A stretch of 64,000 bases of DNA from the NCBI RefSeq assembly GCF_014696385.1, contig NZ_JACJQB010000019.1, positions 1-64,000 on the forward strand, given 5' to 3'. This stretch comes from Pseudanabaena mucicola FACHB-723. GTDB taxonomy: Bacteria; Cyanobacteriota; Cyanobacteriia; Pseudanabaenales; Pseudanabaenaceae. The notes beneath the pieces are model-generated. The model had not been told where the DNA came from, made no database searches, and was given only the letters and a program-made list of their open reading frames with translations. Numbering within the stretch: the stretch's first letter is position 1; each line of letters begins with the position of its first letter. Positions 1 through 64,000 of the stretch are shown in pieces. A program made the position numbers and the translations under genes.

Positions 1-43
1 CAAGAAGCTGTGGCGCACGCTGCGCGTGCGCCACAGCTTCTTG
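1..43. repeat. Perfect 20-bp-arm hairpin at window start
   Basis: Arms at 1-20 and 24-43 are exact reverse complements around a 3-base loop (tgc). The stem begins CAAGAAGC and ends GCTTCTTG and is followed by GGGTTTTA, a tail also seen next to other hairpins of this window (34021-34075 and near 59825). It may end transcription of a gene lying left of the window, or be a member of a dispersed palindromic repeat family. There is no strong T-run. Confidence 0.7.
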
Positions 44-135
44 GGTTTTATATTTAATTGTTGATTTAGGCGATTATTTAGATTTAGGTAGATACAATAG
101 ATTTACTCACAATTCAAGAGCAAGGATGGAAAGCT

Positions 136-699
136 ATGACCGTCACCACTGCGAAAAAAATGACATTTGAGGAATATCTAACCTATGAAGACGGTAGCGA
201 TCGGCGTTATGAATTTAACGATGGAGAATTGGTTGAAATGAGTCCAGCAACCGCTCTTCATAACGTTCTAATGATGTTTTTTGCTTTTCATCTGCAATTA
301 GAAATTAACCAATCTCAGCATCCCTATTGTGTGCGTGTGAATAGCACAGAAATATTCACGGGAAAAAGAACTCGCCGTCCTGATGTCTTGGTAATGACCA
401 CTGCTCAATCAAAAAGTTTGGGAAATCAGCCAGATATTTTGCATGAGCCATGTTTACTGGTAATTGAGATTGTCAGCCCAACTTGTCGCTCAGTGGATAC
501 GGTCGAGAAACGGAAGGAATATGCTCAGTTTGAGATTCCTGAATATTGGATTGTTGATTTTTTGGTGGGAACGTTTTCGGTTTTAACTTTGGTAGATGGA
601 AATTATATTGAGAAAGTGTATAGAGAAGATGATCTCATTGCCTCTGATATTTTCCCCAGTATTTCGCTCTCTATGAATCGAGTAATGGCAAGCATTTAA
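136..699 (+). CDS. Uma2 family (DUF820) PD-(D/E)XK nuclease-like protein
   Basis: This 187-residue protein has the layout of the Uma2/DUF820 family, which is greatly expanded in cyanobacteria and has a restriction-endonuclease-like fold. Visible family signatures are YEFNDGELVEMSP near residues 25-37, RRPDVLVM with the acidic Asp about residue 83, LVIEIVSP with Glu about residue 111, the K-R-K-EYA stretch at 125-130 and the closing EYWIVD. Together these supply the D-E-x-K set expected of the fold. The start ATG at 136 agrees with the usual family N-terminus. The cellular role of these proteins is unknown; a nuclease function is inferred from fold only. It stands alone, downstream of a hairpin. 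A second Uma2 gene lies at 17000-17653. Confidence 0.85.
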   Translation: MTVTTAKKMTFEEYLTYEDGSDRRYEFNDGELVEMSPATALHNVLMMFFAFHLQLEINQSQHPYCVRVNSTEIFTGKRTRRPDVLVMTTAQSKSLGNQPDILHEPCLLVIEIVSPTCRSVDTVEKRKEYAQFEIPEYWIVDFLVGTFSVLTLVDGNYIEKVYREDDLIASDIFPSISLSMNRVMASI

Positions 700-852
700 A
701 TCGTAACAAAGTCAGAAACCACATTGGTTATATTGTCACGCTATAAAACATCTCACCCAATTACTATAATTTTTACAGGGTAAGTGATTTGCCGAATCAT
801 TACTTTGTATCACTATCATTTGGCAAGCTTAATAGCGATCGCTTATAAATTA

Positions 853-2184
853 TCAATTTCTATTGGCAAACCTTGGGGCAGGATTGCGGAACAGATATTG
901 CAAATCCCTCTGGCGCTCTTCAATTGATTCGGGCCCATAGCCCCATAGGCTCTTGTAATAAAAGAAAGATACCCCTAAGCCCCGATTTTGAGCGGTCACT
1001 GCCTGTGAATAAACTCTGCGGATCGGAACATTACTATTGCGAAGCCCAGATAAAATTGCGATCGCAGTGGAGATTTTTTGCTGAGTTTCAATGATTTCAG
1101 GACGGCTAATTTGCGATCGAAAGTCTTCGAGATCAGATCGATATACCTGCACCAGCAATTCATCAACAATATCTTTGCGTACCCAGCCTAACCAGTCCTG
1201 AAGCTGTTGGGTATAAGCAAAATCATAATAGTTGGGGGATACCGAAAAGATCACATTGGGCTTTCTTTGCTTAACTGCTCTATTTAAACGGGTCATAAAG
1301 TCCGTAATTTTATTGGCTCGCCAACGCACCCAGTTAGGATCATTGACATCGGCAGGAGCAGCTTTTTTTGTTTCTTGACGATACAGATTGAGGGTGTATT
1401 GATCGTAGCCAAAGGTTTTGGGGAGACTGGTGTGATCATCAAACTGAATGCCATCCAAATCGTACTTGGAGACTGCTTCTAGTACGAGATCTGTTAAAAA
1501 CTGCTGCACTTCAGGATGAAAGGGATTTAGCCATGCAACTTCACCTGCGGCGGTAATCGAAGTTCTGGCTCCATTGCGTTGTTGAGTGAGCCAAGTGGGG
1601 TGGGTGACTGCTAGTTCCGACATTTGCGGAGCCATAAATCCAAACTCAAACCAAGGCATTACTAACATATTGTGCTGATGTCCTTGGGCGATGATGTCGG
1701 CAACAATATCCTGTCCCTCAGAGCCACGATAGATAAATGGTTGAATCCCTTCGCGTTGGGCGACTTCACTGGGAAACATGACATAGCCTGAGTTCCAAAC
1801 TACGGGATAAATGGTATTGAAATTAAGTTGCTGAAGTTGTTGTAGTCCTTCACCGAGTCTTTGACGATTGCTAAACATCGAAAAGTCATTGCTAGTCAGC
1901 CACACGCCACGAATTTCTTCTCGTCGCCTAACGGGTATTGCTGGTGCGGGAGGTGCAGGTCTATTGGCGGCTTGAGTAGGCGGGCTTACTTGGGCAATTG
2001 CAGTATTGTTTGCCCACAAACTCGGCAAGAAACTATGCAGAAGGAGCGTAGTTGCAAAAGTTGTACAAAAAAGAAATGACAAAAAACGTTTGCGCGATCG
2101 CAAATTTTGCTTAAAGCTATGTCTAAGATTATCTGTCTGCCAATCTTGAGGCATAAAACTCCGTAAAAGTTGCATTAGGCGCAT
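853..2184 (-). CDS. GHL10/DUF187 glycoside hydrolase-like protein
   Basis: The 443-residue protein starts with a basic segment and one hydrophobic stretch at about residues 34-57 ending in A-N-N-T-A-I-A-Q, which fits a signal peptide or signal anchor. It then has a short Pro/Ala-rich linker. The main domain begins with EEIRGVWLTSNDFS and is a TIM-barrel-like glycosyl hydrolase-like 10 family domain (PF02638 type), with characteristic segments YPVVWNSGYVMFPS, MPWFEFGFMAP, WLNPFHPEVQ and YDLDGIQFDDH. Members are predicted to act on envelope polysaccharides or peptidoglycan outside the cytoplasm, but the substrate is not known. It is divergent from alr across about 275 bases. Other possible starts lie a few codons downstream (Met4, Met11). 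Confidence 0.85.
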   Translation of the reverse strand: MRLMQLLRSFMPQDWQTDNLRHSFKQNLRSRKRFLSFLFCTTFATTLLLHSFLPSLWANNTAIAQVSPPTQAANRPAPPAPAIPVRRREEIRGVWLTSNDFSMFSNRQRLGEGLQQLQQLNFNTIYPVVWNSGYVMFPSEVAQREGIQPFIYRGSEGQDIVADIIAQGHQHNMLVMPWFEFGFMAPQMSELAVTHPTWLTQQRNGARTSITAAGEVAWLNPFHPEVQQFLTDLVLEAVSKYDLDGIQFDDHTSLPKTFGYDQYTLNLYRQETKKAAPADVNDPNWVRWRANKITDFMTRLNRAVKQRKPNVIFSVSPNYYDFAYTQQLQDWLGWVRKDIVDELLVQVYRSDLEDFRSQISRPEIIETQQKISTAIAILSGLRNSNVPIRRVYSQAVTAQNRGLGVSFFYYKSLWGYGPESIEERQRDLQYLFRNPAPRFANRN

Positions 2185-2460
2185 AAGTATAGATAATTAA
2201 CTAAGTACAAATACTGATCGCGATCCCCATTCTAATTCTAGTCATAGAGATTCTGGTTAGCAATTTTGGTATTGGATCAGACTCTATAAAGCAAAATTTG
2301 GTTGCGCTGCTGCGATTTTAGGGGGCATAGCAAAGTCATTTATTTAATCGCTATTTCTAGTTTGTGACAAAATTTGCGTTCACAGCAAGCGTATTTTTGC
2401 CGAATCGCCATTAATATACTTAACGATAATGAACGGTTATCGCATCAGGAGTGCGCTGTC

Positions 2461-3633
2461 ATGCTCAAGCAAAACCATCGTGCATGGGTCGAAATTGATC
2501 TATCAGCAATTAAACATAATGTGCATCAATTAAAATCTTTGCTAGGTGCGCCCACAGAATTAATGGCAATTGTTAAGGCGGATGCCTATGGTCATGGGGC
2601 AATTGATGTTAGCCAAACTGCGATCGAAGCGGGAGCTGCTTGGTTAGGGGTTGCCACAATTCCTGAGGGGATTCAGTTGCGTTGTGCAGGAATTACAGCA
2701 CCGATCGCAATTTTAGGCGCGACTAATGGTGTCGATGAAATTAAAGCGATCGCTGAATATCGCTTACAACCAACGATCTGCAATCCAAAACAAGCGTTAA
2801 TCTATCACGACGTTCTATCTACAATTGGCGAAAAGGTTCCTGTCCATCTCAAAATTGATACAGGCATGTCACGGCTGGGGGTGAATTGGCAAGAAGCGAT
2901 CGACTTTGTGCAACTGGTGCAGCATTTACCAAATCTCGAAATTATGAGTGTGTATTCGCACTTTGCCACAGCCGATGATAGCGATCGCAGTTTTATGCAA
3001 CTGCAAGCCCAGAGATTTGAGCAGGTAATCGCGGCACTTAAATCCGAAGGGATTTATCCGCCACGGATTCACATTTGTAATACGGCATCGATGTTATGCG
3101 ATCGCAAAATCCATTACGACATCGTGCGAACAGGTTTAGGCATTTATGGACTTTACCCCGCGCCCCATCTCAAAAATACTGTTGATTTACGTCCAGCCCT
3201 TACGGTCAAGGCTCGCATTACCCAAGTTAAGGAAATTAAAGCAGGGACAAGCGTTAGTTATGGACGCTCGTTCATTGCGCCGCAGGATATGACCATGGCG
3301 ACGGTAGCGATTGGTTATGCTGACGGTATTCCGCGTGGTTTATCGAATCGGATTCGCGTGGCGGTTAATAATCAAAAAGTTGCCCAGATTGGCACAATTA
3401 CCATGGATCAATGTGCAATCGATGTTACCCATGTCCCGAATGTGCATGTGGGTGATGTCGTCACATTTTTAGGTGGCGCTTCCGAAAATACGGCAGATGA
3501 TTGGGCGAATTTATTAGGCACAATTTCATGGGAAATTCTCTGCGGATTTAAGCATCGTCTGCCAAGGATTAATGTTACCAATGCGATTGATGATCGGCAA
3601 CCCGCTATTTGGGAAACCACAGCCACCAACTAG
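2461..3633 (+). CDS. alr: Alanine racemase
   Basis: Pyridoxal-phosphate enzyme that interconverts L- and D-alanine and so supplies D-Ala for peptidoglycan. The N-terminal barrel holds the PLP lysine in MAIVKADAYGHG (Lys39). The C-terminal beta domain holds the catalytic tyrosine context SYGRSF and the tail CGFKHRLPR. Length 390 residues is normal for Alr. I chose the ATG at 2461 because a CAGGAG ribosome-binding site lies just upstream and because WVEIDLSAIKHN then falls at the normal distance from the start; an upstream TTG at 2374 would add a non-homologous leader. The 3' end overlaps the converging gene at 3605-4252 by 29 bases. Confidence 0.95.
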   Translation: MLKQNHRAWVEIDLSAIKHNVHQLKSLLGAPTELMAIVKADAYGHGAIDVSQTAIEAGAAWLGVATIPEGIQLRCAGITAPIAILGATNGVDEIKAIAEYRLQPTICNPKQALIYHDVLSTIGEKVPVHLKIDTGMSRLGVNWQEAIDFVQLVQHLPNLEIMSVYSHFATADDSDRSFMQLQAQRFEQVIAALKSEGIYPPRIHICNTASMLCDRKIHYDIVRTGLGIYGLYPAPHLKNTVDLRPALTVKARITQVKEIKAGTSVSYGRSFIAPQDMTMATVAIGYADGIPRGLSNRIRVAVNNQKVAQIGTITMDQCAIDVTHVPNVHVGDVVTFLGGASENTADDWANLLGTISWEILCGFKHRLPRINVTNAIDDRQPAIWETTATN

Positions 3634-4252
3634 TATTGGGATGGCTGGGCGGATTGTATAAATCAGCATTGCCAGTAAAAAGAACTTCGGCAATTAAGGG
3701 AAAACTTTCAGTCTGGCTAGGTGGACAGTCCCAATCAGGATGATGCCATTCGTCAAGCTGCAAAACTGGACTCATCCCGTCAGGAATAAATACTCCATAT
3801 TCTTCGCGATTGGCTAGCAAGTCTTCGCGGTAGTTTTCTAGCAGTGCGATCGCAATATTTGGCTCATACTCAGAAAACAGATCGGGACGCGCATTAATAT
3901 TTAGTTCCGCAAGGGGAATAGACTTGCCGCGTACAGTCACCGCATAAGTTTGTAAGATTTCATCGTGGATAATTTGTCCCGTGATCAGATAGCAATTACT
4001 GTCAAAATGAAAATCATGCTGCATATGATTTTTCTGCAAGCGGCAGTTACCAATACATTCCACAATCGTCGTTAAGCCCGCACCCGCAGGACACCAAGTA
4101 ATTGAGTTAAATAAAATCAGCCATTGCTGCTCATCACGAAAGGCTAAAAGCCTCGAGGAAAGATAGTCAACATTCAAATTACCAAGACATGGCATTTTAA
4201 TTGCAGCAAAACTGCGATCGCAATATTCGAGAATTTGTTGAGGTGATTCCAT
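3605..4252 (-). CDS. Hypothetical protein, unknown family
   Basis: A 215-residue soluble protein with no signal peptide or membrane segment. I do not recognise its family with certainty. Notable features are Cys/Trp-rich stretches (a CPAGAG motif near residue 54 and an IGNC motif near 67), a middle segment containing IPDGMSPVLQLDEWHHPDW and an unusually Trp-rich C-terminus (SWWLWFPK). It lies 9 bases downstream of the sugar-kinase-like gene on the same strand, so the two probably form one transcript. Its 3' end overlaps the end of alr by 29 bases. Base composition is like the neighbouring core genes. The function is unknown. Confidence 0.8.
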   Translation of the reverse strand: MESPQQILEYCDRSFAAIKMPCLGNLNVDYLSSRLLAFRDEQQWLILFNSITWCPAGAGLTTIVECIGNCRLQKNHMQHDFHFDSNCYLITGQIIHDEILQTYAVTVRGKSIPLAELNINARPDLFSEYEPNIAIALLENYREDLLANREEYGVFIPDGMSPVLQLDEWHHPDWDCPPSQTESFPLIAEVLFTGNADLYNPPSHPNTSWWLWFPK

Positions 4253-4261
4253 CGGTTTAGC

Positions 4262-5407
4262 TCATCGCAAATCGCAAATAATTTTATCGATAGCTGACTT
4301 TTGCGATTCGATGCTTTCAAGTAGGCGCAACTGGACTAACGCTCGGCAAAGGTTCTGCTCAGGGTACTGTATCTGAAAGTATCGATTTCCTGCCAAATAG
4401 TCACTAAAAAAACGTAAACCTAGCTCAAAGGTAATTACGCGAATTGCATCGTAAATATAGGCATAGTCAGCTTCCGTGAGAAATGAATGCGCAATCGCTC
4501 GATATCCCTGCAAAATTTCATAGCAGAGTTCTGTTTCAAACTGGACATTTTGCCACTGCGCGACTTCTTCCCCTGCCAGATTGCAACCTGAGCGCAAACA
4601 GTCGCCAATATCATAATGTACTAGTCCTGATTTGACCGTATCGAGATCAACGACACTTACCGCTAATTCAGTAATTTGATCAAACAAAATATTATTTACC
4701 TTGGGGTCGCCATGCATGACCCGCAAGGGCAGTTTACCAGAGGCTTTGGCATCCTCTAAAATATGGGCTAATCCTTGACGATCGCCAATAATTTGCAAGC
4801 AATACTCAACTTCAGGGGATTGGGGAAGATTTCCCTGCGCCAAAATCTGCTCATATTGTTGAAAATATTGTGGTGTAATGTGAAAGCCTTCGAGGGTATC
4901 CGTAAGACTAGTGCCAGCTAAATCACTGGTTAAATAATGAAATGTACCAAGGGCATAGCCAACTTCGCGAGATTGCTGAGAAGTTGCGATCGCATCAAAG
5001 GATTGGGAATCGGCAATGAAACTTAGCGCTCGCCAAAATTGACCATCTTCAGTTTGCAGATAATCTTGTCCTTGCTGATTCAGTAATACTTGCGGTACTT
5101 CCCAGCGTCGGTCGAGGGGAGATTCTTGCAGGCGATCGCGCACATGATCGGCGTAAAGTCGCATATTTTGCATCACCAGTTGCGGCTCACGAAACACATT
5201 GGTATTGATGCGTTGCAAGATAAAGCTTTGATGATCTGGCTGACTATTTGACAGCGACACTAAAAAGGTATCGTTGATATTGCCACTGCCAAAGGGTTTG
5301 ACCTCGGTAATAGTGGATTTGGAGGCAAATTGCTTTGCGATCGCAGAAATGGGCAGTTGGTCACAGACATCCAATTTTTGATGATCAGGTTGCTGATAAT
5401 GCGACAT
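4262..5407 (-). CDS. APH-fold phosphotransferase, N-acetylhexosamine kinase-like
   Basis: The 381-residue protein has the aminoglycoside phosphotransferase/choline-kinase fold. The nucleotide-binding part starts with FGSGNINDTFLV near residue 41, followed by FILQRINTNVF with the ATP-contacting lysine replaced by Arg. The catalytic loop is MHGDPKVNNILFD (about 231-243), with catalytic Asp, and the metal-binding DLDT follows near 255. The pattern INDTFLV...FILQRIN...HGDPKVNN resembles the N-acetylhexosamine 1-kinase (NahK) group, which phosphorylates free sugars at C1. Substrate assignment is inferred. It starts only 30 bases from the divergent rfbC gene, so it may share a control region with the rhamnose operon. 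Confidence 0.8.
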   Translation of the reverse strand: MSHYQQPDHQKLDVCDQLPISAIAKQFASKSTITEVKPFGSGNINDTFLVSLSNSQPDHQSFILQRINTNVFREPQLVMQNMRLYADHVRDRLQESPLDRRWEVPQVLLNQQGQDYLQTEDGQFWRALSFIADSQSFDAIATSQQSREVGYALGTFHYLTSDLAGTSLTDTLEGFHITPQYFQQYEQILAQGNLPQSPEVEYCLQIIGDRQGLAHILEDAKASGKLPLRVMHGDPKVNNILFDQITELAVSVVDLDTVKSGLVHYDIGDCLRSGCNLAGEEVAQWQNVQFETELCYEILQGYRAIAHSFLTEADYAYIYDAIRVITFELGLRFFSDYLAGNRYFQIQYPEQNLCRALVQLRLLESIESQKSAIDKIICDLR

Positions 5408-5437
5408 AATTTTTGAGTGATATCATGAAATGTTTAT

Positions 5438-5983
5438 ATGGAAGTTGAAAGCACGGCAATTCCTGATGTTTTACTAATTACTCCTAGGGTGTTTGGTGAT
5501 GTACGGGGTTTTTTTTATGAGTCCTACAATCAGCAAACCTTTGCCGAAAAAACTGGGCTAGATGTCAGCTTTGTCCAAGACAACCATTCGCGATCGCAAA
5601 AAAATATCCTGAGAGGATTACATTATCAAATTGGTAAACCCCAAGGAAAATTAGTGAGGGCTTTAGCTGGCAAAATCCAAGATATTGCCGTCGATTTGCG
5701 CCAAAGTTCACCGACCTTTGGTAAATCTGTAAGTTATATTCTTAGTGCTGACAACTATCAGCAACTCTGGATTCCCGCAGGATTTGCCCATGGCTTTGTG
5801 GTTTTATCAGACTTTGCGGAAGTTGCCTATAAAGCCACAGATTATTATGCCCCCAGTGAAGAGCGTTGTTTATTGTGGAATGATCCTAACCTTGCGATCG
5901 CATGGCAGATTGACGAACCACCAATTTTGTCTGCTAAAGATGCAGTTGGCAAACTATTAACCGAAGCGGAGTTATTTGCATGA
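5438..5983 (+). CDS. rfbC: dTDP-4-dehydrorhamnose 3,5-epimerase
   Basis: RmlC carries out the third step of dTDP-L-rhamnose synthesis, epimerising C3 and C5 of dTDP-4-keto-6-deoxyglucose. The 181-residue cupin has the standard motifs: DVRGFFYESYN, FVQDNHSRS, LRGLHYQ with the catalytic His, GKIQDIAVDLR, and FAHGFVVLSD followed by the YKATDYYAPSEERC region with the catalytic Tyr. It is the first gene of a four-gene operon. Its stop overlaps the start of rfbB by four bases (ATGA at 5980), which suggests translational coupling. Confidence 0.96.
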   Translation: MEVESTAIPDVLLITPRVFGDVRGFFYESYNQQTFAEKTGLDVSFVQDNHSRSQKNILRGLHYQIGKPQGKLVRALAGKIQDIAVDLRQSSPTFGKSVSYILSADNYQQLWIPAGFAHGFVVLSDFAEVAYKATDYYAPSEERCLLWNDPNLAIAWQIDEPPILSAKDAVGKLLTEAELFA

Positions 5984-7008
5984 GTTTAATCGAGCAATTT
6001 CAGAAGGTAATGGTTACAGGTGGAGCAGGGTTTATCGGCTCTAACTATGTGCATTATGCGCTGAAGCACCACCCCACATGGCAAATCGTCGTCTTAGATA
6101 AGCTCACCTACGCGGGCAATTTAGACAACCTCAAGGATATCTGCGATCGCATTACCTTTATCCAAGGCGACATTGCTAACCCCAATGATGTGGAGAAGGC
6201 AATCCAATCAGTCAATGGTGTTGATGCCATCTTAAATTTTGCCGCTGAAAGCCATGTAGATCGTAGTTTGCGCGATCCATTGCCTTTTATTCGTACCAAT
6301 ATCGAAGGCACATTACAGTTATTAGAAGCCGCACGCAATCATCAAATCAAACGTTTTCTGCATGTGTCCACCGATGAGGTGTACGGAGATTTGGTTGGTT
6401 GCGATCGCCATTCTCTCGAAAACGATCCCCTGTCGCCTCGCAGTCCCTATGCTGCATCCAAGGCAGGAGCGGAACATCTGGTCTTTTCCTACGGCATCAG
6501 CTATGGCATGGATGTGGTAATTACCCGTGGCTCCAATACTTACGGACTTTATCAATATCCCGAAAAAATTATTCCCCTGTTTATTACCAATGCCCTAGAG
6601 TCAAAATCTTTACCGATCTACGGTGATGGTTCGGCTGTCCGTGATTATCTCTATGTAGAAGATCATTGCTCTGGTATTGATACAGTGCTGCACGCAGGCA
6701 CAAGCGGCAAAGCCTATAATCTCGGTGCGCGGATGGAAGTCAATGGCATCGCAGTGGCGAAAACGATCTTAGGTTTACTGGAACGCCCCGACTCTCTGAT
6801 GCAATCCGTGAGCGATCGCCCCGGCCATGACTATCGCTATTCCGTCGATCCTAGCGCCGCCGAAGCCTTAGGCTGGCAAAGACAATGGAACTTTGAAAAC
6901 GGTATGGCGAAAACTGTGTCTTGGTATCAGCAAAATACGGATTGGTGGCAAGCTGTCAAGAATAAGAAGGTATTCCAAGAACATTACAACCAGTGGTATG
7001 CCCGATGA
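5980..7008 (+). CDS. rfbB: dTDP-glucose 4,6-dehydratase
   Basis: RmlB, the second step of dTDP-rhamnose synthesis: NAD-dependent oxidation, dehydration and reduction of dTDP-glucose. It is an extended short-chain dehydrogenase. The Rossmann motif GGAGFIGSN is at about residues 14-22. STDEVYGD and the catalytic YAASK motif (about residues 155-159) follow, and RGSNTYG and RDYLYVEDH are the substrate-binding stretches. The length of 342 residues is typical. It is coupled to rfbC (ATGA overlap) and to rfbD (its TGA overlaps the ATG at 7005). Confidence 0.96.
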   Translation: MSLIEQFQKVMVTGGAGFIGSNYVHYALKHHPTWQIVVLDKLTYAGNLDNLKDICDRITFIQGDIANPNDVEKAIQSVNGVDAILNFAAESHVDRSLRDPLPFIRTNIEGTLQLLEAARNHQIKRFLHVSTDEVYGDLVGCDRHSLENDPLSPRSPYAASKAGAEHLVFSYGISYGMDVVITRGSNTYGLYQYPEKIIPLFITNALESKSLPIYGDGSAVRDYLYVEDHCSGIDTVLHAGTSGKAYNLGARMEVNGIAVAKTILGLLERPDSLMQSVSDRPGHDYRYSVDPSAAEALGWQRQWNFENGMAKTVSWYQQNTDWWQAVKNKKVFQEHYNQWYAR

Positions 7009-7883
7009 GTATCCCCCTCAAAGTCGCTCTAATTGGCGCAAATGGGCAATTAGGCACAGATATTGTGCATCACTTTGTAAATTGCGATCGCTATCAACTA
7101 ACAGCCCTCACTCGTGCTGATGTCGATATTACGCAACCTGAAGCCGTCACTCAGGTGCTAACCAGTCAAAAGTTTGATGTGGTGATCAATAGTGCTGCCT
7201 ATGTGCGGGTCGATGATTGCGAGCAGGAGGTAGACTTAGCCTTTAAGGTCAATGCCCTTGGTGCGTTAAATGTTGCCCGCGCTTGTCGTGAGACTAATGC
7301 CTTATGTGTTTACATCAGCACTGATTATGTGTTTCGTGGCGATCGCAATTTAGCCTACACCGAGTCGGATCAACCAGATCCGATTAATATCTATGGCACA
7401 TCTAAGCTCACAGGTGAATATTTAGTGCGACAAACAGCTTTGCGATCGCTAATTTTGCGAATCTCTAGCGTGTTTGGTAAAGCTGGGGCAAGTGGAAAGG
7501 GTGGTAACTTTGTAGAAACAATCCTCAAAAAAGCCAAGTCTGGAGAACCGCTCAAAGTGGTTAATGACATTTTGATGTCTCCCACCTATACCAAAGATGC
7601 TGCCAGCTTGTTAGATGCTCTGTTGCAAGCAGGCGCAACGGGAATTATCCATGGAGCAAATGTTGGTCGCTGCTCATGGTACGAGTTTGCCAGCCAAGTG
7701 CTAAGTCTCTCTAACATGCAGCATCCCATCGCCGCAATTCCCGCATCGGACTTTCCCACCAAGGCAACTCGTCCGCCTAACTCCTCCTTAATTAGCGATC
7801 GCATTAGTCAAATTACCCCCTTCACAAGGCGAACTTGGCAAGAAGCCCTTGCCGCCTATTTATCAGAAAACCCATCGCTTTAA
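7005..7883 (+). CDS. rfbD: dTDP-4-dehydrorhamnose reductase
   Basis: RmlD, the last step of dTDP-L-rhamnose synthesis: NAD(P)H reduction of the 4-keto group. The sequence shows the Rossmann motif GANGQLGTD near the N-terminus, the DVDITQPEAV and VINSAAYVRVDDCE segments, STDYVFRGD, and catalytic YGTSKLTGE. I took the ATG at 7005, which overlaps the rfbB stop as ATGA; an upstream GTG at 6993 would add four residues. The length of 292 residues fits the family. Only eight bases separate it from rfbA. Confidence 0.95.
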   Translation: MSIPLKVALIGANGQLGTDIVHHFVNCDRYQLTALTRADVDITQPEAVTQVLTSQKFDVVINSAAYVRVDDCEQEVDLAFKVNALGALNVARACRETNALCVYISTDYVFRGDRNLAYTESDQPDPINIYGTSKLTGEYLVRQTALRSLILRISSVFGKAGASGKGGNFVETILKKAKSGEPLKVVNDILMSPTYTKDAASLLDALLQAGATGIIHGANVGRCSWYEFASQVLSLSNMQHPIAAIPASDFPTKATRPPNSSLISDRISQITPFTRRTWQEALAAYLSENPSL

Positions 7884-7891
7884 TCAAAAAC

Positions 7892-8965
7892 ATGAAAGCA
7901 CTTATTCTCTCTGGTGGTAAAGGCACAAGGCTACGCCCTCTTACCTATACAGGCGCAAAACAACTCGTTCCCGTTGCCAACAAACCAATACTTTGGTATT
8001 GCATCGAAAGCATTGTCGCCGCAGGAATCACGGACATCGGCATTGTCATCAGTCCTGAAACTGGGCCAGAAGTTAAAAGTAAAACAGGCAATGGCGATCG
8101 CTTTGGCGCAAAGATTACCTATATTCTCCAAGACAAACCCGCAGGGTTAGCCCATGCTGTCCAAACAGCTCAACCCTTTCTCGGCGATGACTCATTTATC
8201 ATGTTTCTCGGCGATAACCTGATCGAGTCACAGCTTGATCGTTTCGTGGCAACTTTCACAGCAAAGCAATTAGATGCCCTAATTTTATTGCGGCAAGTTG
8301 CTGACCCCAGCGCTTTTGGCGTTGCCACCGTTGATGCCGATGGCAAAGTGCTAAAACTAGTCGAAAAACCCCAACAGCCTGAGTCAAATCTGGCTTTAGT
8401 CGGCTTGTATTTCTTTAAGCCGACAATTCACGCTGCGATCGCAAAAATTACGCCATCTGCCAGAGGTGAATTAGAAATTACCGATGCGATCCAAACTTTA
8501 ATTGATACCAATCAAAAGGTAGAAGCTTCAGAACTAGAGGGATGGTGGCTAGATACAGGTAAAAAAGATGATATTCTCACCGCCAATCAAATTGTCTTAG
8601 ACGCAAAGCTAAAATCCAAAAATTTAGGCACAATTGATGCCGATAGCAATATCAGTGGGCGCGTTGAAATTGGTGTAGGTTCTCAGGTAATTGGCTGCAA
8701 AATTCGCGGGCCAGTGATCATTGGGGATCATTGTCGTTTAGAACATGCTTACATTGGCCCCTACACCAGCATTTGCAATCGCGTCACAATCATCGATACT
8801 GATATTGAACATAGTGTGATTCTCAATGACACTCAAATTGTGGGAATTCGCCAGCCTATCGTCGATAGTGTCATCGGTCAGCGCGTTAAAATGCAAGTCT
8901 CACCCAAGCGTCCCCAAGCTCTAAGGTTTCTCGTCGGTGATGATTCTCAGCTTGAGATTATGTGA
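7892..8965 (+). CDS. rfbA: Glucose-1-phosphate thymidylyltransferase, long form
   Basis: RmlA-type enzyme making dTDP-glucose from dTTP and glucose-1-phosphate. The N-terminal nucleotidyltransferase domain begins MKALILSGGKGTRLRPLTYTG, with FLGDNLIE near residue 110 and GWWLDTGKKDD near 215. After about residue 245 comes a left-handed beta-helix with hexapeptide-like repeats (ISGRVEIGVGSQVIG and following). That makes it the long form (357 residues) rather than the roughly 290-residue enterobacterial RmlA. The ATG at 7892 gives the canonical N-terminus; reading from 7835 would add 19 residues overlapping rfbD. It ends the rhamnose operon. Confidence 0.93.
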   Translation: MKALILSGGKGTRLRPLTYTGAKQLVPVANKPILWYCIESIVAAGITDIGIVISPETGPEVKSKTGNGDRFGAKITYILQDKPAGLAHAVQTAQPFLGDDSFIMFLGDNLIESQLDRFVATFTAKQLDALILLRQVADPSAFGVATVDADGKVLKLVEKPQQPESNLALVGLYFFKPTIHAAIAKITPSARGELEITDAIQTLIDTNQKVEASELEGWWLDTGKKDDILTANQIVLDAKLKSKNLGTIDADSNISGRVEIGVGSQVIGCKIRGPVIIGDHCRLEHAYIGPYTSICNRVTIIDTDIEHSVILNDTQIVGIRQPIVDSVIGQRVKMQVSPKRPQALRFLVGDDSQLEIM

Positions 8966-9010
8966 TTTCAAATCAATACATATGGCATTGGGTTAGATAA
9001 TCGAGGCTAG

Positions 9011-9259
9011 GTTATAAAACACATATTTTCTAATGATAAAATATGTGATGTTGATCACACTTTAACTGACCATTACTCTGACAAAGTTAATGGCTATTTA
9101 GTTAAACTGAATAATGTAGAAGAACTTGAAGAAACTATGAACTTTACCATCAAATCTAAAGACATATTAACAAATATTGCAACTTCTGCTAGAGATATAA
9201 TTCCTCCCAATTTTTTAGTCCAAAGTATGTCACTAAAAATTGCAAATATTTATTCATAG
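9011..9259 (+). pseudogene. Remnant of glycosyltransferase family 4, 3' part only
   Basis: An open frame of 82 codons lies between the stops at 9008-9010 and 9257-9259, with no good start codon. Its translation contains VNGYLVKLNNVEELEETM, the well-known C-terminal signature of GT4 glycosyltransferases (the NGYLV then L-x-x-x-M helix after the nucleotide-sugar Glu), and then an ordinary C-terminal helix ending in NIYS. The catalytic domain is missing upstream. The remnant sits directly after rfbA and is AT-rich. I read it as a truncated gene left by rearrangement of a sugar cluster. Confidence 0.6.
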
Positions 9260-9353
9260 ACAACGATTATTTAAATCTTCTTAAACTCTCCCATCGGCAC
9301 TAACAATTCATATTAAAATGATTATCCGTTAATTTAATGTTTTTATCAATATA

Positions 9354-10205
9354 ATGGTTATCATTCAAAATAAATCAGGGCAGCTTGCAAATAGATTGTT
9401 TTTGTTTAGTCATTTTATTGCTAATGCGATCGAGAATGAATACTTTTTAATAAACCCGACTTTTGATGAGTATTGTCAATATTTTTACGCTACTCGAAGT
9501 AATGATTTTGGCAGCTATTTCATTTACACAAGATTTCCAATAAATATTCCATTCATTTTATTTAAAATATGTTTTTATTTAGCTGTAAAAATATTCCCTA
9601 TATCTAGGTGGCATGAATTTGTAGAATGTTCTACAGATGAAGAAATTAGTCTCAGCAATACTAATTTCTTAAACAAATTTAAAACCAAAATTACAATAGT
9701 AAATGGATGGTTATTTAGAGACAACAAAAATTTCTTGAAACACAGTGACATCATAAGAAGTTTTTTTACTCCTGATACAGAAGTTTTAGAGGCAATTAAT
9801 CAACTCATATTAGATTGTAGAAATCGATGTGAGATAATAGTAGGCGTTCATATAAGAAGAGGTGATTATAAACTTTGGGAAAATGGGAAATATTACTTTA
9901 ATGATGATGTGTATATAAATAAAATGAATCAATTAGAAAAATGTTTCAATTTAATAGGTAAGCGAGTATTATTTTTGATATGTTCAAACGAACCTATAGA
10001 GATAGATAATTTTAGAGAAAAAAACATACAGCTGGGAATAGGTCTAATTATAGAAGACTTGTATTCTCTTGCTCAATGCGATTATTTAATAGGTCCTCCA
10101 AGTACTTATTCAATGTGGGCATCCTTTTATGGAAAAGTTCCCTTGTTGCATATTCGTGAAAAATCTCAAATCCTAAAACTAGAGAATTTTACAATAGTAA
10201 CTTAG
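9354..10205 (+). CDS. GT11-like alpha-1,2-fucosyltransferase family protein
   Basis: A 283-residue protein with the GVHIRRGDY motif at about residues 164-172, the nucleotide-sugar-binding signature of alpha-1,2- and alpha-1,6-fucosyltransferases (HxRRGDY). The N-terminal NKSGQLANRLFLFSHFIANAIE corresponds to the family's G-x-L-x-N-x-x-F region. The late segment LAQCDYLIGPPSTYSMWASFYG matches the usual C-terminal S-x-F-S-W-W-like motif. It probably transfers fucose or another deoxysugar onto a surface glycan. The gene is distinctly AT-rich and nearly free of HIP1 sites, unlike the rfb genes, which suggests transfer. It is convergent with the next gene. Confidence 0.75.
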   Translation: MVIIQNKSGQLANRLFLFSHFIANAIENEYFLINPTFDEYCQYFYATRSNDFGSYFIYTRFPINIPFILFKICFYLAVKIFPISRWHEFVECSTDEEISLSNTNFLNKFKTKITIVNGWLFRDNKNFLKHSDIIRSFFTPDTEVLEAINQLILDCRNRCEIIVGVHIRRGDYKLWENGKYYFNDDVYINKMNQLEKCFNLIGKRVLFLICSNEPIEIDNFREKNIQLGIGLIIEDLYSLAQCDYLIGPPSTYSMWASFYGKVPLLHIREKSQILKLENFTIVT

Positions 10206-10219
10206 TAAATGACCTAAAT

Positions 10220-10335
10220 TGCTACCCAAAGATTGACACTAGAAGGTATTTGCAAATAAATCATTAGGGTGGCTAAAATGATTGCTATGTATACATTTAA
10301 GCTAAAGTTCTGTAAAAATGCTACCCAAAGATTGA
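10220..10335. repeat. Direct repeat pair, 17 bp, start-to-start 99 bp
   Basis: Identical copies of TGCTACCCAAAGATTGA at 10220-10236 and 10319-10335. The second copy continues as AAC, giving GATTGAAAC, the ending of many cyanobacterial CRISPR repeats. With only two copies and a long non-matching interval, no CRISPR array is supported. It may be a leftover of duplication or of an insertion event in this AT-rich patch. Confidence 0.5.
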
Positions 10336-10455
10336 AACCTCTACAAATTAGGGATAATCAGGGAATTAATAATTATTTTACAAATACTTTCTAAGAGCAT
10401 GACTTTAAGCGCAAATCGCCTATCAGTCAAGGCATGGATAGCTTCAAAAGCAAAA

Positions 10456-10498
10456 AAAAGCTGAGGCTTTTATTTCTTCAAACCTAGTCTCAGCTTTT
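10456..10498. terminator. Bidirectional terminator hairpin
   Basis: Arms AAAAGCTGAG (10456-10465) and CTCAGCTTTT (10489-10498), with T-rich sequence after on the plus strand and A-rich sequence before. It lies between the convergent genes ending at 10205 and 10550, so it can serve both. Confidence 0.7.
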
Positions 10499-10549
10499 CT
10501 TTTGTTTTTGTCTACTCCGTCTAACTCATGTTTTTTAATGAAGTTTTTA

Positions 10550-11542
10550 TTAGCAAAAACTTTTCAGAAGAAGTTCAATTTTGTGAAATATAGGCTTTAT
10601 CATTGTTTTTAAAGGTGCTTGTAGTGTGTACATAGCTCTATCTAGATAATGTTTGTTTTTTTCTTTAAAATATTTACCACGATAATAATTAGGTATAAGG
10701 GTTTTCGCCCAACCTTGAAAATGGATATTATGAAAATGGATAATAGTTTTATCTCTACGTAATCCTAACGGTTTATTATCCTGAAAAATTGTTTTTTTAT
10801 GATTATTTTGTAATTCATATTCATTTTCTAAAAAGTTAGAAGACGAATTAAAATTTACATCAAAACAACCTTCTCGATTATTTAACAAAAAATTAATTAC
10901 ACAATCACTATATTCTCGACTAAAAAGATATAGTGTTGTCATATCACATATACCACCAGAAACTTTATTGTTAATATGCCAATTCCATTTTTGGTTGTAC
11001 ATATTTAATAAATTTTGTCGCTTAAAAGTATCAATAGTAAACTCGCAAAATCTTCTTAGAATATCCTGTGTCCAATAAGATATATGACCACCCGAATACC
11101 AATAATAAGAAGTATGCTCCTGTTTAGGAATTAGAAAAGCACAGCTATCTTTAATTTCAGGATATAGGCGTGATATGTGATTTGGATTAGTAAAAATGAG
11201 CACATCTGAGTCAAGGTAAAATACCTGATTAATATTGTTTTTTTCCATATATTCAAGCAGGTAAAACCATCTCAGCCAGCAAAACATTTCATAATTTGGA
11301 GAGTTGCTAGAAAGGTGTTTATAGATTTGAGTAAATTCTTGTGCTAGATCAGTATATAAATCACTTATTAGAGATATCTGTAATCCCTCTATGTCAGAAT
11401 TAGCTTTGACATCACTAATTAAAGTTACATGAGAATTGTTATTAACTAATAGCGCTTGGCGTAAAACATAAGGAAGATACCAGCTATCTCCTTTGTGTAT
11501 GAATACAATTGGAATTGGTTGAGATATTTTGTCTATTTCCAT
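10550..11542 (-). CDS. Glycosyltransferase with DxD motif, unknown specificity
   Basis: A 330-residue protein of GT-A type. The segment NQVFYLDSDVLIFTNP (about residues 104-119) holds the D-S-D nucleotide-sugar/metal motif, and the N-terminus PIVFIHKGDSWYLPYVLRQALLVNNNSHVTLISD looks like the start of a nucleotide-binding fold. The C-terminal helix is very basic. The family is close to GT8- or DUF-type sugar transferases but I cannot name it. Base composition is AT-rich like the adjacent fucosyltransferase-like gene, so both belong to the same putatively acquired patch next to the rhamnose operon. Confidence 0.7.
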   Translation of the reverse strand: MEIDKISQPIPIVFIHKGDSWYLPYVLRQALLVNNNSHVTLISDVKANSDIEGLQISLISDLYTDLAQEFTQIYKHLSSNSPNYEMFCWLRWFYLLEYMEKNNINQVFYLDSDVLIFTNPNHISRLYPEIKDSCAFLIPKQEHTSYYWYSGGHISYWTQDILRRFCEFTIDTFKRQNLLNMYNQKWNWHINNKVSGGICDMTTLYLFSREYSDCVINFLLNNREGCFDVNFNSSSNFLENEYELQNNHKKTIFQDNKPLGLRRDKTIIHFHNIHFQGWAKTLIPNYYRGKYFKEKNKHYLDRAMYTLQAPLKTMIKPIFHKIELLLKSFC

Positions 11543-11661
11543 CTTTTACTCTATATTCATCAAACTAAATATCATCGAATTTCTACTGCCTAATGTCAAA
11601 GTATTCAACGCTAAGGAGTGAAGATAATATGGTTCTGTATATTCATGATTATTTACTTCGA

Positions 11662-12417
11662 TTACGAATCGCGATCGACTTTGACAAAGTTGTAGGGCGC
11701 AGTGAAATCGTTGTAGCGGATGCGGAGACGATTTTCAAATTGCTTGTCTAGATCTTCAACGGCAGCAGCAAATTCAGCTTCCCGATCCCAGTCAATTAGA
11801 AAAGAACCGTTATAGATCATGCTTTCCGTCAGCATTTCACCCTCAGCATATTCATGGGCTAATGGTTGGAGAGTATTAATAAAGGCATCAATAATCGCTT
11901 GCTGACGTTGCTCGATCGCAGATTCTAGTTCTTGCCCGATTTCAATTGCCTCATCCATACTGAGCATTTTACCCATTAGCGATTCCCGCTTTTGCTGTAG
12001 GGATTTATTTTCAGCAACAGCAAGATTTAACTCCTCATTTTGATTCCAAAATAATTTAATGCTAACTTCGCGCTTACCAATCAGGTTTTTGATTAGCTCC
12101 TTGAGTTTTGTTTCATAGGGAATGAGCAAATCCCGTTGCACTTCTTCCCATTCATCGACCACCAGCCCAAACTGCAATGGTAATGGTACAGCTTGATGCG
12201 GATCGATCGCCTTCATCAGTGATTCGAGGACAGTTTCGTGGGTGATCAGGTTCGAGCGACTGGCGAGATAGCGATCTTGTTGAGCTTCACTATAGGCGAT
12301 CGCAAAAGGTGGTAGGGGATAAAACTGAACGGGCTGAGCATTCATACCTTGAAGATCGAGATCTTTGACTAACTCGATATTGTCAGTTTGCAAAATTGCG
12401 TACAGGTAAAGGCTCAT
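11662..12417 (-). CDS. gvpF: Gas vesicle protein GvpL/GvpF family
   Basis: The 251-residue protein begins MSLYLYAIL and shows the GvpL/GvpF pattern: RSNLITHETVLESLM (residues about 53-67), VPLPLQFGLVV, REVSIKLFWN, a central charged helix, and the strongly conserved end YNGSFLIDWDREAEFAAAV...RLRIRYNDFTAPYNFVKV. GvpF/L proteins are accessory or minor structural proteins in gas vesicle assembly and bind GvpA. No gvpA, gvpN, gvpK or other gvp gene is present here; its upstream neighbour, 6 bases away on the same strand, is a phosphoesterase. It may be a dispersed paralogue. The choice between F and L names is not certain. Confidence 0.85.
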   Translation of the reverse strand: MSLYLYAILQTDNIELVKDLDLQGMNAQPVQFYPLPPFAIAYSEAQQDRYLASRSNLITHETVLESLMKAIDPHQAVPLPLQFGLVVDEWEEVQRDLLIPYETKLKELIKNLIGKREVSIKLFWNQNEELNLAVAENKSLQQKRESLMGKMLSMDEAIEIGQELESAIEQRQQAIIDAFINTLQPLAHEYAEGEMLTESMIYNGSFLIDWDREAEFAAAVEDLDKQFENRLRIRYNDFTAPYNFVKVDRDS

Positions 12418-12423
12418 GAAGGT

Positions 12424-13365
12424 TTAACTAGGTTTAGTGATGATGGCACGATCGAAAACTTTGCCATTGGTGGCGATCGCCTTGGTGATGATTTTATCTC
12501 GATAGACATCAAAAGTCATAAAGCTAAACTGAGAACTTGACACAGCCGTTAAATTTGACTTTCCAAAAACATATAAGGGTGCGCCGCCACCACCATTGAC
12601 AATATAGGTTGTACCATCAATCGGCATAAATCGCTCATAGCCATGATCATGCCCACAGAGATAAATGGAGACTTGGTGCTTGGCGAATATTGGCGCAAGT
12701 TTAGCCTCGATGTCTAGTTTACCGCCATGTCTACCTGATGAATAAATGGGGTGATGTCCAAAGACGATTTTCCAAAGGGCAGTGCTTTGGGCTAATTGTT
12801 GATCGAGCCATGCTAGTTGTATATCCCAAGCAGCATTGTGATTAGTATCAAGGGCAAAAAATTCGACGGATTCTTGATCGGTAACGCCTTGTTGAAATGA
12901 ATAATAGCGATCGCGCATATTAAACAGTGGGTAATTAATTTGATCAAGACCGTTATTAGACTTGATGATGTCGTGATTGCCCAACACTGCATAAAATTTC
13001 ACATTACGCCTGAGCAAAGGTTCGTAGGGCTGCTCAAAGGCTGTTGTTACTAAACTAATTTCACCGTGGGGATAAATATTGTCACCTGCCATTAGCACAA
13101 GCGGGAAAGGTTGTGCCTGATAGGTTTGGAACATGGCATTGGCAACCGCATACTGATCACGACTACCTACACCCGTATCGGCGATCGCAGCAAATCGTAG
13201 CAACCTTCCTTCACTCGGTTCAGGAAAATTATTTTGGAGATTACTAATTGGCGAATTAGCTAAAACTGGTTCATATTCATTTTTAGATCGGGAAACTGCC
13301 GCATAAACTAGCGAACCAACTAGTGGTAATCCAAATAACCTCAATAAAAGCTGACGGCGTTTCAT
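12424..13365 (-). CDS. Exported calcineurin-like metallophosphoesterase
   Basis: A 313-residue purple-acid-phosphatase-like phosphoesterase. The N-terminus MKRRQLLLRLFGLPLVGSLVYA carries a twin-Arg pair before a hydrophobic stretch, so export by Tat is plausible. Five metal-site motifs are in order: DTGVGS, GDNIYPHG (about residues 94-101), GNHDI, GHHPIYSSG and GHDHGYER. These supply the two-metal centre. It probably removes phosphate from organic esters outside the cytoplasm. It is followed after 6 bases by gvpF on the same strand. No Pho-box is evident to me in the 152-base region it shares with divergent rlmN. Confidence 0.88.
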   Translation of the reverse strand: MKRRQLLLRLFGLPLVGSLVYAAVSRSKNEYEPVLANSPISNLQNNFPEPSEGRLLRFAAIADTGVGSRDQYAVANAMFQTYQAQPFPLVLMAGDNIYPHGEISLVTTAFEQPYEPLLRRNVKFYAVLGNHDIIKSNNGLDQINYPLFNMRDRYYSFQQGVTDQESVEFFALDTNHNAAWDIQLAWLDQQLAQSTALWKIVFGHHPIYSSGRHGGKLDIEAKLAPIFAKHQVSIYLCGHDHGYERFMPIDGTTYIVNGGGGAPLYVFGKSNLTAVSSSQFSFMTFDVYRDKIITKAIATNGKVFDRAIITKPS

Positions 13366-13517
13366 AACTTTCTAGAGAAGATCATTGAAAGCACTATATC
13401 AACAAACCATTATGGTCGCTGTAGTGTGACACACTCAGGTTATGTGTGTTGGTGAGCTATGGCAACGATTCTAATTTTTTGATAAAATAGCCTATCTGTC
13501 CCATTTGTCGATCTGTC

Positions 13518-14588
13518 ATGACTGTCAACGCACTGCCAAAATCTGACTCCAAGGTGTTACCACTATTGGGGCGCTCACTATCTGAACTGACGGAATGGGT
13601 GGAATCGCAAGGACAGCCTCGCTATCGTGGCAAGCAACTCTACGAATGGCTCTACACAAGAGGGGCAAGAGATTTAGGAGATATCACGGTTTTCCCCAAG
13701 GCATGGAGAGAAGAATTTGCCGCGAACCCAACTATTGAAATAGGGCGATCGCAAATTCATCTCCATAAACAAAGTCGTGATGGCACAGAGAAACTGCTCT
13801 TAAAATTGGCGGATGGCGAAATTGTCGAAACCGTTGGGATTCCCACTAGCAAGCGTTTGACAGTATGTGTCTCGACTCAAGTGGGCTGCCCAATGGCATG
13901 TGATTTTTGTGCAACGGGTAAAGGCGGCTTTCGTCGCAACTTGGCAAAGCATGAAATTATTGACCAAGTGCTGACAGTGCAGGAAGTAATGCAGCAGCGC
14001 GTGAGCCATATTGTGTTTATGGGCATGGGCGAACCATTGCTCAATTATGAAAATCTGGTCGGTGCAATTCAGGTGATTAATAAAGATATTGGCATCGGTC
14101 AACGCAATATCACCGTATCGACTGTCGGCATCCCTAATCAAATTCCCCGTTTTGCCCAAGAGCATCTCCAAGTCACCCTCGCTGTCAGTCTCCATGCTCC
14201 CAATCAACAGGTTCGTGCTCAAGTGATTCCCTCCGCCGATCGCTATCCGATGGCAGCCCTTATGGATGACTGCCGCCAGTATGTGGAGATTACAGGTAGA
14301 CGGATTAGCTTTGAATATACATTGCTCGCTGGTATTAATGACTCAGCAGAACAAGCGGAAGAACTAGCACACCTGATTCGTGGCTTCCAAAGTCACGTTA
14401 ATTTAATTCCTTACAATCCTGTCAGTGATTCTGATTACCAACGCCCCAGCGAAAGCGAAATTCAAACCTTTGTCAAGGTTCTAGAGGATTACAACATTGC
14501 GGTGAGTGTCAGGCGGACAAGGGGGATCGAAGCTGAGGCCGCCTGTGGTCAACTCAGGGGACAGCATGAAAAAGCGGTTACCCGTTAA
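13518..14588 (+). CDS. rlmN: Dual-specificity 23S rRNA/tRNA adenine-C2 methyltransferase RlmN
   Basis: Radical-SAM enzyme that methylates C2 of A2503 in 23S rRNA and of A37 in some tRNAs. The 4Fe-4S motif is CPMACDFC at residues 124-131. SAM-binding segments include [14 protein letters not shown] and [13 protein letters not shown]. The C-terminal methyl-carrying cysteine is in [10 protein letters not shown] (about residue 343). The N-terminal helix pair [14 protein letters not shown] is typical of RlmN. Length 356 is normal. A strong terminator follows at 14603-14641. Confidence 0.96.
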
Positions 14589-14602
14589 AAATTTGTTGCA
14601 CA

Positions 14603-14641
14603 AAAAACAGAGTCAGGGCAAAGCCCTGACTCTGTTTTTTT
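14603..14641 (+). terminator. rlmN terminator
   Basis: Perfect 17-bp arms (14603-14619 and 14623-14639) around a short loop, GC-rich core and run of T. It is 14 bases after the rlmN stop. Confidence 0.9.
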
Positions 14642-14660
14642 GATCTCCCCCTAACAAAAT

Positions 14661-14685
14661 ATAAGACTCGCGATGCGAGTCTTAT
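14661..14685 (-). terminator. Hairpin after the 47-residue gene
   Basis: Arms ATAAGACTCGC and GCGAGTCTTAT with a 3-base loop. On the minus strand it follows the stop of the small gene at 14690 by four bases and is followed by a T-rich stretch. Confidence 0.7.
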
Positions 14686-14689
14686 AACC

Positions 14690-14833
14690 TTAATGGCGAT
14701 GGTTGCGCCGAGAGTTATTTCTTACTGGTATAGGAATCAACTCAGGTTGGGGCTGATTTTGACCCAACAGGGCTTCCAACACGCGATTTAGAATTTCGCC
14801 GATCTCTTTCAGTGCTTTCTTGATCGCTTTCAC
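14690..14833 (-). CDS. Small basic protein, 47 residues
   Basis: Reads from a GTG start at 14833 to TAA at 14690-14692. The translation begins VKAIKKALKEIGEILNRV and ends in a basic tail, NSRRNHRH. An amphipathic helix with alternating Lys/Glu occupies the first 25 residues, then Gln/Pro-rich QNQPQPELIPIPV. A GGGAG ribosome-binding site lies about 10 bases before the GTG, and a hairpin terminator follows the stop. Both signs favour a real gene. It is downstream of cinA on the same strand (34 bases). I believe similar small proteins occur in other cyanobacteria but cannot prove it. The function is unknown. Confidence 0.6.
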   Translation of the reverse strand: MKAIKKALKEIGEILNRVLEALLGQNQPQPELIPIPVRNNSRRNHRH

Positions 14834-14866
14834 TATGCTTGGCTCCCTATCATCATCTAGGTTTAT

Positions 14867-16126
14867 TTACCCAATCATAACAAATCTTTTTCTAAACAAA
14901 TCTAAAGCTGACATTACAGTTGCCTTTCTAATCCAATTTCTTCCTCTAGACGGACTAAAACGCAGCTCGATCGCCTCAACTTTGCCATCGGGATGGGCGA
15001 TCCCCACATAAACTAAGCCCACGGGCTTTTCCTCCGTGCCACCATTTGGCCCCGCGATCCCCGTAATGCTAATTGCCCAATCTGATTGCAGTTTTGCTTT
15101 TACTCCCTGCGCCATTTGTTCGGCAACGATGGCACTGACTGCCCCATGTTGATCAAGCACTTGGCGATCGACATTGAGCAAATTAACTTTGACATCATTG
15201 CTATAGCTGATCACACCGCCGAGGAAATAACTAGAACTGCCTGAAACCTCTGTGAGCGTCTCGCCTAGACAGCCACCTGTGCAGGATTCAGCAACAGCTA
15301 GGGTCTGTCCACGTTCTTGCAATAGCCTGCCTGCCACCGTTGCGAGCGTGTCGTCATCAGTACCGTAACAAAACTCACCTGTGAGTTCACGAATTTCCGC
15401 TTCGACGGGCGCAATCATAGCGATCGCAGATTCTTGGGTGCTTGCCCTTGCCGTAATTCTCAGTCTGGCTTGTCCATAGTTGGCATAAGGGGCAACGGTG
15501 GGATTTTTGAGATCAAATAGATGATTGACCTTAGTCGCAAGGGCAGATTCAGCAATCCCCCAATATAACAAGACCTTAGAGTGAAAAGTCCCCTGTCCAT
15601 AGTTTCTGGCTTGCAACAATGGCGCGGCGGTTTGCTCCCACATCGGATAAAGCTCACTCGGTACACCGGGGAAAGTGAGGATCAATAAATTTGGTTGCGG
15701 TTCCCAGATCATCCCCGGAGCTGTGCCAACGGGATTATGTAAAATTTCGGCTCCCTTGGGTAGTAACGCTTGCTTGCGGTTGTTGGCGGTCAAGGTTCTG
15801 CCTGTTTGCGCTGCCATCTGCTGGATACGTTCCCAAATTTCAGGACGTTCTTCGAGTGGTGTGTTGAAAAAATTTGCGATCGCATCGGTCGTCAAATCAT
15901 CGGGAGTAGGCCCCAACCCACCTGTAGTAATGATTAAATTAGAACGACTCGCGGCAATTTCTAGAGCTTGATGAATGCGATCGGGGTTATCACCAACCAC
16001 AGTTTGATAAAAATGTGGCACTCCCAATAAGGCTAATTGCTGTGCTAAATACTGAGCATTGCTATTGAGAATTTCACCAAGTAATAGCTCTGTACCAATG
16101 CAAAGAATTTCCGCACCAACGTTCAT
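14867..16126 (-). CDS. cinA: CinA-like protein (MoCF domain plus nicotinamide-nucleotide amidohydrolase)
   Basis: A 419-residue CinA protein. The N-terminal MoCF/competence-damage domain starts AEILCIGTELLLGEILN and has the conserved TTGGLGPTPDDLT motif near residue 68. The C-terminal PncC/CinA-C domain starts near residue 265 with VAESCTGGCLGETLTEVSGSSSYFLGGVISYSN and then SITGIAGPNGGTEEKPVGLVY. Full-length CinA proteins hydrolyse ADP-ribose and deamidate NMN in NAD recycling; some are induced with competence. The gene lies downstream of khpA on the same strand but a strong hairpin separates them. Confidence 0.93.
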   Translation of the reverse strand: MNVGAEILCIGTELLLGEILNSNAQYLAQQLALLGVPHFYQTVVGDNPDRIHQALEIAASRSNLIITTGGLGPTPDDLTTDAIANFFNTPLEERPEIWERIQQMAAQTGRTLTANNRKQALLPKGAEILHNPVGTAPGMIWEPQPNLLILTFPGVPSELYPMWEQTAAPLLQARNYGQGTFHSKVLLYWGIAESALATKVNHLFDLKNPTVAPYANYGQARLRITARASTQESAIAMIAPVEAEIRELTGEFCYGTDDDTLATVAGRLLQERGQTLAVAESCTGGCLGETLTEVSGSSSYFLGGVISYSNDVKVNLLNVDRQVLDQHGAVSAIVAEQMAQGVKAKLQSDWAISITGIAGPNGGTEEKPVGLVYVGIAHPDGKVEAIELRFSPSRGRNWIRKATVMSALDLFRKRFVMIG

Positions 16127-16163
16127 AGATTTAATCTCGCTCTAGAAGTACATAAATAAACAA

Positions 16164-16198
16164 AAAATAAAAGGGTCGCTTAGCGACCCTTTTATTTT
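16164..16198 (-). terminator. rpsP-khpA terminator
   Basis: Perfect 17-bp arms (16164-16180 and 16182-16198), with core AGGGTCGCT. The stem overlaps the khpA stop codon (16197-16199) on the minus strand. Confidence 0.88.
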
Positions 16199-16577
16199 AA
16201 TTAATGATTTCGCGCCGTTTGGGCTTTTCAACGTTAATGCGTGGACGCTCAGCTTCTTGATCTTGCTGTCCACGCTGCGATGCCGAACGTTCTTCAAAAC
16301 TTGCACTGGGGTTAGGGTCAAAAACCTCAAATCTCGCACTATGCCCAGCCTCTTCGGCGGCAGTCATCACCACCGTCCGAACTGCTTGGATTGTCCGTCC
16401 CCCTTTACCAAAAACTCGCCCCCGATCTTCTGGATCGAAAGCAACTCTGATCCAGACGCGATCGCTTTTGCTATTTGACTCAAAATCTACCCGCAGCGCC
16501 TCTGGATGGGCTAACAATGGCTTTAGCAAAAAACTAATTAAGGCGTTGTAGTCTGGCACAAGTTTAGATTGGCACAA
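16197..16577 (-). CDS. khpA: KH-domain RNA-binding protein KhpA
   Basis: A small KH-domain protein of the KhpA/YlqC family, which binds RNA and often acts with KhpB. The GxxG loop is in GRVFGKGGRTIQAVRTVV at about residues 54-71, preceded by VWIRVAFDPED. The last 40 residues are a charged, probably disordered tail that common KhpA proteins (about 75-90 residues) lack. No ATG is available: the frame opens with TTG at 16577 or GTG at 16559, so the start is uncertain. It follows rpsP by 21 bases, the usual rpsP-khpA pairing. Confidence 0.88.
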   Translation of the reverse strand: MCQSKLVPDYNALISFLLKPLLAHPEALRVDFESNSKSDRVWIRVAFDPEDRGRVFGKGGRTIQAVRTVVMTAAEEAGHSARFEVFDPNPSASFEERSASQRGQQDQEAERPRINVEKPKRREIIN

Positions 16578-16598
16578 ATTAGGAATTAATTCAGAGAG

Positions 16599-16847
16599 TT
16601 AAGCGGTAACGAGTTCAAATACCTTCGCTTTTTCGAGGATGCGACGTACTGTGTCGGTAGGTTGAGCGCCTTGCTTAATGCGAGTAACGATCGCAGGTAC
16701 ATCAAGGGTGGTTTCTTTGGTACGTGGGTTATAGAAACCTAGCTCAGCAAGGGGACGACCATCACGGCGGCTGGTGCTGTTTACGGCAACGATGCGATAG
16801 CTGGCTTCAAATTTTTTGCCAAATCGCTTTAATCTCAACTTCATCAT
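16599..16847 (-). CDS. rpsP: 30S ribosomal protein S16
   Basis: S16, a small-subunit protein needed for 30S assembly. The start [12 protein letters not shown] and the segments [29 protein letters not shown] are diagnostic. The length of 82 residues is normal. Two tandem ATG codons (16847 and 16844) could start translation; the first gives M-M-K like the common M-I-K. It heads a two-gene unit with khpA. Confidence 0.97.
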
Positions 16848-16999
16848 GGGTTTATGGCTCTAGTGTCTGGTGGTGATCTAGTTCAATATTTTAGCAGGCT
16901 TACTAATATATCATTAATTTGGGCAACGTTTAGGTCTTGTCAAATCTCAAATTGATACAATTAAGCTCAGTTGCTTGGCGATCGCACAGGTCAAAATCC

Positions 17000-17653
17000 A
17001 TGGCTAATACAATCAGCAAACTAGAGACTATCTACCCTAGCAGTGACGGACAGCCGATGGCAGAAAGTACCGAGCATTATCAATGGATTGTGACTATCAC
17101 GGGTGGATTAGAAGCTCTATTTAAAAATGATGAGAATGTATTTGTAGCAGGAGATTTGCTTTGGTATCCTATGGAAAATCGCCCTGAAATTCGCCGTGCG
17201 CCTGATGCGATGGTGGTATTTGGTAGACCCAAGGGAGCGCGAGGTTCTTACATTCAACACCTAGAGTCAGGAATAGCCCCTCAAGTAGTGTTTGAAATTT
17301 TGTCTAGGGGCAATCGTATTTTAGAAATGTCGCGCAAGTTTGATTTTTATCAAACCTATGGGGTAGAGGAATATTATGTCTACGATCATCTTTCTAATGA
17401 TTTGGCGATATGGATCAGAAATCAAGAACAGCATCGACTAGAGCCGATTGATGATGTCCAAAATTGGATCAGCCCACGTTTAGGGATTCGCTTTGAGCTA
17501 ACTGATGAAAGCCTAAATATTTTTAATCCTGATGAAAGCAAATTTTTAACTTATCTTGAACAGGTTCAGCAAAAAGAACAGGCTCTAAATGCTATGTCTA
17601 AATATGCAGCTAAGCTTCGCGAAATGGGCATAGATCCTGAAAATATTGTATGA
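17000..17653 (+). CDS. Uma2 family (DUF820) nuclease-like protein
   Basis: Second Uma2-family gene of the window, 217 residues from the ATG at 17000. Family marks are RRAPDAMVVFGRPKG, VVFEILSRGN with the acidic Glu, KFDFYQTYGVEEYYVYD and a C-terminal coiled segment QVQQKEQALNAMSKYAAKLREMGIDPENI, which is a common end of this subfamily. An upstream in-frame start at 16937 would add 21 residues that do not look conserved. Its stop overlaps the start of the cobA-hemD gene (ATGA at 17650). The biological role is unknown. Confidence 0.85.
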   Translation: MANTISKLETIYPSSDGQPMAESTEHYQWIVTITGGLEALFKNDENVFVAGDLLWYPMENRPEIRRAPDAMVVFGRPKGARGSYIQHLESGIAPQVVFEILSRGNRILEMSRKFDFYQTYGVEEYYVYDHLSNDLAIWIRNQEQHRLEPIDDVQNWISPRLGIRFELTDESLNIFNPDESKFLTYLEQVQQKEQALNAMSKYAAKLREMGIDPENIV

Positions 17654-19212
17654 AAGGTCAAGTTTTTATAGTTGGCGCAGGAATTGGTGGCGCGGAGTTT
17701 TTGACGGTTCGCGCTAGGGATGTCATGGCAAAAGCAGAAGTAATTGTTTGTGATGCGTTAGTCGATCGCAAATTATTAGAGCTTGCCCCACAGGACTGCG
17801 ATCGCATTATTGCTGGTAAACGTGGCGGACAGGAGAGCATCAAGCAAGCCGAGATCAATCAAATGTTGGTGCAGTATTGCTTGCAAGGTAAGCGAGTGGT
17901 TCGGCTCAAAAGTGGTGATCCTTGGATATTTGGGAGATCATTGCCTGAGATACTTGCCTTGCAAGCCGCAGATTGTGCGTGGGAAGTCGTCGCAGGAATT
18001 TCTAGCGCGATCGCCGCACCGATGTTAGCAGGGATTCCGCTTACGGAAGTGGAAGCAAGTTCTTGTTTTGCAGTGATGACTGGGCATAACTTAGAACGCT
18101 TGCCTTGGGAAGCGATCGCAAAAATTCCGACGCTAGTAATTTTGATGGGGACAAATAATCTAGCGGGACTGTTAGCGAAATTGCTAGAGGGCAAATCTGC
18201 GGATACTGCAATCGCAATTGTGCGTTCTTGTGGGCGAGCCGATCAACAGAGTTGGATAGGAACTCTGACAAATATTAAGGGCAAACTACCCGCAAGCTCA
18301 CTCTCGCCTGCGGTGATTATTGTCGGTGAAGTCGTAAAGTTTCATGAGCAGTTGTCGCGCCACAGCGATCAACTGTTAGAAAATTTTGAGCAAAGTGTAG
18401 ATCTTGAAAAGGAAAAATTAGCATTGCAAGGTAAAACGATTTTGGTGACAAGGGCGGCAGGACAAGCTAGCCAATTTACAGAACTGTTGACCAGTCAAGG
18501 GGCAAAGGTAATCGAGATGCCAACTTTAGCGATTGTGCCGCCGACTAGTTGGGAAATGCTTGATCTTGCGATCGCAAATCTAGCTAGTTACGACTGGTTG
18601 ATTTTGACCTCGGCGAATGCTGTGGAGAGTTTTTTTGGACGGTTGCGAGAGTCTGGTCAAGATAGCCGAGCTTTACATGCTTTGAAAGTAGCGGTAGTTG
18701 GGCGCAAAACTGCCGAAGTTTTGGCGAATTATGGAATTTCTCCAGATTTAGTACCACCTGATTTTATTGCTGACTCCTTAGTTGAGGCATTTATAAAGAA
18801 TGGTGAGCAGGTTTTAACTGACAAAAAAATGTTATTTCCGCGTGTGCAGTCGGGCGGACGCGAAATTTTGGTAGAGCAGTTGCAACAGCATGGCGCGATT
18901 GTTGATGCGATTCCAGCCTATGAGTCGGGATGTCCTGAAGTAATCGATCCGATTGCCCTAGCCGCAATTCAAAATCAAAGTTTAGAGGTGATCAGCTTTG
19001 CCAGTTCTAAAACGGTCAGACACTTCTGTACATTGCTCGATCGCGTTACGGATCGCCAAATCTGGAAAACATGGATTAGAAATACCAAGATTGCGTCCAT
19101 TGGCCCCCAAACTTCACAAACCTGTGATGAGCTATTAGGGCGTGTTGATTGTGAGGCTGTGGAATATACCCTAGAGGGGTTAGCCACTGCGATCAGCAAA
19201 GTTTTCTCATAG
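17650..19212 (+). CDS. cobA-hemD: Uroporphyrinogen-III C-methyltransferase / uroporphyrinogen-III synthase fusion
   Basis: One 520-residue protein holding two tetrapyrrole enzymes. Residues 1-240 are SUMT (CobA): GQVFIVGAGIGGAEFLTVRA, VRLKSGDPWIFGR and AGISSAIAAPMLAGIPLT, the SAM-binding motifs for two methylations of uroporphyrinogen III towards sirohaem and cobalamin. From about 260 a HemD domain begins, KTILVTRAAGQASQFTELL, with LTSANAVESFF near 322 and ISFASSKTVRHF near 448. HemD makes uroporphyrinogen III, the substrate of the first domain. The gene is coupled to the upstream Uma2 gene and ends in a hairpin that includes its stop. Confidence 0.92.
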   Translation: MKGQVFIVGAGIGGAEFLTVRARDVMAKAEVIVCDALVDRKLLELAPQDCDRIIAGKRGGQESIKQAEINQMLVQYCLQGKRVVRLKSGDPWIFGRSLPEILALQAADCAWEVVAGISSAIAAPMLAGIPLTEVEASSCFAVMTGHNLERLPWEAIAKIPTLVILMGTNNLAGLLAKLLEGKSADTAIAIVRSCGRADQQSWIGTLTNIKGKLPASSLSPAVIIVGEVVKFHEQLSRHSDQLLENFEQSVDLEKEKLALQGKTILVTRAAGQASQFTELLTSQGAKVIEMPTLAIVPPTSWEMLDLAIANLASYDWLILTSANAVESFFGRLRESGQDSRALHALKVAVVGRKTAEVLANYGISPDLVPPDFIADSLVEAFIKNGEQVLTDKKMLFPRVQSGGREILVEQLQQHGAIVDAIPAYESGCPEVIDPIALAAIQNQSLEVISFASSKTVRHFCTLLDRVTDRQIWKTWIRNTKIASIGPQTSQTCDELLGRVDCEAVEYTLEGLATAISKVFS

Positions 19213-19246
19213 ATTGTTTCTCTGCTGAAGCAGAGAAACAATCTAT
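19209..19246 (+). terminator. cobA-hemD terminator
   Basis: Perfect 18-bp arms (19209-19226 and 19229-19246) around a 2-base loop. The stem starts inside the stop codon at 19210-19212. Confidence 0.8.
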
Positions 19247-19399
19247 GCACTCGGAAAAAGTGCGATTTAAACCTTACAAAAAGTAGCAATTTATCGCTTT
19301 TACTTGTTTTTTTCATACAATGAATTATTAAGCTCTTAAACATGCTAAGAGCCAAATATTTAGCCCATTATCACCTTTCAAATATAGAGGCTTATTTGT

Positions 19400-20281
19400 A
19401 TGGAAATTGCTGCCTATCTCCACGCTGAAGCAACTTGTGAGCTTTTCCAGCAAGGCGAATCAATTGAACAAAACTTAGACTGTCAAATGCTAACTGCGAT
19501 CGCAAGTTCTTCACATCACGCCAAATCAATGCTGTGTATTGGTTTAGCAGCCACTGCGATCACAATCAACACCATACCAAGTGCCGCCTTTGCTTACACC
19601 CCAGAGGTTGCCTCAGTTCAAGAGCTTTTAGTACGTCGGGGTTTCAACCCTGGGGCAATTGATGGCATCCATGGAACAGCGACTACTGATGCCATCATTG
19701 CGGCCCAGATATTTTATGGACTAGAAGCCGATGGTGTATTAGGTGCAGCAACCCTTGCCGCCCTAGAGTCAGATGACTATAAAGCCGATGCTTCCTCTAA
19801 TGCTGACACGGCTACGACCGTCAGCACCGAGAGTTCTAGTGATTGTACTTGCGGCTCAGACTCAGTTGTAAATTTGCAACAACTACTTAGCGATCGCGGT
19901 TTTTATAGTGGTGCAATTGATGGCATTAATGGGCCAATGACCAGAGAAGCCGTCATTTTGGCGCAAAACACCTACGGCATTATCGCTGATGGTGTGGCAG
20001 GTAGTTTGACGATTGCCGCGTTAGAAGCAGATACCAATAGTGCAGCCACAAATAATCCTAGTTATCAAGAAGCTTCCTTCGTCACGACTAGCAGTGAAGC
20101 CCATGATGAGAGAGTCAGAGAAGGACAAATTTTAATGAGTGAGCTAGGCTTTTACGATGGCGAGATTGACGGAATTCAAGGTTCAAAGACCACTGCTGCA
20201 ATCATCGAAGCTCAAGCATTGTATGGATTGCCCATTGATGGAGTGCTAAATAACCAAACTTTAGCCGCATTACAGTCTTAA
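19400..20281 (+). CDS. Peptidoglycan-binding protein with three PG_binding_1 repeats
   Basis: A 293-residue protein, start ATG at 19400. A hydrophobic stretch at about residues 44-66, ending in AAFAYTPEV, looks like a long-leader signal peptide. Three repeats of a peptidoglycan-binding helical fold follow at about 70-125, 155-210 and 235-293. Each has the pattern LL-x-x-RGF-x-x-GAIDGI-x-G-x-x-T-x-x-AI-x-x-AQ-x-x-YG. A Ser/Thr/Ala-rich linker separates the repeats. There is no catalytic domain, so it probably anchors or senses the wall. The unusual 40-residue leader before the hydrophobic segment leaves the true start uncertain. Confidence 0.83.
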   Translation: MEIAAYLHAEATCELFQQGESIEQNLDCQMLTAIASSSHHAKSMLCIGLAATAITINTIPSAAFAYTPEVASVQELLVRRGFNPGAIDGIHGTATTDAIIAAQIFYGLEADGVLGAATLAALESDDYKADASSNADTATTVSTESSSDCTCGSDSVVNLQQLLSDRGFYSGAIDGINGPMTREAVILAQNTYGIIADGVAGSLTIAALEADTNSAATNNPSYQEASFVTTSSEAHDERVREGQILMSELGFYDGEIDGIQGSKTTAAIIEAQALYGLPIDGVLNNQTLAALQS

Positions 20282-20286
20282 AACTG

Positions 20287-20332
20287 CTATAGAAATCAGG
20301 GACTTTCTCGGCATAGTTCCTGATTTCTATAG
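20287..20332. terminator. Hairpin between PG-binding gene and fetB-like gene
   Basis: Perfect 16-bp arms (20287-20302 and 20317-20332) with a 14-base loop, just after the stop at 20281. Confidence 0.75.
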
Positions 20333-20382
20333 ATAATAAGAGCGAACCATGCTTTTATCGCGCCCAATCTCTTGGCTAATCT

Positions 20383-21165
20383 ATGAATACTGTCATTGAT
20401 CTTGATATTCCGAAAATGGCGATCGCAATGGGTATGGTGGCGATTGCAGTTAGTTTTTCGGTTTGGCAAAAACTGGCGATCGCCAAAAATCTGATCATTG
20501 CCACCTTTCGCAGCATCATTCAATTGATTGTGGTGGGCTTTTTATTGGATGCCGTATTTGAGATTAAACAACCAGTCGTAATTTTGTTCATCATTCTCTT
20601 GATGAGTCTGATGGCGGCTCGTGAAGCCAAAAATCGTGTCCGTGAAAAAGTCCCCTATGTGCTGCCAATCATGTGGATATCGGTGATCGTTGGCACGCTT
20701 GCCATTCTCGCCTACACCACATTTTTGGTGGTACAACCGACAACTTGGTACTCACCTCAATATTTAATTCCCCTTGCGGGCATGATTTTAGGAAATTCGA
20801 TGAATGGGGCGGCGATTGCGGCGGAGCGATTCACACAGGATTTAGTTAAGCGTTCGCGAGAAATCGAGACCCATCTATGTTTGGGCGCAACACCACAGCA
20901 AGCGATCGCAAATTACCAAAACGACGCAATTAGGGCGGCGATGATTCCGACAATCAATGTGATGATGGTGGCTGGGGTTGTGTCTTTACCAGGCATGATG
21001 ACAGGACAGATCTTGGGCGGTGTGTCACCATTGCTAGCAGTGCGCTATCAATTGGTAATTTTATTTGCAATTACCACGGCAAATCTAATTACAGCCTTGA
21101 TTCTGACAACTCTAGTCACGAGACAGTTTTTTACGCCTGCACAGCAATTGAAGCTCCATCATTAA
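20383..21165 (+). CDS. fetB: FetB/UPF0014 family ABC transporter permease
   Basis: A 260-residue membrane protein of the UPF0014 family, whose E. coli member FetB works with the ATPase FetA in iron export. About seven hydrophobic segments are visible. The diagnostic part is GMILGNSMNGAAIAAERF near residue 133, then the cytoplasmic stretch ETHLCLGATPQQAIANYQNDAIRAAMIPTINVMMVAGVVSLPGMMTGQILGG. No FetA-like ATPase gene is adjacent, so the partner must be elsewhere. The family call is firm; the iron role is taken from E. coli. Confidence 0.9.
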   Translation: MNTVIDLDIPKMAIAMGMVAIAVSFSVWQKLAIAKNLIIATFRSIIQLIVVGFLLDAVFEIKQPVVILFIILLMSLMAAREAKNRVREKVPYVLPIMWISVIVGTLAILAYTTFLVVQPTTWYSPQYLIPLAGMILGNSMNGAAIAAERFTQDLVKRSREIETHLCLGATPQQAIANYQNDAIRAAMIPTINVMMVAGVVSLPGMMTGQILGGVSPLLAVRYQLVILFAITTANLITALILTTLVTRQFFTPAQQLKLHH

Positions 21166-21174
21166 AACCAGAAA

Positions 21175-21203
21175 AGAGTTGCGGCGCTAAGCGCCGCAAC
21201 TCT
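21175..21203. terminator. fetB terminator hairpin
   Basis: 14-bp arms AGAGTTGCGGCGCT and AGCGCCGCAACTCT at 21175-21188 and 21190-21203, followed by GTTTTGGTTTTGGG. It shares the GCGCTAAGCGC type of core with the hairpin at 34541-34579. Confidence 0.85.
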
Positions 21204-21238
21204 GTTTTGGTTTTGGGTACTTTATTTTACATCTAAAA

Positions 21239-21312
21239 CGGGTTCGACGGGGCTCGAACCCGCAACTTCCGCCGTGACAGGGCGGTGCTCTAACCAATTG
21301 AACTACGAACCC
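21239..21312 (-). tRNA. trnD: tRNA-Asp (GTC)
   Basis: The minus strand reads GGGTTCGTAGTTCAATTGG, then an anticodon loop C-U-G-T-C-A-C with anticodon GTC, then GGGTTCGAGCCCCG for the T arm and CGAACCC for the 3' acceptor arm, with G as discriminator. The arms pair fully and the 74-base length is right. CCA is not encoded. It is divergent from the following protein gene. Confidence 0.96.
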
Positions 21313-21726
21313 AAACTTAGCTTCTTAAATTAGTAAACTTAAAACTTTTGCAGTTGGTTTGCAGCTCGTTTTTTGTTTCTTTATTTAAGCGCTCCTTATT
21401 ATGTAGATTTATCCAGAGCTTGTCAATAGTTTTTGCACATTTTTTTGAAATTTTTTTCTAAAGACAGATCGTAAATCTTGAGATCTTCTCTATACAAGCA
21501 TTACAGATCTGCTCAAGCCCAAAAAGGGAGTGGTTGTACAAAGTGCCATTACTCCCTTTTAGATGTTTTAACTAGACTATGCTCAAGCCACCCCTGAGCA
21601 AATATCGTAAAAAATCAGAAAAAGGCTGAAAAAGTCATTACAACCATGTCACTCCGTGATATCCTTTCACCCATTATTTGCCAGCTAAATTTTTCCATCA
21701 GGATTTAATTGGTGTAGAGGACTCCC
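21313..21726. other. Intergenic region with one hairpin
   Basis: No convincing coding frame here. Arms AAAAGGGAGT (21522-21531) and ACTCCCTTTT (21551-21560) can form a hairpin with a 19-base loop. The words GCTCAAGCC at 21511 and 21579 flank it as direct repeats. This may be a terminator of a small RNA or part of a 5' leader, but nothing else supports an RNA gene. Confidence 0.45.
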
Positions 21727-22353
21727 ATGAATTGCTTGAAGAGCGCAAAGATTGCGATCGCAACCACACTATTAACCCAACTTGCCAGTATTGCCTTGCC
21801 GACAGCATGGCAGATGATGCCATCGGCACAGGCGCTCCCTGGACAAAGACCAAGTCAAGTGTTGGACTGGATTAAAGCGCATCCTGTATTACGCCCCAAA
21901 AGTAATGAACGTTTGCTAGTACGCAAAAGTGATACAGCTTCACGACGGTTTGAATTTCAAGCCAGTGTATTCATCCCTGGCTTTGCGGTAATGCGTGGCG
22001 ATCCCAATAGAATTCGCAGTGAGCAAATTCGTTTTTTTGATATCGTCAATGGGGTCACCAAGTCGCGGCTAGAGGAATCTTTACGCGCTATCTATGGGCC
22101 AGAGATTATGCGCGACTATGCGACTGCCAAACAGGTTTATGCCTATCCAACCAAAGACATGGCTCTGCGATCGCAAAAAAGAAATGCTTCACCAATTTTG
22201 ATGGCTTTGCAGGGGGAATTGCGACAAGGCAAAAAGTACGCCTATTGGGTCGAAATATTACAAAATAATCGCGGCAGCGCCAATTCGGGACAGATTACAG
22301 TGTTTGAACTTGATAATCTGCCGAAACTAGAGGAAGAACTCAGAAAACGCTAA
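21727..22353 (+). CDS. Secreted hypothetical protein
   Basis: A 208-residue protein with an N-terminal signal peptide: basic start MNCLKSAK, hydrophobic stretch IAIATTLLTQLASIALPTAW and an A-Q-A-L-P-G cleavage-like site at about 36. The mature part is soluble, with LDWIKAHPVLRPKSNERLLVRKSD near 45-68 and a basic Arg/Lys-rich sequence throughout. I do not recognise a named family; it looks like a lineage-specific cyanobacterial export product. A very long hairpin ends the transcript and is shared with the convergent ccsA gene. Confidence 0.75.
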   Translation: MNCLKSAKIAIATTLLTQLASIALPTAWQMMPSAQALPGQRPSQVLDWIKAHPVLRPKSNERLLVRKSDTASRRFEFQASVFIPGFAVMRGDPNRIRSEQIRFFDIVNGVTKSRLEESLRAIYGPEIMRDYATAKQVYAYPTKDMALRSQKRNASPILMALQGELRQGKKYAYWVEILQNNRGSANSGQITVFELDNLPKLEEELRKR

Positions 22354-22397
22354 GACCATAAAAAAAGCCTCGCTCAGCGAGGCTTTTTTTATGGTCT
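22353..22397. terminator. Bidirectional terminator, 22-bp arms
   Basis: Perfect arms at 22353-22374 and 22376-22397 (core AAGCCTCGCT / AGCGAGGCTT) flanked by A- and T-runs in both directions. It lies between the convergent genes ending at 22353 and 22408. Confidence 0.92.
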
Positions 22398-22407
22398 TGG
22401 AGAGAGA

Positions 22408-23475
22408 TTAAAGAAACCAACCATAGCTATGTAAGCCCTTACCAAGCAGGTTTACACCAAGATAACAAGTCCATACGACTAACAGCCCCATGCTCGCCAA
22501 AATCGCGGGTTTACGCCCCTGCCAACCTTTGGTGATGCGAGTATGCAAGTAGGCAGCAAATACTAACCAAGTAATTAAAGACCATGTTTCTTTGGGGTCC
22601 CAGCTCCAGTAAGAACCCCATGCTTCGTTTGCCCATACACCACCTGCAATAATCCCAATCGTCAGTAAAGGGAAACCTAAGCCAATTGCTCGATAGCTCA
22701 GATTGTCTAAAGTCTCACCAATGGTGAGACGACGCAGAGATAAAGGCTTAATGTTGGAGTCATTAGTTTTTTGGGCAATTGCCTCAGTGGTCATCGTTGC
22801 CACATTAGCGGTTTGCAAATTATTAGCATTGAAAACACTACCCATACTTTCAACGGCAAAGGCGGCAAATGTTTCTGGGTTGTTATTCTTGGGGCTAGCA
22901 TCATTAACACTACGGAAATTTGTGCCGAAGGAGCTGCCCTGTAGCACCACATCTTGACCACGAGTGACAATTAAAAATGCGATCGCTAAAATACTGCCCG
23001 TCATCAAGGCGGCATAGCTGAGCAACATGACGCTAACATGCATCATCAACCAATTGGACTTGAGAGCAGGGACTAGTGGTTCTGACACCTGCATCCCAGA
23101 GGGCAGGGCAAGAGCGGCAAAGGCAGTGATGCCCATCGCCAGAGGTGATGTAAATGCACCAACTAGACGCTTGGCGGTGTCATTGGCGCTCTTGTTGCCA
23201 ATCCGATCGACCACAATGTGCATGGTGGTAATCCCCCAAGCCAAGAAAAACAGAGATTCGTAAAGATTGCTCAGTGGGAAATAGCCTGCATCAATCCAAC
23301 GCGCTCCCAGTAATGCAGCAATACAAAGATTAGCAATTGCCATACCTGCATTACCTAGCGATCGCAGATAGGGCAATTGAGGAAAGGCGACATGTACCCA
23401 GAAAATGAGCATGGTCGCAAAGAGGACAGCAAATGATGAATTGTCCAGTAAGTTCTGAAGCGCGACGAGTTGCAT
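22408..23475 (-). CDS. ccsA: System II cytochrome c biogenesis protein CcsA (also named CcsB in TIGR03144)
   Basis: Membrane haem-handling subunit of the system II (Ccs) pathway that attaches haem to c-type cytochromes such as cytochrome f and c6. The WWD haem motif [14 protein letters not shown] is at about residues 286-299. Eight or so hydrophobic segments are visible, and conserved histidines lie in [15 protein letters not shown] and [10 protein letters not shown] non-conserved loop of about 70 residues (about 178-250) rich in Asn/Ala separates two halves. Length 355 is close to chloroplast and cyanobacterial CcsA. No ccs1 gene is adjacent. Confidence 0.94.
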
Positions 23476-23628
23476 TCAGGCAATTCTCCAGCAATATTTA
23501 GGAAGTTTTATGGTTTGGATTTTAAAAATGCATATTCTATGCGTTTTTATTGTAAGCGAAGTTGATAAGCCTTACCATTTGTCACTTAAAGTCCATAAAA
23601 TCCAGCAAAAGAGTCTAAGCTTTTTGAT

Positions 23629-24231
23629 ATGGAAGCATATTTGCAAGTAAGTGAAGTTATTGATTGGCAGCATTCGGAAATCATTAAATGCTCCCAAAAA
23701 ATTATCTTGGGACACAAAACTCCAGAAGCGATCGCCAAAGCTTGCTTTGAATGGGTGCGCGACGAAATCTGTCATAGCTGTGACTATCAGATGAATCCTG
23801 TGACCTGCCGAGCCTCTGATGTTCTGCATCATAAAACTGGCTATTGCTTCGCCAAAAGTCATCTACTAGCCGCTTTGCTACGAGCTAACCAGATTCCCAC
23901 AGGATTTTGCTATCAGCGATTGAGTATTGACGATCAAGGTGCGCCTTATAGTTTGCATGGTTTCAATGCCATCTATTTACCTACAATTGGTTGGTATCGT
24001 GTTGATGCAAGAGGAAACAAAGCAGGAGTCAACGCTAATTTCAACCCATCGTATGAACAACTGGCATATAAAAATCAGCTACCAGAAGAAGCTGATTTTC
24101 CAACAATTTTTGCGGAACCACTACAGATAGTTGTAAGCGCACTGCAAGCACAAACTACATGGGATGATATGCTGCGTAACCTACCAGATATTTCGTTAGA
24201 TTTTGCTAAGAACTATGGGTTGCTGCCCTAA
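23629..24231 (+). CDS. Transglutaminase-like domain protein
   Basis: A 200-residue protein with the papain-like transglutaminase fold. The triad can be read directly: Cys73 in KTGYCFAKSHLLAALLRA, His110 in YSLHGFNAIYLP, and Asp126 in WYRVDARGN. Members act as cysteine proteases or amidases in bacteria, usually of unknown substrate. There is no signal peptide, so it is probably cytoplasmic. The next gene starts 48 bases downstream on the same strand and encodes a hydrolase, so they may be co-transcribed. Confidence 0.88.
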   Translation: MEAYLQVSEVIDWQHSEIIKCSQKIILGHKTPEAIAKACFEWVRDEICHSCDYQMNPVTCRASDVLHHKTGYCFAKSHLLAALLRANQIPTGFCYQRLSIDDQGAPYSLHGFNAIYLPTIGWYRVDARGNKAGVNANFNPSYEQLAYKNQLPEEADFPTIFAEPLQIVVSALQAQTTWDDMLRNLPDISLDFAKNYGLLP

Positions 24232-24278
24232 AGCTGCCATAAATATGGCAATCGCTATACAAATATATAATTTTGCTC

Positions 24279-24908
24279 ATGACCTTAAATTACCGATCGC
24301 TTCCCGCACAATTACCTAATCCCAATGCACTTGGTGCGATCGTTGCACTGCATGGTTGGGGTGCAAACTGTGATGATTTAATTTCGCTTGCGCCACTCGT
24401 GGGACTCCAAAATTATCAATGGATTTGTCCTGAAGCTCCCTTTGACCACCCCATGCCCAATGGCAAAATGTGGTACGACCTCCAAAGTCTGGATACCGAA
24501 GGATTAGCCAAAAGCTGTGAGTTACTCAGTCAATTTCTCGAAGATTTACCTGCACTTACGGGTATTCCCTTAGAAAAGACATTCTTGTTAGGATTCTCGC
24601 AGGGTGGAGCCATGACCCTTGATGTTGGTTTAGGTTTCCCCTTAGCAGGTTTAATTTCGCTGAGCGGCTATTTACATATTGCCGAAGCAGAATTGCAAGA
24701 GTTTGCCAAGGCCGCATTTCCGCCTGTTTTTATCGCCCACGGCACAGAGGACACTGTAGTTCCGATTGGGGCGGCGCGTAATGCTCGACAAGTATTAGAG
24801 AACTTAGGGGCAATCGTGGAATATGCAGAATATGAAATGTCCCACGAGATTCGTCCTGAAACTTGCGATCGCATTCGCACATTTATTCTCGAACATCAAA
24901 TTTCATAA
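24279..24908 (+). CDS. Alpha/beta hydrolase, carboxylesterase/phospholipase family
   Basis: A 209-residue serine hydrolase of the Abhydrolase_2 (YpfH/carboxylesterase) type. The nucleophile elbow is GFSQGGAMT (Ser about residue 110). The oxyanion segment is ALHGWGANCDD, and Asp and His of the triad are in HGTEDTVVPI and MSHEIRPE. The start is taken as ATG 24279; a TTG two codons earlier is possible. It probably acts on short acyl esters. The substrate is unknown. Confidence 0.88.
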   Translation: MTLNYRSLPAQLPNPNALGAIVALHGWGANCDDLISLAPLVGLQNYQWICPEAPFDHPMPNGKMWYDLQSLDTEGLAKSCELLSQFLEDLPALTGIPLEKTFLLGFSQGGAMTLDVGLGFPLAGLISLSGYLHIAEAELQEFAKAAFPPVFIAHGTEDTVVPIGAARNARQVLENLGAIVEYAEYEMSHEIRPETCDRIRTFILEHQIS

Positions 24909-25054
24909 AATCAGAGGTGGTATCGTCTGCGTAGTGGACGATATAAGCTAGTAATTTTTATATCTCTTTTTCTTAAGAATTGCTAGTCAATTTTTGATAT
25001 GACAGTGTATTGTTAATATCAAAATAAAAACTTATATATTTAAGGAGATATTGT

Positions 25055-25153
25055 ATGAATCTTACAGATGCTCAAGTTTTCACAGCATTAGCAGTTGCTT
25101 TGTTCCCAGCAGTAATGGCAGCTCTATTAGGTTCTGCTCTTTCTAATTCCTAG
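25055..25153 (+). CDS. psaM: Photosystem I reaction centre subunit XII
   Basis: A 32-residue single-span protein beginning MNLTDAQVFTALAVAL and containing FPAVMAALLGSAL. It aligns well with PsaM, whose pattern is L-[ST]-D-x-Q-[IV]-x-x-AL-x-x-AL-x-PA-x-x-A. PsaM is a small subunit near the trimer interface of cyanobacterial photosystem I. AAGGAG (25042-25047) is an excellent ribosome-binding site. The C-terminal end, SALSNS, is unlike the common ELYK ending. The downstream gene starts 37 bases later and may share the transcript. Confidence 0.82.
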   Translation: MNLTDAQVFTALAVALFPAVMAALLGSALSNS

Positions 25154-25190
25154 TCCTCATCTATACCTTTTTACAGCCTAGAGGTGGCGA

Positions 25191-25766
25191 ATGGTTGCCA
25201 AACGAGACTTATCTCCACGTTTTTCTCCGCCAGTACAAAAAAAACCTTTGCGATCGCAAAGACAGTACAGGCAAAATGATGTCGTGAGTATCAATTCGCG
25301 CAGCCGTTCCACCTTGGGCAATCAGCAGTCGCCAGCAAACAAGTCGTCTAGCTACAGTGAAGCCGTTGCCCATAGTGTCCAGCATAAGAGAGAACAGTTT
25401 TGTCGCACTAAGGCAATTGAAGCTGTTGTTGTCATTGCCGTAAATGTAGCTTTGTCCTTGGCAGCAGTCATTGCGATCGCCAAGTTACTTCCCTATCAAG
25501 CTTCACAAAAAGATAGTCTCGATGACATTACAACAGAGGTAAATTCCACCGAGAAACGGGTAAATGATTTGCGCGAACAGCTCCCACAAACTCTAAATTC
25601 TGGCAAGTCTCAAGAATTGGCAGTCAGAAAGCAGGGCTGGATTAAAAACAATCAGGTTACGGTCAAGTTGCTCGATCCATCGGAAATTGCGTCACCTAAT
25701 ACTGATGGATTAGCGAATACAACGACAACCGCGCAAAAGCAGCAAAATAATCTTAAAAATCCCTAA
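25191..25766 (+). CDS. Single-span membrane protein, unknown function
   Basis: A 191-residue protein. The first 75 residues are basic and Ser/Gln-rich, with little order expected. One membrane span follows at about 83-103 (AVVVIAVNVALSLAAVIAIAKLL). Then a coiled-coil-like stretch runs from about 108 to 140 (DSLDDITTEVNSTEKRVNDLREQL). The pattern resembles uncharacterised cyanobacterial proteins of the same size, which have an N-terminal cytoplasmic tail and an external coil. It begins 37 bases after psaM. No function can be assigned. Confidence 0.78.
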   Translation: MVAKRDLSPRFSPPVQKKPLRSQRQYRQNDVVSINSRSRSTLGNQQSPANKSSSYSEAVAHSVQHKREQFCRTKAIEAVVVIAVNVALSLAAVIAIAKLLPYQASQKDSLDDITTEVNSTEKRVNDLREQLPQTLNSGKSQELAVRKQGWIKNNQVTVKLLDPSEIASPNTDGLANTTTTAQKQQNNLKNP

Positions 25767-25787
25767 TCTAATCATCATTAGATGAGC

Positions 25788-25820
25788 AAAACAGTTTTAA
25801 CCAAAGGTTAAAGCTGTTTT
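25788..25820. terminator. Hairpin between convergent genes
   Basis: Arms AAAACAGTTTTAACC (25788-25802) and GGTTAAAGCTGTTTT (25806-25820), one mismatch, then GTTTTTATG. It sits between the stops at 25766 and 25825. Confidence 0.85.
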
Positions 25821-25824
25821 GTTT

Positions 25825-26610
25825 TTATGTACTGTGGTGCTTTTCTCGTTCTAATTCGATTAATCTAATTGCCAACAAAATTTCAGCTAACATTCTTTGC
25901 CAAGCATAGTACCAACCTGCCCACCCGTCTAAAATTCCGCCTTTTAAAATTAAGCAATAGAGCAGTATGACAATAGGAGCAATTACTTTCTTCTTACGAA
26001 TGCGATCGCCAATACTTAATTGATTTGAAGATGAGTTCAATAATTTTTTTGATTCAATTTTCATGTAACGATCCTGTGCCCATAACCAACGACTCAAAGG
26101 TTTGCGATCATCGTGATTAATAGAGGATTTGAGGCTGCCAGATTTTCCGTAAACCTTAAGTAATTGAGTATGTCCGTCATCAATATAAACAGATTTATTT
26201 TTACGAAACAGGACTTGACGTGGCGGTAATATTGTTGCTCTTAGAGGTTTGCCAAATACACAATATCTAAAGGGGGCAAAATAACCATCAAGTATTTCCG
26301 AGCTATCAGTTTCGAGCAATGTTTGGATTTCTTGAATTATTTCTTTGGACAATACATAATCTGCATCAAGGGATAGTATCCATGTAGAATCTATTTTTTC
26401 TAGCCCATAATTCCACTGATTTGTATGAGTATCAAAATGACGTTGAAATATTTCTACTTGGGGATAATGATTTAGGATATCAATAGTTTCATCATCACTA
26501 AAGCTATCAATTACAACAATTCTTTTTGCCCAACTTAGCTTCTCTAGAGTACGTCCAATATTAGGGGCTTCATTATAAGTAAGAATTAACGGGGTAATCT
26601 GATCTAGCAT
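25825..26610 (-). CDS. Glycosyltransferase family 2
   Basis: A 261-residue GT2 enzyme of the lipopolysaccharide-core-type glucosyltransferase group. It shows ITPLILTYNEAPNIGRTLEKL at the start, RIVVIDSFSDDETIDIL, and the metal/nucleotide motif WILSLDADYVLS (about residues 88-99). The C-terminal basic helix may touch the membrane. I chose the ATG at 26610; an in-frame start at 26721 would add 37 residues with a hydrophobic stretch not usual in the family. The acceptor is unknown. The gene is monocistronic. Confidence 0.85.
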   Translation of the reverse strand: MLDQITPLILTYNEAPNIGRTLEKLSWAKRIVVIDSFSDDETIDILNHYPQVEIFQRHFDTHTNQWNYGLEKIDSTWILSLDADYVLSKEIIQEIQTLLETDSSEILDGYFAPFRYCVFGKPLRATILPPRQVLFRKNKSVYIDDGHTQLLKVYGKSGSLKSSINHDDRKPLSRWLWAQDRYMKIESKKLLNSSSNQLSIGDRIRKKKVIAPIVILLYCLILKGGILDGWAGWYYAWQRMLAEILLAIRLIELEREKHHST

Positions 26611-26989
26611 TGTCGATAAATAAATTTCTTGTTTTACAATCACTGTAATGGCGAACAGATAAAAGAGTGAATTAGCAAAACTTATAAAGTTGACGAGACT
26701 AACATTGATTTCCATAGACAAGGAAATCTGCCCGCAAATTCAAATTGAATGTCCTTAAAATCTTCACTTGCGAGTAAAGATTTTAAAGTTTTTACGGAAA
26801 AGAACTTAATATGTCCACCATCCCAATTGATTTCAATATTTACAGATTATAAAAAGTTTACATAGACTAATCGAATTGCAAATATCTTAGTGCTTAGTTG
26901 GGAATATGGCTATCCAGAATGAAAGAGGACTCAAAAATGAGTCCTCTTTCATTCTGGATATTGATTTTAGATGGCAGCTCATAAAAAAT
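26611..26989. other. Intergenic region with a 20-bp-arm hairpin
   Basis: If the glycosyltransferase begins at 26610, this stretch has no supported gene. It holds the hairpin at 26913-26960 and AT-rich sequence, presumably the glycosyltransferase promoter. Confidence 0.5.
26913..26960. terminator. Perfect 20-bp-arm hairpin
   Basis: Arms at 26913-26932 and 26941-26960 are exact reverse complements with an 8-base loop (caaaaatg). On the minus strand it follows the gene ending at 26990, so it probably terminates that gene. Confidence 0.8.
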
Positions 26990-27229
26990 CTATGCCATTC
27001 GGCAAAACTGTCCTGAATGTAATTTAACTTCCCCAAAGTCTGGAATCCATGCTGCCCAATGACCATCTGGATATTGGCACATTAGCCATGCTTCGTCGTA
27101 ACAACTTGATACTGGTGGCTCTAGCAAAGTGACCCATGTTGAAGGTAAAGGCATAAGACACTGAGGCGCAGCAGATTGTCTCATGTTCTTGTTGGTCTTG
27201 AATGCTGATTGGCGTGTGGTGGTTTTCAT
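26990..27229 (-). CDS. Small conserved cyanobacterial protein
   Basis: A 79-residue protein. The second half, SCYDEAWLMCQYPDGHWAAWIPDFGEV and HSGQFCRM, has a compact pattern of Trp, Cys and acidic residues. I believe it matches a short cyanobacterial family of unknown function with WxxWIPxxGE. The first 25 residues are basic and probably flexible. A strong hairpin follows the stop at the expected distance, which supports a real transcript. No function is known to me. Confidence 0.68.
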   Translation of the reverse strand: MKTTTRQSAFKTNKNMRQSAAPQCLMPLPSTWVTLLEPPVSSCYDEAWLMCQYPDGHWAAWIPDFGEVKLHSGQFCRMA

Positions 27230-27470
27230 GGCTTTGTTTAGAGAATCACGTAAGCGGAGTATTGAGGATTGAAGGCTCCATAATAAAAAAATTGTGTCAT
27301 AGAATCACTATATGCAACCATTTTAGTATCTAAAAATACAGAAATGTTATTGAAAATTAAAATTTTCCTAGTTTGTGGTTATTTAATAGCGATCGCAATA
27401 ATTTAGGGTTTGATAAATGCCAAAATGCGGTTAAAATCTTGCCCTAGTTTGTAAAGCTGTGGTGGACTGA

Positions 27471-28658
27471 ATGTGCGATCGCTATTGGCAACAGATAAAT
27501 AGCAAGAGCAAGGACAAACATTGGTCAATGTTAGGCATAGTGACGATGGCGATCGCCATCGTTTGCTTAGTTTTCGGGCAAATCCTGCCAGTAAAAGCGC
27601 AATCGGTAGAAGAGCTAAAGAACTATCAAAACTTTGTGGAGCAGCAGCGCGAGATTATTCAAAAACAAAAGGAACAAATTAACGCCCTCACTAAGCCCGC
27701 CCAATCTCGACTCGAAGCGCTGCGTCGCAATGTGCGCGTTACCGATACTCAGATTAAGGACAACGAAAAAAAAATTCGCCAAGCCCGCAATCAATTGCAA
27801 GTCCTGAGTAAAAAGCTGCAAGAACTGGAATATGACCTCAATCGCAAGCGTGATGCCACTACAGCGAGACTGCGATATATGCAGCGTCAACAACTACAAC
27901 GCTGGTGGGTGACATTACTCAGCAGTCAAGACCTCAACCAGTTTGCCGATCGTCGTCGTCAGGTTGAACGTATTTATGATCGCGATCGCAAATTACTAGC
28001 GGAACTAAGTCAAAAATCTGAGCAAGTAGAAAAACAACGTAAGCAGATCAGCGCCCAAAGAAATGAAATTGAGTTACTAACGCAAAAGCTGAAGTATCAA
28101 AAATCAAATATCGAAGCCGAGGCAGTTGCCCAACAAAATGCGATCGAGCGTCTGCGAAGCGATCAACAGGCTTTAGCCTTGGCAGAAGACCGCTTAGCTG
28201 AAGATTCCCGCCGTCTCTCGCAAATTATCTTGGCAAAAGTACAACCCTACTCAGGATTAGTCATGCCCCCCGGCACAGGGCAACTAATGTATCCGACAAT
28301 TGGGCCAGTAACCAGCAACTTTGGCTGGCGCACCCATCCAATTTTGGGAACTGAACGTTTTCATGCAGGAATCGATTTTGGGGCAGATTATGGAACACTA
28401 ATCTATGCCAGCGCCCAAGGTACGGTGATCTATTCTGATTGGTATGGTGGCTATGGAAACTCAGTGATCATTGATCATGGCAATGGCATGACGACACTCT
28501 ATGCCCACTGTAGTGAGCTATATGTCAAAGATGGCGATGTCGTGGCAAAAGGACAACCGATCGCTGCCGTTGGTTCAACAGGATTTTCCACTGGCCCCCA
28601 CTTACACTTTGAACTACGGGCTAATGGTGAACCGATTGACCCTGCTGATTATCTTTAA
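27471..28658 (+). CDS. EnvC/NlpD-like murein hydrolase activator with M23 domain
   Basis: A 395-residue exported protein: signal segment LGIVTMAIAIVCLVFGQILPVKAQS at about 21-44, then a long coiled coil (about 45-250), then a LytM/M23 peptidase domain (about 285-395). The M23 zinc motifs are RFHAGIDFGADYG and TGPHLHFELRANGEPIDP, both with their His residues, so the domain may be catalytic. Proteins of this layout cut or activate enzymes that cut peptidoglycan at division. The start is the ATG at 27471. Its stop overlaps the convergent pentapeptide gene by 4 bases. Confidence 0.9.
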   Translation: MCDRYWQQINSKSKDKHWSMLGIVTMAIAIVCLVFGQILPVKAQSVEELKNYQNFVEQQREIIQKQKEQINALTKPAQSRLEALRRNVRVTDTQIKDNEKKIRQARNQLQVLSKKLQELEYDLNRKRDATTARLRYMQRQQLQRWWVTLLSSQDLNQFADRRRQVERIYDRDRKLLAELSQKSEQVEKQRKQISAQRNEIELLTQKLKYQKSNIEAEAVAQQNAIERLRSDQQALALAEDRLAEDSRRLSQIILAKVQPYSGLVMPPGTGQLMYPTIGPVTSNFGWRTHPILGTERFHAGIDFGADYGTLIYASAQGTVIYSDWYGGYGNSVIIDHGNGMTTLYAHCSELYVKDGDVVAKGQPIAAVGSTGFSTGPHLHFELRANGEPIDPADYL

Positions 28659-29512
28659 TCTTCGCTAAAAATAGCATCCTGAAAATTAGCGGTCTCCCAA
28701 TTAGCACCATTCAAAATCGCCTTACGCAGATCTGCGCCAACAAAGTTTGTGCGACTTAAATCCGTGCGGCTCAGATCTGCACCGACAAAACTCGCCTTAT
28801 GGCAGTTAGCATCATGCAGCACTGCACCCATGAGATCTGCGCCCCGTAGATTAGCATGATTGAGATTTGCACCGATTAAATTCGCTCTAGTCAGATTTAC
28901 TTCACTAAGATCAGCATCACTCAGATTTGCGCCGATCAGATCTGTACCCACTAAACTTGCTACATCAAGGTAACTATGGGATAAGTCAGTTTCATTTAAA
29001 TTGGCTCGACTGAAGTCTGCACCAGCCAGATTACTATCCCTTAAATTGGCTCGACTGAGATTTGCGCCAATTAAATTTGCGCCGATCATACTTGCGCCAT
29101 GGAGATTAGATAGATTGAGCTTAACCCTTGATAAATTGGCAAGATCGAGATTGGCAACGCTTAAATCCGCTCCCCGTAAGTCAGAACCATTAAAATTTGC
29201 TTTACTAAGATTTGCGCCACTAAGACAGACCAAGCTGAGATGGGCATAACTAATATTGGCATTACCTAAATCAATACCCTTGAGATTTGCCATGCTGAGA
29301 TCGACACCATGTAGGTTTGCCGATGATAAATCGACTTCTGACAGGTGCGCTCCCCGTAAATTGACCATACTTAGATCAATGCCATTTAAGTTCAGCCCCG
29401 CTAGTTGGATCTCGCTAAGGTCAATGCCGCGCTGATCGGGGTAGGTCTCTCGCCATTGATTCCAAATATCCACACCTTGATGGAGCATTTGTAAAAACTG
29501 TTCACTTGCCAC
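28655..29512 (-). CDS. Pentapeptide repeat protein
   Basis: After a 35-residue N-terminal segment with W-N-Q-W-R-E, almost the whole 285-residue chain is made of A-[DN]-L-x-x repeats (e.g. LAGLNLNGIDLS, ADLRKAILNGANWETANF). This predicts one long right-handed quadrilateral beta-helix of roughly 45 pentapeptides. Such proteins are abundant in cyanobacteria and their function is mostly unknown. There is no signal peptide or membrane span, so it is likely cytoplasmic. sdhA lies 35 bases further upstream on the same strand. Confidence 0.9.
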   Translation of the reverse strand: MASEQFLQMLHQGVDIWNQWRETYPDQRGIDLSEIQLAGLNLNGIDLSMVNLRGAHLSEVDLSSANLHGVDLSMANLKGIDLGNANISYAHLSLVCLSGANLSKANFNGSDLRGADLSVANLDLANLSRVKLNLSNLHGASMIGANLIGANLSRANLRDSNLAGADFSRANLNETDLSHSYLDVASLVGTDLIGANLSDADLSEVNLTRANLIGANLNHANLRGADLMGAVLHDANCHKASFVGADLSRTDLSRTNFVGADLRKAILNGANWETANFQDAIFSED

Positions 29513-29547
29513 GGTTAATCGGTACTCATAAGTTTTTGAAGATAGAG

Positions 29548-31299
29548 CTAATACTTGCGTTCTTGAGGTGTAAACCGATCACAGTCAATTGCTTGCAAAC
29601 TCATATCCACGGGACGATCACTAGTTTTTACCTGATTATTTTCTAAATAACCAAGAGTGTGTTTGAGGTAACTGACATCATTGCGTTGAGGATAATCTTC
29701 GCGAGAATGTGCACCCCGACTTTCTTGACGAGATAGGGCGCTCGACATAATAATTTCCCCAACGGTCAGCAAACTTTTTAATTCGATTGCCTGCATCAGT
29801 TCCATATTAAAGACATCACTATGATCATCTACTAATAAGTCATGATTATAACGATCGCGAATAGTTTGTAATTTTTGCAACCCATCTCTTAAGCGTTGAT
29901 CATCGCGAAAGATGCCGCAATGCTCGGTCATCGTATCTTGCAATTGCTGACGAATATCGGCAATACGGGATTTACCTTGCTTGGCTAAGATTGATTTCAG
30001 TTTTGCTTCTGCTTCAATCAAGTAGGAACGCGAGACGAGTTTGGGCAGATTGCGATCGCAAACATAGTCTCCCAACTTTTCCCCTGCGCGTTTGCCAAAA
30101 ACAACGCATTCTAATAATGAATTTGCTCCTAGACGGTTTGCGCCATGGACAGACACACAGGCGCATTCACCTGCGGCAAAAAAACCTGCGATCGGCTTAC
30201 TGTCAGTGCCGATGACTTGACAATCAATATTTGTAGGAATTCCACCCATGGAGTAATGGGCAGTGGGTCGCACGGGCAGAGGATGATCAATACAGTCCAC
30301 ACCAGCGAGCCGCAGACCTTCTTCACGGGCAAAGGGAATCCGACTGAGAATTTTTTCTCTTCCTAAATGGCGCACATCTAGATGTACATAACTACCGCCA
30401 TTGATGCCGCGCCCTGCCATGATTTCGCAAGCAATGTTCCGCGAGGTGATGTCACGGGGAGAGAGTTCCATCCTATTTTTGCTGATCGGATAATTTGCCA
30501 TAAAGCGCTCACCCAAATCATTAATTAAATATGCGCCTTCCCCGCGCACTGCTTCGGAGATCAGCACACCCGCAGGATATAGCCCCGTGGGATGGAATTG
30601 CACAAATTCCATATCTTGCAAGGGTAAGCCAATATTTGCCGTTAGGCATAGTCCATCACCAGTTGAGGCAAAGTCATTGGAAGTGGTGTTAAAAACTCGT
30701 CCATAGCCACCCGTTGCCATTAATACCGCTTTAGCGCGAAACATTTGAATTTCTGATGTTTCGAGGCTATAGGCAACAACGCCTTTTACTTCTTGAGAAT
30801 TTTCGCCATCTTCATAGATCAAGTCCATGACGTACCATTCTTGGTAAATTTTGCCACCGAGTCGCAATAGGTTCATCACCAATTCGTGCAAAATTGCATG
30901 ACCTGTCTTGTCGGCGGCGTAGCAGGCGCGACTATTGGTATGTCCACCAAACGCCCTTTGGGAAATTTTGCCATTGTCCGCACGGGAAAATAGCACCCCC
31001 AAATGTTCGAGGTCAATAATTACTTCGGGGGCAGATTGGGTCAAAACTTGGACAGCATTTTGATCGGCGAGATAGTCGGAACCCTTGACGGTATCAAAGG
31101 CATGGGTCAGCCAGTCGTCATCATCGACATTTTTGAGGGATGCGGCGATGCCACCCTGTGCGGCGACGGAGTGCGAACGGATCGGATGGACTTTAGAAAT
31201 TAGCCCGACACTGAGATGGGGATAGTTTTGGGCAACTGCTAAGGCGGCTCTAGAGCCAGCTAGTCCACCACCAATAATCAATACATCATGATCAATCAT
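29548..31299 (-). CDS. sdhA: Succinate dehydrogenase/fumarate reductase flavoprotein subunit
   Basis: FAD-carrying subunit of succinate dehydrogenase, which feeds electrons from succinate to the plastoquinone pool at the thylakoid. FAD motif [16 protein letters not shown] is at the N-terminus; the covalent-flavin His is in [11 protein letters not shown] (about residue 44). Active-site segments are [22 protein letters not shown] and the Arg-rich [19 protein letters not shown] took ATG 31299, which gives the typical start; the frame remains open upstream for 18 codons. The iron-sulfur subunit is not in the window. A yidD-like gene lies 35 bases upstream on the same strand. Confidence 0.92.
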
Positions 31300-31334
31300 A
31301 GGATTCGATTCCTCAAAATTTTGCGTCGTGAATT

Positions 31335-32093
31335 TTAACCACAACTGCCACAATCACCACAACTCAGGCAATCTAGACTGCCACAGTCTAGCCCACTGCA
31401 ATCCATTCCCGATAGGCAGTCAGCACCATCACAATTAAGATCAGGACAGCTCATCGATTCAAAGGGATTGTCACATTGGCGATCGCTACCATCGCAGGAC
31501 AGGGAGTCTAGTCCATAAGCACAGTCAGTACAATCAACATAATCCCATTGATTGCAGTTGTTATCATTGGCATTGTTATTAGGATTATTATTTTCGTTTT
31601 GCGATCGCGTTTTGCGTCCCCACTGCGCTCCACCTAATTTGGGTCTTTGACCATCGACAGGGGCATCAGGACTGTCGGGGATATCAGGATTTTCATTTAT
31701 ATTGTCACTTTCCTGATTCCCAGATTCAATCGCCAGATGTTGCGGTGATAGGCGATTGGCATAATATTTTTGATTATATTTTTGATTGTAATTTTGCCTG
31801 CATCGGCTACGTCGAGTCTTTAAAATCTCATTGGCTTCACGACATTCTTGAAAGCGTCCTTTCGCATTGGCGATCGCAGTAGTAATGCCCTCTTCTGCAA
31901 TCACTCTTTTAAAATATTGGGAGCAGGACTCACAGCCATATAAAACCCGATGGGCGCAGGAAAAACCTTTATGCGGTGAGATAAATCGTTGGTAGCCACT
32001 GATGGCATTGACGGCTAAACCTCTGGCGACAGTATTAAAAAGATTTGCGATCGGTTGCTGAACACCTATTCTTTTCTGCATATGTCGCCCCAT
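31335..32093 (-). CDS. yidD: YidD-family protein with long Cys-rich C-terminal tail
   Basis: The N-terminal part contains the YidD (DUF37) pattern: [24 protein letters not shown], then [13 protein letters not shown]. YidD assists insertion of membrane proteins by YidC. Typical YidD proteins have 70-90 residues. Here the domain is followed by a basic, Asn/Gln-rich linker (about 95-170) and an approximately 75-residue tail with 14 cysteines in repeats such as D-C-x-G-x-D-C and G-D-C-G-S-C-G. The tail looks metal-binding or disulfide-rich. Starts at 32111 (GTG), 32093 and 32081 (ATG) are all possible; GGGG before 32081 could be a ribosome site. Confidence 0.78.
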
Positions 32094-32158
32094 TAAGCCA
32101 ACTAATACCACTACACAAATTTAATTTGATCAAGAAATCACCGCAAATTAGCAATTCA

Positions 32159-33244
32159 TCAGGCTAAATCAGGAAAAGCTTCCGCAACTGCCCCATAAAC
32201 AATTTTGCCATTCTGGATATTTACACCCTTTGCCAAATTGCGATCGCGATTAAGCGCTTCCAAACCAAAATCGGCGAGGGCGCAAATGTAGGGAAGGGTG
32301 GCATTCACCAAAGCCTGAGTCGCTGTCCAAGGCACGGCCCCTGGCATATTTGGCACACCATAATGTAAAACGCCTTCTTCAGAATACACAGGATTTGTGT
32401 GTGAAGTGGTGCGTACCGTTTCGATGCAACCACCCTGATCGACTGCCACATCAACGATCACCGATCGCGATCGCATGGTTTTGACAAGTTCGCGTTTGAC
32501 TAGGGTTGGGGCGCGTTTGCCCGTAATTAAAACAGCCCCAATCACTAAATCAGCATCCTTAACTGACTCAGCAATATTGCTGCTATTGCTATACAACAAT
32601 TGCACCCGCGACCCAAACAGGGATTCTAGTTCGCCAAGGCGATGGAGATTCACATCTAAAATAGTTACCCTTGCCCCTAGCCCAATTGCCATTCTTGCCG
32701 CTTCAGTGCCGACCACTCCGCCACCTATTACCACCACATGCCCCGACTTCACCCCCGGAATGCCACCCAACAATACGCCACTGCCGCCCTGCTGCTTGGT
32801 GAGATAATGTGCGCCAAACTGCACTGATAAGCGTCCTGCAATAATGCTCATGGGAACTAGCAAAGGTAATTGTCCATTGTCTAGTTGCACCGTTTCGTAG
32901 GCGATACAGGTTGCCTCCGATTTCATCAGTGCCTCGGTTAATTGTCGATCTGCCGCGAGATGCAGATAGGTAAACAGAATTAAATTGGGATGAAGTAATT
33001 CATATTCACTGGGCAAAGGCTCTTTCACCTTGACCACCATTTCTTGGCTATATATTTCTTGGGCAGTGTTGACAATTGTTGCCCCTGCTTGCACATATTC
33101 CGCATCACTAAATCCTGAACCAAGTCCAGCATTTGTCTCAATAAAAACTTGATGCGATCGCAAAGTGAGAGTTTCCACTGCCGCAGGTGTGAGACCTACA
33201 CGAAACTCACGGTCTTTGATTTCATTTGGTACGCCGATCTTCAT
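32159..33244 (-). CDS. ald: Alanine dehydrogenase
   Basis: NAD-dependent oxidative deamination of L-alanine to pyruvate and ammonium. The start MKIGVPNEIKDREFRVGLTP, with substrate-binding Arg, is diagnostic. KVKEPLPSEY follows near 74 and the Rossmann motif VVIGGGVVGTEAAR is near residue 170. VDVAVDQGGCIETVRTTSH and YGVPNMPGAVPWTATQAL complete the family pattern. Length 361 fits. It stands alone; a LON-substrate-binding gene is upstream on the same strand by 58 bases. Confidence 0.96.
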   Translation of the reverse strand: MKIGVPNEIKDREFRVGLTPAAVETLTLRSHQVFIETNAGLGSGFSDAEYVQAGATIVNTAQEIYSQEMVVKVKEPLPSEYELLHPNLILFTYLHLAADRQLTEALMKSEATCIAYETVQLDNGQLPLLVPMSIIAGRLSVQFGAHYLTKQQGGSGVLLGGIPGVKSGHVVVIGGGVVGTEAARMAIGLGARVTILDVNLHRLGELESLFGSRVQLLYSNSSNIAESVKDADLVIGAVLITGKRAPTLVKRELVKTMRSRSVIVDVAVDQGGCIETVRTTSHTNPVYSEEGVLHYGVPNMPGAVPWTATQALVNATLPYICALADFGLEALNRDRNLAKGVNIQNGKIVYGAVAEAFPDLA

Positions 33245-33302
33245 TGATGTTTTCCCACATGAGGAAATTTTGAAAAAGTGCTGGAAAGCTGAAACTCAGA
33301 CT

Positions 33303-33944
33303 CTATAACTCTTTAAAAGTATCCTTTAAAACTGTGCGTGCAGCTAACTGACTTCTGGTTGAAGATAAAATTTCGGCTTCACGGCGCAAACGAGCAGCCG
33401 TATCACAGGTTTCTAGCAATGATTGTTGCTCTAGACTAGCGCCTTGGAAGTTGCTGGCTACCCAGTAAGACAATTCAATTGGACTGCGGGGGATTTTTGG
33501 TAATTCAATTTCTTGATCGGTCAACTTTTGCGATAAACGGATCACATCATTTAGCAGTTCACGGACTTCGGTGGCTAATAGAAATGGCGCGTCGTTGCTC
33601 GGTTCATCTTCAATCCATTCCACCAGTCCCACACGATAAGGGGTTTCCCGCACATATTCTAATACTCGGAAGCGTTGTTGCCCCATGGTCAAAACCTTAA
33701 AGCGATCGTCTGGCAGTCGGTGATACTGAACGATTTGAGCAACGCAACCAATATTTGCAGGTTTACCTGTCTCGGAGTCCCACATTAATACCCCAAACAT
33801 GCGATCGCTTTCCAGTACCGTATTAATCATCATGCGATAGCGGTACTCAAAGATATGCAGTGGTAGAGACTGTCCCGGAAATAGCACTAGCTCAGGTAGA
33901 GGAAACAGAGGCAATTCACGAACTGAGATCGATGATGAAGTCAT
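33303..33944 (-). CDS. LON substrate-binding domain protein
   Basis: A 213-residue protein consisting of one N-terminal-Lon-like domain: LPLFPLPELVLFPGQSLPLHIFEYRYRMMI, then GCVAQIVQYHRLPDDRFKVLTMGQQRFRV. It has neither the AAA ATPase nor the peptidase part of Lon. Stand-alone copies are common in cyanobacteria and other bacteria and may present substrates to proteases; the role is not established. There is no membrane segment. Confidence 0.9.
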   Translation of the reverse strand: MTSSSISVRELPLFPLPELVLFPGQSLPLHIFEYRYRMMINTVLESDRMFGVLMWDSETGKPANIGCVAQIVQYHRLPDDRFKVLTMGQQRFRVLEYVRETPYRVGLVEWIEDEPSNDAPFLLATEVRELLNDVIRLSQKLTDQEIELPKIPRSPIELSYWVASNFQGASLEQQSLLETCDTAARLRREAEILSSTRSQLAARTVLKDTFKEL

Positions 33945-34020
33945 TGTGGCTAAACTTGACGATAGTTAAGACGTTCTATCTAGTTTAGCCTGAGTTTTAG
34001 AGGGATCACCATTTATCATC

Positions 34021-34075
34021 AAAACCCAAAAAGCGAGTGACGGTGCTTCGCACCGTCACTCGCTTTTTGGGTTTT
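34021..34075. terminator. Very long perfect hairpin, 26-bp arms
   Basis: Arms at 34021-34046 and 34050-34075 pair without mismatch. Core GAGTGACGGTGC / GCACCGTCACTC is flanked by AAAACCCAAAAAGC and its complement. The core GCGAGTGxCGGTGC recurs at 49938-49991, so this is a repeated element as well as a likely terminator of the PH-domain gene. Confidence 0.85.
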
Positions 34076-34090
34076 GATGTTATCTAGAAT

Positions 34091-34528
34091 TTACAAATCA
34101 TCTCTAGGATTTTCTTCATCACGGACATGAAAGCGAAATCTTGCCTGCTGAATGCATGGGCGCATCTGCTCATACAGCGCTCTGACATCAACGGGCAGGC
34201 GCTCTAGAAATAACTTAGGTGCAGAAATATCACGGGTGAGCAACTTTATGTTTCCTGTACCCATGATTCTCTGATTGAGTGGTTTTTCTAGCTGCATATC
34301 ATCAATTTGATAAATTTCTAAGGTTTCGATTTCTCTAGAAAAAATTCCCCTCTCAATGACAATCCGTTGCGAAGTGACGAGATATTGAGTATTGATCGAT
34401 CGCAGCCAATACCAAAGTGCGCCAATCCCTAACGTAAATACAGAGACTAGCAATCTTGTTACACTACCAATAACCGCAGGATGACCTTTGAACAGAATGC
34501 GTTCATCGGGTAAAGGTACTTTTGTCAT
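34091..34528 (-). CDS. Bacterial PH-domain membrane protein (DUF304 type)
   Basis: A 145-residue protein. PDERILFKGHPAVIGSVTRLLV leads into a short hydrophobic span (about 22-42), then a PH-like beta domain with QYLVTSQRIVIERGIFSREIETLEIYQIDDMQLEKPLNQRIMGTGNIKLLT. This is the bPH2/YdbS-like pattern, membrane-linked and of unknown function. The first span ends with ALWYWL. It is downstream of the ald/LON group on the same strand but separated by a long hairpin. Confidence 0.87.
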   Translation of the reverse strand: MTKVPLPDERILFKGHPAVIGSVTRLLVSVFTLGIGALWYWLRSINTQYLVTSQRIVIERGIFSREIETLEIYQIDDMQLEKPLNQRIMGTGNIKLLTRDISAPKLFLERLPVDVRALYEQMRPCIQQARFRFHVRDEENPRDDL

Positions 34529-34540
34529 AGGTTACTCAAT

Positions 34541-34579
34541 AAAATTTAAGGGGAGCGCTAAGCGCTCCCCTTAAATTTT
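34541..34579 (-). terminator. argG terminator
   Basis: Perfect 19-bp arms (34541-34559 and 34561-34579), core GGGGAGCGCT, with T-run on the minus strand. It lies 22 bases after the argG stop. Confidence 0.88.
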
Positions 34580-34601
34580 AGCGGTAATTTTGGAGGGAAA
34601 T

Positions 34602-35801
34602 TTAGCGGTTTTTCTGCGCCCATACACGGATTGGCATACCCCAGACATAAATAAAGCCTTCGGCAGCTTTGTGGTCGAACTGGTCAGCGCTGGTGTAAGT
34701 GGCTAGGTCTTCGTCATAGAGTGAGTTGACCGACTGACGACCGACAATAATTGCATTACCCTTATGAAATTTGACGCGGACAATGCCTGTGACGCGCTCT
34801 TGGCTGCTATCGATGAAAGCATCAAGGGCAGTCTTGAGGGGGCTGTACCACAGACCGTTGTAGATCATTTTGCTGTAGGTTTCCTCAATGCCACGCTTGT
34901 ATTGAGCAAGGTCGGATGGCAAAGCAAGGGTTTCAAGATCACGGTGGGCATGGATTAAGACCAGCATCGCGGGAGCTTCATAGATCTCGCGGGACTTAAT
35001 GCCGACAAGACGGTTTTCGACCATGTCGATGCGACCTACGCCATTGTCTCCTGCGATCGCATTTAATGCAGTGATTAGCTCGACTGGCTCTAGTTTTTTA
35101 CCATCAATCGAAACGGGAATACCTTTCTCAAAGCCAATTTCGGTATAGGTTGGTTGATCGGGAGTATTTTCAATTGCCTTGGTCATGGCATAGATTTCTT
35201 CAGGTGGCTCATTCCACGCATTTTCGAGGGGGCCCGCCTCGATGCTGCGACCAAGTAAATTGCGATCAATACTGAAGGGTGAAGATTTTTTAACGGGAGA
35301 AGCAATCCCAAATTTTTCACCGTAGGCGATCGTTTCTTCACGACTCATGCCCCACTCGCGGGCAGGCGCTAACACCTTGATGTCGGGATTGAGGGCAGCA
35401 ATCGATACGTCAAATCTTACTTGGTCGTTGCCTTTACCTGTGCATCCGTGAGCAACCGCATCAGCGCCATACTCTTCGGCAGCCTCTACTAAAATTTTGG
35501 CAATTAATGGCCGTGCGAGAGCCGTTGTGAGGGGATAACGATTTTCATACAGTGCATTTGCCTTGATCGAAGGGAAGGCATAGTCTGTAACAAATTCTTT
35601 GGTGACATCTCTGACCAGTGAGACTGACGCTCCTGAATCGAGAGCCTTTTGCTTGATGGGATCTAATTCATCGCCTTGTCCTAGATCTGCGGCAAGGGTG
35701 ATAACTTCTTCAACGCCCCATTCTTGCTTGAGATAAGGAATGCAAACCGATGTGTCAACGCCGCCAGAATACGCAAGTACGACTTTTTTCGCCCGACCCA
35801 T
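34602..35801 (-). CDS. argG: Argininosuccinate synthase
   Basis: Joins citrulline and aspartate with ATP in arginine synthesis. The ATP-binding PP-loop is [14 protein letters not shown] at the N-terminus. [16 protein letters not shown] (about 117-132) is the citrulline/aspartate segment, and [17 protein letters not shown] is also conserved. Length 399 is standard. The SRP RNA gene lies just upstream on the same strand. Confidence 0.97.
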
Positions 35802-35836
35802 GAATCTCTCCTAAACCCATTGCTAAACCTAAAAAA

Positions 35837-35932
35837 GTAGCCCGGGTACTACGCCTATCTCAAGCATCCCTTAGTGCTGCTGTCTTCCGACCCTGACACG
35901 ATTCGGGCGTTGAGATCGCGTAGATCCGAGCC
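35837..35932 (-). ncRNA. ffs: Signal recognition particle RNA, small bacterial type (4.5S-like)
   Basis: On the minus strand the sequence contains GTCAGGGTCGGAAGACAGCA, followed by GCACTAAGGG, the universal SRP RNA domain IV (the G-G-A-A tetraloop region that binds Ffh). The flanks pair: GGATCTACGC near the 5' end with GCGTAG near the 3' end, and GGCTCGG with CCCGGGCT. A U-run (ACTTTTTT) directly after the 3' end gives an intrinsic terminator. The 96-base estimate suits the short bacterial SRP RNA. End positions are approximate. TATATTT just upstream could serve as its -10 element. Confidence 0.9.
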
Positions 35933-36055
35933 AAATATAAGGTTAGCACTAAGCGTGAATTTATAACAGTAATTACAAGAATTGTTGGCAAATCCAGACA
36001 TAAGCGTGTGATTCCCCCCACTTAAATCATAGGCACAACGCTTATTTTGTTTGGG

Positions 36056-36274
36056 TCACAGAAGATTACGTTTAGATTGTTCTAGCTGATTCCACAGCTC
36101 GGCAATTTGTAGGTAGGCTTCTTGAGATGAAATTTTGCCGCCTGTCTCCAGACTACAGATGATACTGACGCGATGGGAGAACTCTTGCAGATTAGCATTG
36201 AACATTAGGTTCTCTGGCGTAAAAGTTCCGTAGTAACGGGACTGGGGAAACAGGCATTTGGTGGCATTGGACAT
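36056..36274 (-). CDS. Small conserved cyanobacterial protein (DUF7219-like)
   Basis: A 72-residue protein with the segments FPQSRYYGTFTPENLMFNANLQEFSHRVSIICSLETGGKIS and AYLQIAELWNQLEQSK. I believe this is the cyanobacterial DUF7219 family, found beside photosynthesis-independent genes and of unknown function. The ATG at 36274 is preferred over 36295 because GAGGGA sits about 7 bases before it and homologues start MSN-like. It probably forms a helical bundle. The identification of the family name is from memory. Confidence 0.75.
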   Translation of the reverse strand: MSNATKCLFPQSRYYGTFTPENLMFNANLQEFSHRVSIICSLETGGKISSQEAYLQIAELWNQLEQSKRNLL

Positions 36275-36563
36275 TATTTTCCCTCGTAAATACAACTCAG
36301 AGTGATTAGTTAGATGACTATGGGTATAGTGTTTTGGTCTGATTAACTTTGTTAACCCAATCTTAACCTAAGTTTTAGTGGATGTATAGCTGTTGGTACT
36401 AATCTTCTCATTTTGTCAAGATGAAAAAATCAAAGAGATGAAAACAGCGCGACATCATGCCTTCATCTCTTTAATTGCTATAGTGCAGAGCAAACGAAGG
36501 ATTTTGCAATTAGAATTGAACCAGCGATGGGATCTGTATCTAGAACAAGATTAAAGGCTGAAT

Positions 36564-38930
36564 ATGACGCTATTTAAACCTGCGATCGCACTGATGAATC
36601 GTTTGAAATATCCGCAGAAATTTTTTCTGATTAGTTTATTGTTTGTGTTGCCATTAGCGCTGGTGATGAATTTTCTGATCTCAGAGCTTGATAGTCGGAT
36701 TGAGTTTACCCAGAAAGAATCTTATGGCAATGCTTACTTGAAATCTATCAATCAGTTGTGGAAGTATGTTCCCCAGAGACAGTTACTTTTGCAGCGGCAA
36801 TTTTATAAAAATTCCCAGAAGTCTCAGACATCTTCACTTTCACCTGAAATAGATTCTTTACAGCAAAAAATTGAGCAGGAGTTTGAGAAACTGACAATAG
36901 TGGATCGTCAGCTTGGGAAAGAAATGCAGGCGACTCAAAAGTTAGAGGATGTCAAGCAGAAATGGCAAATTTTATTAGCGAGCAAAGAGTTTTTAGGTTT
37001 TCGTACCCATGACGCGGTACTTGATGAAATCAACTTATTTCGTCGCCATGTGGTTGATGTATCGAATCTAATCCTTGATCCAGATTTAGATACTTACTAC
37101 TTAATGGATGCGATCGCATTTAAATTGCCTGCCATGCAGGAGTTGTTGTACAAGGTGATGCAATCGGAGGCGGAGATTGTTTTTAAGCAGGAAATTCCTA
37201 ATGAAAAAAAGGCAGGCATGATTTCGCTAATTAGTTTGTTGAGTGGCTATAACGAAGACTTGTCTTTGAATATGGAACGAGCATTTCAAAATAACCCTCG
37301 CAACAATCTCCGTCAATCGCTAAGTATGCCGTTGCGTAATTTTAGAGTGCGCGTGAGTGAGATTAATTCCTATTCCAGTCAATTGGTGAGTCAGGGCAAT
37401 GACTTTTTTTTGAATGAGGCATCTTATCAGCAAGAGATGGAAAGCACCTTGGCGGATAGCTTTATACTCTGGCAAAAGTTATCGAACCATCTTGATGAGT
37501 TATTGCTGGAGCGTGTGCAAGGCTTTAAGGATCGCAAGCAATTTATTGTGAATTTTGTTGCTGTGGTCATGGCAATTATTATTTATCTATTTATTGGTTT
37601 TTATTTGTCGGTGATGCGAACTGTACAGCAGTTGGACATAGCAGCGCGACAAATGACATCGGGTGGCGAAATGTCGTTGCGACTAGATAGCAAAGATGAA
37701 CTGTCGATGGTGGTGCGCTCATTTAATAGTGTTGCGATCGCATTAAAGGATTCGGAAACTAAATATCGGGAGATTTTTGAGAATTCAGTGGATGGTATTT
37801 TCCAAACGACAATAGATGGCAAATACATTAGTGTGAATCGTGCCTTGGCACGGATTTATGGCTATGAATCAGTTGAGCAGATGTTGATGGCGATTGTCGA
37901 TGTATCTTCGCAGCTCTATGTTGACCCCAATCGGCGGCGACAGTTTCAGGATTTGATGGAAGCTAATGATACGATTACTGGCTTTGAATCACAGGTTTAT
38001 CGGCGCGATCGCAGTACGATTTGGATTAGTGAAAATGTCCGTGCCTTGAGGAATGAGCAAGGACAGCTACTCTATTATGAAGGCACGGTTGAGGATATCA
38101 GTCAGCGCAAGCTTGCCGAGCTACAACTGGAACAGGCTAATCAACAGATTTTGGCGCTGAATGAACGACTCAAACAGGAGAATATGCGAATGAGCAGCGA
38201 GCTAGAGGTGACCCGCAAGCTCCAAAAGATGATTTTGCCGAAGGATAAGGAATTGGCAATGATCACTGGTTTAGATATTTCAGGGTTTATGGAACCTGCG
38301 GCGGAGGTGGGTGGAGACTATTATGATGTATTGCAACAGAATGGAAGGATTAAAATCGGGATTGGCGATGTAACGGGGCATGGTTTGGAAAGTGGGATGT
38401 TGATGATCATGGTGCAGACAGCGGTGCGGACACTTTTACAAAATGAAGAGACTGATCCTGTGCGGTTTCTTGATACGCTCAACCGTACTATTTATGGCAA
38501 TGTTCAACGGATGTCATCGGATAAAAACTTGACGCTATCGTTGATTGATTATGAAAAAGGAAGGATTACCCTCAGTGGTCAGCATGAGGAGATGATCGTG
38601 GTGCGAAAAGATGGCACTTTAGAACGATTTGATACGGTTGATTTAGGTTTTCCCATTGGACTAGAGGAAGAAATTGAGGAATTTTTATCCCATAAGCATA
38701 TTCATCTTGATGCGGGGGATGTGGTCGTTTTATATACGGATGGAATTACGGAAGCTGAGAATGAATCACGTCAGCTCTATGGTGTGGATCGGCTTTGTGA
38801 GGTGGTTTGTCAACATGTCCATGAGTCGGCGCTCGCAATTCGTCATGCGGTGATTGAGGATCTGCGATCGCATATTGGTACTCAAAAAATCTATGACGAT
38901 ATTACTTTGTTGATACTCAAGCAAAAATAG
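36564..38930 (+). CDS. Membrane PP2C-type (SpoIIE) phosphatase with HAMP and PAS domains
   Basis: A 788-residue sensor phosphatase. Spans at about 20-42 and 327-349 bound a roughly 280-residue external region. Then come HAMP (about 350-395), a PAS domain (about 396-515; YREIFENSVDGIFQTTIDGKY), a coiled coil, and a SpoIIE/PP2C domain (about 560-788). Metal-binding Asp residues are in GGDYYDV, GDVTGHG and YTDGITEAEN. Proteins of this class dephosphorylate STAS-domain anti-anti-sigma-type proteins. The gene converges on the exopolysaccharide operon, with only 14 bases between the stops. The first gene of that operon has a STAS domain. Confidence 0.92.
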   Translation: MTLFKPAIALMNRLKYPQKFFLISLLFVLPLALVMNFLISELDSRIEFTQKESYGNAYLKSINQLWKYVPQRQLLLQRQFYKNSQKSQTSSLSPEIDSLQQKIEQEFEKLTIVDRQLGKEMQATQKLEDVKQKWQILLASKEFLGFRTHDAVLDEINLFRRHVVDVSNLILDPDLDTYYLMDAIAFKLPAMQELLYKVMQSEAEIVFKQEIPNEKKAGMISLISLLSGYNEDLSLNMERAFQNNPRNNLRQSLSMPLRNFRVRVSEINSYSSQLVSQGNDFFLNEASYQQEMESTLADSFILWQKLSNHLDELLLERVQGFKDRKQFIVNFVAVVMAIIIYLFIGFYLSVMRTVQQLDIAARQMTSGGEMSLRLDSKDELSMVVRSFNSVAIALKDSETKYREIFENSVDGIFQTTIDGKYISVNRALARIYGYESVEQMLMAIVDVSSQLYVDPNRRRQFQDLMEANDTITGFESQVYRRDRSTIWISENVRALRNEQGQLLYYEGTVEDISQRKLAELQLEQANQQILALNERLKQENMRMSSELEVTRKLQKMILPKDKELAMITGLDISGFMEPAAEVGGDYYDVLQQNGRIKIGIGDVTGHGLESGMLMIMVQTAVRTLLQNEETDPVRFLDTLNRTIYGNVQRMSSDKNLTLSLIDYEKGRITLSGQHEEMIVVRKDGTLERFDTVDLGFPIGLEEEIEEFLSHKHIHLDAGDVVVLYTDGITEAENESRQLYGVDRLCEVVCQHVHESALAIRHAVIEDLRSHIGTQKIYDDITLLILKQK

Positions 38931-38944
38931 ATTAATCGTGAGAT

Positions 38945-39964
38945 TTATTTTTGACTTTTTGCGATCGCATTGCTTTGACTTTTACCTGCGAGTTTCAGGG
39001 CAAAATTTTCAATGCTGTTATATAAGCTTCTTGGTAGTATGCCCATGAGATAGGCAGCACAAATCGTGAGGAGCGAACGCTGTGGCTCGTAAATTAAAAT
39101 TTTCCAATTAGTGACTAAAGCTCGATTAATTAGTTGTATAGCTGCCTTACCATCCTTATTCCGAATGGCACGACGAGCAAGATAGCGATATTGATAGGCG
39201 CGAGCGAGGGATTCCCATTTCGCTAATAGTTGAGGTGCATAGGTGCGGGTTTTGGCGATCACCCTTTCCCATGACTCTAGTTGCTTGGTCATATTCGCGG
39301 AGAGACTGCCAGAATTAACACGATAAAGGGTTAGCGGCTCGGGGATACCTTCAATTTGCCAATTGGTTTGAATTGCGATTCTAATCCAGCATTCAATATC
39401 TTCAGATTGACGGAATTGATCATCAAAATAGAAGTCTTCCACTTCACCATAGAGATTATCTTGGAACTTGATTCCCTCCAATGCTTCATGGCGAATCACT
39501 GGTGCAGAACCATTGCCGATCGGGTTACGACAGAGCAGATGGGGGGCATCAATTCCCGTTAGTTTAGGCATTTGATAAGTACCGAGGGAATTGCTATTTT
39601 CATCAATAAATTCAGAGCGACTAAAGCTTATCCCTACTTGCGGACGGGATTCTAAATGGGCGATATGTTTTTCGAGCTTTTGGGGATGCCAAAGATCATC
39701 ACTATCAAGGAGGGCAATATATTCCCCTTGAGCATGACGAATACCTGTATTTCTAGCACCTGCTAAACCTCGATTTTGTTGACGGATAATCTTGATGCGC
39801 GGATCTTGAAATTGTTGGCAGATCTCGATGCTGCGATCGGGAGATTGATCGTCAACGATGATTAATTCAAAATCTGTAAAAGTTTGTGCCAAGACGGATG
39901 CAATCGTTTCTTGAATAAACTGCTCTACATTGTAAACGGGAACAATTACGGATACTTTGGGCAT
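38945..39964 (-). CDS. Glycosyltransferase family 2
   Basis: A 339-residue inverting GT-A enzyme: VSVIVPVYNVEQFIQETIASVLAQTF at the start, DFELIIVDDQSPD, GLAGARNTGI and the nucleotide-sugar motif ALLDSDDLW (about residues 88-96). The C-terminal 100 residues are basic and helical, with a hydrophobic piece ICAAYLMGIL. It is the last gene of the exopolysaccharide operon, 42 bases after the flippase gene, and probably adds one sugar of the repeat unit. Its specificity is unknown. Confidence 0.92.
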   Translation of the reverse strand: MPKVSVIVPVYNVEQFIQETIASVLAQTFTDFELIIVDDQSPDRSIEICQQFQDPRIKIIRQQNRGLAGARNTGIRHAQGEYIALLDSDDLWHPQKLEKHIAHLESRPQVGISFSRSEFIDENSNSLGTYQMPKLTGIDAPHLLCRNPIGNGSAPVIRHEALEGIKFQDNLYGEVEDFYFDDQFRQSEDIECWIRIAIQTNWQIEGIPEPLTLYRVNSGSLSANMTKQLESWERVIAKTRTYAPQLLAKWESLARAYQYRYLARRAIRNKDGKAAIQLINRALVTNWKILIYEPQRSLLTICAAYLMGILPRSLYNSIENFALKLAGKSQSNAIAKSQK

Positions 39965-40006
39965 GATTTTGTACTGTTGTCTGGTGCTTGAAGTTTGATT
40001 GTTGAC

Positions 40007-41287
40007 TTATGTTTGTTCTTGCAAATTTGGCGCTGTAATATAATTTTTCACCCAACTTACAAATAGCGGTATGGCTACCCAATGGGTAATCATGACGGCA
40101 GCGGCGACACCGATGATTTGCCAAATTGTGCCGATCCAAATTGCGATCGCAAAGACCACTGTAAACAGCACATTCCATCGCAAATCCCAGTTAGGTTTAT
40201 TCATTGCCCAGAGTGCTTTAGAGGCAGCATTGGCATAGGGTCGAGGAACTGCCGACAGACAAATTAAAATTAATAGGGGAATGGCAGGAATCCATTTTTG
40301 CCCAAAGACTAACGGAACATAAATCGGCGCAAGTAGCACCTGTGCCGAAACAATGGGAAGAATCACTTTCGTGATCGTGGCAAAACTAGTGAGATATCGC
40401 TCTCGAAATTGGGCTGGCTCACTTCTAGCTTCGCAAAGATGGGGATAAAGAGCCGCATCGACAGCAGTAATAAAGCTAAGACTGATACCTAGTCCTGCAT
40501 TGAAGGCAAAGTAATATAAACCAAGGGCTTTAATACCCAATAAATGTCCTGCGATTAAATAGTCGAGATTATTGCGAAGGGTGGCTAACATTTGGATACC
40601 AAGAATGCTACGTCCAAAATGAATGATTTCTTGCCAACGATGCAGCGTAAAGGCTTTTGTCGATCGCCAAGGATTATTGGTGCGATGCACAATCACCCAA
40701 ATCGGCGCAACAATCACCTTTGGCAAAACAATTGCCCACATCCCAAAACCTTGCCATGCCAAAATCATCGTCAAAATATTATCGGTAGAAATCTGCAAGG
40801 CGTTGGCTAGGGCTGAAACATGGAGGCGATTTTCCCTTTGCGATCGCGCCGCCTGAATTAAACCCATCGGCAACATCAAATAGACTAATCCCATCGCACA
40901 GATCGGCAAAATTACCTGCGTGTCTTTGTAAATCCATGACATCGGCAAAGCAATTAGCGATTGAATCAAAAACAAGCCACCGCAGATAAACCAGTTGATG
41001 TAGTAGGCAGTTTGCGATAACTCTTCAATATCCTCTTCCTTCGCCTGAATCAACTTATCGAAAATACCATTGCGGGTAAATACATTCACAAACTCATTGG
41101 TGGTTAGTACCAATGCCGCCAGTCCATAGTCATATTCCGATAACCATCGCGCTAGTACCACCGTGGCGGCAAGCCTTGAAATCCGAATGAGCATCTCGGA
41201 CAAGCCCAACCAACCAACGTTGCGGGCAAACCGATTGGCGAGTTTGCTTTTCACAAAGTCAATGGCAGAGAAAATTATTTTTTGCAT
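40007..41287 (-). CDS. wzx: Wzx-like polysaccharide flippase (PST family)
   Basis: A 426-residue integral membrane protein with about 12 spans, of the polysaccharide-transporter type. The start contains FARNVGWLGLSEMLIRISRLAATVVLARWLSEYDYGLAALV, the conserved N-terminal Wzx region. It would move lipid-linked repeat units across the plasma membrane. The start overlaps the upstream glycosyltransferase stop by 13 bases. It completes the Wzx/Wzy set with the Wzy-like gene. Confidence 0.9.
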   Translation of the reverse strand: MQKIIFSAIDFVKSKLANRFARNVGWLGLSEMLIRISRLAATVVLARWLSEYDYGLAALVLTTNEFVNVFTRNGIFDKLIQAKEEDIEELSQTAYYINWFICGGLFLIQSLIALPMSWIYKDTQVILPICAMGLVYLMLPMGLIQAARSQRENRLHVSALANALQISTDNILTMILAWQGFGMWAIVLPKVIVAPIWVIVHRTNNPWRSTKAFTLHRWQEIIHFGRSILGIQMLATLRNNLDYLIAGHLLGIKALGLYYFAFNAGLGISLSFITAVDAALYPHLCEARSEPAQFRERYLTSFATITKVILPIVSAQVLLAPIYVPLVFGQKWIPAIPLLILICLSAVPRPYANAASKALWAMNKPNWDLRWNVLFTVVFAIAIWIGTIWQIIGVAAAVMITHWVAIPLFVSWVKNYITAPNLQEQT

Positions 41288-42288
41288 AGATCAAACAGCA
41301 GAGCCTCCCATGCCGCCATGTACTCTTCCCACGCATCCTGTACATCGTTACGACCATGTAGCCCCAAGGTTTCTAATTGCGATCGCGGCATCATGTAAAC
41401 TTTCTCAATTGCGCTAGCTAAAGCGGTTGGGTCATGGGCAGGAACCACAATTCCACAATCATGCACCTGTTCAGGTAAGCCATCCACCTTCGAGACGATT
41501 ACGGCTTTTGCTGCTGCCTTCGCTTCTAGACAAACATTACCCCAAGGTTCCCAATTGGAAGGAATCACAACCACATCACATTTCTCTAGAAACGATGGTA
41601 CATCAGTAATTGAACCTAAAAATTGAATGCGTGGATCGTTGCCAGCCAAGGATTTGAGCAATTCTTCCTGCTCTCCATAACCACCAATCAGCAACTGCAC
41701 TTCAGGATTACGCACTGTTTGCATAGCTCTAAGGAGCGTATCAAAGCCCTTTTGTTGGTTAAATCTGCCATAGGCTCCTAACACTAACGGGGTATCTAGT
41801 GGTTTCAAGGGCAATATTAAAAATTCATCTAAAGTGCGACATTGGGTGATCATCGTCAATTTTTTAGAATTGACCAGCTTTTGCGATCGCATCCATTTTC
41901 TTTGTCCTTGCGAAATTGCCACAACCCTATGGGCAAGACCATAGGCAAACCTTAGCATCCAATGAAACCGCCACTGCGATCGAACTTTCCATTTTTCAAA
42001 GCTCTCAGAATAATGATGCTCATGGATTAATAATTTGCTGCTCATGCGTAATCGCCACAGACGTATTAGCGATCGCCAAGAGCAGGGATCATGCCAGATA
42101 ATGACATCAGGCTTGATCTCTGCCAAAGATGCCAGCGCTTCAGTTTCGGAGAGAAAGAGAAACTCAAATTTGTCCTTAAGTTGCGAATTAGTCAGGCTAC
42201 TACTAGTGCTTTTAATGCCCCCAACATTGCGATCGCTCAGCAAATGCAAAATCTTCGGCTTTCTGACTGTGAAATCAATATTTGTCAT
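41275..42288 (-). CDS. Glycosyltransferase family 4
   Basis: A 337-residue GT-B retaining enzyme. The C-terminal domain has LVLGAYGRFNQQKGFDTLLRAM, VQLLIGGYGEQEELL, IQFLGSITDVPSFLEKCDVVVIPSNWEPWGNVCLEAKAAAKAVIVSKVDGLPEQV, with the E-x7-E nucleotide-sugar motif. The N-terminal acceptor part is shorter than usual. The gene is coupled to the Wzy-like gene (ATGA, 42285-42288) and overlaps wzx. It likely adds one sugar to the lipid-linked repeat. Confidence 0.92.
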   Translation of the reverse strand: MTNIDFTVRKPKILHLLSDRNVGGIKSTSSSLTNSQLKDKFEFLFLSETEALASLAEIKPDVIIWHDPCSWRSLIRLWRLRMSSKLLIHEHHYSESFEKWKVRSQWRFHWMLRFAYGLAHRVVAISQGQRKWMRSQKLVNSKKLTMITQCRTLDEFLILPLKPLDTPLVLGAYGRFNQQKGFDTLLRAMQTVRNPEVQLLIGGYGEQEELLKSLAGNDPRIQFLGSITDVPSFLEKCDVVVIPSNWEPWGNVCLEAKAAAKAVIVSKVDGLPEQVHDCGIVVPAHDPTALASAIEKVYMMPRSQLETLGLHGRNDVQDAWEEYMAAWEALLFDLCKK

Positions 42289-43661
42289 GATCTAATCTCA
42301 TCCTTCATTTCATTGTTCATCGTCTCAACTACTTCCACTGTTAAAATTGGTGTAGTTTCAGACTTGTCCCGATCTGTTACTTCCAAAAATCCTATGCCGA
42401 TCGCAATTAGTCCCGGCCAGTATAAATAAGCAAGAATTTCCAGATTTTCGCCAAAAGTATACAGAAAAATCACCAGTATCATCGTTAAGCCCAATTTTGC
42501 CGTATCGCTACGTTGGGATTTAATTAGCAAATCAACAAAGCTATAGATCATCGGAATTGCTAAAGCTACAAAACCTACTATCCCTTTGACAAAGAGCAAA
42601 CCATACCAAGTATGGTGTGAACCGATCGGCATGTATTCCACCATATGTGGACCACTCTCGACGATGCCATGTCCCCAAATCGGTGCTTCTGTTTGCCAAC
42701 GGTAAATCGCAATGCGCCCCAGAGCTGCACGGACTCGCGAAGAATCTTTTCGCGCCGCCGCAAACTGTTCCGAAAATTTTTCTAAACCCTCTAGCGCCAT
42801 CGGCAAAGTCACTCCCCCCGTACTCGCAATTACCCCCGTAATCATCAATGAAAGTGGTCGAGAAATGCGTGATAGCAGTTCTACTAAAATCCAAACAACG
42901 GGTAAGCAGAGTAATGCTAAGCGTGATTTAGAAATTTGGCACATCATGATACAACCTGCAATGCCGAGATATTTCCATTTCTTGCAAGGCTCGCGCAAAA
43001 TCATAAAAAAGTAGATATTTGCCACAAACCCCAACGCAGGAGCCCAAGGCGTGAACAATCGCCAGCGGGGTGTATTGTCCCCTGGGTCAATCTCATAGAG
43101 GCGGAATTCAAAAAATTCTGGTCCTGGCCCCCCAATCGCTTGTAATGGTGAAACAAATAATTTTTCGGGCAGTTTGGCATAGTATGCAGCGATGAAGATC
43201 GGTGAGAACAAAAATACCATCGCGCAAATCAACGCTGCGGCTCGATACATCAATTTAGGTCGAATTGGTAAACAACCCGCTAGCGGGAATAAAGCTAAGA
43301 TCGCCCATCCCTTTGCCCAGCCAATCGAAGATTTAATAATCTGTCCCATATCTAAGTAATAGTCCAGATGTCCCACAACTAAGGACACCTGCATCATCAC
43401 CATGCCCCCAATCCACATCCAGACCCCAACAGGAATACGAAGGCGTTCCCTAATCGGGGTATGCGGCGTTTGTTGCCACCATCGCCAACAGAGACAACCA
43501 CATAAAATCCAAGGCAAAACTGCGCCTAAGACATACAAGCCACCAATGAAATAAATTGCAAAAGTCCAGACAATCGAATACCACACCAGTTTTTCTTCAA
43601 AATTTTCTGGGGTAATGCGGAACTGCTCAGGGGTCTGCAAAAATTTTGGTAGCTTAATCAT
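42285..43661 (-). CDS. O-antigen ligase/Wzy-like polymerase
   Basis: A 458-residue membrane protein with about 10-12 spans. A long external loop after the middle (about 290-345) contains RVRAALGRIAIYRWQTEAPIWGHGIVESGPHMVEYMPIGSHHTWYGLLFVKGIVGF. The HHTWYGLL piece fits the conserved Wzy_C (O-antigen ligase/polymerase) H-x-x-Y/W region. It probably polymerises repeat units in the periplasm. Its 3' end overlaps the GT4 start by four bases. A tandem 16-bp repeat lies just before its start. Confidence 0.85.
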   Translation of the reverse strand: MIKLPKFLQTPEQFRITPENFEEKLVWYSIVWTFAIYFIGGLYVLGAVLPWILCGCLCWRWWQQTPHTPIRERLRIPVGVWMWIGGMVMMQVSLVVGHLDYYLDMGQIIKSSIGWAKGWAILALFPLAGCLPIRPKLMYRAAALICAMVFLFSPIFIAAYYAKLPEKLFVSPLQAIGGPGPEFFEFRLYEIDPGDNTPRWRLFTPWAPALGFVANIYFFMILREPCKKWKYLGIAGCIMMCQISKSRLALLCLPVVWILVELLSRISRPLSLMITGVIASTGGVTLPMALEGLEKFSEQFAAARKDSSRVRAALGRIAIYRWQTEAPIWGHGIVESGPHMVEYMPIGSHHTWYGLLFVKGIVGFVALAIPMIYSFVDLLIKSQRSDTAKLGLTMILVIFLYTFGENLEILAYLYWPGLIAIGIGFLEVTDRDKSETTPILTVEVVETMNNEMKDEIRS

Positions 43662-43662
43662 G

Positions 43663-43712
43663 GTTATCCCGATTTACTATTAGCCCGTTTTACTATTAGC
43701 CCGTTTTACTGC
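43663..43712. repeat. Three imperfect 16-bp tandem units at the wzz stop
   Basis: On the minus strand AGTAAAACGGGCTAAT appears twice in a row and AGTAAATCGGGATAAC follows as a degenerate third unit. The first unit contains the end of wzz (S-K-T-G-stop). The later two fill the 34-base gap before the Wzy-like start. This looks like slippage duplication of the gene end. Confidence 0.65.
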
Positions 43713-45168
43713 GATCGCTACTAGGGATAGCCCGCAGCGTCGTTACTTCGGCAATGTCATTACGATCTCCTGAGACTTTTACACCTTGATTCTTCGACTG
43801 GCGCTTCCATAGCAAAAAAGCACCGACGGAGACAAATAGGGAACCGATAAAAGCACCTGCTAAGACTAACTTTGGCTGAGGCGAAGCAGGCTCCTCGGCT
43901 AGGCTTGGCGGTGACACTAGTTGAGCGAGCGGATAGGCGGTAAAAATATCAGATTTGCTGAGGTCAATTTTGGCAAGGGAGGAGGCAAATACGGCTTCGG
44001 CAACTTGAGCATCCCTTTGCAGGCGATCTAGTTCTAGTTGTTTTTGGGTTAAGTCACGGAGGCGATTATCGAAATTCTCGATCTGACGGCTAATTTCCTC
44101 AGCTTGTCCTGCGATGCCGCTTTGTTCCGCTTGCACCGCCACTAAATCTCGATAGAGGCTTTCTTTACCTGCACTGCCCGTTGTGTTCAAATTTAGTCTC
44201 GCTAATTCTTGTAAATTGGGACGACGCTTTAGCAAAAAACTGGCGCGGGCGGTGACGGCTAAACTGGCATTTTTTTGCCTAGCGGCTTCTTTGACTACAT
44301 TAGGATGATTTTCGCCCCACTTAGAACTTAAAACCGTTAAAGTTGCGGATGAGTCACTATAATCTCTGAGATTTTGCTGATAAATGGGATCGGATTGCAG
44401 CGTGAAAGCATCACTGGCTTCATTCACGTCTAAGCCTAAATTATTTGATAATTGCTGAAGACGGTCACGCAACAAGATGTCTTGCGCTAGCATTTCTGCC
44501 CTTTGTTTTCTGAGTTGCTCTAAACTGATCGCCACTTCTTTAACTTGATCGCTGGTACTCAGTCCCGATCTGCTCTTATAGGTGGCAAGTTTTTGTTGTG
44601 TCTCTGCCAACTTAATTTTCGCCATGTCAAGGGTTGTCTGTGTACCATCATCCCGTCGCGCAATTTCATCGGCACGCAGTTTATTTACTTTTTCCATTAA
44701 TGTCTCATGAAGGGCAAAGCCACGCTCTTGGGCAGCCTTAGCGCTTGGGCCTTCAATTTCCACTTGTAAAATTGACGTATTATCAATCAGTTTACTTTTG
44801 GGTTTGCCTAGTTCTGAGGTTTTAATATTGAGGGATTTGGCAGCTTCTTCTAATACAGGATCATCAGTGAGAATATATTGATAATTTGCCCTTGGGTCGA
44901 GGGATGAGCCGCCCGAAGCGGAGGAGCTAGAGGAAGAAGCTTGACCAATGCTCGGTAAATTGACATTTGCACCCACATTGCCCCCTGGCAAAATAATTGC
45001 CATGCGGCTGACATATTTGGGTTTGGCGGTTTTTAGGTACATGATTGCCCCACCCCAGATCACACCATTCAGAACTATTCCTATTAACAAATAAGCCAAC
45101 CATCCCCGATTTTGCGATCGCATCGGTGGTTCTAGCTCAATGCTTTCTAGGTTAAGTTCTTTGGTCAT
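43696..45168 (-). CDS. Wzz/Wzc-like chain-length determinant without kinase domain
   Basis: A 490-residue protein. One span lies at about 25-47 (AYLLIGIVLNGVIWGGAIMYL), another near the C-terminus at about 438-458 (LVLAGAFIGSLFVSVGAFLLW). Between them are an external region with a Ser-rich loop (about 78-90) and coiled coils (about 180-290 and 335-400). This is the polysaccharide copolymerase pattern that sets polymer length. No Walker-A tyrosine-kinase part is attached and no BY-kinase gene is in this operon. Its start overlaps the wza stop as ATGA. Confidence 0.88.
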   Translation of the reverse strand: MTKELNLESIELEPPMRSQNRGWLAYLLIGIVLNGVIWGGAIMYLKTAKPKYVSRMAIILPGGNVGANVNLPSIGQASSSSSSASGGSSLDPRANYQYILTDDPVLEEAAKSLNIKTSELGKPKSKLIDNTSILQVEIEGPSAKAAQERGFALHETLMEKVNKLRADEIARRDDGTQTTLDMAKIKLAETQQKLATYKSRSGLSTSDQVKEVAISLEQLRKQRAEMLAQDILLRDRLQQLSNNLGLDVNEASDAFTLQSDPIYQQNLRDYSDSSATLTVLSSKWGENHPNVVKEAARQKNASLAVTARASFLLKRRPNLQELARLNLNTTGSAGKESLYRDLVAVQAEQSGIAGQAEEISRQIENFDNRLRDLTQKQLELDRLQRDAQVAEAVFASSLAKIDLSKSDIFTAYPLAQLVSPPSLAEEPASPQPKLVLAGAFIGSLFVSVGAFLLWKRQSKNQGVKVSGDRNDIAEVTTLRAIPSSDRSKTG

Positions 45169-46256
45169 TGATTACTCCCACCAAAAATATCGCGAATTAA
45201 TTTAATGGGATTGAGAATATCGCCGATAAAGCCCAACACATCGCGCACTTCCGTCACCGTGGAGTCATAGCAAGCAATGCTATCCTGTGGCATCAAAAAT
45301 GGATTGGTGGGCTGATCCTTGGAATTGCGAACTAAATCCTCGACGGCGCGATCAATGGCAAAGGTTTCGCCTGTGGCGCGATCTGTACGAATGAGAACAG
45401 CACGGCGGGGAGTATTGGTGGGAGTAGTGCCACCAACACAGTTAGCGGCAAATACAGCCTGTGAAAAACGAGAACCATAGGGAAAACCTGTGGAGTCTTT
45501 GTTAATGCCTGACTGCGAATTACTATCCGCAGGTTTGGATAAGTTGGAGATAAAAACCGTAATACCGGGAGGCGTAATTTGCGAAGGGCGGACAATGCGA
45601 GGATCGATCGTCTCGCGTTTAGGAACAATGATGATATCACCTGCAACCAATGGCAGATCTTCGACGGGTTCGCCTGTGAAAACTCCTAATAGATCAACGG
45701 TTAATTTTTGATCTTGACGAATTACGGTGATTTGGGTGACATCGGCAGTCGGCGTGACTCCACCTGCACCACGTAAGGCTGTAGTCAGAAAGCGATCAGG
45801 AGCATAGTCTCCCGATGATTGGGTAAGCTGCTGAGCGCGGACTTCGGCGCTACGATTGTTGATGAGGACGCGCCCCGTCTGGAAGGTTTCGCCTGAGACA
45901 TTAACGGCAACGGGAGCTAGGGCTAATGGGGTGACGGAGACTTGAAGAAATTGCGGTTGGAAATACTTTTGCTTGATGAGTTGTGTTTTGATCAGGGATT
46001 GAACATCAGCGATTTCTAAGCCAACGACAGGTAGGGGGGCAAGATACGGAATAGTAATTGTGCCATCGGTGTTGACTTCATATACGCCGTTAAAGAGTTC
46101 GCCTTCGGGAATTAGGAGCCGAATCCGATCGCCAGGGGATAAAGGTAAGGCGTTGACAGGTTGATGATTAGGAATTGCGATCGCAACAATTGTAAGGATC
46201 GTCACTCCCCAAAACTTATCCGCTATTTTGCGTTTGAGATCGCTAGACTGCACCAT
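45165..46256 (-). CDS. Wza-like polysaccharide export protein with SLBB domains
   Basis: A 363-residue exported protein. The signal-like stretch FWGVTILTIVAIAIPNHQPVNA precedes the Poly_export domain LPLSPGDRIRLLIPEGELFNGVYEVNTDGTITIPYLAPLPVVGLEIADVQ, which is diagnostic. SLBB-type domains follow (VNVSGETFQTGRVLI, about 130-220). It would form the outer-membrane channel for polymer export. The ATG at 46256 is taken instead of the TTG at 46268; it lies inside the end of the fusion gene, a 14-base overlap. Confidence 0.9.
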   Translation of the reverse strand: MVQSSDLKRKIADKFWGVTILTIVAIAIPNHQPVNALPLSPGDRIRLLIPEGELFNGVYEVNTDGTITIPYLAPLPVVGLEIADVQSLIKTQLIKQKYFQPQFLQVSVTPLALAPVAVNVSGETFQTGRVLINNRSAEVRAQQLTQSSGDYAPDRFLTTALRGAGGVTPTADVTQITVIRQDQKLTVDLLGVFTGEPVEDLPLVAGDIIIVPKRETIDPRIVRPSQITPPGITVFISNLSKPADSNSQSGINKDSTGFPYGSRFSQAVFAANCVGGTTPTNTPRRAVLIRTDRATGETFAIDRAVEDLVRNSKDQPTNPFLMPQDSIACYDSTVTEVRDVLGFIGDILNPIKLIRDIFGGSNQ

Positions 46257-48396
46257 TATCTCGTTCAAATAAAATTGCCACGGTTCGCCAGATTAGCCAT
46301 AGATCATATTTTAGACTCCACTTTCGTTTATAGGTGAGATCAAATCCCATCACTTCCTCAAAACTACGTACCGTCGAGCGTCCACTCACCTGCCAAACAC
46401 CACTCAACCCCGGCTTAACATCTAAACGACTCCACTCAGTCATTTTTTCATCGGTATATTCATTTTCTAGCTCATAGAGTCCCACTTCACCAAAGGTGGG
46501 GGGTCTAGTACCAATCAGACTCATATCCCCTGACAGAATATTCCAAAACTGAGGAAACTCATCCAAACTCGTTTTACGCAGAAATTTGCCCACTTTGGTG
46601 ATCCGTGGATCGTTACTATTTTTAAAAAACTTACCACTATCATCCTTGTTTGGTGTGCCATCAGCGGCGTTGGCGATCTCATTGGTTACTTTTTGCTTCA
46701 GGGCTTCCGCATTTTTCACCATAGAGCGAAATTTCCAGATCCCAAAGGGTTTACTCATCAGCCCTGCGCGTCTTTGTTTAAACAAAATTGGGCCACGACT
46801 CTCTAATTTAATTGCGATCGCAATCGGAATAAATAAAATTGCCGTGAAGCTCAAACCAACTAGAGCACCAGCAATATCCAGCAGTCGCTTGGGAAAACTC
46901 CGCACCGATGGATGCAATGGCAAAGTCGGATCTAACTCGATCGCAGGATAGAAAAAATACATCACATAGGCGAATGCACAAATTACAGGTATACGTCTCA
47001 GCGTCTGATAGGTACGGTATAGAGCCTTAGCGAGGCGCGATACTTGGTCATTATTTGACTGAATACTACGACGGGGCGATCGGTGCGTATTCGTAGCTAC
47101 TTCAATATTAAAAACTTGATCGAGATTAGTCATTTTTAAAATCGATACCACCTGTGGATTAACACTCCACAGCACTAATTCCGTCGGTTCTTCCTTACCA
47201 GCCTGAATGTCCGCTTGACGCAACATCTTTAAGCAGGAAACTAAAGCCCCAACTCCTGAACTATCCATAAATTCAGTCTGCGACATATCTAAAATAATCT
47301 TCCGAAAACTTTCTTCCTCTTGGCACAACTGTCCAAAATCTTCCTTAAGAGTGCGTGCTTCAGGATTGAAAATATTTCTGGGTGTACTGATTAACACTGT
47401 GTCATGGAAGTTAGTGATTTTGACATTTCTCAATCCCATTTGGATAGAGTTAGTAGCTTGCCCCGTAGGAATATAGACAGCTTCAGGATATTGCCGCGCA
47501 ATTTCCTCCGCCCTCACAATCAAAAGATCGAGAGCTTTGCACGATCGCAATAATTTTGCCGATAGGCTCAAATCACGGAGACGGGTCTTGGACTCCACAA
47601 AGATCACTTTGCTTTTACATAGATACTTGGCAATCACTAAAAAGGGAACCGCCACCCCTGCCCCCGTTGACAGCACAATTTGTGGACGCTCCTGTTTGAT
47701 CACCCACATGGCAAGCAAGAGATTTCGCACCAAATTAGGGAGATGGCGATTGGTGGGACTATGCGCCCAAAGCGCCTTTTCGCCACTTAATTCCGCTTGG
47801 GTTGTCCCTGTTTTGAAAGTAATCCAAGTACGTTGAGGAATCGTTTGCCAATATTCCCGAAATCCTTGCATTCCTTTGAAATGTCCGCCCGAAGAGCAAA
47901 CCAGCAATAGCTTTTGATAGTCTTGGCTAGGATAGCGAGCCTGTAAATATTCACATAATGGCGTATCCTTCCCAAACTCAAGGGATGCACGGGGCATCGT
48001 GATTAATTTGAGGAACTTCACTAAATCCGCAGGTGAACGTGCAATCGCCACCCCCTGATTTTCTAGATCCTCTGCCATTTCCAGTTGATGATCATCTACA
48101 TGTTCATGGAATTTAACTGTCCGTGGCACTAAGATATAAGGCTTGTCAAATTCTTCTAGTAGCAGAGCAGAGCCTTCGCCACAGTGGGCAATGATTGCGT
48201 TGGCTTGCTCAACGGTACGTTTAAAAATAGCTTCGGGAATAACTTTATTAACTTTGACGTTATCAGGCAGACGGGTTGATGAGCCATATTGAATCGTCAC
48301 TTCTTCGTCGATTATGCCCTCATTAATCAACAAATTCACCCAATCCATCAGGGCATCAAAGGGATACTGCTCAGTACCAACCGTAACAAGTATCAT
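46243..48396 (-). CDS. Four-module fusion: Alg13-like, Alg14-like, STAS, polyprenyl-phosphate sugar transferase
   Basis: A 717-residue protein, ATG at 48396 (GTG at 48405 is possible). Residue numbers count from the ATG minus 3 of the longer form. Module 1 (about 1-145) begins MILVTVGTEQYPFDALMDW and has IAHCGEGSALLLEEF, like Alg13/PssE. Module 2 (about 165-320) begins LLLVCSSGGHFKGMQGF and has LSTGAGVAVPFLVIAK, like Alg14/PssD. Module 3 (about 332-445) is a STAS domain with MDSSGVGALVSCL, the phospho-acceptor DSSG. Module 4 (about 505-717) is a WbaP/WcaJ/EpsL-type initiating transferase with RLLDIAGALVGL, GPILFKQRRAG, KFRSM, KTSLDEFPQFWNIL and GTRPPT. It heads the EPS operon and could add the first two sugars to the lipid carrier. 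Confidence 0.9.
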   Translation of the reverse strand: MILVTVGTEQYPFDALMDWVNLLINEGIIDEEVTIQYGSSTRLPDNVKVNKVIPEAIFKRTVEQANAIIAHCGEGSALLLEEFDKPYILVPRTVKFHEHVDDHQLEMAEDLENQGVAIARSPADLVKFLKLITMPRASLEFGKDTPLCEYLQARYPSQDYQKLLLVCSSGGHFKGMQGFREYWQTIPQRTWITFKTGTTQAELSGEKALWAHSPTNRHLPNLVRNLLLAMWVIKQERPQIVLSTGAGVAVPFLVIAKYLCKSKVIFVESKTRLRDLSLSAKLLRSCKALDLLIVRAEEIARQYPEAVYIPTGQATNSIQMGLRNVKITNFHDTVLISTPRNIFNPEARTLKEDFGQLCQEEESFRKIILDMSQTEFMDSSGVGALVSCLKMLRQADIQAGKEEPTELVLWSVNPQVVSILKMTNLDQVFNIEVATNTHRSPRRSIQSNNDQVSRLAKALYRTYQTLRRIPVICAFAYVMYFFYPAIELDPTLPLHPSVRSFPKRLLDIAGALVGLSFTAILFIPIAIAIKLESRGPILFKQRRAGLMSKPFGIWKFRSMVKNAEALKQKVTNEIANAADGTPNKDDSGKFFKNSNDPRITKVGKFLRKTSLDEFPQFWNILSGDMSLIGTRPPTFGEVGLYELENEYTDEKMTEWSRLDVKPGLSGVWQVSGRSTVRSFEEVMGFDLTYKRKWSLKYDLWLIWRTVAILFERDNGAV

Positions 48397-49046
48397 GCTT
48401 AACACATTCCCTATATTTTCTTGTAATTGCTAAGAATTCGTCAAACCTAGCTCATCAAAAACAGTTTTTATCCAAACAGCTTGTTTGACTTTAGCAATTT
48501 AGTATCTCGTAAATTGCATTTATCTTTTTAGAACCAGTAGTATAACAGTCACACTTTTGGTTCAGGTATAGACAAATTGCTTAAAACCCTTGGTAGCGAG
48601 TTCTTATAAGCTTGTCTTTTGGAGATTGGCGGTTAAAATAGGGGCATCTTTAAGATTCGAGACGGAATGCTCAATGATTGGATTTTCATATCAAAAATGA
48701 GCCTGTGATTATGCTTACAGATAAGATAAAAAAAACTTATTAGACAAATCAAAAATTAAATGAAAACTCATCATTTTTACAACCTATCCAAACCCTTGTA
48801 ATCCTTTCTGTATAAGTGATTTACTAATTTAAGTACATCAAAAAACAATCGATAACTATCACCTATAACTAATGGTAGAAATAAAAAGCTACTTGTTCGC
48901 TAGGATGCCAAGAGCGATATGATGCGTGTTGATACCCCTGTGGGTGATTAAAGTAAACGCAACTTGGCTGAGTGCCTATACTTGGGTACAACTTCAAGAC
49001 TTCGTTTATTTTTTTGGCTGCAATCTTTAAGAGGTTTATTACATAC
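48397..49046. other. Long intergenic region upstream of EPS operon and ferredoxin
   Basis: The 650 bases separate two divergent units. No coding frame, tRNA or clear hairpin is supported. The region probably contains the EPS operon promoter on the minus strand and the promoter and leader of the first ferredoxin gene. An AAGAGG ribosome-binding site for the ferredoxin lies near 49028. Confidence 0.5.
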
Positions 49047-49346
49047 ATGGCTACCTACAAAGTAAGACTAATTAACGAAGCTGAAGGTCTAGATAAGACT
49101 ATCGAAGTTCCTTCTGACGAGTACATTCTTGACGTTGCCGAAGCTCAAGGCATTGATCTTCCTTACTCTTGCCGTGCTGGTGCTTGTTCTTCCTGCGCTG
49201 GTAAGATCGTTAAGGGTGAAATCGATCAAGGCGATCAGTCCTTCTTGGATGACGAGCAAATCGAAGCTGGCTACGCTCTTCTTTGCGTAACCTATGCTCA
49301 GTCTGATTGCGAAATCTTGACCCACCAAGAAGAAGCTCTCTACTAA
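49047..49346 (+). CDS. petF: Plant-type [2Fe-2S] ferredoxin (first copy)
   Basis: A 99-residue photosynthetic ferredoxin that accepts electrons from photosystem I. The four cluster cysteines are in [11 protein letters not shown] and LLCVTY. The C-terminal half [24 protein letters not shown] differs from the usual YVLTCVAYPTSDC form. The ATG at 49047 gives MATYKVRLI and has an AAGAGG site upstream; the frame opens earlier at 48972 without homology. A hairpin follows. The second copy starts 160 bases downstream. Confidence 0.95.
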
Positions 49347-49378
49347 ACGCTTCTCTGTATATCAGGTAGAAATATTTT

Positions 49379-49424
49379 AAAAGCTCCGATCGCAATTTGC
49401 CTATGTCCAGCGATCGGAGCTTTT
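49379..49424 (+). terminator. Terminator of first ferredoxin
   Basis: Arms AAAAGCTCCGATCGC (49379-49393) and GCGATCGGAGCTTTT (49410-49424), followed by T. The same stem sequence recurs after the second copy. Confidence 0.88.
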
Positions 49425-49505
49425 TAATGATCAATTTCTCTTGTTTGAGTTCCAGATATCACCTATGATTGGGGCTGAAACTATTAAAACTTAATTAAAA
49501 ACAAC

Positions 49506-49802
49506 ATGGCTACTTACAAAGTAAAGCTTATTAACGCTGAAGGCACTGAAAATATTATTGATGTTCCTGATGATGAGTACATTCTTGATGTTGCCGAAGA
49601 GCAAGGTCTAGATCTTCCTTACTCTTGCCGCGCTGGTGCTTGTTCTTCTTGTGCAGGCAAGGTAACTAGTGGTTCTGTTGATCAAGGGGATCAATCTTTC
49701 CTCGATGATGATCAGATCGCTGCTGGCTATGTACTAACTTGCGTTGCTAAGCCTACCTCTGATGTCACCATCGAAACCCACAAAGAAGAAGAACTTTACT
49801 AA
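49506..49802 (+). CDS. petF: Plant-type [2Fe-2S] ferredoxin (second copy)
   Basis: A 98-residue ferredoxin. [32 protein letters not shown] with cluster cysteines, and [24 protein letters not shown] at the end. This copy is closer to canonical PetF than the upstream one at the C-terminus, but has Lys-Pro-Thr-Ser-Asp-Val where most have a Cys. Its own promoter is likely since a terminator separates the copies. Its isoform function cannot be told from sequence. Confidence 0.95.
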
Positions 49803-49860
49803 GTAGCTTCTCGATATTTGTGGTTTGTAATGACTGCTAAGTAAGCAGTACATGCGTAGA

Positions 49861-49906
49861 AAAAGCTCCGATCGCTAGCTAATCAGGTGTAGTGATCGGG
49901 GCTTTT
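49861..49906 (+). terminator. Terminator of second ferredoxin
   Basis: Arms AAAAGCTCCGATCGCT (49861-49876) and AGTGATCGGGGCTTTT (49891-49906) with two G-T or mismatch positions. It is a decayed copy of the stem after the first ferredoxin. Confidence 0.8.
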
Positions 49907-49937
49907 CTATGGCTACCGCCAGTCTTGTTATGACACA

Positions 49938-49991
49938 AACCTAAAAAAGCGAGTGGCGGTGCAAAGCGCTGCCACTCGCTTTTTTAGGTTT
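49938..49991. repeat. Long hairpin repeat related to that at 34021
   Basis: 21-bp perfect arms (49938-49958 and 49971-49991) with core AAGCGAGTGGC. The word AAGCGAGTG and the loop CGGTGC are shared with the hairpin at 34021-34075. The flanking AAACCTAAAA and complement differ. It could act as a bidirectional terminator. Confidence 0.75.
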
Positions 49992-50105
49992 AATTTGTTC
50001 TAGTGCAAGTGACTATAGCTATAGAAGCAGCATCGGAATTGCCATAACGCTGTGATTTGATGTTACATTTTTCAAAATCTAAATTTGTAAGGGACAGTAC
50101 CAATT

Positions 50106-51830
50106 TTGTCGGGCAACGAAGAAGAAAATAGCGTCACCGCAACGCCAGAATCAGCAAGTCCTGCATCGTCCGCTAAGCGATCGCTATTAAATATTGCGAC
50201 GATTGTAGCAGTTGCGACTTTGCTCAGCAAAATATTTGGGCTATTGCGTCAAGTTGCGATCGCAGCAGCATTTGGTAACGGTACTGCCTATGGTGCGTAT
50301 AACTTTGCCTATGTAATTCCGGGATTTTTATTGATCCTGCTAGGCGGGATTAATGGCCCATTTCACAGCGCCATCGTCAGTGTGTTGGCAAAACGCGATC
50401 GCAAAGAAGTCGCCGTCATCATCGATAGCATCACCACCATCGTCACAGGAATTTTATTGCTGGTGAGCATCGCCCTCGTGATTTTTGCAGAGCCATTGAT
50501 GCACCTCGTTGCCCCTGGTTTATTCACCCCCGAAGCTGAATTATTAGCCAGAGGGATTACTCCTGAAACTATTCAAAATCTGAAGATCACCAAAGATATT
50601 GCCATCCAACAATTTCAGATCATGGCTCCGATGGCAGTCCTAGCAGGACTAGTGGGCATTGGCTTTGGTGCATTAAATGCCGCCGATGCCTATTGGTTGC
50701 CCTCAGTCAGCCCCATCTTTTCCAGTATGACTGTCTTAATTGGCATCGGTGGCTTGTTCTGGACGATGGGTAGCAAAATTTTATTACCAGAAAATGCGAT
50801 GCTTGGCGGTGCAGTGCTGGCATGGTCAACCCTTGCGGGTGCAGTTTTGCAATGGCTGGTGCAATTGCCTGTACAGATGAAGGCGGGCATGGGTGGATTT
50901 AAACTCAGATTTGATTGGCAACGCCCCGAAGTCAAGGAAGTGATGAAAATTATGCTTCCTGCCACCTTTTCATCGGGGATGCTGCAAATTAATGTCTGGA
51001 CAGATTTGTTTTTTGCTTCATTTATTCCCAATGCAGCAGCAGCAGTGTCCGCGATGGGCTACGCAGGATTGCTTGTACAAACACCTTTAGGGATTTTGTC
51101 AAATGTGATTCTGGTACCGTTATTTCCAGTGCTATCCAAGCTCACCGATCCTGAAAATTGGGATGAACTGAAACAACGCATTCGCCAAGGCTTGATGCTC
51201 ACAGCATTAACAATGTTGCCGATTAGTGCGGTGATGGTTGCCCTTGCTCTGCCAATCTCACAGGTGGTCTATGAGCGCTATGCCTTTGATACAGCAGCAT
51301 CACAGCTAACTGCTGTTGTTCTGATGGCTTACTCCGTCGGGATGTTTGTGTACTTAGGGCGCGATGTATTAGTGCGGGTGTTTTATGCCCTTGGTGATGG
51401 CGATACCCCCTTTAAAATTAGCGTTGTCAATATTTTCTTGAATGGACTATTTGATTATTTATTAGTTCAAAGATTTGGGGCAGCAGGGATTGTTTTGGCA
51501 ACGGTTGGTGTGAATGTGATCTCGATGTTTGCCATGATCTATTTCCTCAATCGCCGCCTCAATGGTATGCCCCTTAAAAGTTGGACGATTACGCTCTTGG
51601 GTTTAGTCATCGCCAGTGTCATCGCAGGTGGCGCGAGCTGGGGCAGCTATTATTTGCTCAGTCAAAGCTTTGATAGCCTTGGCACTGTTGCCAAATTTGG
51701 CGCGAAGGTGGGTGGACTTGCGATCGCAAGTGGGCTTGGCTTCACAATTTTTGGAGCGATTGCCATACAGATGAAAATTCCTGAAATTAGGGCTTTAACC
51801 AATCAAATCAAGCGCCGCTTTTCTCGATAG
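50106..51830 (+). CDS. murJ: Lipid II flippase MurJ (MviN)
   Basis: A 574-residue membrane protein of the MurJ/MviN family, which moves lipid II across the plasma membrane for wall synthesis. The start region LLSKIFGLLRQVAIAAAFGNGTAYGAYNFAYVIPGFLLILLGGINGPFHSAI is diagnostic. About 14 spans are visible, and FYALGDGDTPFKISV is conserved. The proposed start is TTG at 50106, preceded by AAGGGA; I see no in-frame ATG upstream with a better site. A terminator shared with sbtB follows. Confidence 0.93.
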   Translation: MSGNEEENSVTATPESASPASSAKRSLLNIATIVAVATLLSKIFGLLRQVAIAAAFGNGTAYGAYNFAYVIPGFLLILLGGINGPFHSAIVSVLAKRDRKEVAVIIDSITTIVTGILLLVSIALVIFAEPLMHLVAPGLFTPEAELLARGITPETIQNLKITKDIAIQQFQIMAPMAVLAGLVGIGFGALNAADAYWLPSVSPIFSSMTVLIGIGGLFWTMGSKILLPENAMLGGAVLAWSTLAGAVLQWLVQLPVQMKAGMGGFKLRFDWQRPEVKEVMKIMLPATFSSGMLQINVWTDLFFASFIPNAAAAVSAMGYAGLLVQTPLGILSNVILVPLFPVLSKLTDPENWDELKQRIRQGLMLTALTMLPISAVMVALALPISQVVYERYAFDTAASQLTAVVLMAYSVGMFVYLGRDVLVRVFYALGDGDTPFKISVVNIFLNGLFDYLLVQRFGAAGIVLATVGVNVISMFAMIYFLNRRLNGMPLKSWTITLLGLVIASVIAGGASWGSYYLLSQSFDSLGTVAKFGAKVGGLAIASGLGFTIFGAIAIQMKIPEIRALTNQIKRRFSR

Positions 51831-51835
51831 ATTAC

Positions 51836-51863
51836 AAAAAAGCTCCCCAAGGGGAGCTTTTTT
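51836..51863. terminator. murJ/sbtB terminator
   Basis: Arms AAAAAAGCTCCCC (51836-51848) and GGGGAGCTTTTTT (51851-51863) with a 2-base loop, ideal in both directions. Confidence 0.93.
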
Positions 51864-51866
51864 AGT

Positions 51867-52181
51867 TTAGGAAGTCGCCATGCTCTGCGACGAATTAATT
51901 GCCAACGCATCGGAGATATAGCAAACTCCCCCAAATTTCTTAGTGACGGGTTTCAGCTTGTCCACCAATAGCTTGGTTTTGTCCTCTAAAAAGAAAGCGA
52001 TGACATAATCATTTTCCAGCATACTCATGTCGAGATCGCCTGAATTAGTACCGCTTACCCCTTTACCAACCACATTACGAATTACGGTGTAATTCAAAAC
52101 GCCGACACTCTCTAAAACCTTGATGATTTTGTGGGATTCGACCGAATCCGACACAATTTCGATTCTTTTGACCGCTTGCAT
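51867..52181 (-). CDS. sbtB: SbtB, PII-like regulator of bicarbonate uptake
   Basis: A 104-residue PII-superfamily protein. It starts AVKRIEIVSDSVESHKIIKVLESVGVLNYTVIRNVVGKG (T-loop start) and has DYVIAFFLEDKTKLLVDKLKPVTKKFGGVCYISDALAI. SbtB binds cAMP and adenine nucleotides and controls SbtA, the Na+/HCO3- symporter. Here it lies 40 bases downstream of sbtA, the expected order. It lacks the C-terminal Cys-Gly-Pro-Glu-Gly-Cys R-loop of Synechocystis SbtB, ending in a Ser-rich tail. Confidence 0.9.
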   Translation of the reverse strand: MQAVKRIEIVSDSVESHKIIKVLESVGVLNYTVIRNVVGKGVSGTNSGDLDMSMLENDYVIAFFLEDKTKLLVDKLKPVTKKFGGVCYISDALAINSSQSMATS

Positions 52182-52221
52182 AATCTTATCTCTCTTAAAT
52201 TTGACTGAAAAGATCTCGAAT

Positions 52222-53208
52222 CTATACCCAAAACAAATTGATCACATACAAATACAAAGGAATGCCAATGATGATATTGAATGGGAAAGTAATCGCTAGA
52301 GCTGTCGAGACATAGAGGCTAGGATTTGCTTCTGGTACTGTCAAACGCATGGCAGCAGGCACGGCAATATAGGAAGCACTCGCGCATAGCACCGCAAACA
52401 GCAACGCATCACCCTGTGACATCGAAATTAATTTTGCGATCGCAATGCCCACACCCGAATTTAAGATCGGCATTAGCACCGCAAAAGCGATTAAGAACAC
52501 ACCAGTTTTTTGGAGATCCTTAATTCTTTTTGCTGCAACCAATCCCATATCTAGCAAAAAGAAGGTCAGCACGCCATAAAACAAATCCTGCGTAAAGGGT
52601 GACAACACATGCCAGCCCCTCTCGCCAGTCAAGCACCCAATGATTAAACTGCCGACTAATAAGAATACGGAACTATTCAAAAAAGCCTCTCGCAAGACCT
52701 CTCCCCACGCAAATTCGCGGGTTTCACCCTTAGCAGCCTTGTCGGCGGCAGTAAATAGACTCACGAGGATCAATCCCACAATAATCGCAGGGGACTCCAT
52801 CAGCGCAAGGGCTGCCACCATGTAGCCATCAAAGGCAATCCCTAGTTGACTCAAAAAGGAGCTAGCTGTAATGAAGGTGACGGCACTAATCGAGCCATAG
52901 GTGGCGGCGATCGCCGCCGCATTATAAGAGTCCAGCTTAATCTTGAGAATAAAAAATGAGTAAACAGGCACAATACAAGCCATCAGCACGGCGGCTGCCA
53001 TGGTCAGAACCACTTCCTGACTAATGCCGCTTTTGACGAGTTCAACGCCACCCTTAAACCCGATCGCCAGTAGTAAGTAAAGAGAAAATAGTTTGGGGAT
53101 TGGCGGTGGAATTTCTAAATCTGATTTAATCAGTACCGCAATCATGCCCAGAAAAAAGAACAGGATTGGCGGGTTAAGAACATTAGAGACAATTAGGTCT
53201 AAATCCAT
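52222..53208 (-). CDS. sbtA: Sodium-dependent bicarbonate transporter SbtA
   Basis: High-affinity Na+-dependent HCO3- transporter of the plasma membrane, part of the CO2-concentrating mechanism. The start is MDLDLIVSNVLNPPILFFFLGMIAVLI and there are about ten spans in two inverted halves, with ATYGSISAVTFITASSFL and ALCASASYIAVPAAMRLTVPEA as the family's conserved membrane segments. The ATG at 53208 is chosen; the frame opens 65 codons earlier with no homologous content. At 328 residues it is shorter than Synechocystis SbtA, mainly in the central loop. Confidence 0.93.
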   Translation of the reverse strand: MDLDLIVSNVLNPPILFFFLGMIAVLIKSDLEIPPPIPKLFSLYLLLAIGFKGGVELVKSGISQEVVLTMAAAVLMACIVPVYSFFILKIKLDSYNAAAIAATYGSISAVTFITASSFLSQLGIAFDGYMVAALALMESPAIIVGLILVSLFTAADKAAKGETREFAWGEVLREAFLNSSVFLLVGSLIIGCLTGERGWHVLSPFTQDLFYGVLTFFLLDMGLVAAKRIKDLQKTGVFLIAFAVLMPILNSGVGIAIAKLISMSQGDALLFAVLCASASYIAVPAAMRLTVPEANPSLYVSTALAITFPFNIIIGIPLYLYVINLFWV

Positions 53209-53697
53209 TGGGACTGATCCACGTAAAAGATTTTTGAGAAAACAATTCGATACTTGATGACAGTCTACAGAATTGTATGGCGATCGCCATCGGAAATGCG
53301 TTATTGGAAACACAACGCAAAGAGTTGTGTGCAAACCGAGAAAAACTTCAAGCCTCAATCGGCTATAACATATAGCAAAGTATAGTTTTTGGGAGAATAT
53401 CAAATCGAATTTATTGGATGGTTTAGCGATCGCCGATCTTGAAGATGCCCTAAAACTCAGCCGTGAAAAATCGCAATCGGAAGTTGGGGCATGGCTACTC
53501 CAAAAATATAGCCATCATCAATAAAAGTCTGTCTCAAAGGGACTAACTTTGAGGATATCCAAAAGTTTAGATAAGTATTTGAAAGCAAACGCTATACTAT
53601 GGTTAAACGTTAAGCTGCATATTATTTACTGATTAGTTGCCTAGCCACTTTCTCAGCGAATACATACTACCCCTTACAAACATTCATAGTTGGAAAA
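53209..53697. other. Divergent control region of sbtA and cpp1-like gene
   Basis: This 489-base stretch separates sbtA (minus) from the cpp1-like gene (plus). It includes one weak small ORF at 53414-53524 (listed) and presumably the carbon-responsive promoter of sbtA. I do not see a clear hairpin or riboswitch. Confidence 0.5.
53414..53524 (+). CDS. Possible small protein, 36 residues, weak
   Basis: A frame from TTG at 53414 to TAA at 53522-53524 reads LLDGLAIADLEDALKLSREK and ends in WLLQKYSHHQ, a plausible amphipathic helix. It has no ATG and no clear ribosome-binding site, and it lies in the sbtA leader region on the opposite strand. It may be a remnant or chance frame. Confidence 0.25.
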   Translation: MDGLAIADLEDALKLSREKSQSEVGAWLLQKYSHHQ

Positions 53698-54318
53698 ATG
53701 AGCGAACCAACTCCCTACGACAAATTAGGAGTCAACGACGAAGCCTCTTTTGAAGAGGTACGTGATGCACGCGATCGCCTATTGCGTGAATATGATGGGG
53801 ATGAGTCTCAGCAAGAAGCGATTGAAGTAGCTTACGATGCCATCCTTATGGATCGTTTACGCGCCCGTAAAGAGGGTAAAATCGCTGTCCCCGATCGCAT
53901 TCGCTATCCTGAACGTATAGCCACCGCAGCACCACCGACATTGCCTAGTAACGCCCAGCGTCGTGCGCCGTCTTGGCTGTCAAAACTACTAGATGAACCT
54001 AGTCAAAAAGATATTTATATTTCGCTAGGGATTTTCGCTGGAATTGGTGCAATTAGCTTTTTTGTTCCCGCCGCCGTTACCACTTGGCTATCCTTTGGCT
54101 TAATTGCCAGTGTGTATTGGCTCACTCGCAAAGATAACCGTTTTGGACGCTCTTTGCTTATTTCCCTATCAGGGGTCACCCTTGGCGTACTTTTGGCAAC
54201 TTTGACCAATCAAATCCTGATTGTCTCTCGTTTGGCTAGCAATGGATTTTTTCCTAGTCCTATTCAGATGGCAATCATTCTCTTGGTAATGTGGCTCCAT
54301 GCTTGCTTCCTCCGCTAA
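53698..54318 (+). CDS. CPP1-like (DnaJ-like) membrane chaperone, DUF3353
   Basis: A 206-residue protein. The N-terminal J-like region PYDKLGVNDEASFEEVRDARDRLLREYDGDE lacks the J-domain HPD. After a Pro-rich linker there are three or four spans (about 108-205). This is the CPP1/DUF3353 family; plant CPP1 stabilises protochlorophyllide oxidoreductase (LPOR) in chloroplast envelope and thylakoid membranes. Start ATG at 53698. It is 6 bases before nadE, probably one operon. Confidence 0.87.
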   Translation: MSEPTPYDKLGVNDEASFEEVRDARDRLLREYDGDESQQEAIEVAYDAILMDRLRARKEGKIAVPDRIRYPERIATAAPPTLPSNAQRRAPSWLSKLLDEPSQKDIYISLGIFAGIGAISFFVPAAVTTWLSFGLIASVYWLTRKDNRFGRSLLISLSGVTLGVLLATLTNQILIVSRLASNGFFPSPIQMAIILLVMWLHACFLR

Positions 54319-54324
54319 TTAGAG

Positions 54325-56040
54325 ATGAGCCTAAACTCTGCAACTTTTGCGATCGCACAACTTAATCCAGTCATTGGTGATCTAGTCGGAAACTGCGATC
54401 GCATTTTGGATGCTGTCAATAAATTAGCGACTCAAGGTGTGCATCTAGTGGTGACACCTGAACTATCAATCTGTGGCTACCCCCCTCGCGATTTGCTAAT
54501 GAATCAGCAATTTGTGCGAGACATGGACATTGCGATCGTAAATCTTGCCCAAAAGTTACCTCCCAAAATCGCTGTCATCGTTGGTACTGCCTCCGCAAAT
54601 CCCTTGGCAAATCAAACGGGTGGCAAGCCATTATTTAATAGTGCCGCATTATTACAGGACGGCGAAGTTAAACACATCTTTCACAAGCGTCTCTTGCCAA
54701 CCTACGATGTTTTTGATGAAGATCGCTATTTTGCCGTGGGTACTGGTAGTCAAGTTTTTACACTGCATCTTCAAGACGGGGAAAATCTGCGGGTGGGCGT
54801 GACCATCTGTGAAGACATCTGGAACGATGAAAAATTTTGGGAAAAACGCAACTATGCCGATGATCCTGTTGCCGAATTAACCCAAAATCATCAACTAGAC
54901 TTGCTGGTGAACCTATCCGCATCCCCCTATGCTGTGGGCAAACAAAAATTGCGCGAGGCAATGCTCAGACATAGTGCGATCGTCCATAATTTGCCCTTGA
55001 TTTATGCCAATCAGGTCGGTGCAAATGACGATTTAATTTTTGATGGACGGAGTATGGCATTTAACCGCCAAGGCGAAATAATTGCCCGTGGTAAAAGCTT
55101 TGCAGAGGATTTATTAATTGTACGCTTCGATAAAGGTGGGGCAGTTCCTGCTACCTCAGATCATGAAAGTAATGATGCCGAAATTTTTGCCGCGCTAGTC
55201 CTCGGTGTGCGCGACTATGTTCAGAAATGTCGATTCCGTCAAGTGGTAATTGGCTTGAGTGGTGGCATTGACTCCGCCCTAGTTGCCGCCATCGCCGCCG
55301 AAGCAATCGGCAAAGATAATGTACTGGGTGTGCTAATGCCTTCCCCTTACAGTTCGGAGCATTCCATCACCGATGCCCTCGCCCTCGCCCATAATTTAGG
55401 CATCAAAACGCATACCATCCCGATTCAGCCGATGATGTCTGCCTTCGATCAAAGTTTAGCAACTCTGTTTGCCGATCGCAGCAGTGATGTTACCGAAGAA
55501 AATCTGCAATCACGGATTCGCGGCAGTCTACTCATGGCAATCTCGAACAAGTTCGGACATTTATTAATCTCCACAGGCAACAAGTCCGAGGTTTCAGTCG
55601 GCTACTGCACCCTCTACGGCGACATGAATGGTGGTCTCGCTGCGATCGCTGATGTCCCAAAAACAAGAGTATTCTCGATTTGCGAATGGTTAAATCGCAC
55701 CAATTCCCCATTAGAAATTAAGCAAGGGAGTACGGAAGTAATTCCTGTGAATATTATCACCAAGCCCCCTAGTGCTGAACTCAAGCCCGATCAGCTCGAT
55801 CAGGACTCTTTACCTCCCTACGATATTCTTGATGATATTTTGGATCAACTCATCCATCAACATCGTTCTGCCACAGAAATTATTGCGTCAGGGCATGAAC
55901 AAGCTGTCGTAGAGCGAGTAGTGCGACTAGTTAAAATCGCGGAGTTCAAGCGCCGCCAAGCTGCCCCCGGACTGAAAATCACCGATCGCGCCTTTGGTTC
56001 TGGCTGGAGAATGCCCATCGCCAGTAAAGTTACTTCGTAA
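54325..56040 (+). CDS. nadE: Glutamine-dependent NAD+ synthetase
   Basis: Final step of NAD synthesis: ATP-dependent amidation of deamido-NAD using ammonia from glutamine. The N-terminal nitrilase/CN-hydrolase domain (1-270) has VVTPELSICGYPPRDLL with catalytic Glu, HKRLLPTYDVFDEDRYF with Lys, and GVTICEDIWND with Cys. The C-terminal synthetase domain has the PP-loop VVIGLSGGIDSALVAAIA (about 308-325) and the STGNKSEVSVGYCTLYGD region. Length 571 fits the glutamine-dependent form. It is probably co-transcribed with the cpp1-like gene. Confidence 0.96.
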   Translation: MSLNSATFAIAQLNPVIGDLVGNCDRILDAVNKLATQGVHLVVTPELSICGYPPRDLLMNQQFVRDMDIAIVNLAQKLPPKIAVIVGTASANPLANQTGGKPLFNSAALLQDGEVKHIFHKRLLPTYDVFDEDRYFAVGTGSQVFTLHLQDGENLRVGVTICEDIWNDEKFWEKRNYADDPVAELTQNHQLDLLVNLSASPYAVGKQKLREAMLRHSAIVHNLPLIYANQVGANDDLIFDGRSMAFNRQGEIIARGKSFAEDLLIVRFDKGGAVPATSDHESNDAEIFAALVLGVRDYVQKCRFRQVVIGLSGGIDSALVAAIAAEAIGKDNVLGVLMPSPYSSEHSITDALALAHNLGIKTHTIPIQPMMSAFDQSLATLFADRSSDVTEENLQSRIRGSLLMAISNKFGHLLISTGNKSEVSVGYCTLYGDMNGGLAAIADVPKTRVFSICEWLNRTNSPLEIKQGSTEVIPVNIITKPPSAELKPDQLDQDSLPPYDILDDILDQLIHQHRSATEIIASGHEQAVVERVVRLVKIAEFKRRQAAPGLKITDRAFGSGWRMPIASKVTS

Positions 56041-56044
56041 TACC

Positions 56045-56077
56045 AAAACAGAAAATGGCGTAGCCATTTTCTGTTTT
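56045..56077. terminator. nadE terminator
   Basis: Perfect 15-bp arms (56045-56059 and 56063-56077), core AAAATGGC, followed by a T-run. It starts 4 bases after the nadE stop. Confidence 0.9.
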
Positions 56078-56153
56078 TAAAACCCTTATTGGGTTTAGTT
56101 TTTAATTCACGAAAGTGTAACCACACTTTTGTGAATTGGTATAAAATCGCAAT

Positions 56154-57380
56154 CTAGCTATGGGCATCTTGAGGATGACCACAATGAGTACAGAATGATA
56201 AACCCTGATAGGTTGAGTTATGGCAATTTGGGCATTCCGTATACTGGTTGTAACCGCAGTGGGTACAGTAAATATCATGTTCCCGAATCTTCTTGCCACA
56301 ATTAACACAGCATGATTTCTGAAAGCGCTTTGCTGCTTGGACTTTAGGATTAAAGACCACTTTTTGGAAAAACTTAATTATTCCAAAGCCAAAGACTGGA
56401 ACTAAGAGAATATAGACATAACTAATTAGGAACAGCAAGCCACCAAATAAAGCTTGCAAAATATTTCTGAGGAATTGGAAGATAATTCCGACTTGCAAGA
56501 ACTCAAAAATCTTTAAGATTAGCGGAATCAAAAAGATGACGAGCAAATGCCAACTAATCAGGGAAATTAGTCCATATTGCTTGCTCTGGGCAACTTTATG
56601 GACTAGTAAAGCAATCAAGATTAGCGGTAAAAGAAATAATGTTTGCAAAACAAATTGAATGCTGGGATACCAGAAAGCAGCTTGCCTATAGACTGATTCC
56701 ACTTCTCGAAAAGAAATACTCTCATTGAGAAAAGCAATGAAACTAAGGCTTTCTGGCTTTGCCAAGAGTTCTGTTTTTGCCTTAGTAACTTCTTTCTCAA
56801 TCTCGGCAATCTTTTGATTGTTTTGATCGATTGTTTGTTTCGCTTTTTCAGCAGCAACTTGATTAATTGATTGCTCTCGCGGCTGATCAGCAATCTTTTC
56901 TAATAACGTTGAGTCATATTGAGCGCGAACATTTGCATTAGTTCTTTTTAATGCATCAATCTCTGTTTGATTCTTCGTAATCTTCGTCAAAATTTGTTGA
57001 TTAGGCAGAACATTCACTTTGTCCTTGTAATCTGCATATCGCAAACAGGTTGGCGACACATTGCCTAAATGCCCGATCTCATTTTCTTGATAACTTTTTT
57101 GAAAACTAATAGATTGCTCTTGACGATAAAAAAGAGTGTCTCGAATGATTTGGTAATCTTTATCTGGAATAGTTTGTACTTGGTAATTTTGCCATTCGGA
57201 ATAACAGGGATAGGCAAGGGAAGGATTTATATACCACTGACTAATATCAGCTAGTCCAGTAAAAACGTTGATTAAGATAAAAATATCAACCAAGATAATA
57301 ACAATTAAACTGACCTTGTTGATTGGCTCATTATTAACTGTTCTGGATTTACGAAACCATCTATTAAGGATACGTAGCAT
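56154..57380 (-). CDS. Membrane protein with double zinc ribbon
   Basis: A 408-residue protein. One span lies near residues 24-46, then an external region containing a coiled coil (about 130-205, Lys/Glu/Gln-rich) and three or four spans between about 235 and 345. The C-terminus carries three C-x2-C pairs: CVNCGKKI, CTHCGYNQ and CPNCHNSTYQGLSFCTHCGHP, i.e. two zinc ribbons. The role is not known to me. Base composition is AT-rich relative to nadE. It is monocistronic. Confidence 0.8.
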   Translation of the reverse strand: MLRILNRWFRKSRTVNNEPINKVSLIVIILVDIFILINVFTGLADISQWYINPSLAYPCYSEWQNYQVQTIPDKDYQIIRDTLFYRQEQSISFQKSYQENEIGHLGNVSPTCLRYADYKDKVNVLPNQQILTKITKNQTEIDALKRTNANVRAQYDSTLLEKIADQPREQSINQVAAEKAKQTIDQNNQKIAEIEKEVTKAKTELLAKPESLSFIAFLNESISFREVESVYRQAAFWYPSIQFVLQTLFLLPLILIALLVHKVAQSKQYGLISLISWHLLVIFLIPLILKIFEFLQVGIIFQFLRNILQALFGGLLFLISYVYILLVPVFGFGIIKFFQKVVFNPKVQAAKRFQKSCCVNCGKKIREHDIYCTHCGYNQYTECPNCHNSTYQGLSFCTHCGHPQDAHS

Positions 57381-57542
57381 ATGGTTTAGCCCATAGTTTA
57401 AAGATGTACAGAGATACTAATCAATTGTTTTTGATACTACTCGATCCTTTAGTTACCAATATTAAAAGCAATTATACTTAGCATTAAAAACGCCTAAATC
57501 TATTCAAATTGAGATCTAGTCGTATTTTGCTGGAATTTAACC

Positions 57543-57579
57543 AAAACACAAAAGGACGCAAAGCGTCCTTTTGTGTTTT
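57543..57579 (-). terminator. glyS terminator
   Basis: Perfect 17-bp arms (57543-57559 and 57563-57579) with core GGACGC / GCGTCC; the minus-strand glyS stop (57580-57582) abuts it. Confidence 0.9.
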
Positions 57580-59706
57580 TTACTTTAAGATAGCGCTAAA
57601 GTCTGCGAGCTGACGACTGTAATTGCGGATAATGCCCAATAAATTGAGGCGATTTTGACGAACTTGTGGATCATCTGCCATCACCAAGACATCATCAAAG
57701 AATTTGGCTAGCAAGGGTGCGATCGCAATAATGCCTTGCATCAACTGTTCGTCGCTAGGGTGACTAGGCAATGCGGCGATCGCCTGATACAAGTCCTGTT
57801 CTGCTACTTCAGTTAAGGTATCAGCATTGATCACAGCTTTCACATCAACGGTCATACTATCTAAGTCTCCCTGCACCGCGAGGCGAGAAGCTCTCACAAT
57901 TGGTTCATAGATGGTGCTGAGGGTGGCGCTTTCACGGGATTTTTGCAGAAAATGGGCACGTTCTTTGATGCGGATGAGATTACTAAGACCTTGTAAGGTA
58001 TAGCTCAAATCCTCTGTCCCTGAAATCGCATTGACGAGATCGTATTCAATACCTTGGTCACCCAAGATGGTTTCATATCGTTGCTTAAACCATTTGCAGA
58101 GATTTTCTAGAACGGTTTCCGATGGTTTGGCAAGTAAATTTTTGTCGGCATAAATTGCGATCGCAGCCTGTAATAGTTTTGGTAAATCGAGGGCAAAACC
58201 ACTATCCCATGCAATCTGGACTACACCCGCCGCCGCACGACGTAGCGCAAAGGGATCAGACGAACCTGTGGGGATAATACCTAAGCCGAAAATACCGACA
58301 AGAGTATCAATGCGATCGGCAATCGCCACAATTTTGCCAGTGAGCGATGTGGGTAAAGTATCACCCGCGCCCTTGGGTTGGTAATGCTCACGAATGCCCG
58401 TTGCCACTGCTACAGGCTCTTCACTCGATAGGGCATAGTAATAACCCATTTGCCCTTGCAGCTCAGGGAATTCTTTGACCATCTGCGTGACCAGATCGGC
58501 TTTAGCGAGTTGGGCAGTGCGATCAATCAGTCCGTGATCGGGGGCAGTAATTTCTAAATTCGGAATTGCCTCAACTACTAATTTTGCGATCGCGCGGATT
58601 CTGTCCACCTTTTCAGCAACGGAACCCAGTTGGGCTTGGAACGTAACTTTTTCGAGCAGTGGCAAGAAAGTTTCTAAATGTACAGTGCGATCGCTATCGT
58701 AGAAAAACTTACCGTCGGAGAGACGCGCCCGAATCACGCGACCATTGCCCGCCGCAATCAAACGCGACTTATCAGGATTACCGTTGGAGATCGTAATAAA
58801 ACGCGGTAGCAATTGCTCAGGGTTGTCCGCCGAATGCACAGGGAAATAGCGCTGATGGCTAACCATTTCTGTCTTAATCACGGGCTGTGGCAATTCTAAA
58901 AATTCCCGTTCAAATTCTCCAATTACGGCGGTGGGAAATTCGACTAAATAAGTCACTTCTTCAAGTAAATCATCGGGAATTTCCGCTGCACCACCAAATA
59001 GCTCAACAATGCTATGGATTTGCGTGAGGATATGCTTTTTCCGCTCCTCGCCATCAACCAATACAAAGGCTTCACGCAAAGTCGCCACATAGTCCTGAGC
59101 GGTGTCAATCACAACTGGTCGTGGATGTAACACCCGATGCCCTTGACTAATCCGATCGGATTGCACATTTTCTAAACCAATCGGCAAAATTTTAGAGTCA
59201 AACAATGACACCAACCAACGAATTGGGCGGGGAAATTTCAGATCACCATTACCCCAACGCATCAAGCGCTTACCTTCTAGCCCCGTAACCCAAGCTGGTG
59301 CTAACTCTTGCAAAATTGCAGTAGTTTCGCGCCCAACAATCTGCTGATTCGCAAATACAAATGCACCCTTATCGGTTTCTTTGACAAAAATATCTTTGAG
59401 GTCAATTCCTTTAGATTTGGCAAAACCCAACAATGCTTTAGTCGGTTCACCATTAGGATCACCATTGACAAAGGCAGAACCCAGAGCTGGGCCTTTAATC
59501 TCTAAACTGCGATCGCATTGTTGCGTGGGCAAACCTTCAATTAATACTGCCAAACGGCGGGGCGTGCCATAGACACTTACTTTACTCGTGGTTAGTTGGT
59601 GTTCGCCTAAATTTTTAGGAATGCGCTCTTGCCACTGGCGCAAAGCATCAACGATAAAACTAGTAGGTAGCTCTTCAGTGCCAACTTCTAACAGAAAACT
59701 TGCCAT
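57580..59706 (-). CDS. glyS: Glycyl-tRNA synthetase beta subunit
   Basis: Beta chain of the alpha2-beta2 bacterial glycyl-tRNA synthetase, which charges tRNA-Gly. The start SFLLEVGTEELPTSFIVDALRQW is diagnostic, followed by PTRRLAVLIEGL-like VYGTPRRLAVLIEGLP, WGNGDLKFPRPIRWLVSLFD and the C-terminal DALRxxxxG-like [20 protein letters not shown] region. The ATG at 59706 removes an 18-residue non-homologous leader. The length of 708 is normal. The alpha subunit gene glyQ is not in the window. Confidence 0.95.
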   Translation of the reverse strand: MASFLLEVGTEELPTSFIVDALRQWQERIPKNLGEHQLTTSKVSVYGTPRRLAVLIEGLPTQQCDRSLEIKGPALGSAFVNGDPNGEPTKALLGFAKSKGIDLKDIFVKETDKGAFVFANQQIVGRETTAILQELAPAWVTGLEGKRLMRWGNGDLKFPRPIRWLVSLFDSKILPIGLENVQSDRISQGHRVLHPRPVVIDTAQDYVATLREAFVLVDGEERKKHILTQIHSIVELFGGAAEIPDDLLEEVTYLVEFPTAVIGEFEREFLELPQPVIKTEMVSHQRYFPVHSADNPEQLLPRFITISNGNPDKSRLIAAGNGRVIRARLSDGKFFYDSDRTVHLETFLPLLEKVTFQAQLGSVAEKVDRIRAIAKLVVEAIPNLEITAPDHGLIDRTAQLAKADLVTQMVKEFPELQGQMGYYYALSSEEPVAVATGIREHYQPKGAGDTLPTSLTGKIVAIADRIDTLVGIFGLGIIPTGSSDPFALRRAAAGVVQIAWDSGFALDLPKLLQAAIAIYADKNLLAKPSETVLENLCKWFKQRYETILGDQGIEYDLVNAISGTEDLSYTLQGLSNLIRIKERAHFLQKSRESATLSTIYEPIVRASRLAVQGDLDSMTVDVKAVINADTLTEVAEQDLYQAIAALPSHPSDEQLMQGIIAIAPLLAKFFDDVLVMADDPQVRQNRLNLLGIIRNYSRQLADFSAILK

Positions 59707-59975
59707 AACCACGAGTTGAGGGACGTTAATCAGTTTAACGCAAGCAAAAGCAATTTTCACCGAATACTATAGCAACACAAGTTTTACCTAGGACATAAAA
59801 CCCAACAAACCAATCACTTCTTGGGTTTTGGGTTGTATTAGTTAACTCTCGCGTTGCCATATATGCCAGTGAAAACCCAAAGCTTTGGGGTATTAGTTTT
59901 AATGCACTGTGCTACTTAGCATAAAATAGCTAGAGATTAACTTTTATTGAGCAGGGACACTTAAAGAGGCAAAAC

Positions 59976-60671
59976 ATGGGGCAAACACTCGAAGCTGTAG
60001 CGATTGACTATCATACCGAAGCATATCGCGATGCCTACAGTCGCATCAATGCAATCGTCATTGAGGGCGAAGCTGAGGCTTACAGCAATTATCTCCAATT
60101 AGCGGAGCTAATGCCCGAATTTAACGAAGATCTTACTAAATTGGCAAAAATGGAGGATCGCCACAAGAAAGGATTTACCGCCTGTGGGAAAAATCTTAAT
60201 GTCATCCCTGACATGGATTTTGCCAAGGAATTCTTTTCTGAGCTGCATAGCAATTTTCAAAAGGCTTTTGCAACTGGGGATATTGTGACCTGTCTGCTGA
60301 TTCAATCACTCATCATTGAGTGTTTTGCGATCGCAGCCTACAACATTTACATTCCCGTCGCCGATCCCTTTGCCCGCAAGATCACCGAGGGCGTAGTCAA
60401 AGACGAATACTTGCATCTGAACTTTGGCGAAGAATGGTTACAAAATCATTTTGACAACACCAAAACAAATCTAGAGCAAGCCAATCGTCAAAACTTACCA
60501 ATCGTTTGGAAAATGCTCAACCAAGTAGAAACCGATGCCAAAGTCCTTGGCATGGAAAAAGAAGCTTTGGTTGAAGACTTCATGATCCAATATGGCGAAA
60601 GCCTTGGCAAAATTGGCTTCAATACCCGTGACATCATGAAAATGTCCGCCATGGGTTTGGTCGCTGCTTAA
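59976..60671 (+). CDS. ado: Aldehyde-deformylating oxygenase
   Basis: Cyanobacterial enzyme that turns fatty aldehydes into alkanes and formate. It is a 231-residue ferritin-like di-iron protein. Iron ligands are visible in VIEGEAEAY (Glu), [10 protein letters not shown] (Glu and His), [10 protein letters not shown] (Glu) and [14 protein letters not shown] (Glu and His). The ATG at 59976 follows AAAGAGGC. It is followed on the same strand by aar, which makes its substrate. Electrons come from ferredoxin; two copies are nearby (about 10 kb away). Confidence 0.96.
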
Positions 60672-60679
60672 TGGCTCTT

Positions 60680-60866
60680 AGCGATTAGCTGTTAGCAATT
60701 AGCTTTTGGCTAACAGCTAACAGCTTTATTCAATAAAGAAATCATTGATTTCTAAAAATATCTTAAAATCTAATCCAAAAAGCTAACAGCTAACAGCTAA
60801 CAGCTAACAGCTACTTAATACACAGCTAACCGCTAACCGCTAACCGCTAATAGCTAATTGCTAATA
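60680..60866. repeat. Heptamer tandem repeats between ado and aar
   Basis: A run of GCTAACA-type heptamers at about 60781-60812 (four to five units) is followed by GCTAACC units at about 60825-60849 and drifting units to 60866. An inverted pair GCTGTTAGC...GCTAACAGC lies at about 60688-60725. This is the cyanobacterial short tandemly repeated repetitive (STRR) type. The array ends 22 bases before the aar start. Confidence 0.85.
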
Positions 60867-60887
60867 AAAAACTGGTAACCGCAATCG

Positions 60888-61907
60888 ATGTTTGGTCTCA
60901 TTGGGCATTTGACAAGTCTTGAACACGCTCAGTCTGTAGCAAGGGAATTAGGCTATCCCGAATATGCCGATCAAGGTTTGGAATTTTGGTGTAGCGCCCC
61001 ACCCCAAATCGTCGATCACATCAAAGTTACGAGTGCCACAGGTCAGCAGATCGAAGGACTATATGTAGAATCATGTTTTCTGCCTGAAATGCTAGCAGGC
61101 AGCAAGATTAAGACGGCAATTCGCAAAATTTTGAATGCAATGGCATTGGCACAAAAAAATGACGTTGATATCACTGCTTTAGGTGGATTTTCGTCAATTA
61201 TTTTCGAGAACTTTAATCTTAGCCAGATGTCGAGTGTGCGAAACATTCAGCTAGAGTTCAATCGCTTCACCACAGGCAATACCCACACCGCCTATATCAT
61301 TTGTCGCCAGATCGAAGAAGCTAGCCGTAAATTTGGCATTGATCTTGCCAAGGCAACTGTGACCGTTTGTGGCGCAACTGGGGATATCGGTAGCGCTGTT
61401 TGTCGTTGGCTCGACGCAAGGACAAATATCAAAGATTTATTACTAGTTGCCCGCAACCAAGAGCGTTTGCAATCATTACAAGCTCAACTAGGACGCGGTA
61501 AAGTCATGGATATTGAAGAAGCTCTGCCCCAGTCCGACATTATCGTTTGGGTAGCAAGTATGGCAAAGGGTATGACCATTGATCCCACCACCCTCAAACG
61601 TCCTTGTATCTTGATCGATGGAGGCTATCCTAAAAATATGTCTACACTCGTTCAAGAAGATGGCATTTATGTTATTGATGGTGGCATCGTCGAGCATAGT
61701 CTCGATATCGACTGGAAAATCATGAAAATCGTAAACATGACTGCTCCAGCCCGTCAACTTTTTGCCTGTTTTGCCGAAGCTATGCTTTTAGAGTTTGAGG
61801 GTTGGCATACCAATTTCTCATGGGGACGTAACCAGATCAGTATTGAAAATATGGATAAAATTGGTGAAGTCTCAATCAAGCATGGATTTAGACCACTTAT
61901 CAACTAA
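60888..61907 (+). CDS. aar: Long-chain acyl-[acyl-carrier-protein] reductase
   Basis: Reduces acyl-ACP to fatty aldehyde with NADPH, supplying Ado. A 339-residue protein. It starts [43 protein letters not shown], then [18 protein letters not shown] and [35 protein letters not shown], the Rossmann region at about 148-180. The pair ado-aar is conserved in alkane-making cyanobacteria. An STRR array sits just before its start. Confidence 0.96.
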
Positions 61908-61981
61908 TCATCCCTGAGCGTCTAAGTAATTACAAGCTAGAAGTTTGTGCTTTTCTCTATGTGAGTGTCACAAGCTTCTAG

Positions 61982-63785
61982 TTATGGCATTTGTTGAATG
62001 ATCGCCATTGTCTTAACGCTGACGGTGCAAACTCTTTGCAGTAAATCAATTACCTGTTCTTTGTAGTCTGCAAATTTGTAAGTATTGAAAAGCTCAGCAA
62101 TAGTGGGATCTTTAGGTTTCTTTTCTTTGTATTGATCGAGTATCCATTCAAGAGCAGAACGGTTTCCAAGTTTGTATTCCCATGCGATCGCTGGTACATC
62201 TGTTAACTGGGTATTGTCATCAAGGCTAATCACACCGTTAGTTTTATCGGCTTTGAGTTTGGCTTTAGGGTTGTCTTTGCTGGCGATTTCGACTCGTTGT
62301 AGTCCGTAGGATTCTATGGTTTCGTAGTTGAGATGTAAGTCCATTAGGGCTTTTCCCCATGATGCCCATTGATGGAAGTCTTCGTAAAAGGGAAGTCTGG
62401 GAAATTCGCGTTTGAGGTTGAGTTCGTATTTGATGCGGTAGGCGGGATGATGGAGGACGGCGTAGGTGTAATGGAAGATGTCGAGTTTGGTAATTGTTTC
62501 TGCCGCAGGAGTTTCTGCCCTCATCCCTTCCGTAGCAAGAGTTTCTGCCCTCACCCCTAGCCCCTCTCCCGCAGGAGAGAGGGACAAGAGGGAAAGATGG
62601 TTGGTGATGGTTTGGAGGACTTGGGGAAGGTTTTGGGTGATTTCTTCGTTTGGGAAGCGGAGGACTTGTAAGCCGTTGGCTTTTAGGTATGCGTCGCGAT
62701 CGCTGTCTCGGTCTTTTTGTAATTCATGGATACCGCCATCTAGCTCGATGACGAGTTTAGCTGCATGGCAGTAAAAATCAACGATGTATTGACCAATGTT
62801 GTGCTGCCTACGAAATTTTGCCCCATGTAGCTGATTTGCACGTAAACACTGCCATAACATCTGTTCTGCTGGAGTTTGCTTTTGCCGCAATTCTTTAGCC
62901 TTTTGCAACAAAGCTTCAGGAATATCCCGTCTAGCCCCCGCCAAACGCACCAAATCAGGATCTAATCCTCCATCCCTCTCCTGCTCCAATCTTCCTCCCC
63001 TCTCCTGCGGGAGAGGGGCTGGGGGTGAGGGCAGATAACGCTCGCGGAACCTCTCCAAAGCCCAGTCAGTAATATTCTCAACGCGATCGCCTTTTTCATC
63101 ATAACGATAAAGCGGAAGACACTGAGTACCACCTGATGCAGGGCTAATACAATTTAGATCGGGAATTAAGTTACTTGAAATAATTGCAAATGGTTTATCT
63201 GTAGATTGCCCCATAAAACCTATCAGTTTATTGTCAGCATTCTTATCAGGAAAGATATGGAACATTTGATATGTCATTCCATTAAAGTGCTTATCAAAAT
63301 AAAAATACTGCTTTACATAAGGTCGATATAGACCATCAACAATTTGGGGTTTTTTGAAAGATTTGGATATTTTGCGCTCTAAATATTTAGTTGTTTCTCG
63401 ATCCCATTTAATATCAAATTCTCTTGTTGTTCCTTGCTTCAACTGCTCCATATATCCATCAACAAGATACTTCACCTTCTCAATCAAAGCATTCTTTGAA
63501 AAATCATAAACCCATTCATCTCTTTGAGTAGCAACGCCCCTTGAAAAAATCTTAAAAACCGCCTCCTCAGACCTTCCCGCTTTATACTTCCTTATCCACC
63601 AAAGGCAAAAAACTATCAAAATCATTATCAGTTAAATTAATCCAATTCCCCTTACCATCAGGATTAATATTCTCAAATTTAATCATCTCAAACTTAGTGC
63701 CAGCAATCCAATCTAGCTTTGCCTCCTTCCCCTGCAAACCAGACAGAGAAAAATAAGAAACCTTAGCTTTTTCCTTTTTATCCAT
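61982..63785 (-). pseudogene. Truncated type ISP restriction enzyme with inserted DUF559 domain
   Basis: The frame from 63785 reads LTDNDFDSFLPLVDKEV then stops, and the other frame picks up at the same site with KAGRSEEAVFKIFSRGVATQRDEWVYDFSKN, so one extra base near 63584-63588 splits the gene. The rest is type ISP C-terminal domain: FKKPQIVDGLYRPYVKQYFYFD, ENITDWALERFRERY, then HYTYAVLHHPAYRIKYELNLKREFPRLPFY. Between these lies an in-frame insertion (about residues 199-362 of the longer frame) with DUF559 features: HNIGQYIVDFYCHAAKLVIELDGGIHE and GLQVLRFPNEEI. The helicase and methylase parts that normally precede are absent, so this is a remnant. Confidence 0.85.
62547..63032 (-). mobile_element. 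Repeat-flanked DUF559 domain insertion
   Basis: Near-identical inverted repeats flank the segment: GCCCTCACCCC...CTCTCCCGCAGGAGAGGG at 62547-62583 and its reverse complement at 62997-63032. Their minus-strand translations include PAPLPQERG and LSPAGEGLGVRAE, well-known products of a dispersed cyanobacterial palindromic repeat. The region between encodes DUF559 (about residues 228-345), a PD-(D/E)XK-like endonuclease domain, with KRDSDRD-like and FYCHAAKLVIELDGG motifs. Extra direct copies of GTTTCTGCCCTCA lie at the left side (62508-62560). No transposase is present. Confidence 0.7.
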
Positions 63786-63787
63786 GA

Positions 63788-63840
63788 CTATATATATTTC
63801 GTAAATTCTGCTAGAGGCTCATCAAAATCATTAGATGAAG
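63788..63840 (-). pseudogene. Possible C-terminal remnant of a DUF2281-like antitoxin
   Basis: A frame ending in TAG at 63788-63790 reads NDFDEPLAEFTKYI at its end, which closely matches the usual D-F-D-E-P-L-x-D-F-x-x-Y-M tail of DUF2281-type antitoxins. Only about 14-20 codons remain and upstream codons are out of frame with the YgiT gene, so this would be a fragment. It is a weak but specific match. Confidence 0.35.
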
Positions 63841-64000
63841 TCAAGAAGCTTTTGCTTCTTGTTGGTAAGAAAAAACATCTAAAACCACTGACTTAATTGG
63901 TTTAGATTCACCATGTAACATAACTCTAATAGCTTCAGATGTTTCTGCACTAAAAATTTCTTCTCCGCAACGAGAACAAACTGTAGCAGGAATATTCTCT
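63841..64000 (-). CDS. YgiT-type zinc finger (MqsA-like antitoxin) protein, partial
   Basis: The last 53 codons of a gene read from beyond the window, with TGA at 63841-63843. The chain begins ENIPATVCSRCGEEIFSAETSEAI, which is the second CxxC and following helix of the YgiT/MqsA zinc-finger family, and ends FSYQQEAKAS. In cyanobacteria such genes usually follow a small toxin (DUF4258 or HigB-like) on the same strand, which would lie right of the window. Its stop is inside a small hairpin (CAAGAAGC TTTT GCTTCTTG) at 63842-63861. Confidence 0.72.
   Translation of the reverse strand, partial: ENIPATVCSRCGEEIFSAETSEAIRVMLHGESKPIKSVVLDVFSYQQEAKAS

Follow-up and report, generated by a model that had tools for sequence, protein, structure and literature searches.

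Does one gene of a cyanobacterial exopolysaccharide (EPS) operon really encode four modules, among them the transferase that would start the polymer, and if so, how might such an enzyme be controlled? The question arises in the window, by which we mean the whole 64,000-nucleotide stretch of Pseudanabaena mucicola FACHB-723 DNA analysed here, where the initial annotation had described the gene as the first of an EPS operon. It does head a minus-strand run of seven EPS genes, and the module identities are borne out as well, since Glyco_tran_28_C/Alg13, Alg14, STAS and Bac_transf (Pfam) all score above the gathering score in a single 717-aa ORF. This ORF lies on the minus strand, with its ATG at 48396 and its stop at 46243, while plus strand frame 1 across the region contains many stops. 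The gene and its parts are as follows.

46243..48396, minus strand: whole gene, a 717-aa Alg13-Alg14-STAS-PGT fusion (Pfam, NCBIfam, genus copies)
47983..48396, minus strand: module 1, residues 1-138, Alg13/PssE-like, C-terminal half of a GT-B fold, donor side (PF04101, PssE, VIA, motifs)
47464..47913, minus strand: module 2, residues 162-311, Alg14/PssD-like, N-terminal half of a GT-B fold (PF08660, PssD, VIA, motifs)
47092..47433, minus strand: module 3, residues 322-435, STAS domain of SpoIIAA/RsbV type (PF01740, VIA)
47260..47262, minus strand: codon of Ser379, the predicted phospho-acceptor, in D378-S379-S380-G381 (motif, alignment of relatives)
46261..46920, minus strand: module 4, residues 493-712, monotopic phosphoglycosyl transferase (PGT) core (PF02397, WbaP alignment, VIA)
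46801..46896, minus strand: residues 501-532, helix of highest hydrophobicity, taken to be the reentrant membrane helix that monotopic PGTs have (hydrophobicity, model)
46558..46563, minus strand: codons of Asp612-Glu613, catalytic dyad position (DE in relatives)

Such a frame could be an artefact of assembly or annotation that merges separate genes, and Nostocales do have comparable separate genes next to one another, which is all the support we found for this explanation. Against it, 25/26 Pseudanabaena genomes carry full-length copies of the fusion, in two paralogue groups and with no internal stops, and full-length copies are also present in at least 12 named records. An assembly error joining genes is ruled out by the copies in the genus, and an artefact of any kind is vanishingly improbable. 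We therefore treat the fusion as a real gene and propose, with a probability of roughly 0.6, that it encodes a bifunctional enzyme initiating a Wzx/Wzy-type exopolysaccharide, the first committed step of which would be gated by partner switching.

The evidence for the first two modules comes from profiles and motifs. PF04101 matches residues 1-138 (1.1e-7) and PF08660 residues 221-309 (1.1e-12), and in NCBIfam PssE matches residues 2-121 (3.2e-23; 82.3 bits, below the curated cut-off of 120) and PssD residues 164-308 (3.8e-23; 82.5 bits, below the curated cut-off of 110). Module 1 has the motifs HCGEGS and DDHQ and module 2 the SSGGH loop; the HxGxG(S/T) and SSGGH-type motifs of the split GT-B presumably have the same role in the fusion as in MurG/Alg13. 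The Alg13 half stands ahead of the Alg14 half, and the GT-B is thus permuted. Relative to WelK, the strongest NCBIfam match of the glycosyltransferase modules (4.2e-31, below cut-off), the order is permuted, with residues 2-129 of the fusion aligning with WelK positions 169-299. This beta-1,4-glucuronosyltransferase of sphingans likewise has both GT-B halves on one chain, but in the other order. The PssE/PssD pairs (EpsF/EpsE, Alg13/Alg14) resemble the fusion as two halves of a split GT-B that extend a lipid-linked first sugar, whereas the window has a single chain, with the halves reversed, fused to STAS-PGT and scoring under the curated cut-offs. A reversed half order, in proteins lacking the transmembrane segment that most eukaryotic Alg14 proteins have, is described for the Alg13-Alg14 fusions of Entamoeba and Dictyostelium, which differ in being eukaryotic N-glycan enzymes, with no STAS or PGT mentioned in the available part of that paper (PMC8993221).

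The two paralogue groups bear on whether this pair cooperates with the transferase at the other end of the chain. In the window's group (group 1, found in 21 genomes) the motifs of both GT-B halves, the STAS acceptor Ser and the DE dyad are intact in 7/7 aligned proteins, while group 2 proteins have HCDE in place of HCGEG and GGY at the end of the SSGGH loop in 8/8, and the acceptor position is changed in 3/8, to Thr (1) or Gly (2). Because of these group 2 proteins, the chain can evidently persist without a typical glycosyltransferase module, as would be expected if Alg13 and Alg14 had been fused merely for co-expression or localisation, adding a later sugar or none, with no hand-off between modules. 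We consider this rather unlikely for the window's protein, given the intact motifs of its own group, the separate Alg14 and Alg13 genes that precede STAS-PGT in Nostocales, and the report that EpsE/EpsF, homologues of the Alg13-Alg14 pair, add the second sugar onto lipid-linked glucose (PMC8993221).

The strongest of all the profile matches is that of Bac_transf (PF02397) to residues 503-710 (1.5e-60; 204 bits against a cut-off of 27). D612-E613 line up with the dyad of WbaP, which we take to be catalytic, and D and E are present in 105/105 aligned STAS-PGT proteins. By core score and dyad position, module 4 is a member of the monotopic PGT superfamily and a predicted transferase of sugar-1-phosphate to polyprenyl phosphate. 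Traits of large PGTs (WbaP/WcaJ type) are absent from the window protein, in which Pfam gave no PF13727 DUF match up to E 1, no four-helix membrane bundle precedes the PGT core, the only other segment above the hydrophobicity threshold (238-256) lies inside the Alg14 fold, and the WcaJ/WbaP models of NCBIfam score below cut-off. With further domains fused to its PGT core, the protein falls into the Bi-PGT class (PMC10942596), its second activity being a predicted one.

Between the pair and the PGT core lies the STAS domain (PF01740, residues 332-432, 1e-12; 48.2 bits against a cut-off of 22.6), and its DSSG site, residues 378-381, is intact as had been noted. The domain is part of a 717-aa enzyme, not a single-domain anti-anti-sigma protein, and its ant_ant_sig score of 45 bits is below the NCBIfam cut-off of 53.45. 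Predicted structures agree with the module assignments in VIA, module 1 matching C-terminal domains of YjiC-type glycosyltransferases, module 2 the MurG N-terminal domain (Z 14.8), the STAS domain TM1442 (Z 15.7), SpoIIAA and RsbV (best rows Z 14-16) and the PGT core WbaP and PglC (Z 19.2), the VIA-align list being a slight test of the model outside residues 159-312 and 322-435. The packing of STAS on PGT was modelled for the window protein (pTM 0.53) and for the two-module protein L050 (mean pLDDT 65.3, pTM 0.39); alignment A1 has some partial rows placed astray. The two domains are close together in relatives: in 94 non-fusion ORFs, duplicate sequences included, the STAS match is separated from the PGT match by only 2-31 residues. 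Ser occupies the acceptor position in 102/105 aligned STAS-PGT proteins, duplicate sequences having been removed beforehand.

The initial annotation held that the four modules are normally encoded separately and took the architecture as one not known to have been described. The first statement fails for the STAS-PGT half of the chain. An initiating transferase with a fused STAS domain is a frequent cyanobacterial arrangement, occurring in 72/76 loci read out outside the genus, from at least 64/292 sampled genomes (loci picked from the matches listed, at >=57 percent identity, open frames >=300 aa and at most three scored candidates per genome; some are shortened by contig ends), and it is in print, as the Anabaena protein all4160 is a glycosyltransferase with an N-terminal STAS domain (PMC8256260). 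The permuted pair added to STAS-PGT is the unusual part, confined among the matches listed to the window's genus and like records.

These loci supplied, from outside the window, the best new evidence on the function of the STAS domain. Three of the 76 (L189, L196, L211) had no STAS match and were left out, giving 73 STAS-PGT loci, L117 being counted even with STAS and PGT split between two frames. A gene for an RsbW-type kinase lies within about 4 kb in 32/73 of them versus 0/45 plain-PGT loci, and in 26 of the 32 it is directly downstream on the same strand. The plain-PGT controls (L071-L115) came from a separate collection (best 80 rows) in which flanks extend to at most 6 kb and are sometimes shorter, and in STAS-PGT loci matched to them in source and flank length (L048-L070) the linkage was 8/23. 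All 39 distinct kinases aligned, the one from the window's own genome included, match HATPase_c_2 and keep the N-box E and N. In Nostocales the cluster consists of Alg14, Alg13, STAS-PGT, kinase and a stand-alone STAS gene, with a convergent PP2C gene in 5/6 (profiles checked for L050).

Two other explanations have to be weighed against these counts. The STAS domain could be structural, standing in for the DUF found in large PGTs and serving dimerisation or nucleotide sensing with no phospho-switch, just as a regulatory, dimerising DUF precedes the core in WbaP-type PGTs (PMC10942596); 41/73 STAS-PGT loci have no linked kinase, yet keep the Ser, and the Thr or Gly of the three group 2 proteins would also fit. 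The near-invariant acceptor Ser, present in 36/36 kinase-linked proteins of the tree set, and the absence of kinase linkage from the controls argue against this explanation, which we regard as somewhat unlikely. Alternatively, information could flow in reverse, an abundant membrane enzyme titrating the kinase through its STAS domain and so reporting the status of EPS initiation to a sigma factor or motility programme. The linked kinases do resemble anti-sigma factors, by weak RsbW matches far below cut-off, and the Hmp-type partner switch of cyanobacteria is tied to hormogonium development (PMC6495340), but the kinase gene often directly follows the transferase gene and no sigma factor gene was seen among the few neighbours scanned by profile, so that reverse flow appears quite improbable.

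Our preferred reading, with the transferase as the client of the switch, would work as follows. The PGT module would start the chain and anchor the protein in the membrane, and the permuted Alg13-Alg14 pair would add the second sugar to its lipid-linked product, tethering the first two steps in one chain. The STAS domain would gate the entry step, an RsbW-type serine kinase binding it and phosphorylating Ser379, a PP2C phosphatase reversing the phosphorylation, and free STAS proteins perhaps competing for the kinase. The unphosphorylated form is taken as the active one, by analogy with SypA and HmpV. Both enzymatic activities, the order of the steps, the anchoring, and the phosphorylation of Ser379 with its sign are predictions; that one chain could start the polymer, add the second sugar and be controlled through STAS phosphorylation had been reasoned in the initial annotation, and the kinase linkage in relatives strengthens the case. 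As a more general statement, we see an even chance that a partner-switching module (RsbW-type kinase, STAS, PP2C) is wired into the enzyme that commits cyanobacteria to EPS, the initiating transferase being its client, and that this chain also adds the second sugar in the window's genus, where one switch would serve the first two steps.

The genes behind the fusion include Wzx and Wzy candidates, and a candidate phosphatase gene lies at their end.

45165..46268, minus strand: Wza-like export protein (Poly_export, Pfam), the operon gene after the fusion; the listed ORF (TTG start) overlaps the fusion's end
43696..45168, minus strand: chain-length/co-polymerase protein, GNVR match below cut-off, 2 hydrophobic segments (profiles, hydrophobicity)
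42285..43661, minus strand: polytopic protein, 7 hydrophobic segments, no Pfam match, putative Wzy polymerase
41275..42288, minus strand: glycosyltransferase (Glyco_trans_1_4, profile)
40007..41287, minus strand: flippase (Polysacc_synt_3, profile), Wzx candidate
38945..39964, minus strand: family 2 glycosyltransferase, the operon's last gene (profile)
36564..38930, plus strand: PAS-SpoIIE (PP2C) phosphatase, 788 aa, convergent, 2 hydrophobic segments, sub-threshold HAMP; candidate STAS phosphatase

Promoter and terminator scans gave site numbers not above those in shuffled sequence. The PP2C gene lies immediately beyond the last operon gene, at a distance of 7.3 kb from the fusion, and a near full-length homologue is present in 19/26 genus genomes, own included. 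Of the other genomes with this homologue, 16 also have a group 1 fusion; the two genes are ~25 kb apart in G305 and in G311 and ~189 kb apart in G296, and in 13/16 they are on different contigs, these being draft assemblies in which closeness is possible. The adjacency is not conserved in the genus, and it was discarded as evidence of linkage.

In the window's genus the kinase would have to act in trans. No HATPase_c_2 match lies on the window's contig, all 11 in the genome being on other contigs. The one closest to the linked kinases is on contig C48, beside CofD and UPF0047 genes, as ranked by a subfamily profile that was grown from the L117 kinase over the fetched loci and absorbed the C48 kinase itself; three other HATPase_c_2 genes of this genome also score over cut-off. 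A C48-type kinase is found in 25/26 genomes of the genus but, by listed positions, adjoins the fusion in none, and because it is next to no fusion the C48 kinase is only a candidate.

PGTs are known control points (PMC10942596, PMC6441080, PMC12802240), and closely related proteins are already linked to polysaccharides. all4160 is required for heterocyst envelope polysaccharide (PMC4390870), and XssP has been called the priming enzyme of synechan, its mutant losing bloom formation with EPS suppressed (PMC8205485). all4160 and the probable XssP have STAS directly N-terminal of a monotopic PGT, and both differ from the window's fusion in being without Alg13-Alg14 modules. The 349-aa proteins of L048 type are probably all4160 orthologues, and the STAS-PGT protein encoded on the Synechocystis plasmid pSYSM is probably XssP, from the place of its gene next to a NACHT gene; pSYSM, the one replicon covered, has no relative of the linked kinases. 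The open-licence literature yielded no paper for a STAS domain named with a sugar transferase and one for a STAS domain named with a polyprenyl glycosylphosphotransferase, which is slight support for absence from print.

In Myxococcus EpsW-EpsZ (PMC12802240) and Staphylococcus CapM (PMC6441080) an initiating monotopic PGT is controlled post-translationally by a partner that signals through phosphorylation, but there control comes from a stand-alone response regulator, or from tyrosine/threonine kinases that target the PGT core, and not from a fused STAS. Conversely, RsbV/RsbW, SypA/SypE, HmpU-W and SiaA-type switches share the STAS acceptor Ser, the RsbW-like kinase and the PP2C, whereas in the window the STAS domain is built into the effector enzyme, which is no transcription factor. 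SypA is reported to act below transcription on an unknown target (PMC10120452), at odds with a review in which it initiates transcription (PMC8256260), and the effector of HmpV is undefined (PMC6495340); if our reading is right, enzymes such as these would be a candidate kind of target for stand-alone STAS regulators of polysaccharides. Envelope pathways share limited supplies of nucleotide sugars and polyprenyl phosphate, which makes the gating of initiation an open question (PMC12802240), and a STAS switch that belongs to the initiating enzyme and has a kinase gene as its neighbour in many species would render it directly testable.

Outside the genus, none of the 76 loci has an Alg14 match within the transferase ORF. 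A 711-aa open frame in G175 was rejected as a four-module fusion, its Alg14 and Alg13 being separate genes and its STAS and PGT lying in two frames. One of the 76 loci, L118, encodes an Alg13-STAS-PGT protein.

The coding prediction at 46243-48396, initially annotated as a single protein, was confirmed: one minus-strand gene of 717 codons fills this interval, and plus-strand frame 1 over it is closed. The four modules that had been proposed do lie in one chain, each with a Pfam match above its gathering score.

Modules of the fusion protein (Pfam)
residues 1-138, Glyco_tran_28_C (Alg13)
residues 221-309, Alg14
residues 332-432, STAS
residues 503-710, Bac_transf (monotopic phosphoglycosyl transferase, PGT)

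In NCBIfam the Alg13/Alg14 halves match PssE, PssD and WelK, and the transferase module matches EPS_sugtrans/WcaJ/WbaP, all below the curated cut-offs. A structure model (mean pLDDT 80.1, pTM 0.53) was compared region by region with solved structures. Residues 1-172 resemble a GT-B C-terminal half (YjiC, Z 12.6) and residues 161-312 a GT-B N-terminal half (MurG, Z 14.8), so the GT-B halves stand in reversed order; residues 322-435 resemble the STAS proteins TM1442 (Z 15.7), SpoIIAA and RsbV, and residues 493-712 resemble WbaP and PglC (Z 19.2).

The top hydrophobic segment of the fusion, helix 501-532, is taken to be the reentrant helix of the PGT core, and the second segment over the hydrophobicity threshold, 238-256, falls inside the Alg14 fold. 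At 469-487 the window's paralogue group (group 1) has a moderately hydrophobic stretch; its equivalents in the second Pseudanabaena fusion group (group 2) contain charged residues, and a membrane span there was not accepted. Since the STAS and PGT matches of 94 non-fusion STAS-PGT ORFs are only 2-31 residues apart, too short for a membrane span plus linkers, we infer that the STAS domain should be cytosolic, on the same side as the active site.

As initially annotated, the fusion heads an EPS operon, with six same-strand genes following almost without gaps.

Genes downstream of the fusion, all minus strand
1st, Poly_export (Wza-like)
2nd, co-polymerase (GNVR match, sub-threshold)
3rd, polytopic protein (seven hydrophobic segments, no Pfam match)
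4th, group 1 glycosyltransferase
5th, flippase
6th, family 2 glycosyltransferase

Should the polytopic protein be Wzy, the operon would be complete for a Wzx/Wzy-type pathway, with a predicted repeat unit of roughly four sugars. Another genus genome (L136) has a collinear operon from the fusion through the family 2 transferase, apart from one inserted gene (L136:4025-5848) that weakly matches asparagine synthase and glutamine amidotransferase. Separately, at window 51867-53403 a P-II-like gene adjoins an Sbt_1 bicarbonate transporter gene, which we take to be an SbtB-SbtA pair.

An assembly artefact is ruled out as the source of the single chain, at least one full-length copy being present in 25 of 26 Pseudanabaena genomes: group 1 in 21 (72-100% identity) and group 2 in 22 (48-51%). 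No full-length fusion was seen in the one exception, G310, which is 82% complete. When each species was represented by one genome, the top 12 of the best 80 loci listed are full fusions (eight Pseudanabaena, one Phormidium tenue and three other cyanobacteria); of the last three only L047 is linked to the genus, its match recurring in the genus genome G282. Among the matches listed from 292 genomes of the phylum, full-length ones come from three genomes only, all of this genus, and across 76 further transferase loci no transferase ORF had an Alg14 match. The full four-module chain is unusual, seen among the matches listed only in this genus and in similar records; its STAS-PGT part is common in cyanobacteria, occurring in 72 of the 76 loci (71 STAS-PGT and one Alg13-STAS-PGT) from 64 of the 292 sampled genomes, among the matches listed (65 with L117).

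In a 111-row tree, built by a quick method and with several long branches flagged, that of group 2 included, all 15 fusions fall into a single clade (SH-aLRT 100), which is most simply read as one fusion event followed by duplication. The two groups differ in their motifs. All are intact in group 1 (7/7 aligned); in group 2 HCDE replaces the Alg13 motif HCGEG and GGY stands at the end of the Alg14 loop (8/8), with Thr or Gly at the STAS acceptor position in three of the eight. Across 105 STAS-PGT proteins this position is Ser in 102, Thr in one and Gly in two, and the transferase Asp-Glu dyad is kept in all. With changed Alg motifs and an intact dyad, group 2 proteins, among them the second full-length fusion of this genome (L002 / L119:1870-4011, contig C61) and its homologues L042-L047 and L137, may be initiating enzymes with an altered or dead second module, possibly a pseudo-glycosyltransferase.

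A plausible source of the fusion is seen in Nostocales clusters, where separate Alg14 and then Alg13 genes precede STAS-PGT, although the fusion has Alg13 first. Alg13 is near or fused in 12 of the 73 loci with a STAS match, and Alg14 in nine. A 473-aa Alg13-STAS-PGT protein of another cyanobacterium (L118:6638-8056), with a convergent kinase gene, shows an intermediate architecture; at L117:4666-7783 a cluster of GT2, Alg14, Alg13, STAS, PGT and kinase has STAS and PGT in two reading frames. Known relatives include a STAS-PGT protein of Synechocystis plasmid pSYSM, which from its position beside a NACHT gene we infer to be XssP, which is termed the priming glycosyltransferase of synechan and whose mutant lacks bloom and has suppressed EPS (PMC8205485; the main text does not use the term STAS). 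Anabaena all4160 is described as a glycosyltransferase with an N-terminal STAS domain (review, PMC8256260), and the heterocyst envelope polysaccharide depends on it, among other genes (PMC4390870).

Many STAS-PGT loci also carry a candidate regulator. Of the 73 with a STAS match, 32 have a small RsbW-type HATPase_c_2 kinase gene no more than about 4 kb away, which in 26 is directly downstream on the same strand (gap below 400 bases), several overlapping the transferase gene; it was found in none of 45 plain-PGT control loci and in eight of 23 STAS-PGT loci matched to them for source and flank. All 39 distinct kinases aligned, that of this genome included, have the HATPase_c_2 match and retain both E and N of the N-box. 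The kinase label needs seven changes over 90 non-fusion tree rows, so linkage is conserved within clades; one clade of 33 rows, mostly 349-aa STAS-PGT proteins, has no linked kinase and still keeps the Ser. A stand-alone STAS gene accompanies seven of the 73 loci and a convergent PP2C gene six, some of them in Nostocales. At L050:3285-7524 Alg14, Alg13, STAS-PGT, RsbW-like kinase, stand-alone STAS and a convergent PP2C phosphatase (receiver-PP2C by profile) form a compact cluster, with similar ones at L051, L052, L054 and L062.

The best reading is that one chain combines loading, extension and gating: the PGT module would charge the lipid carrier, after which the permuted Alg13-Alg14 pair would attach the second sugar, as its kin EpsE/EpsF do (PMC8993221), and the STAS domain would gate the chain through kinase binding and presumed phosphorylation, the unphosphorylated form being presumably the active one. 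Other monotopic PGTs are known to be controlled post-translationally, as with CapM (PMC6441080), EpsW-EpsZ (PMC12802240) and the WbaP DUF (PMC10942596). SypA is described as acting on biofilm below transcription through an undefined target (PMC10120452), its role being worded as transcriptional in a review (PMC8256260), and the HmpV effector is likewise undefined (PMC6495340). By its domains the fusion belongs to the bifunctional PGT class already named in PMC10942596, and a STAS domain on a PGT has been remarked on in print; neither the four-module chain nor the kinase linkage turned up in searches of open-licence papers.

Within this genus the positions of the kinase and PP2C genes count against a linked switch. 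The window's contig has no HATPase_c_2 match; the closest kinase of this genome, RsbW-like, lies on contig C48 (L132:1122-3584), directly behind UPF0047 and CofD genes, and its relatives occur in 25 of 26 genus genomes, none beside a fusion at the positions listed. A PP2C gene at 36564-38930 faces the operon and has a near full-length homologue in 19 of the 26, with no adjacency to the fusion seen in other genus genomes; its product is a PAS-PP2C phosphatase with weak similarity to SiaA (56.6 bits; cut-off 700).
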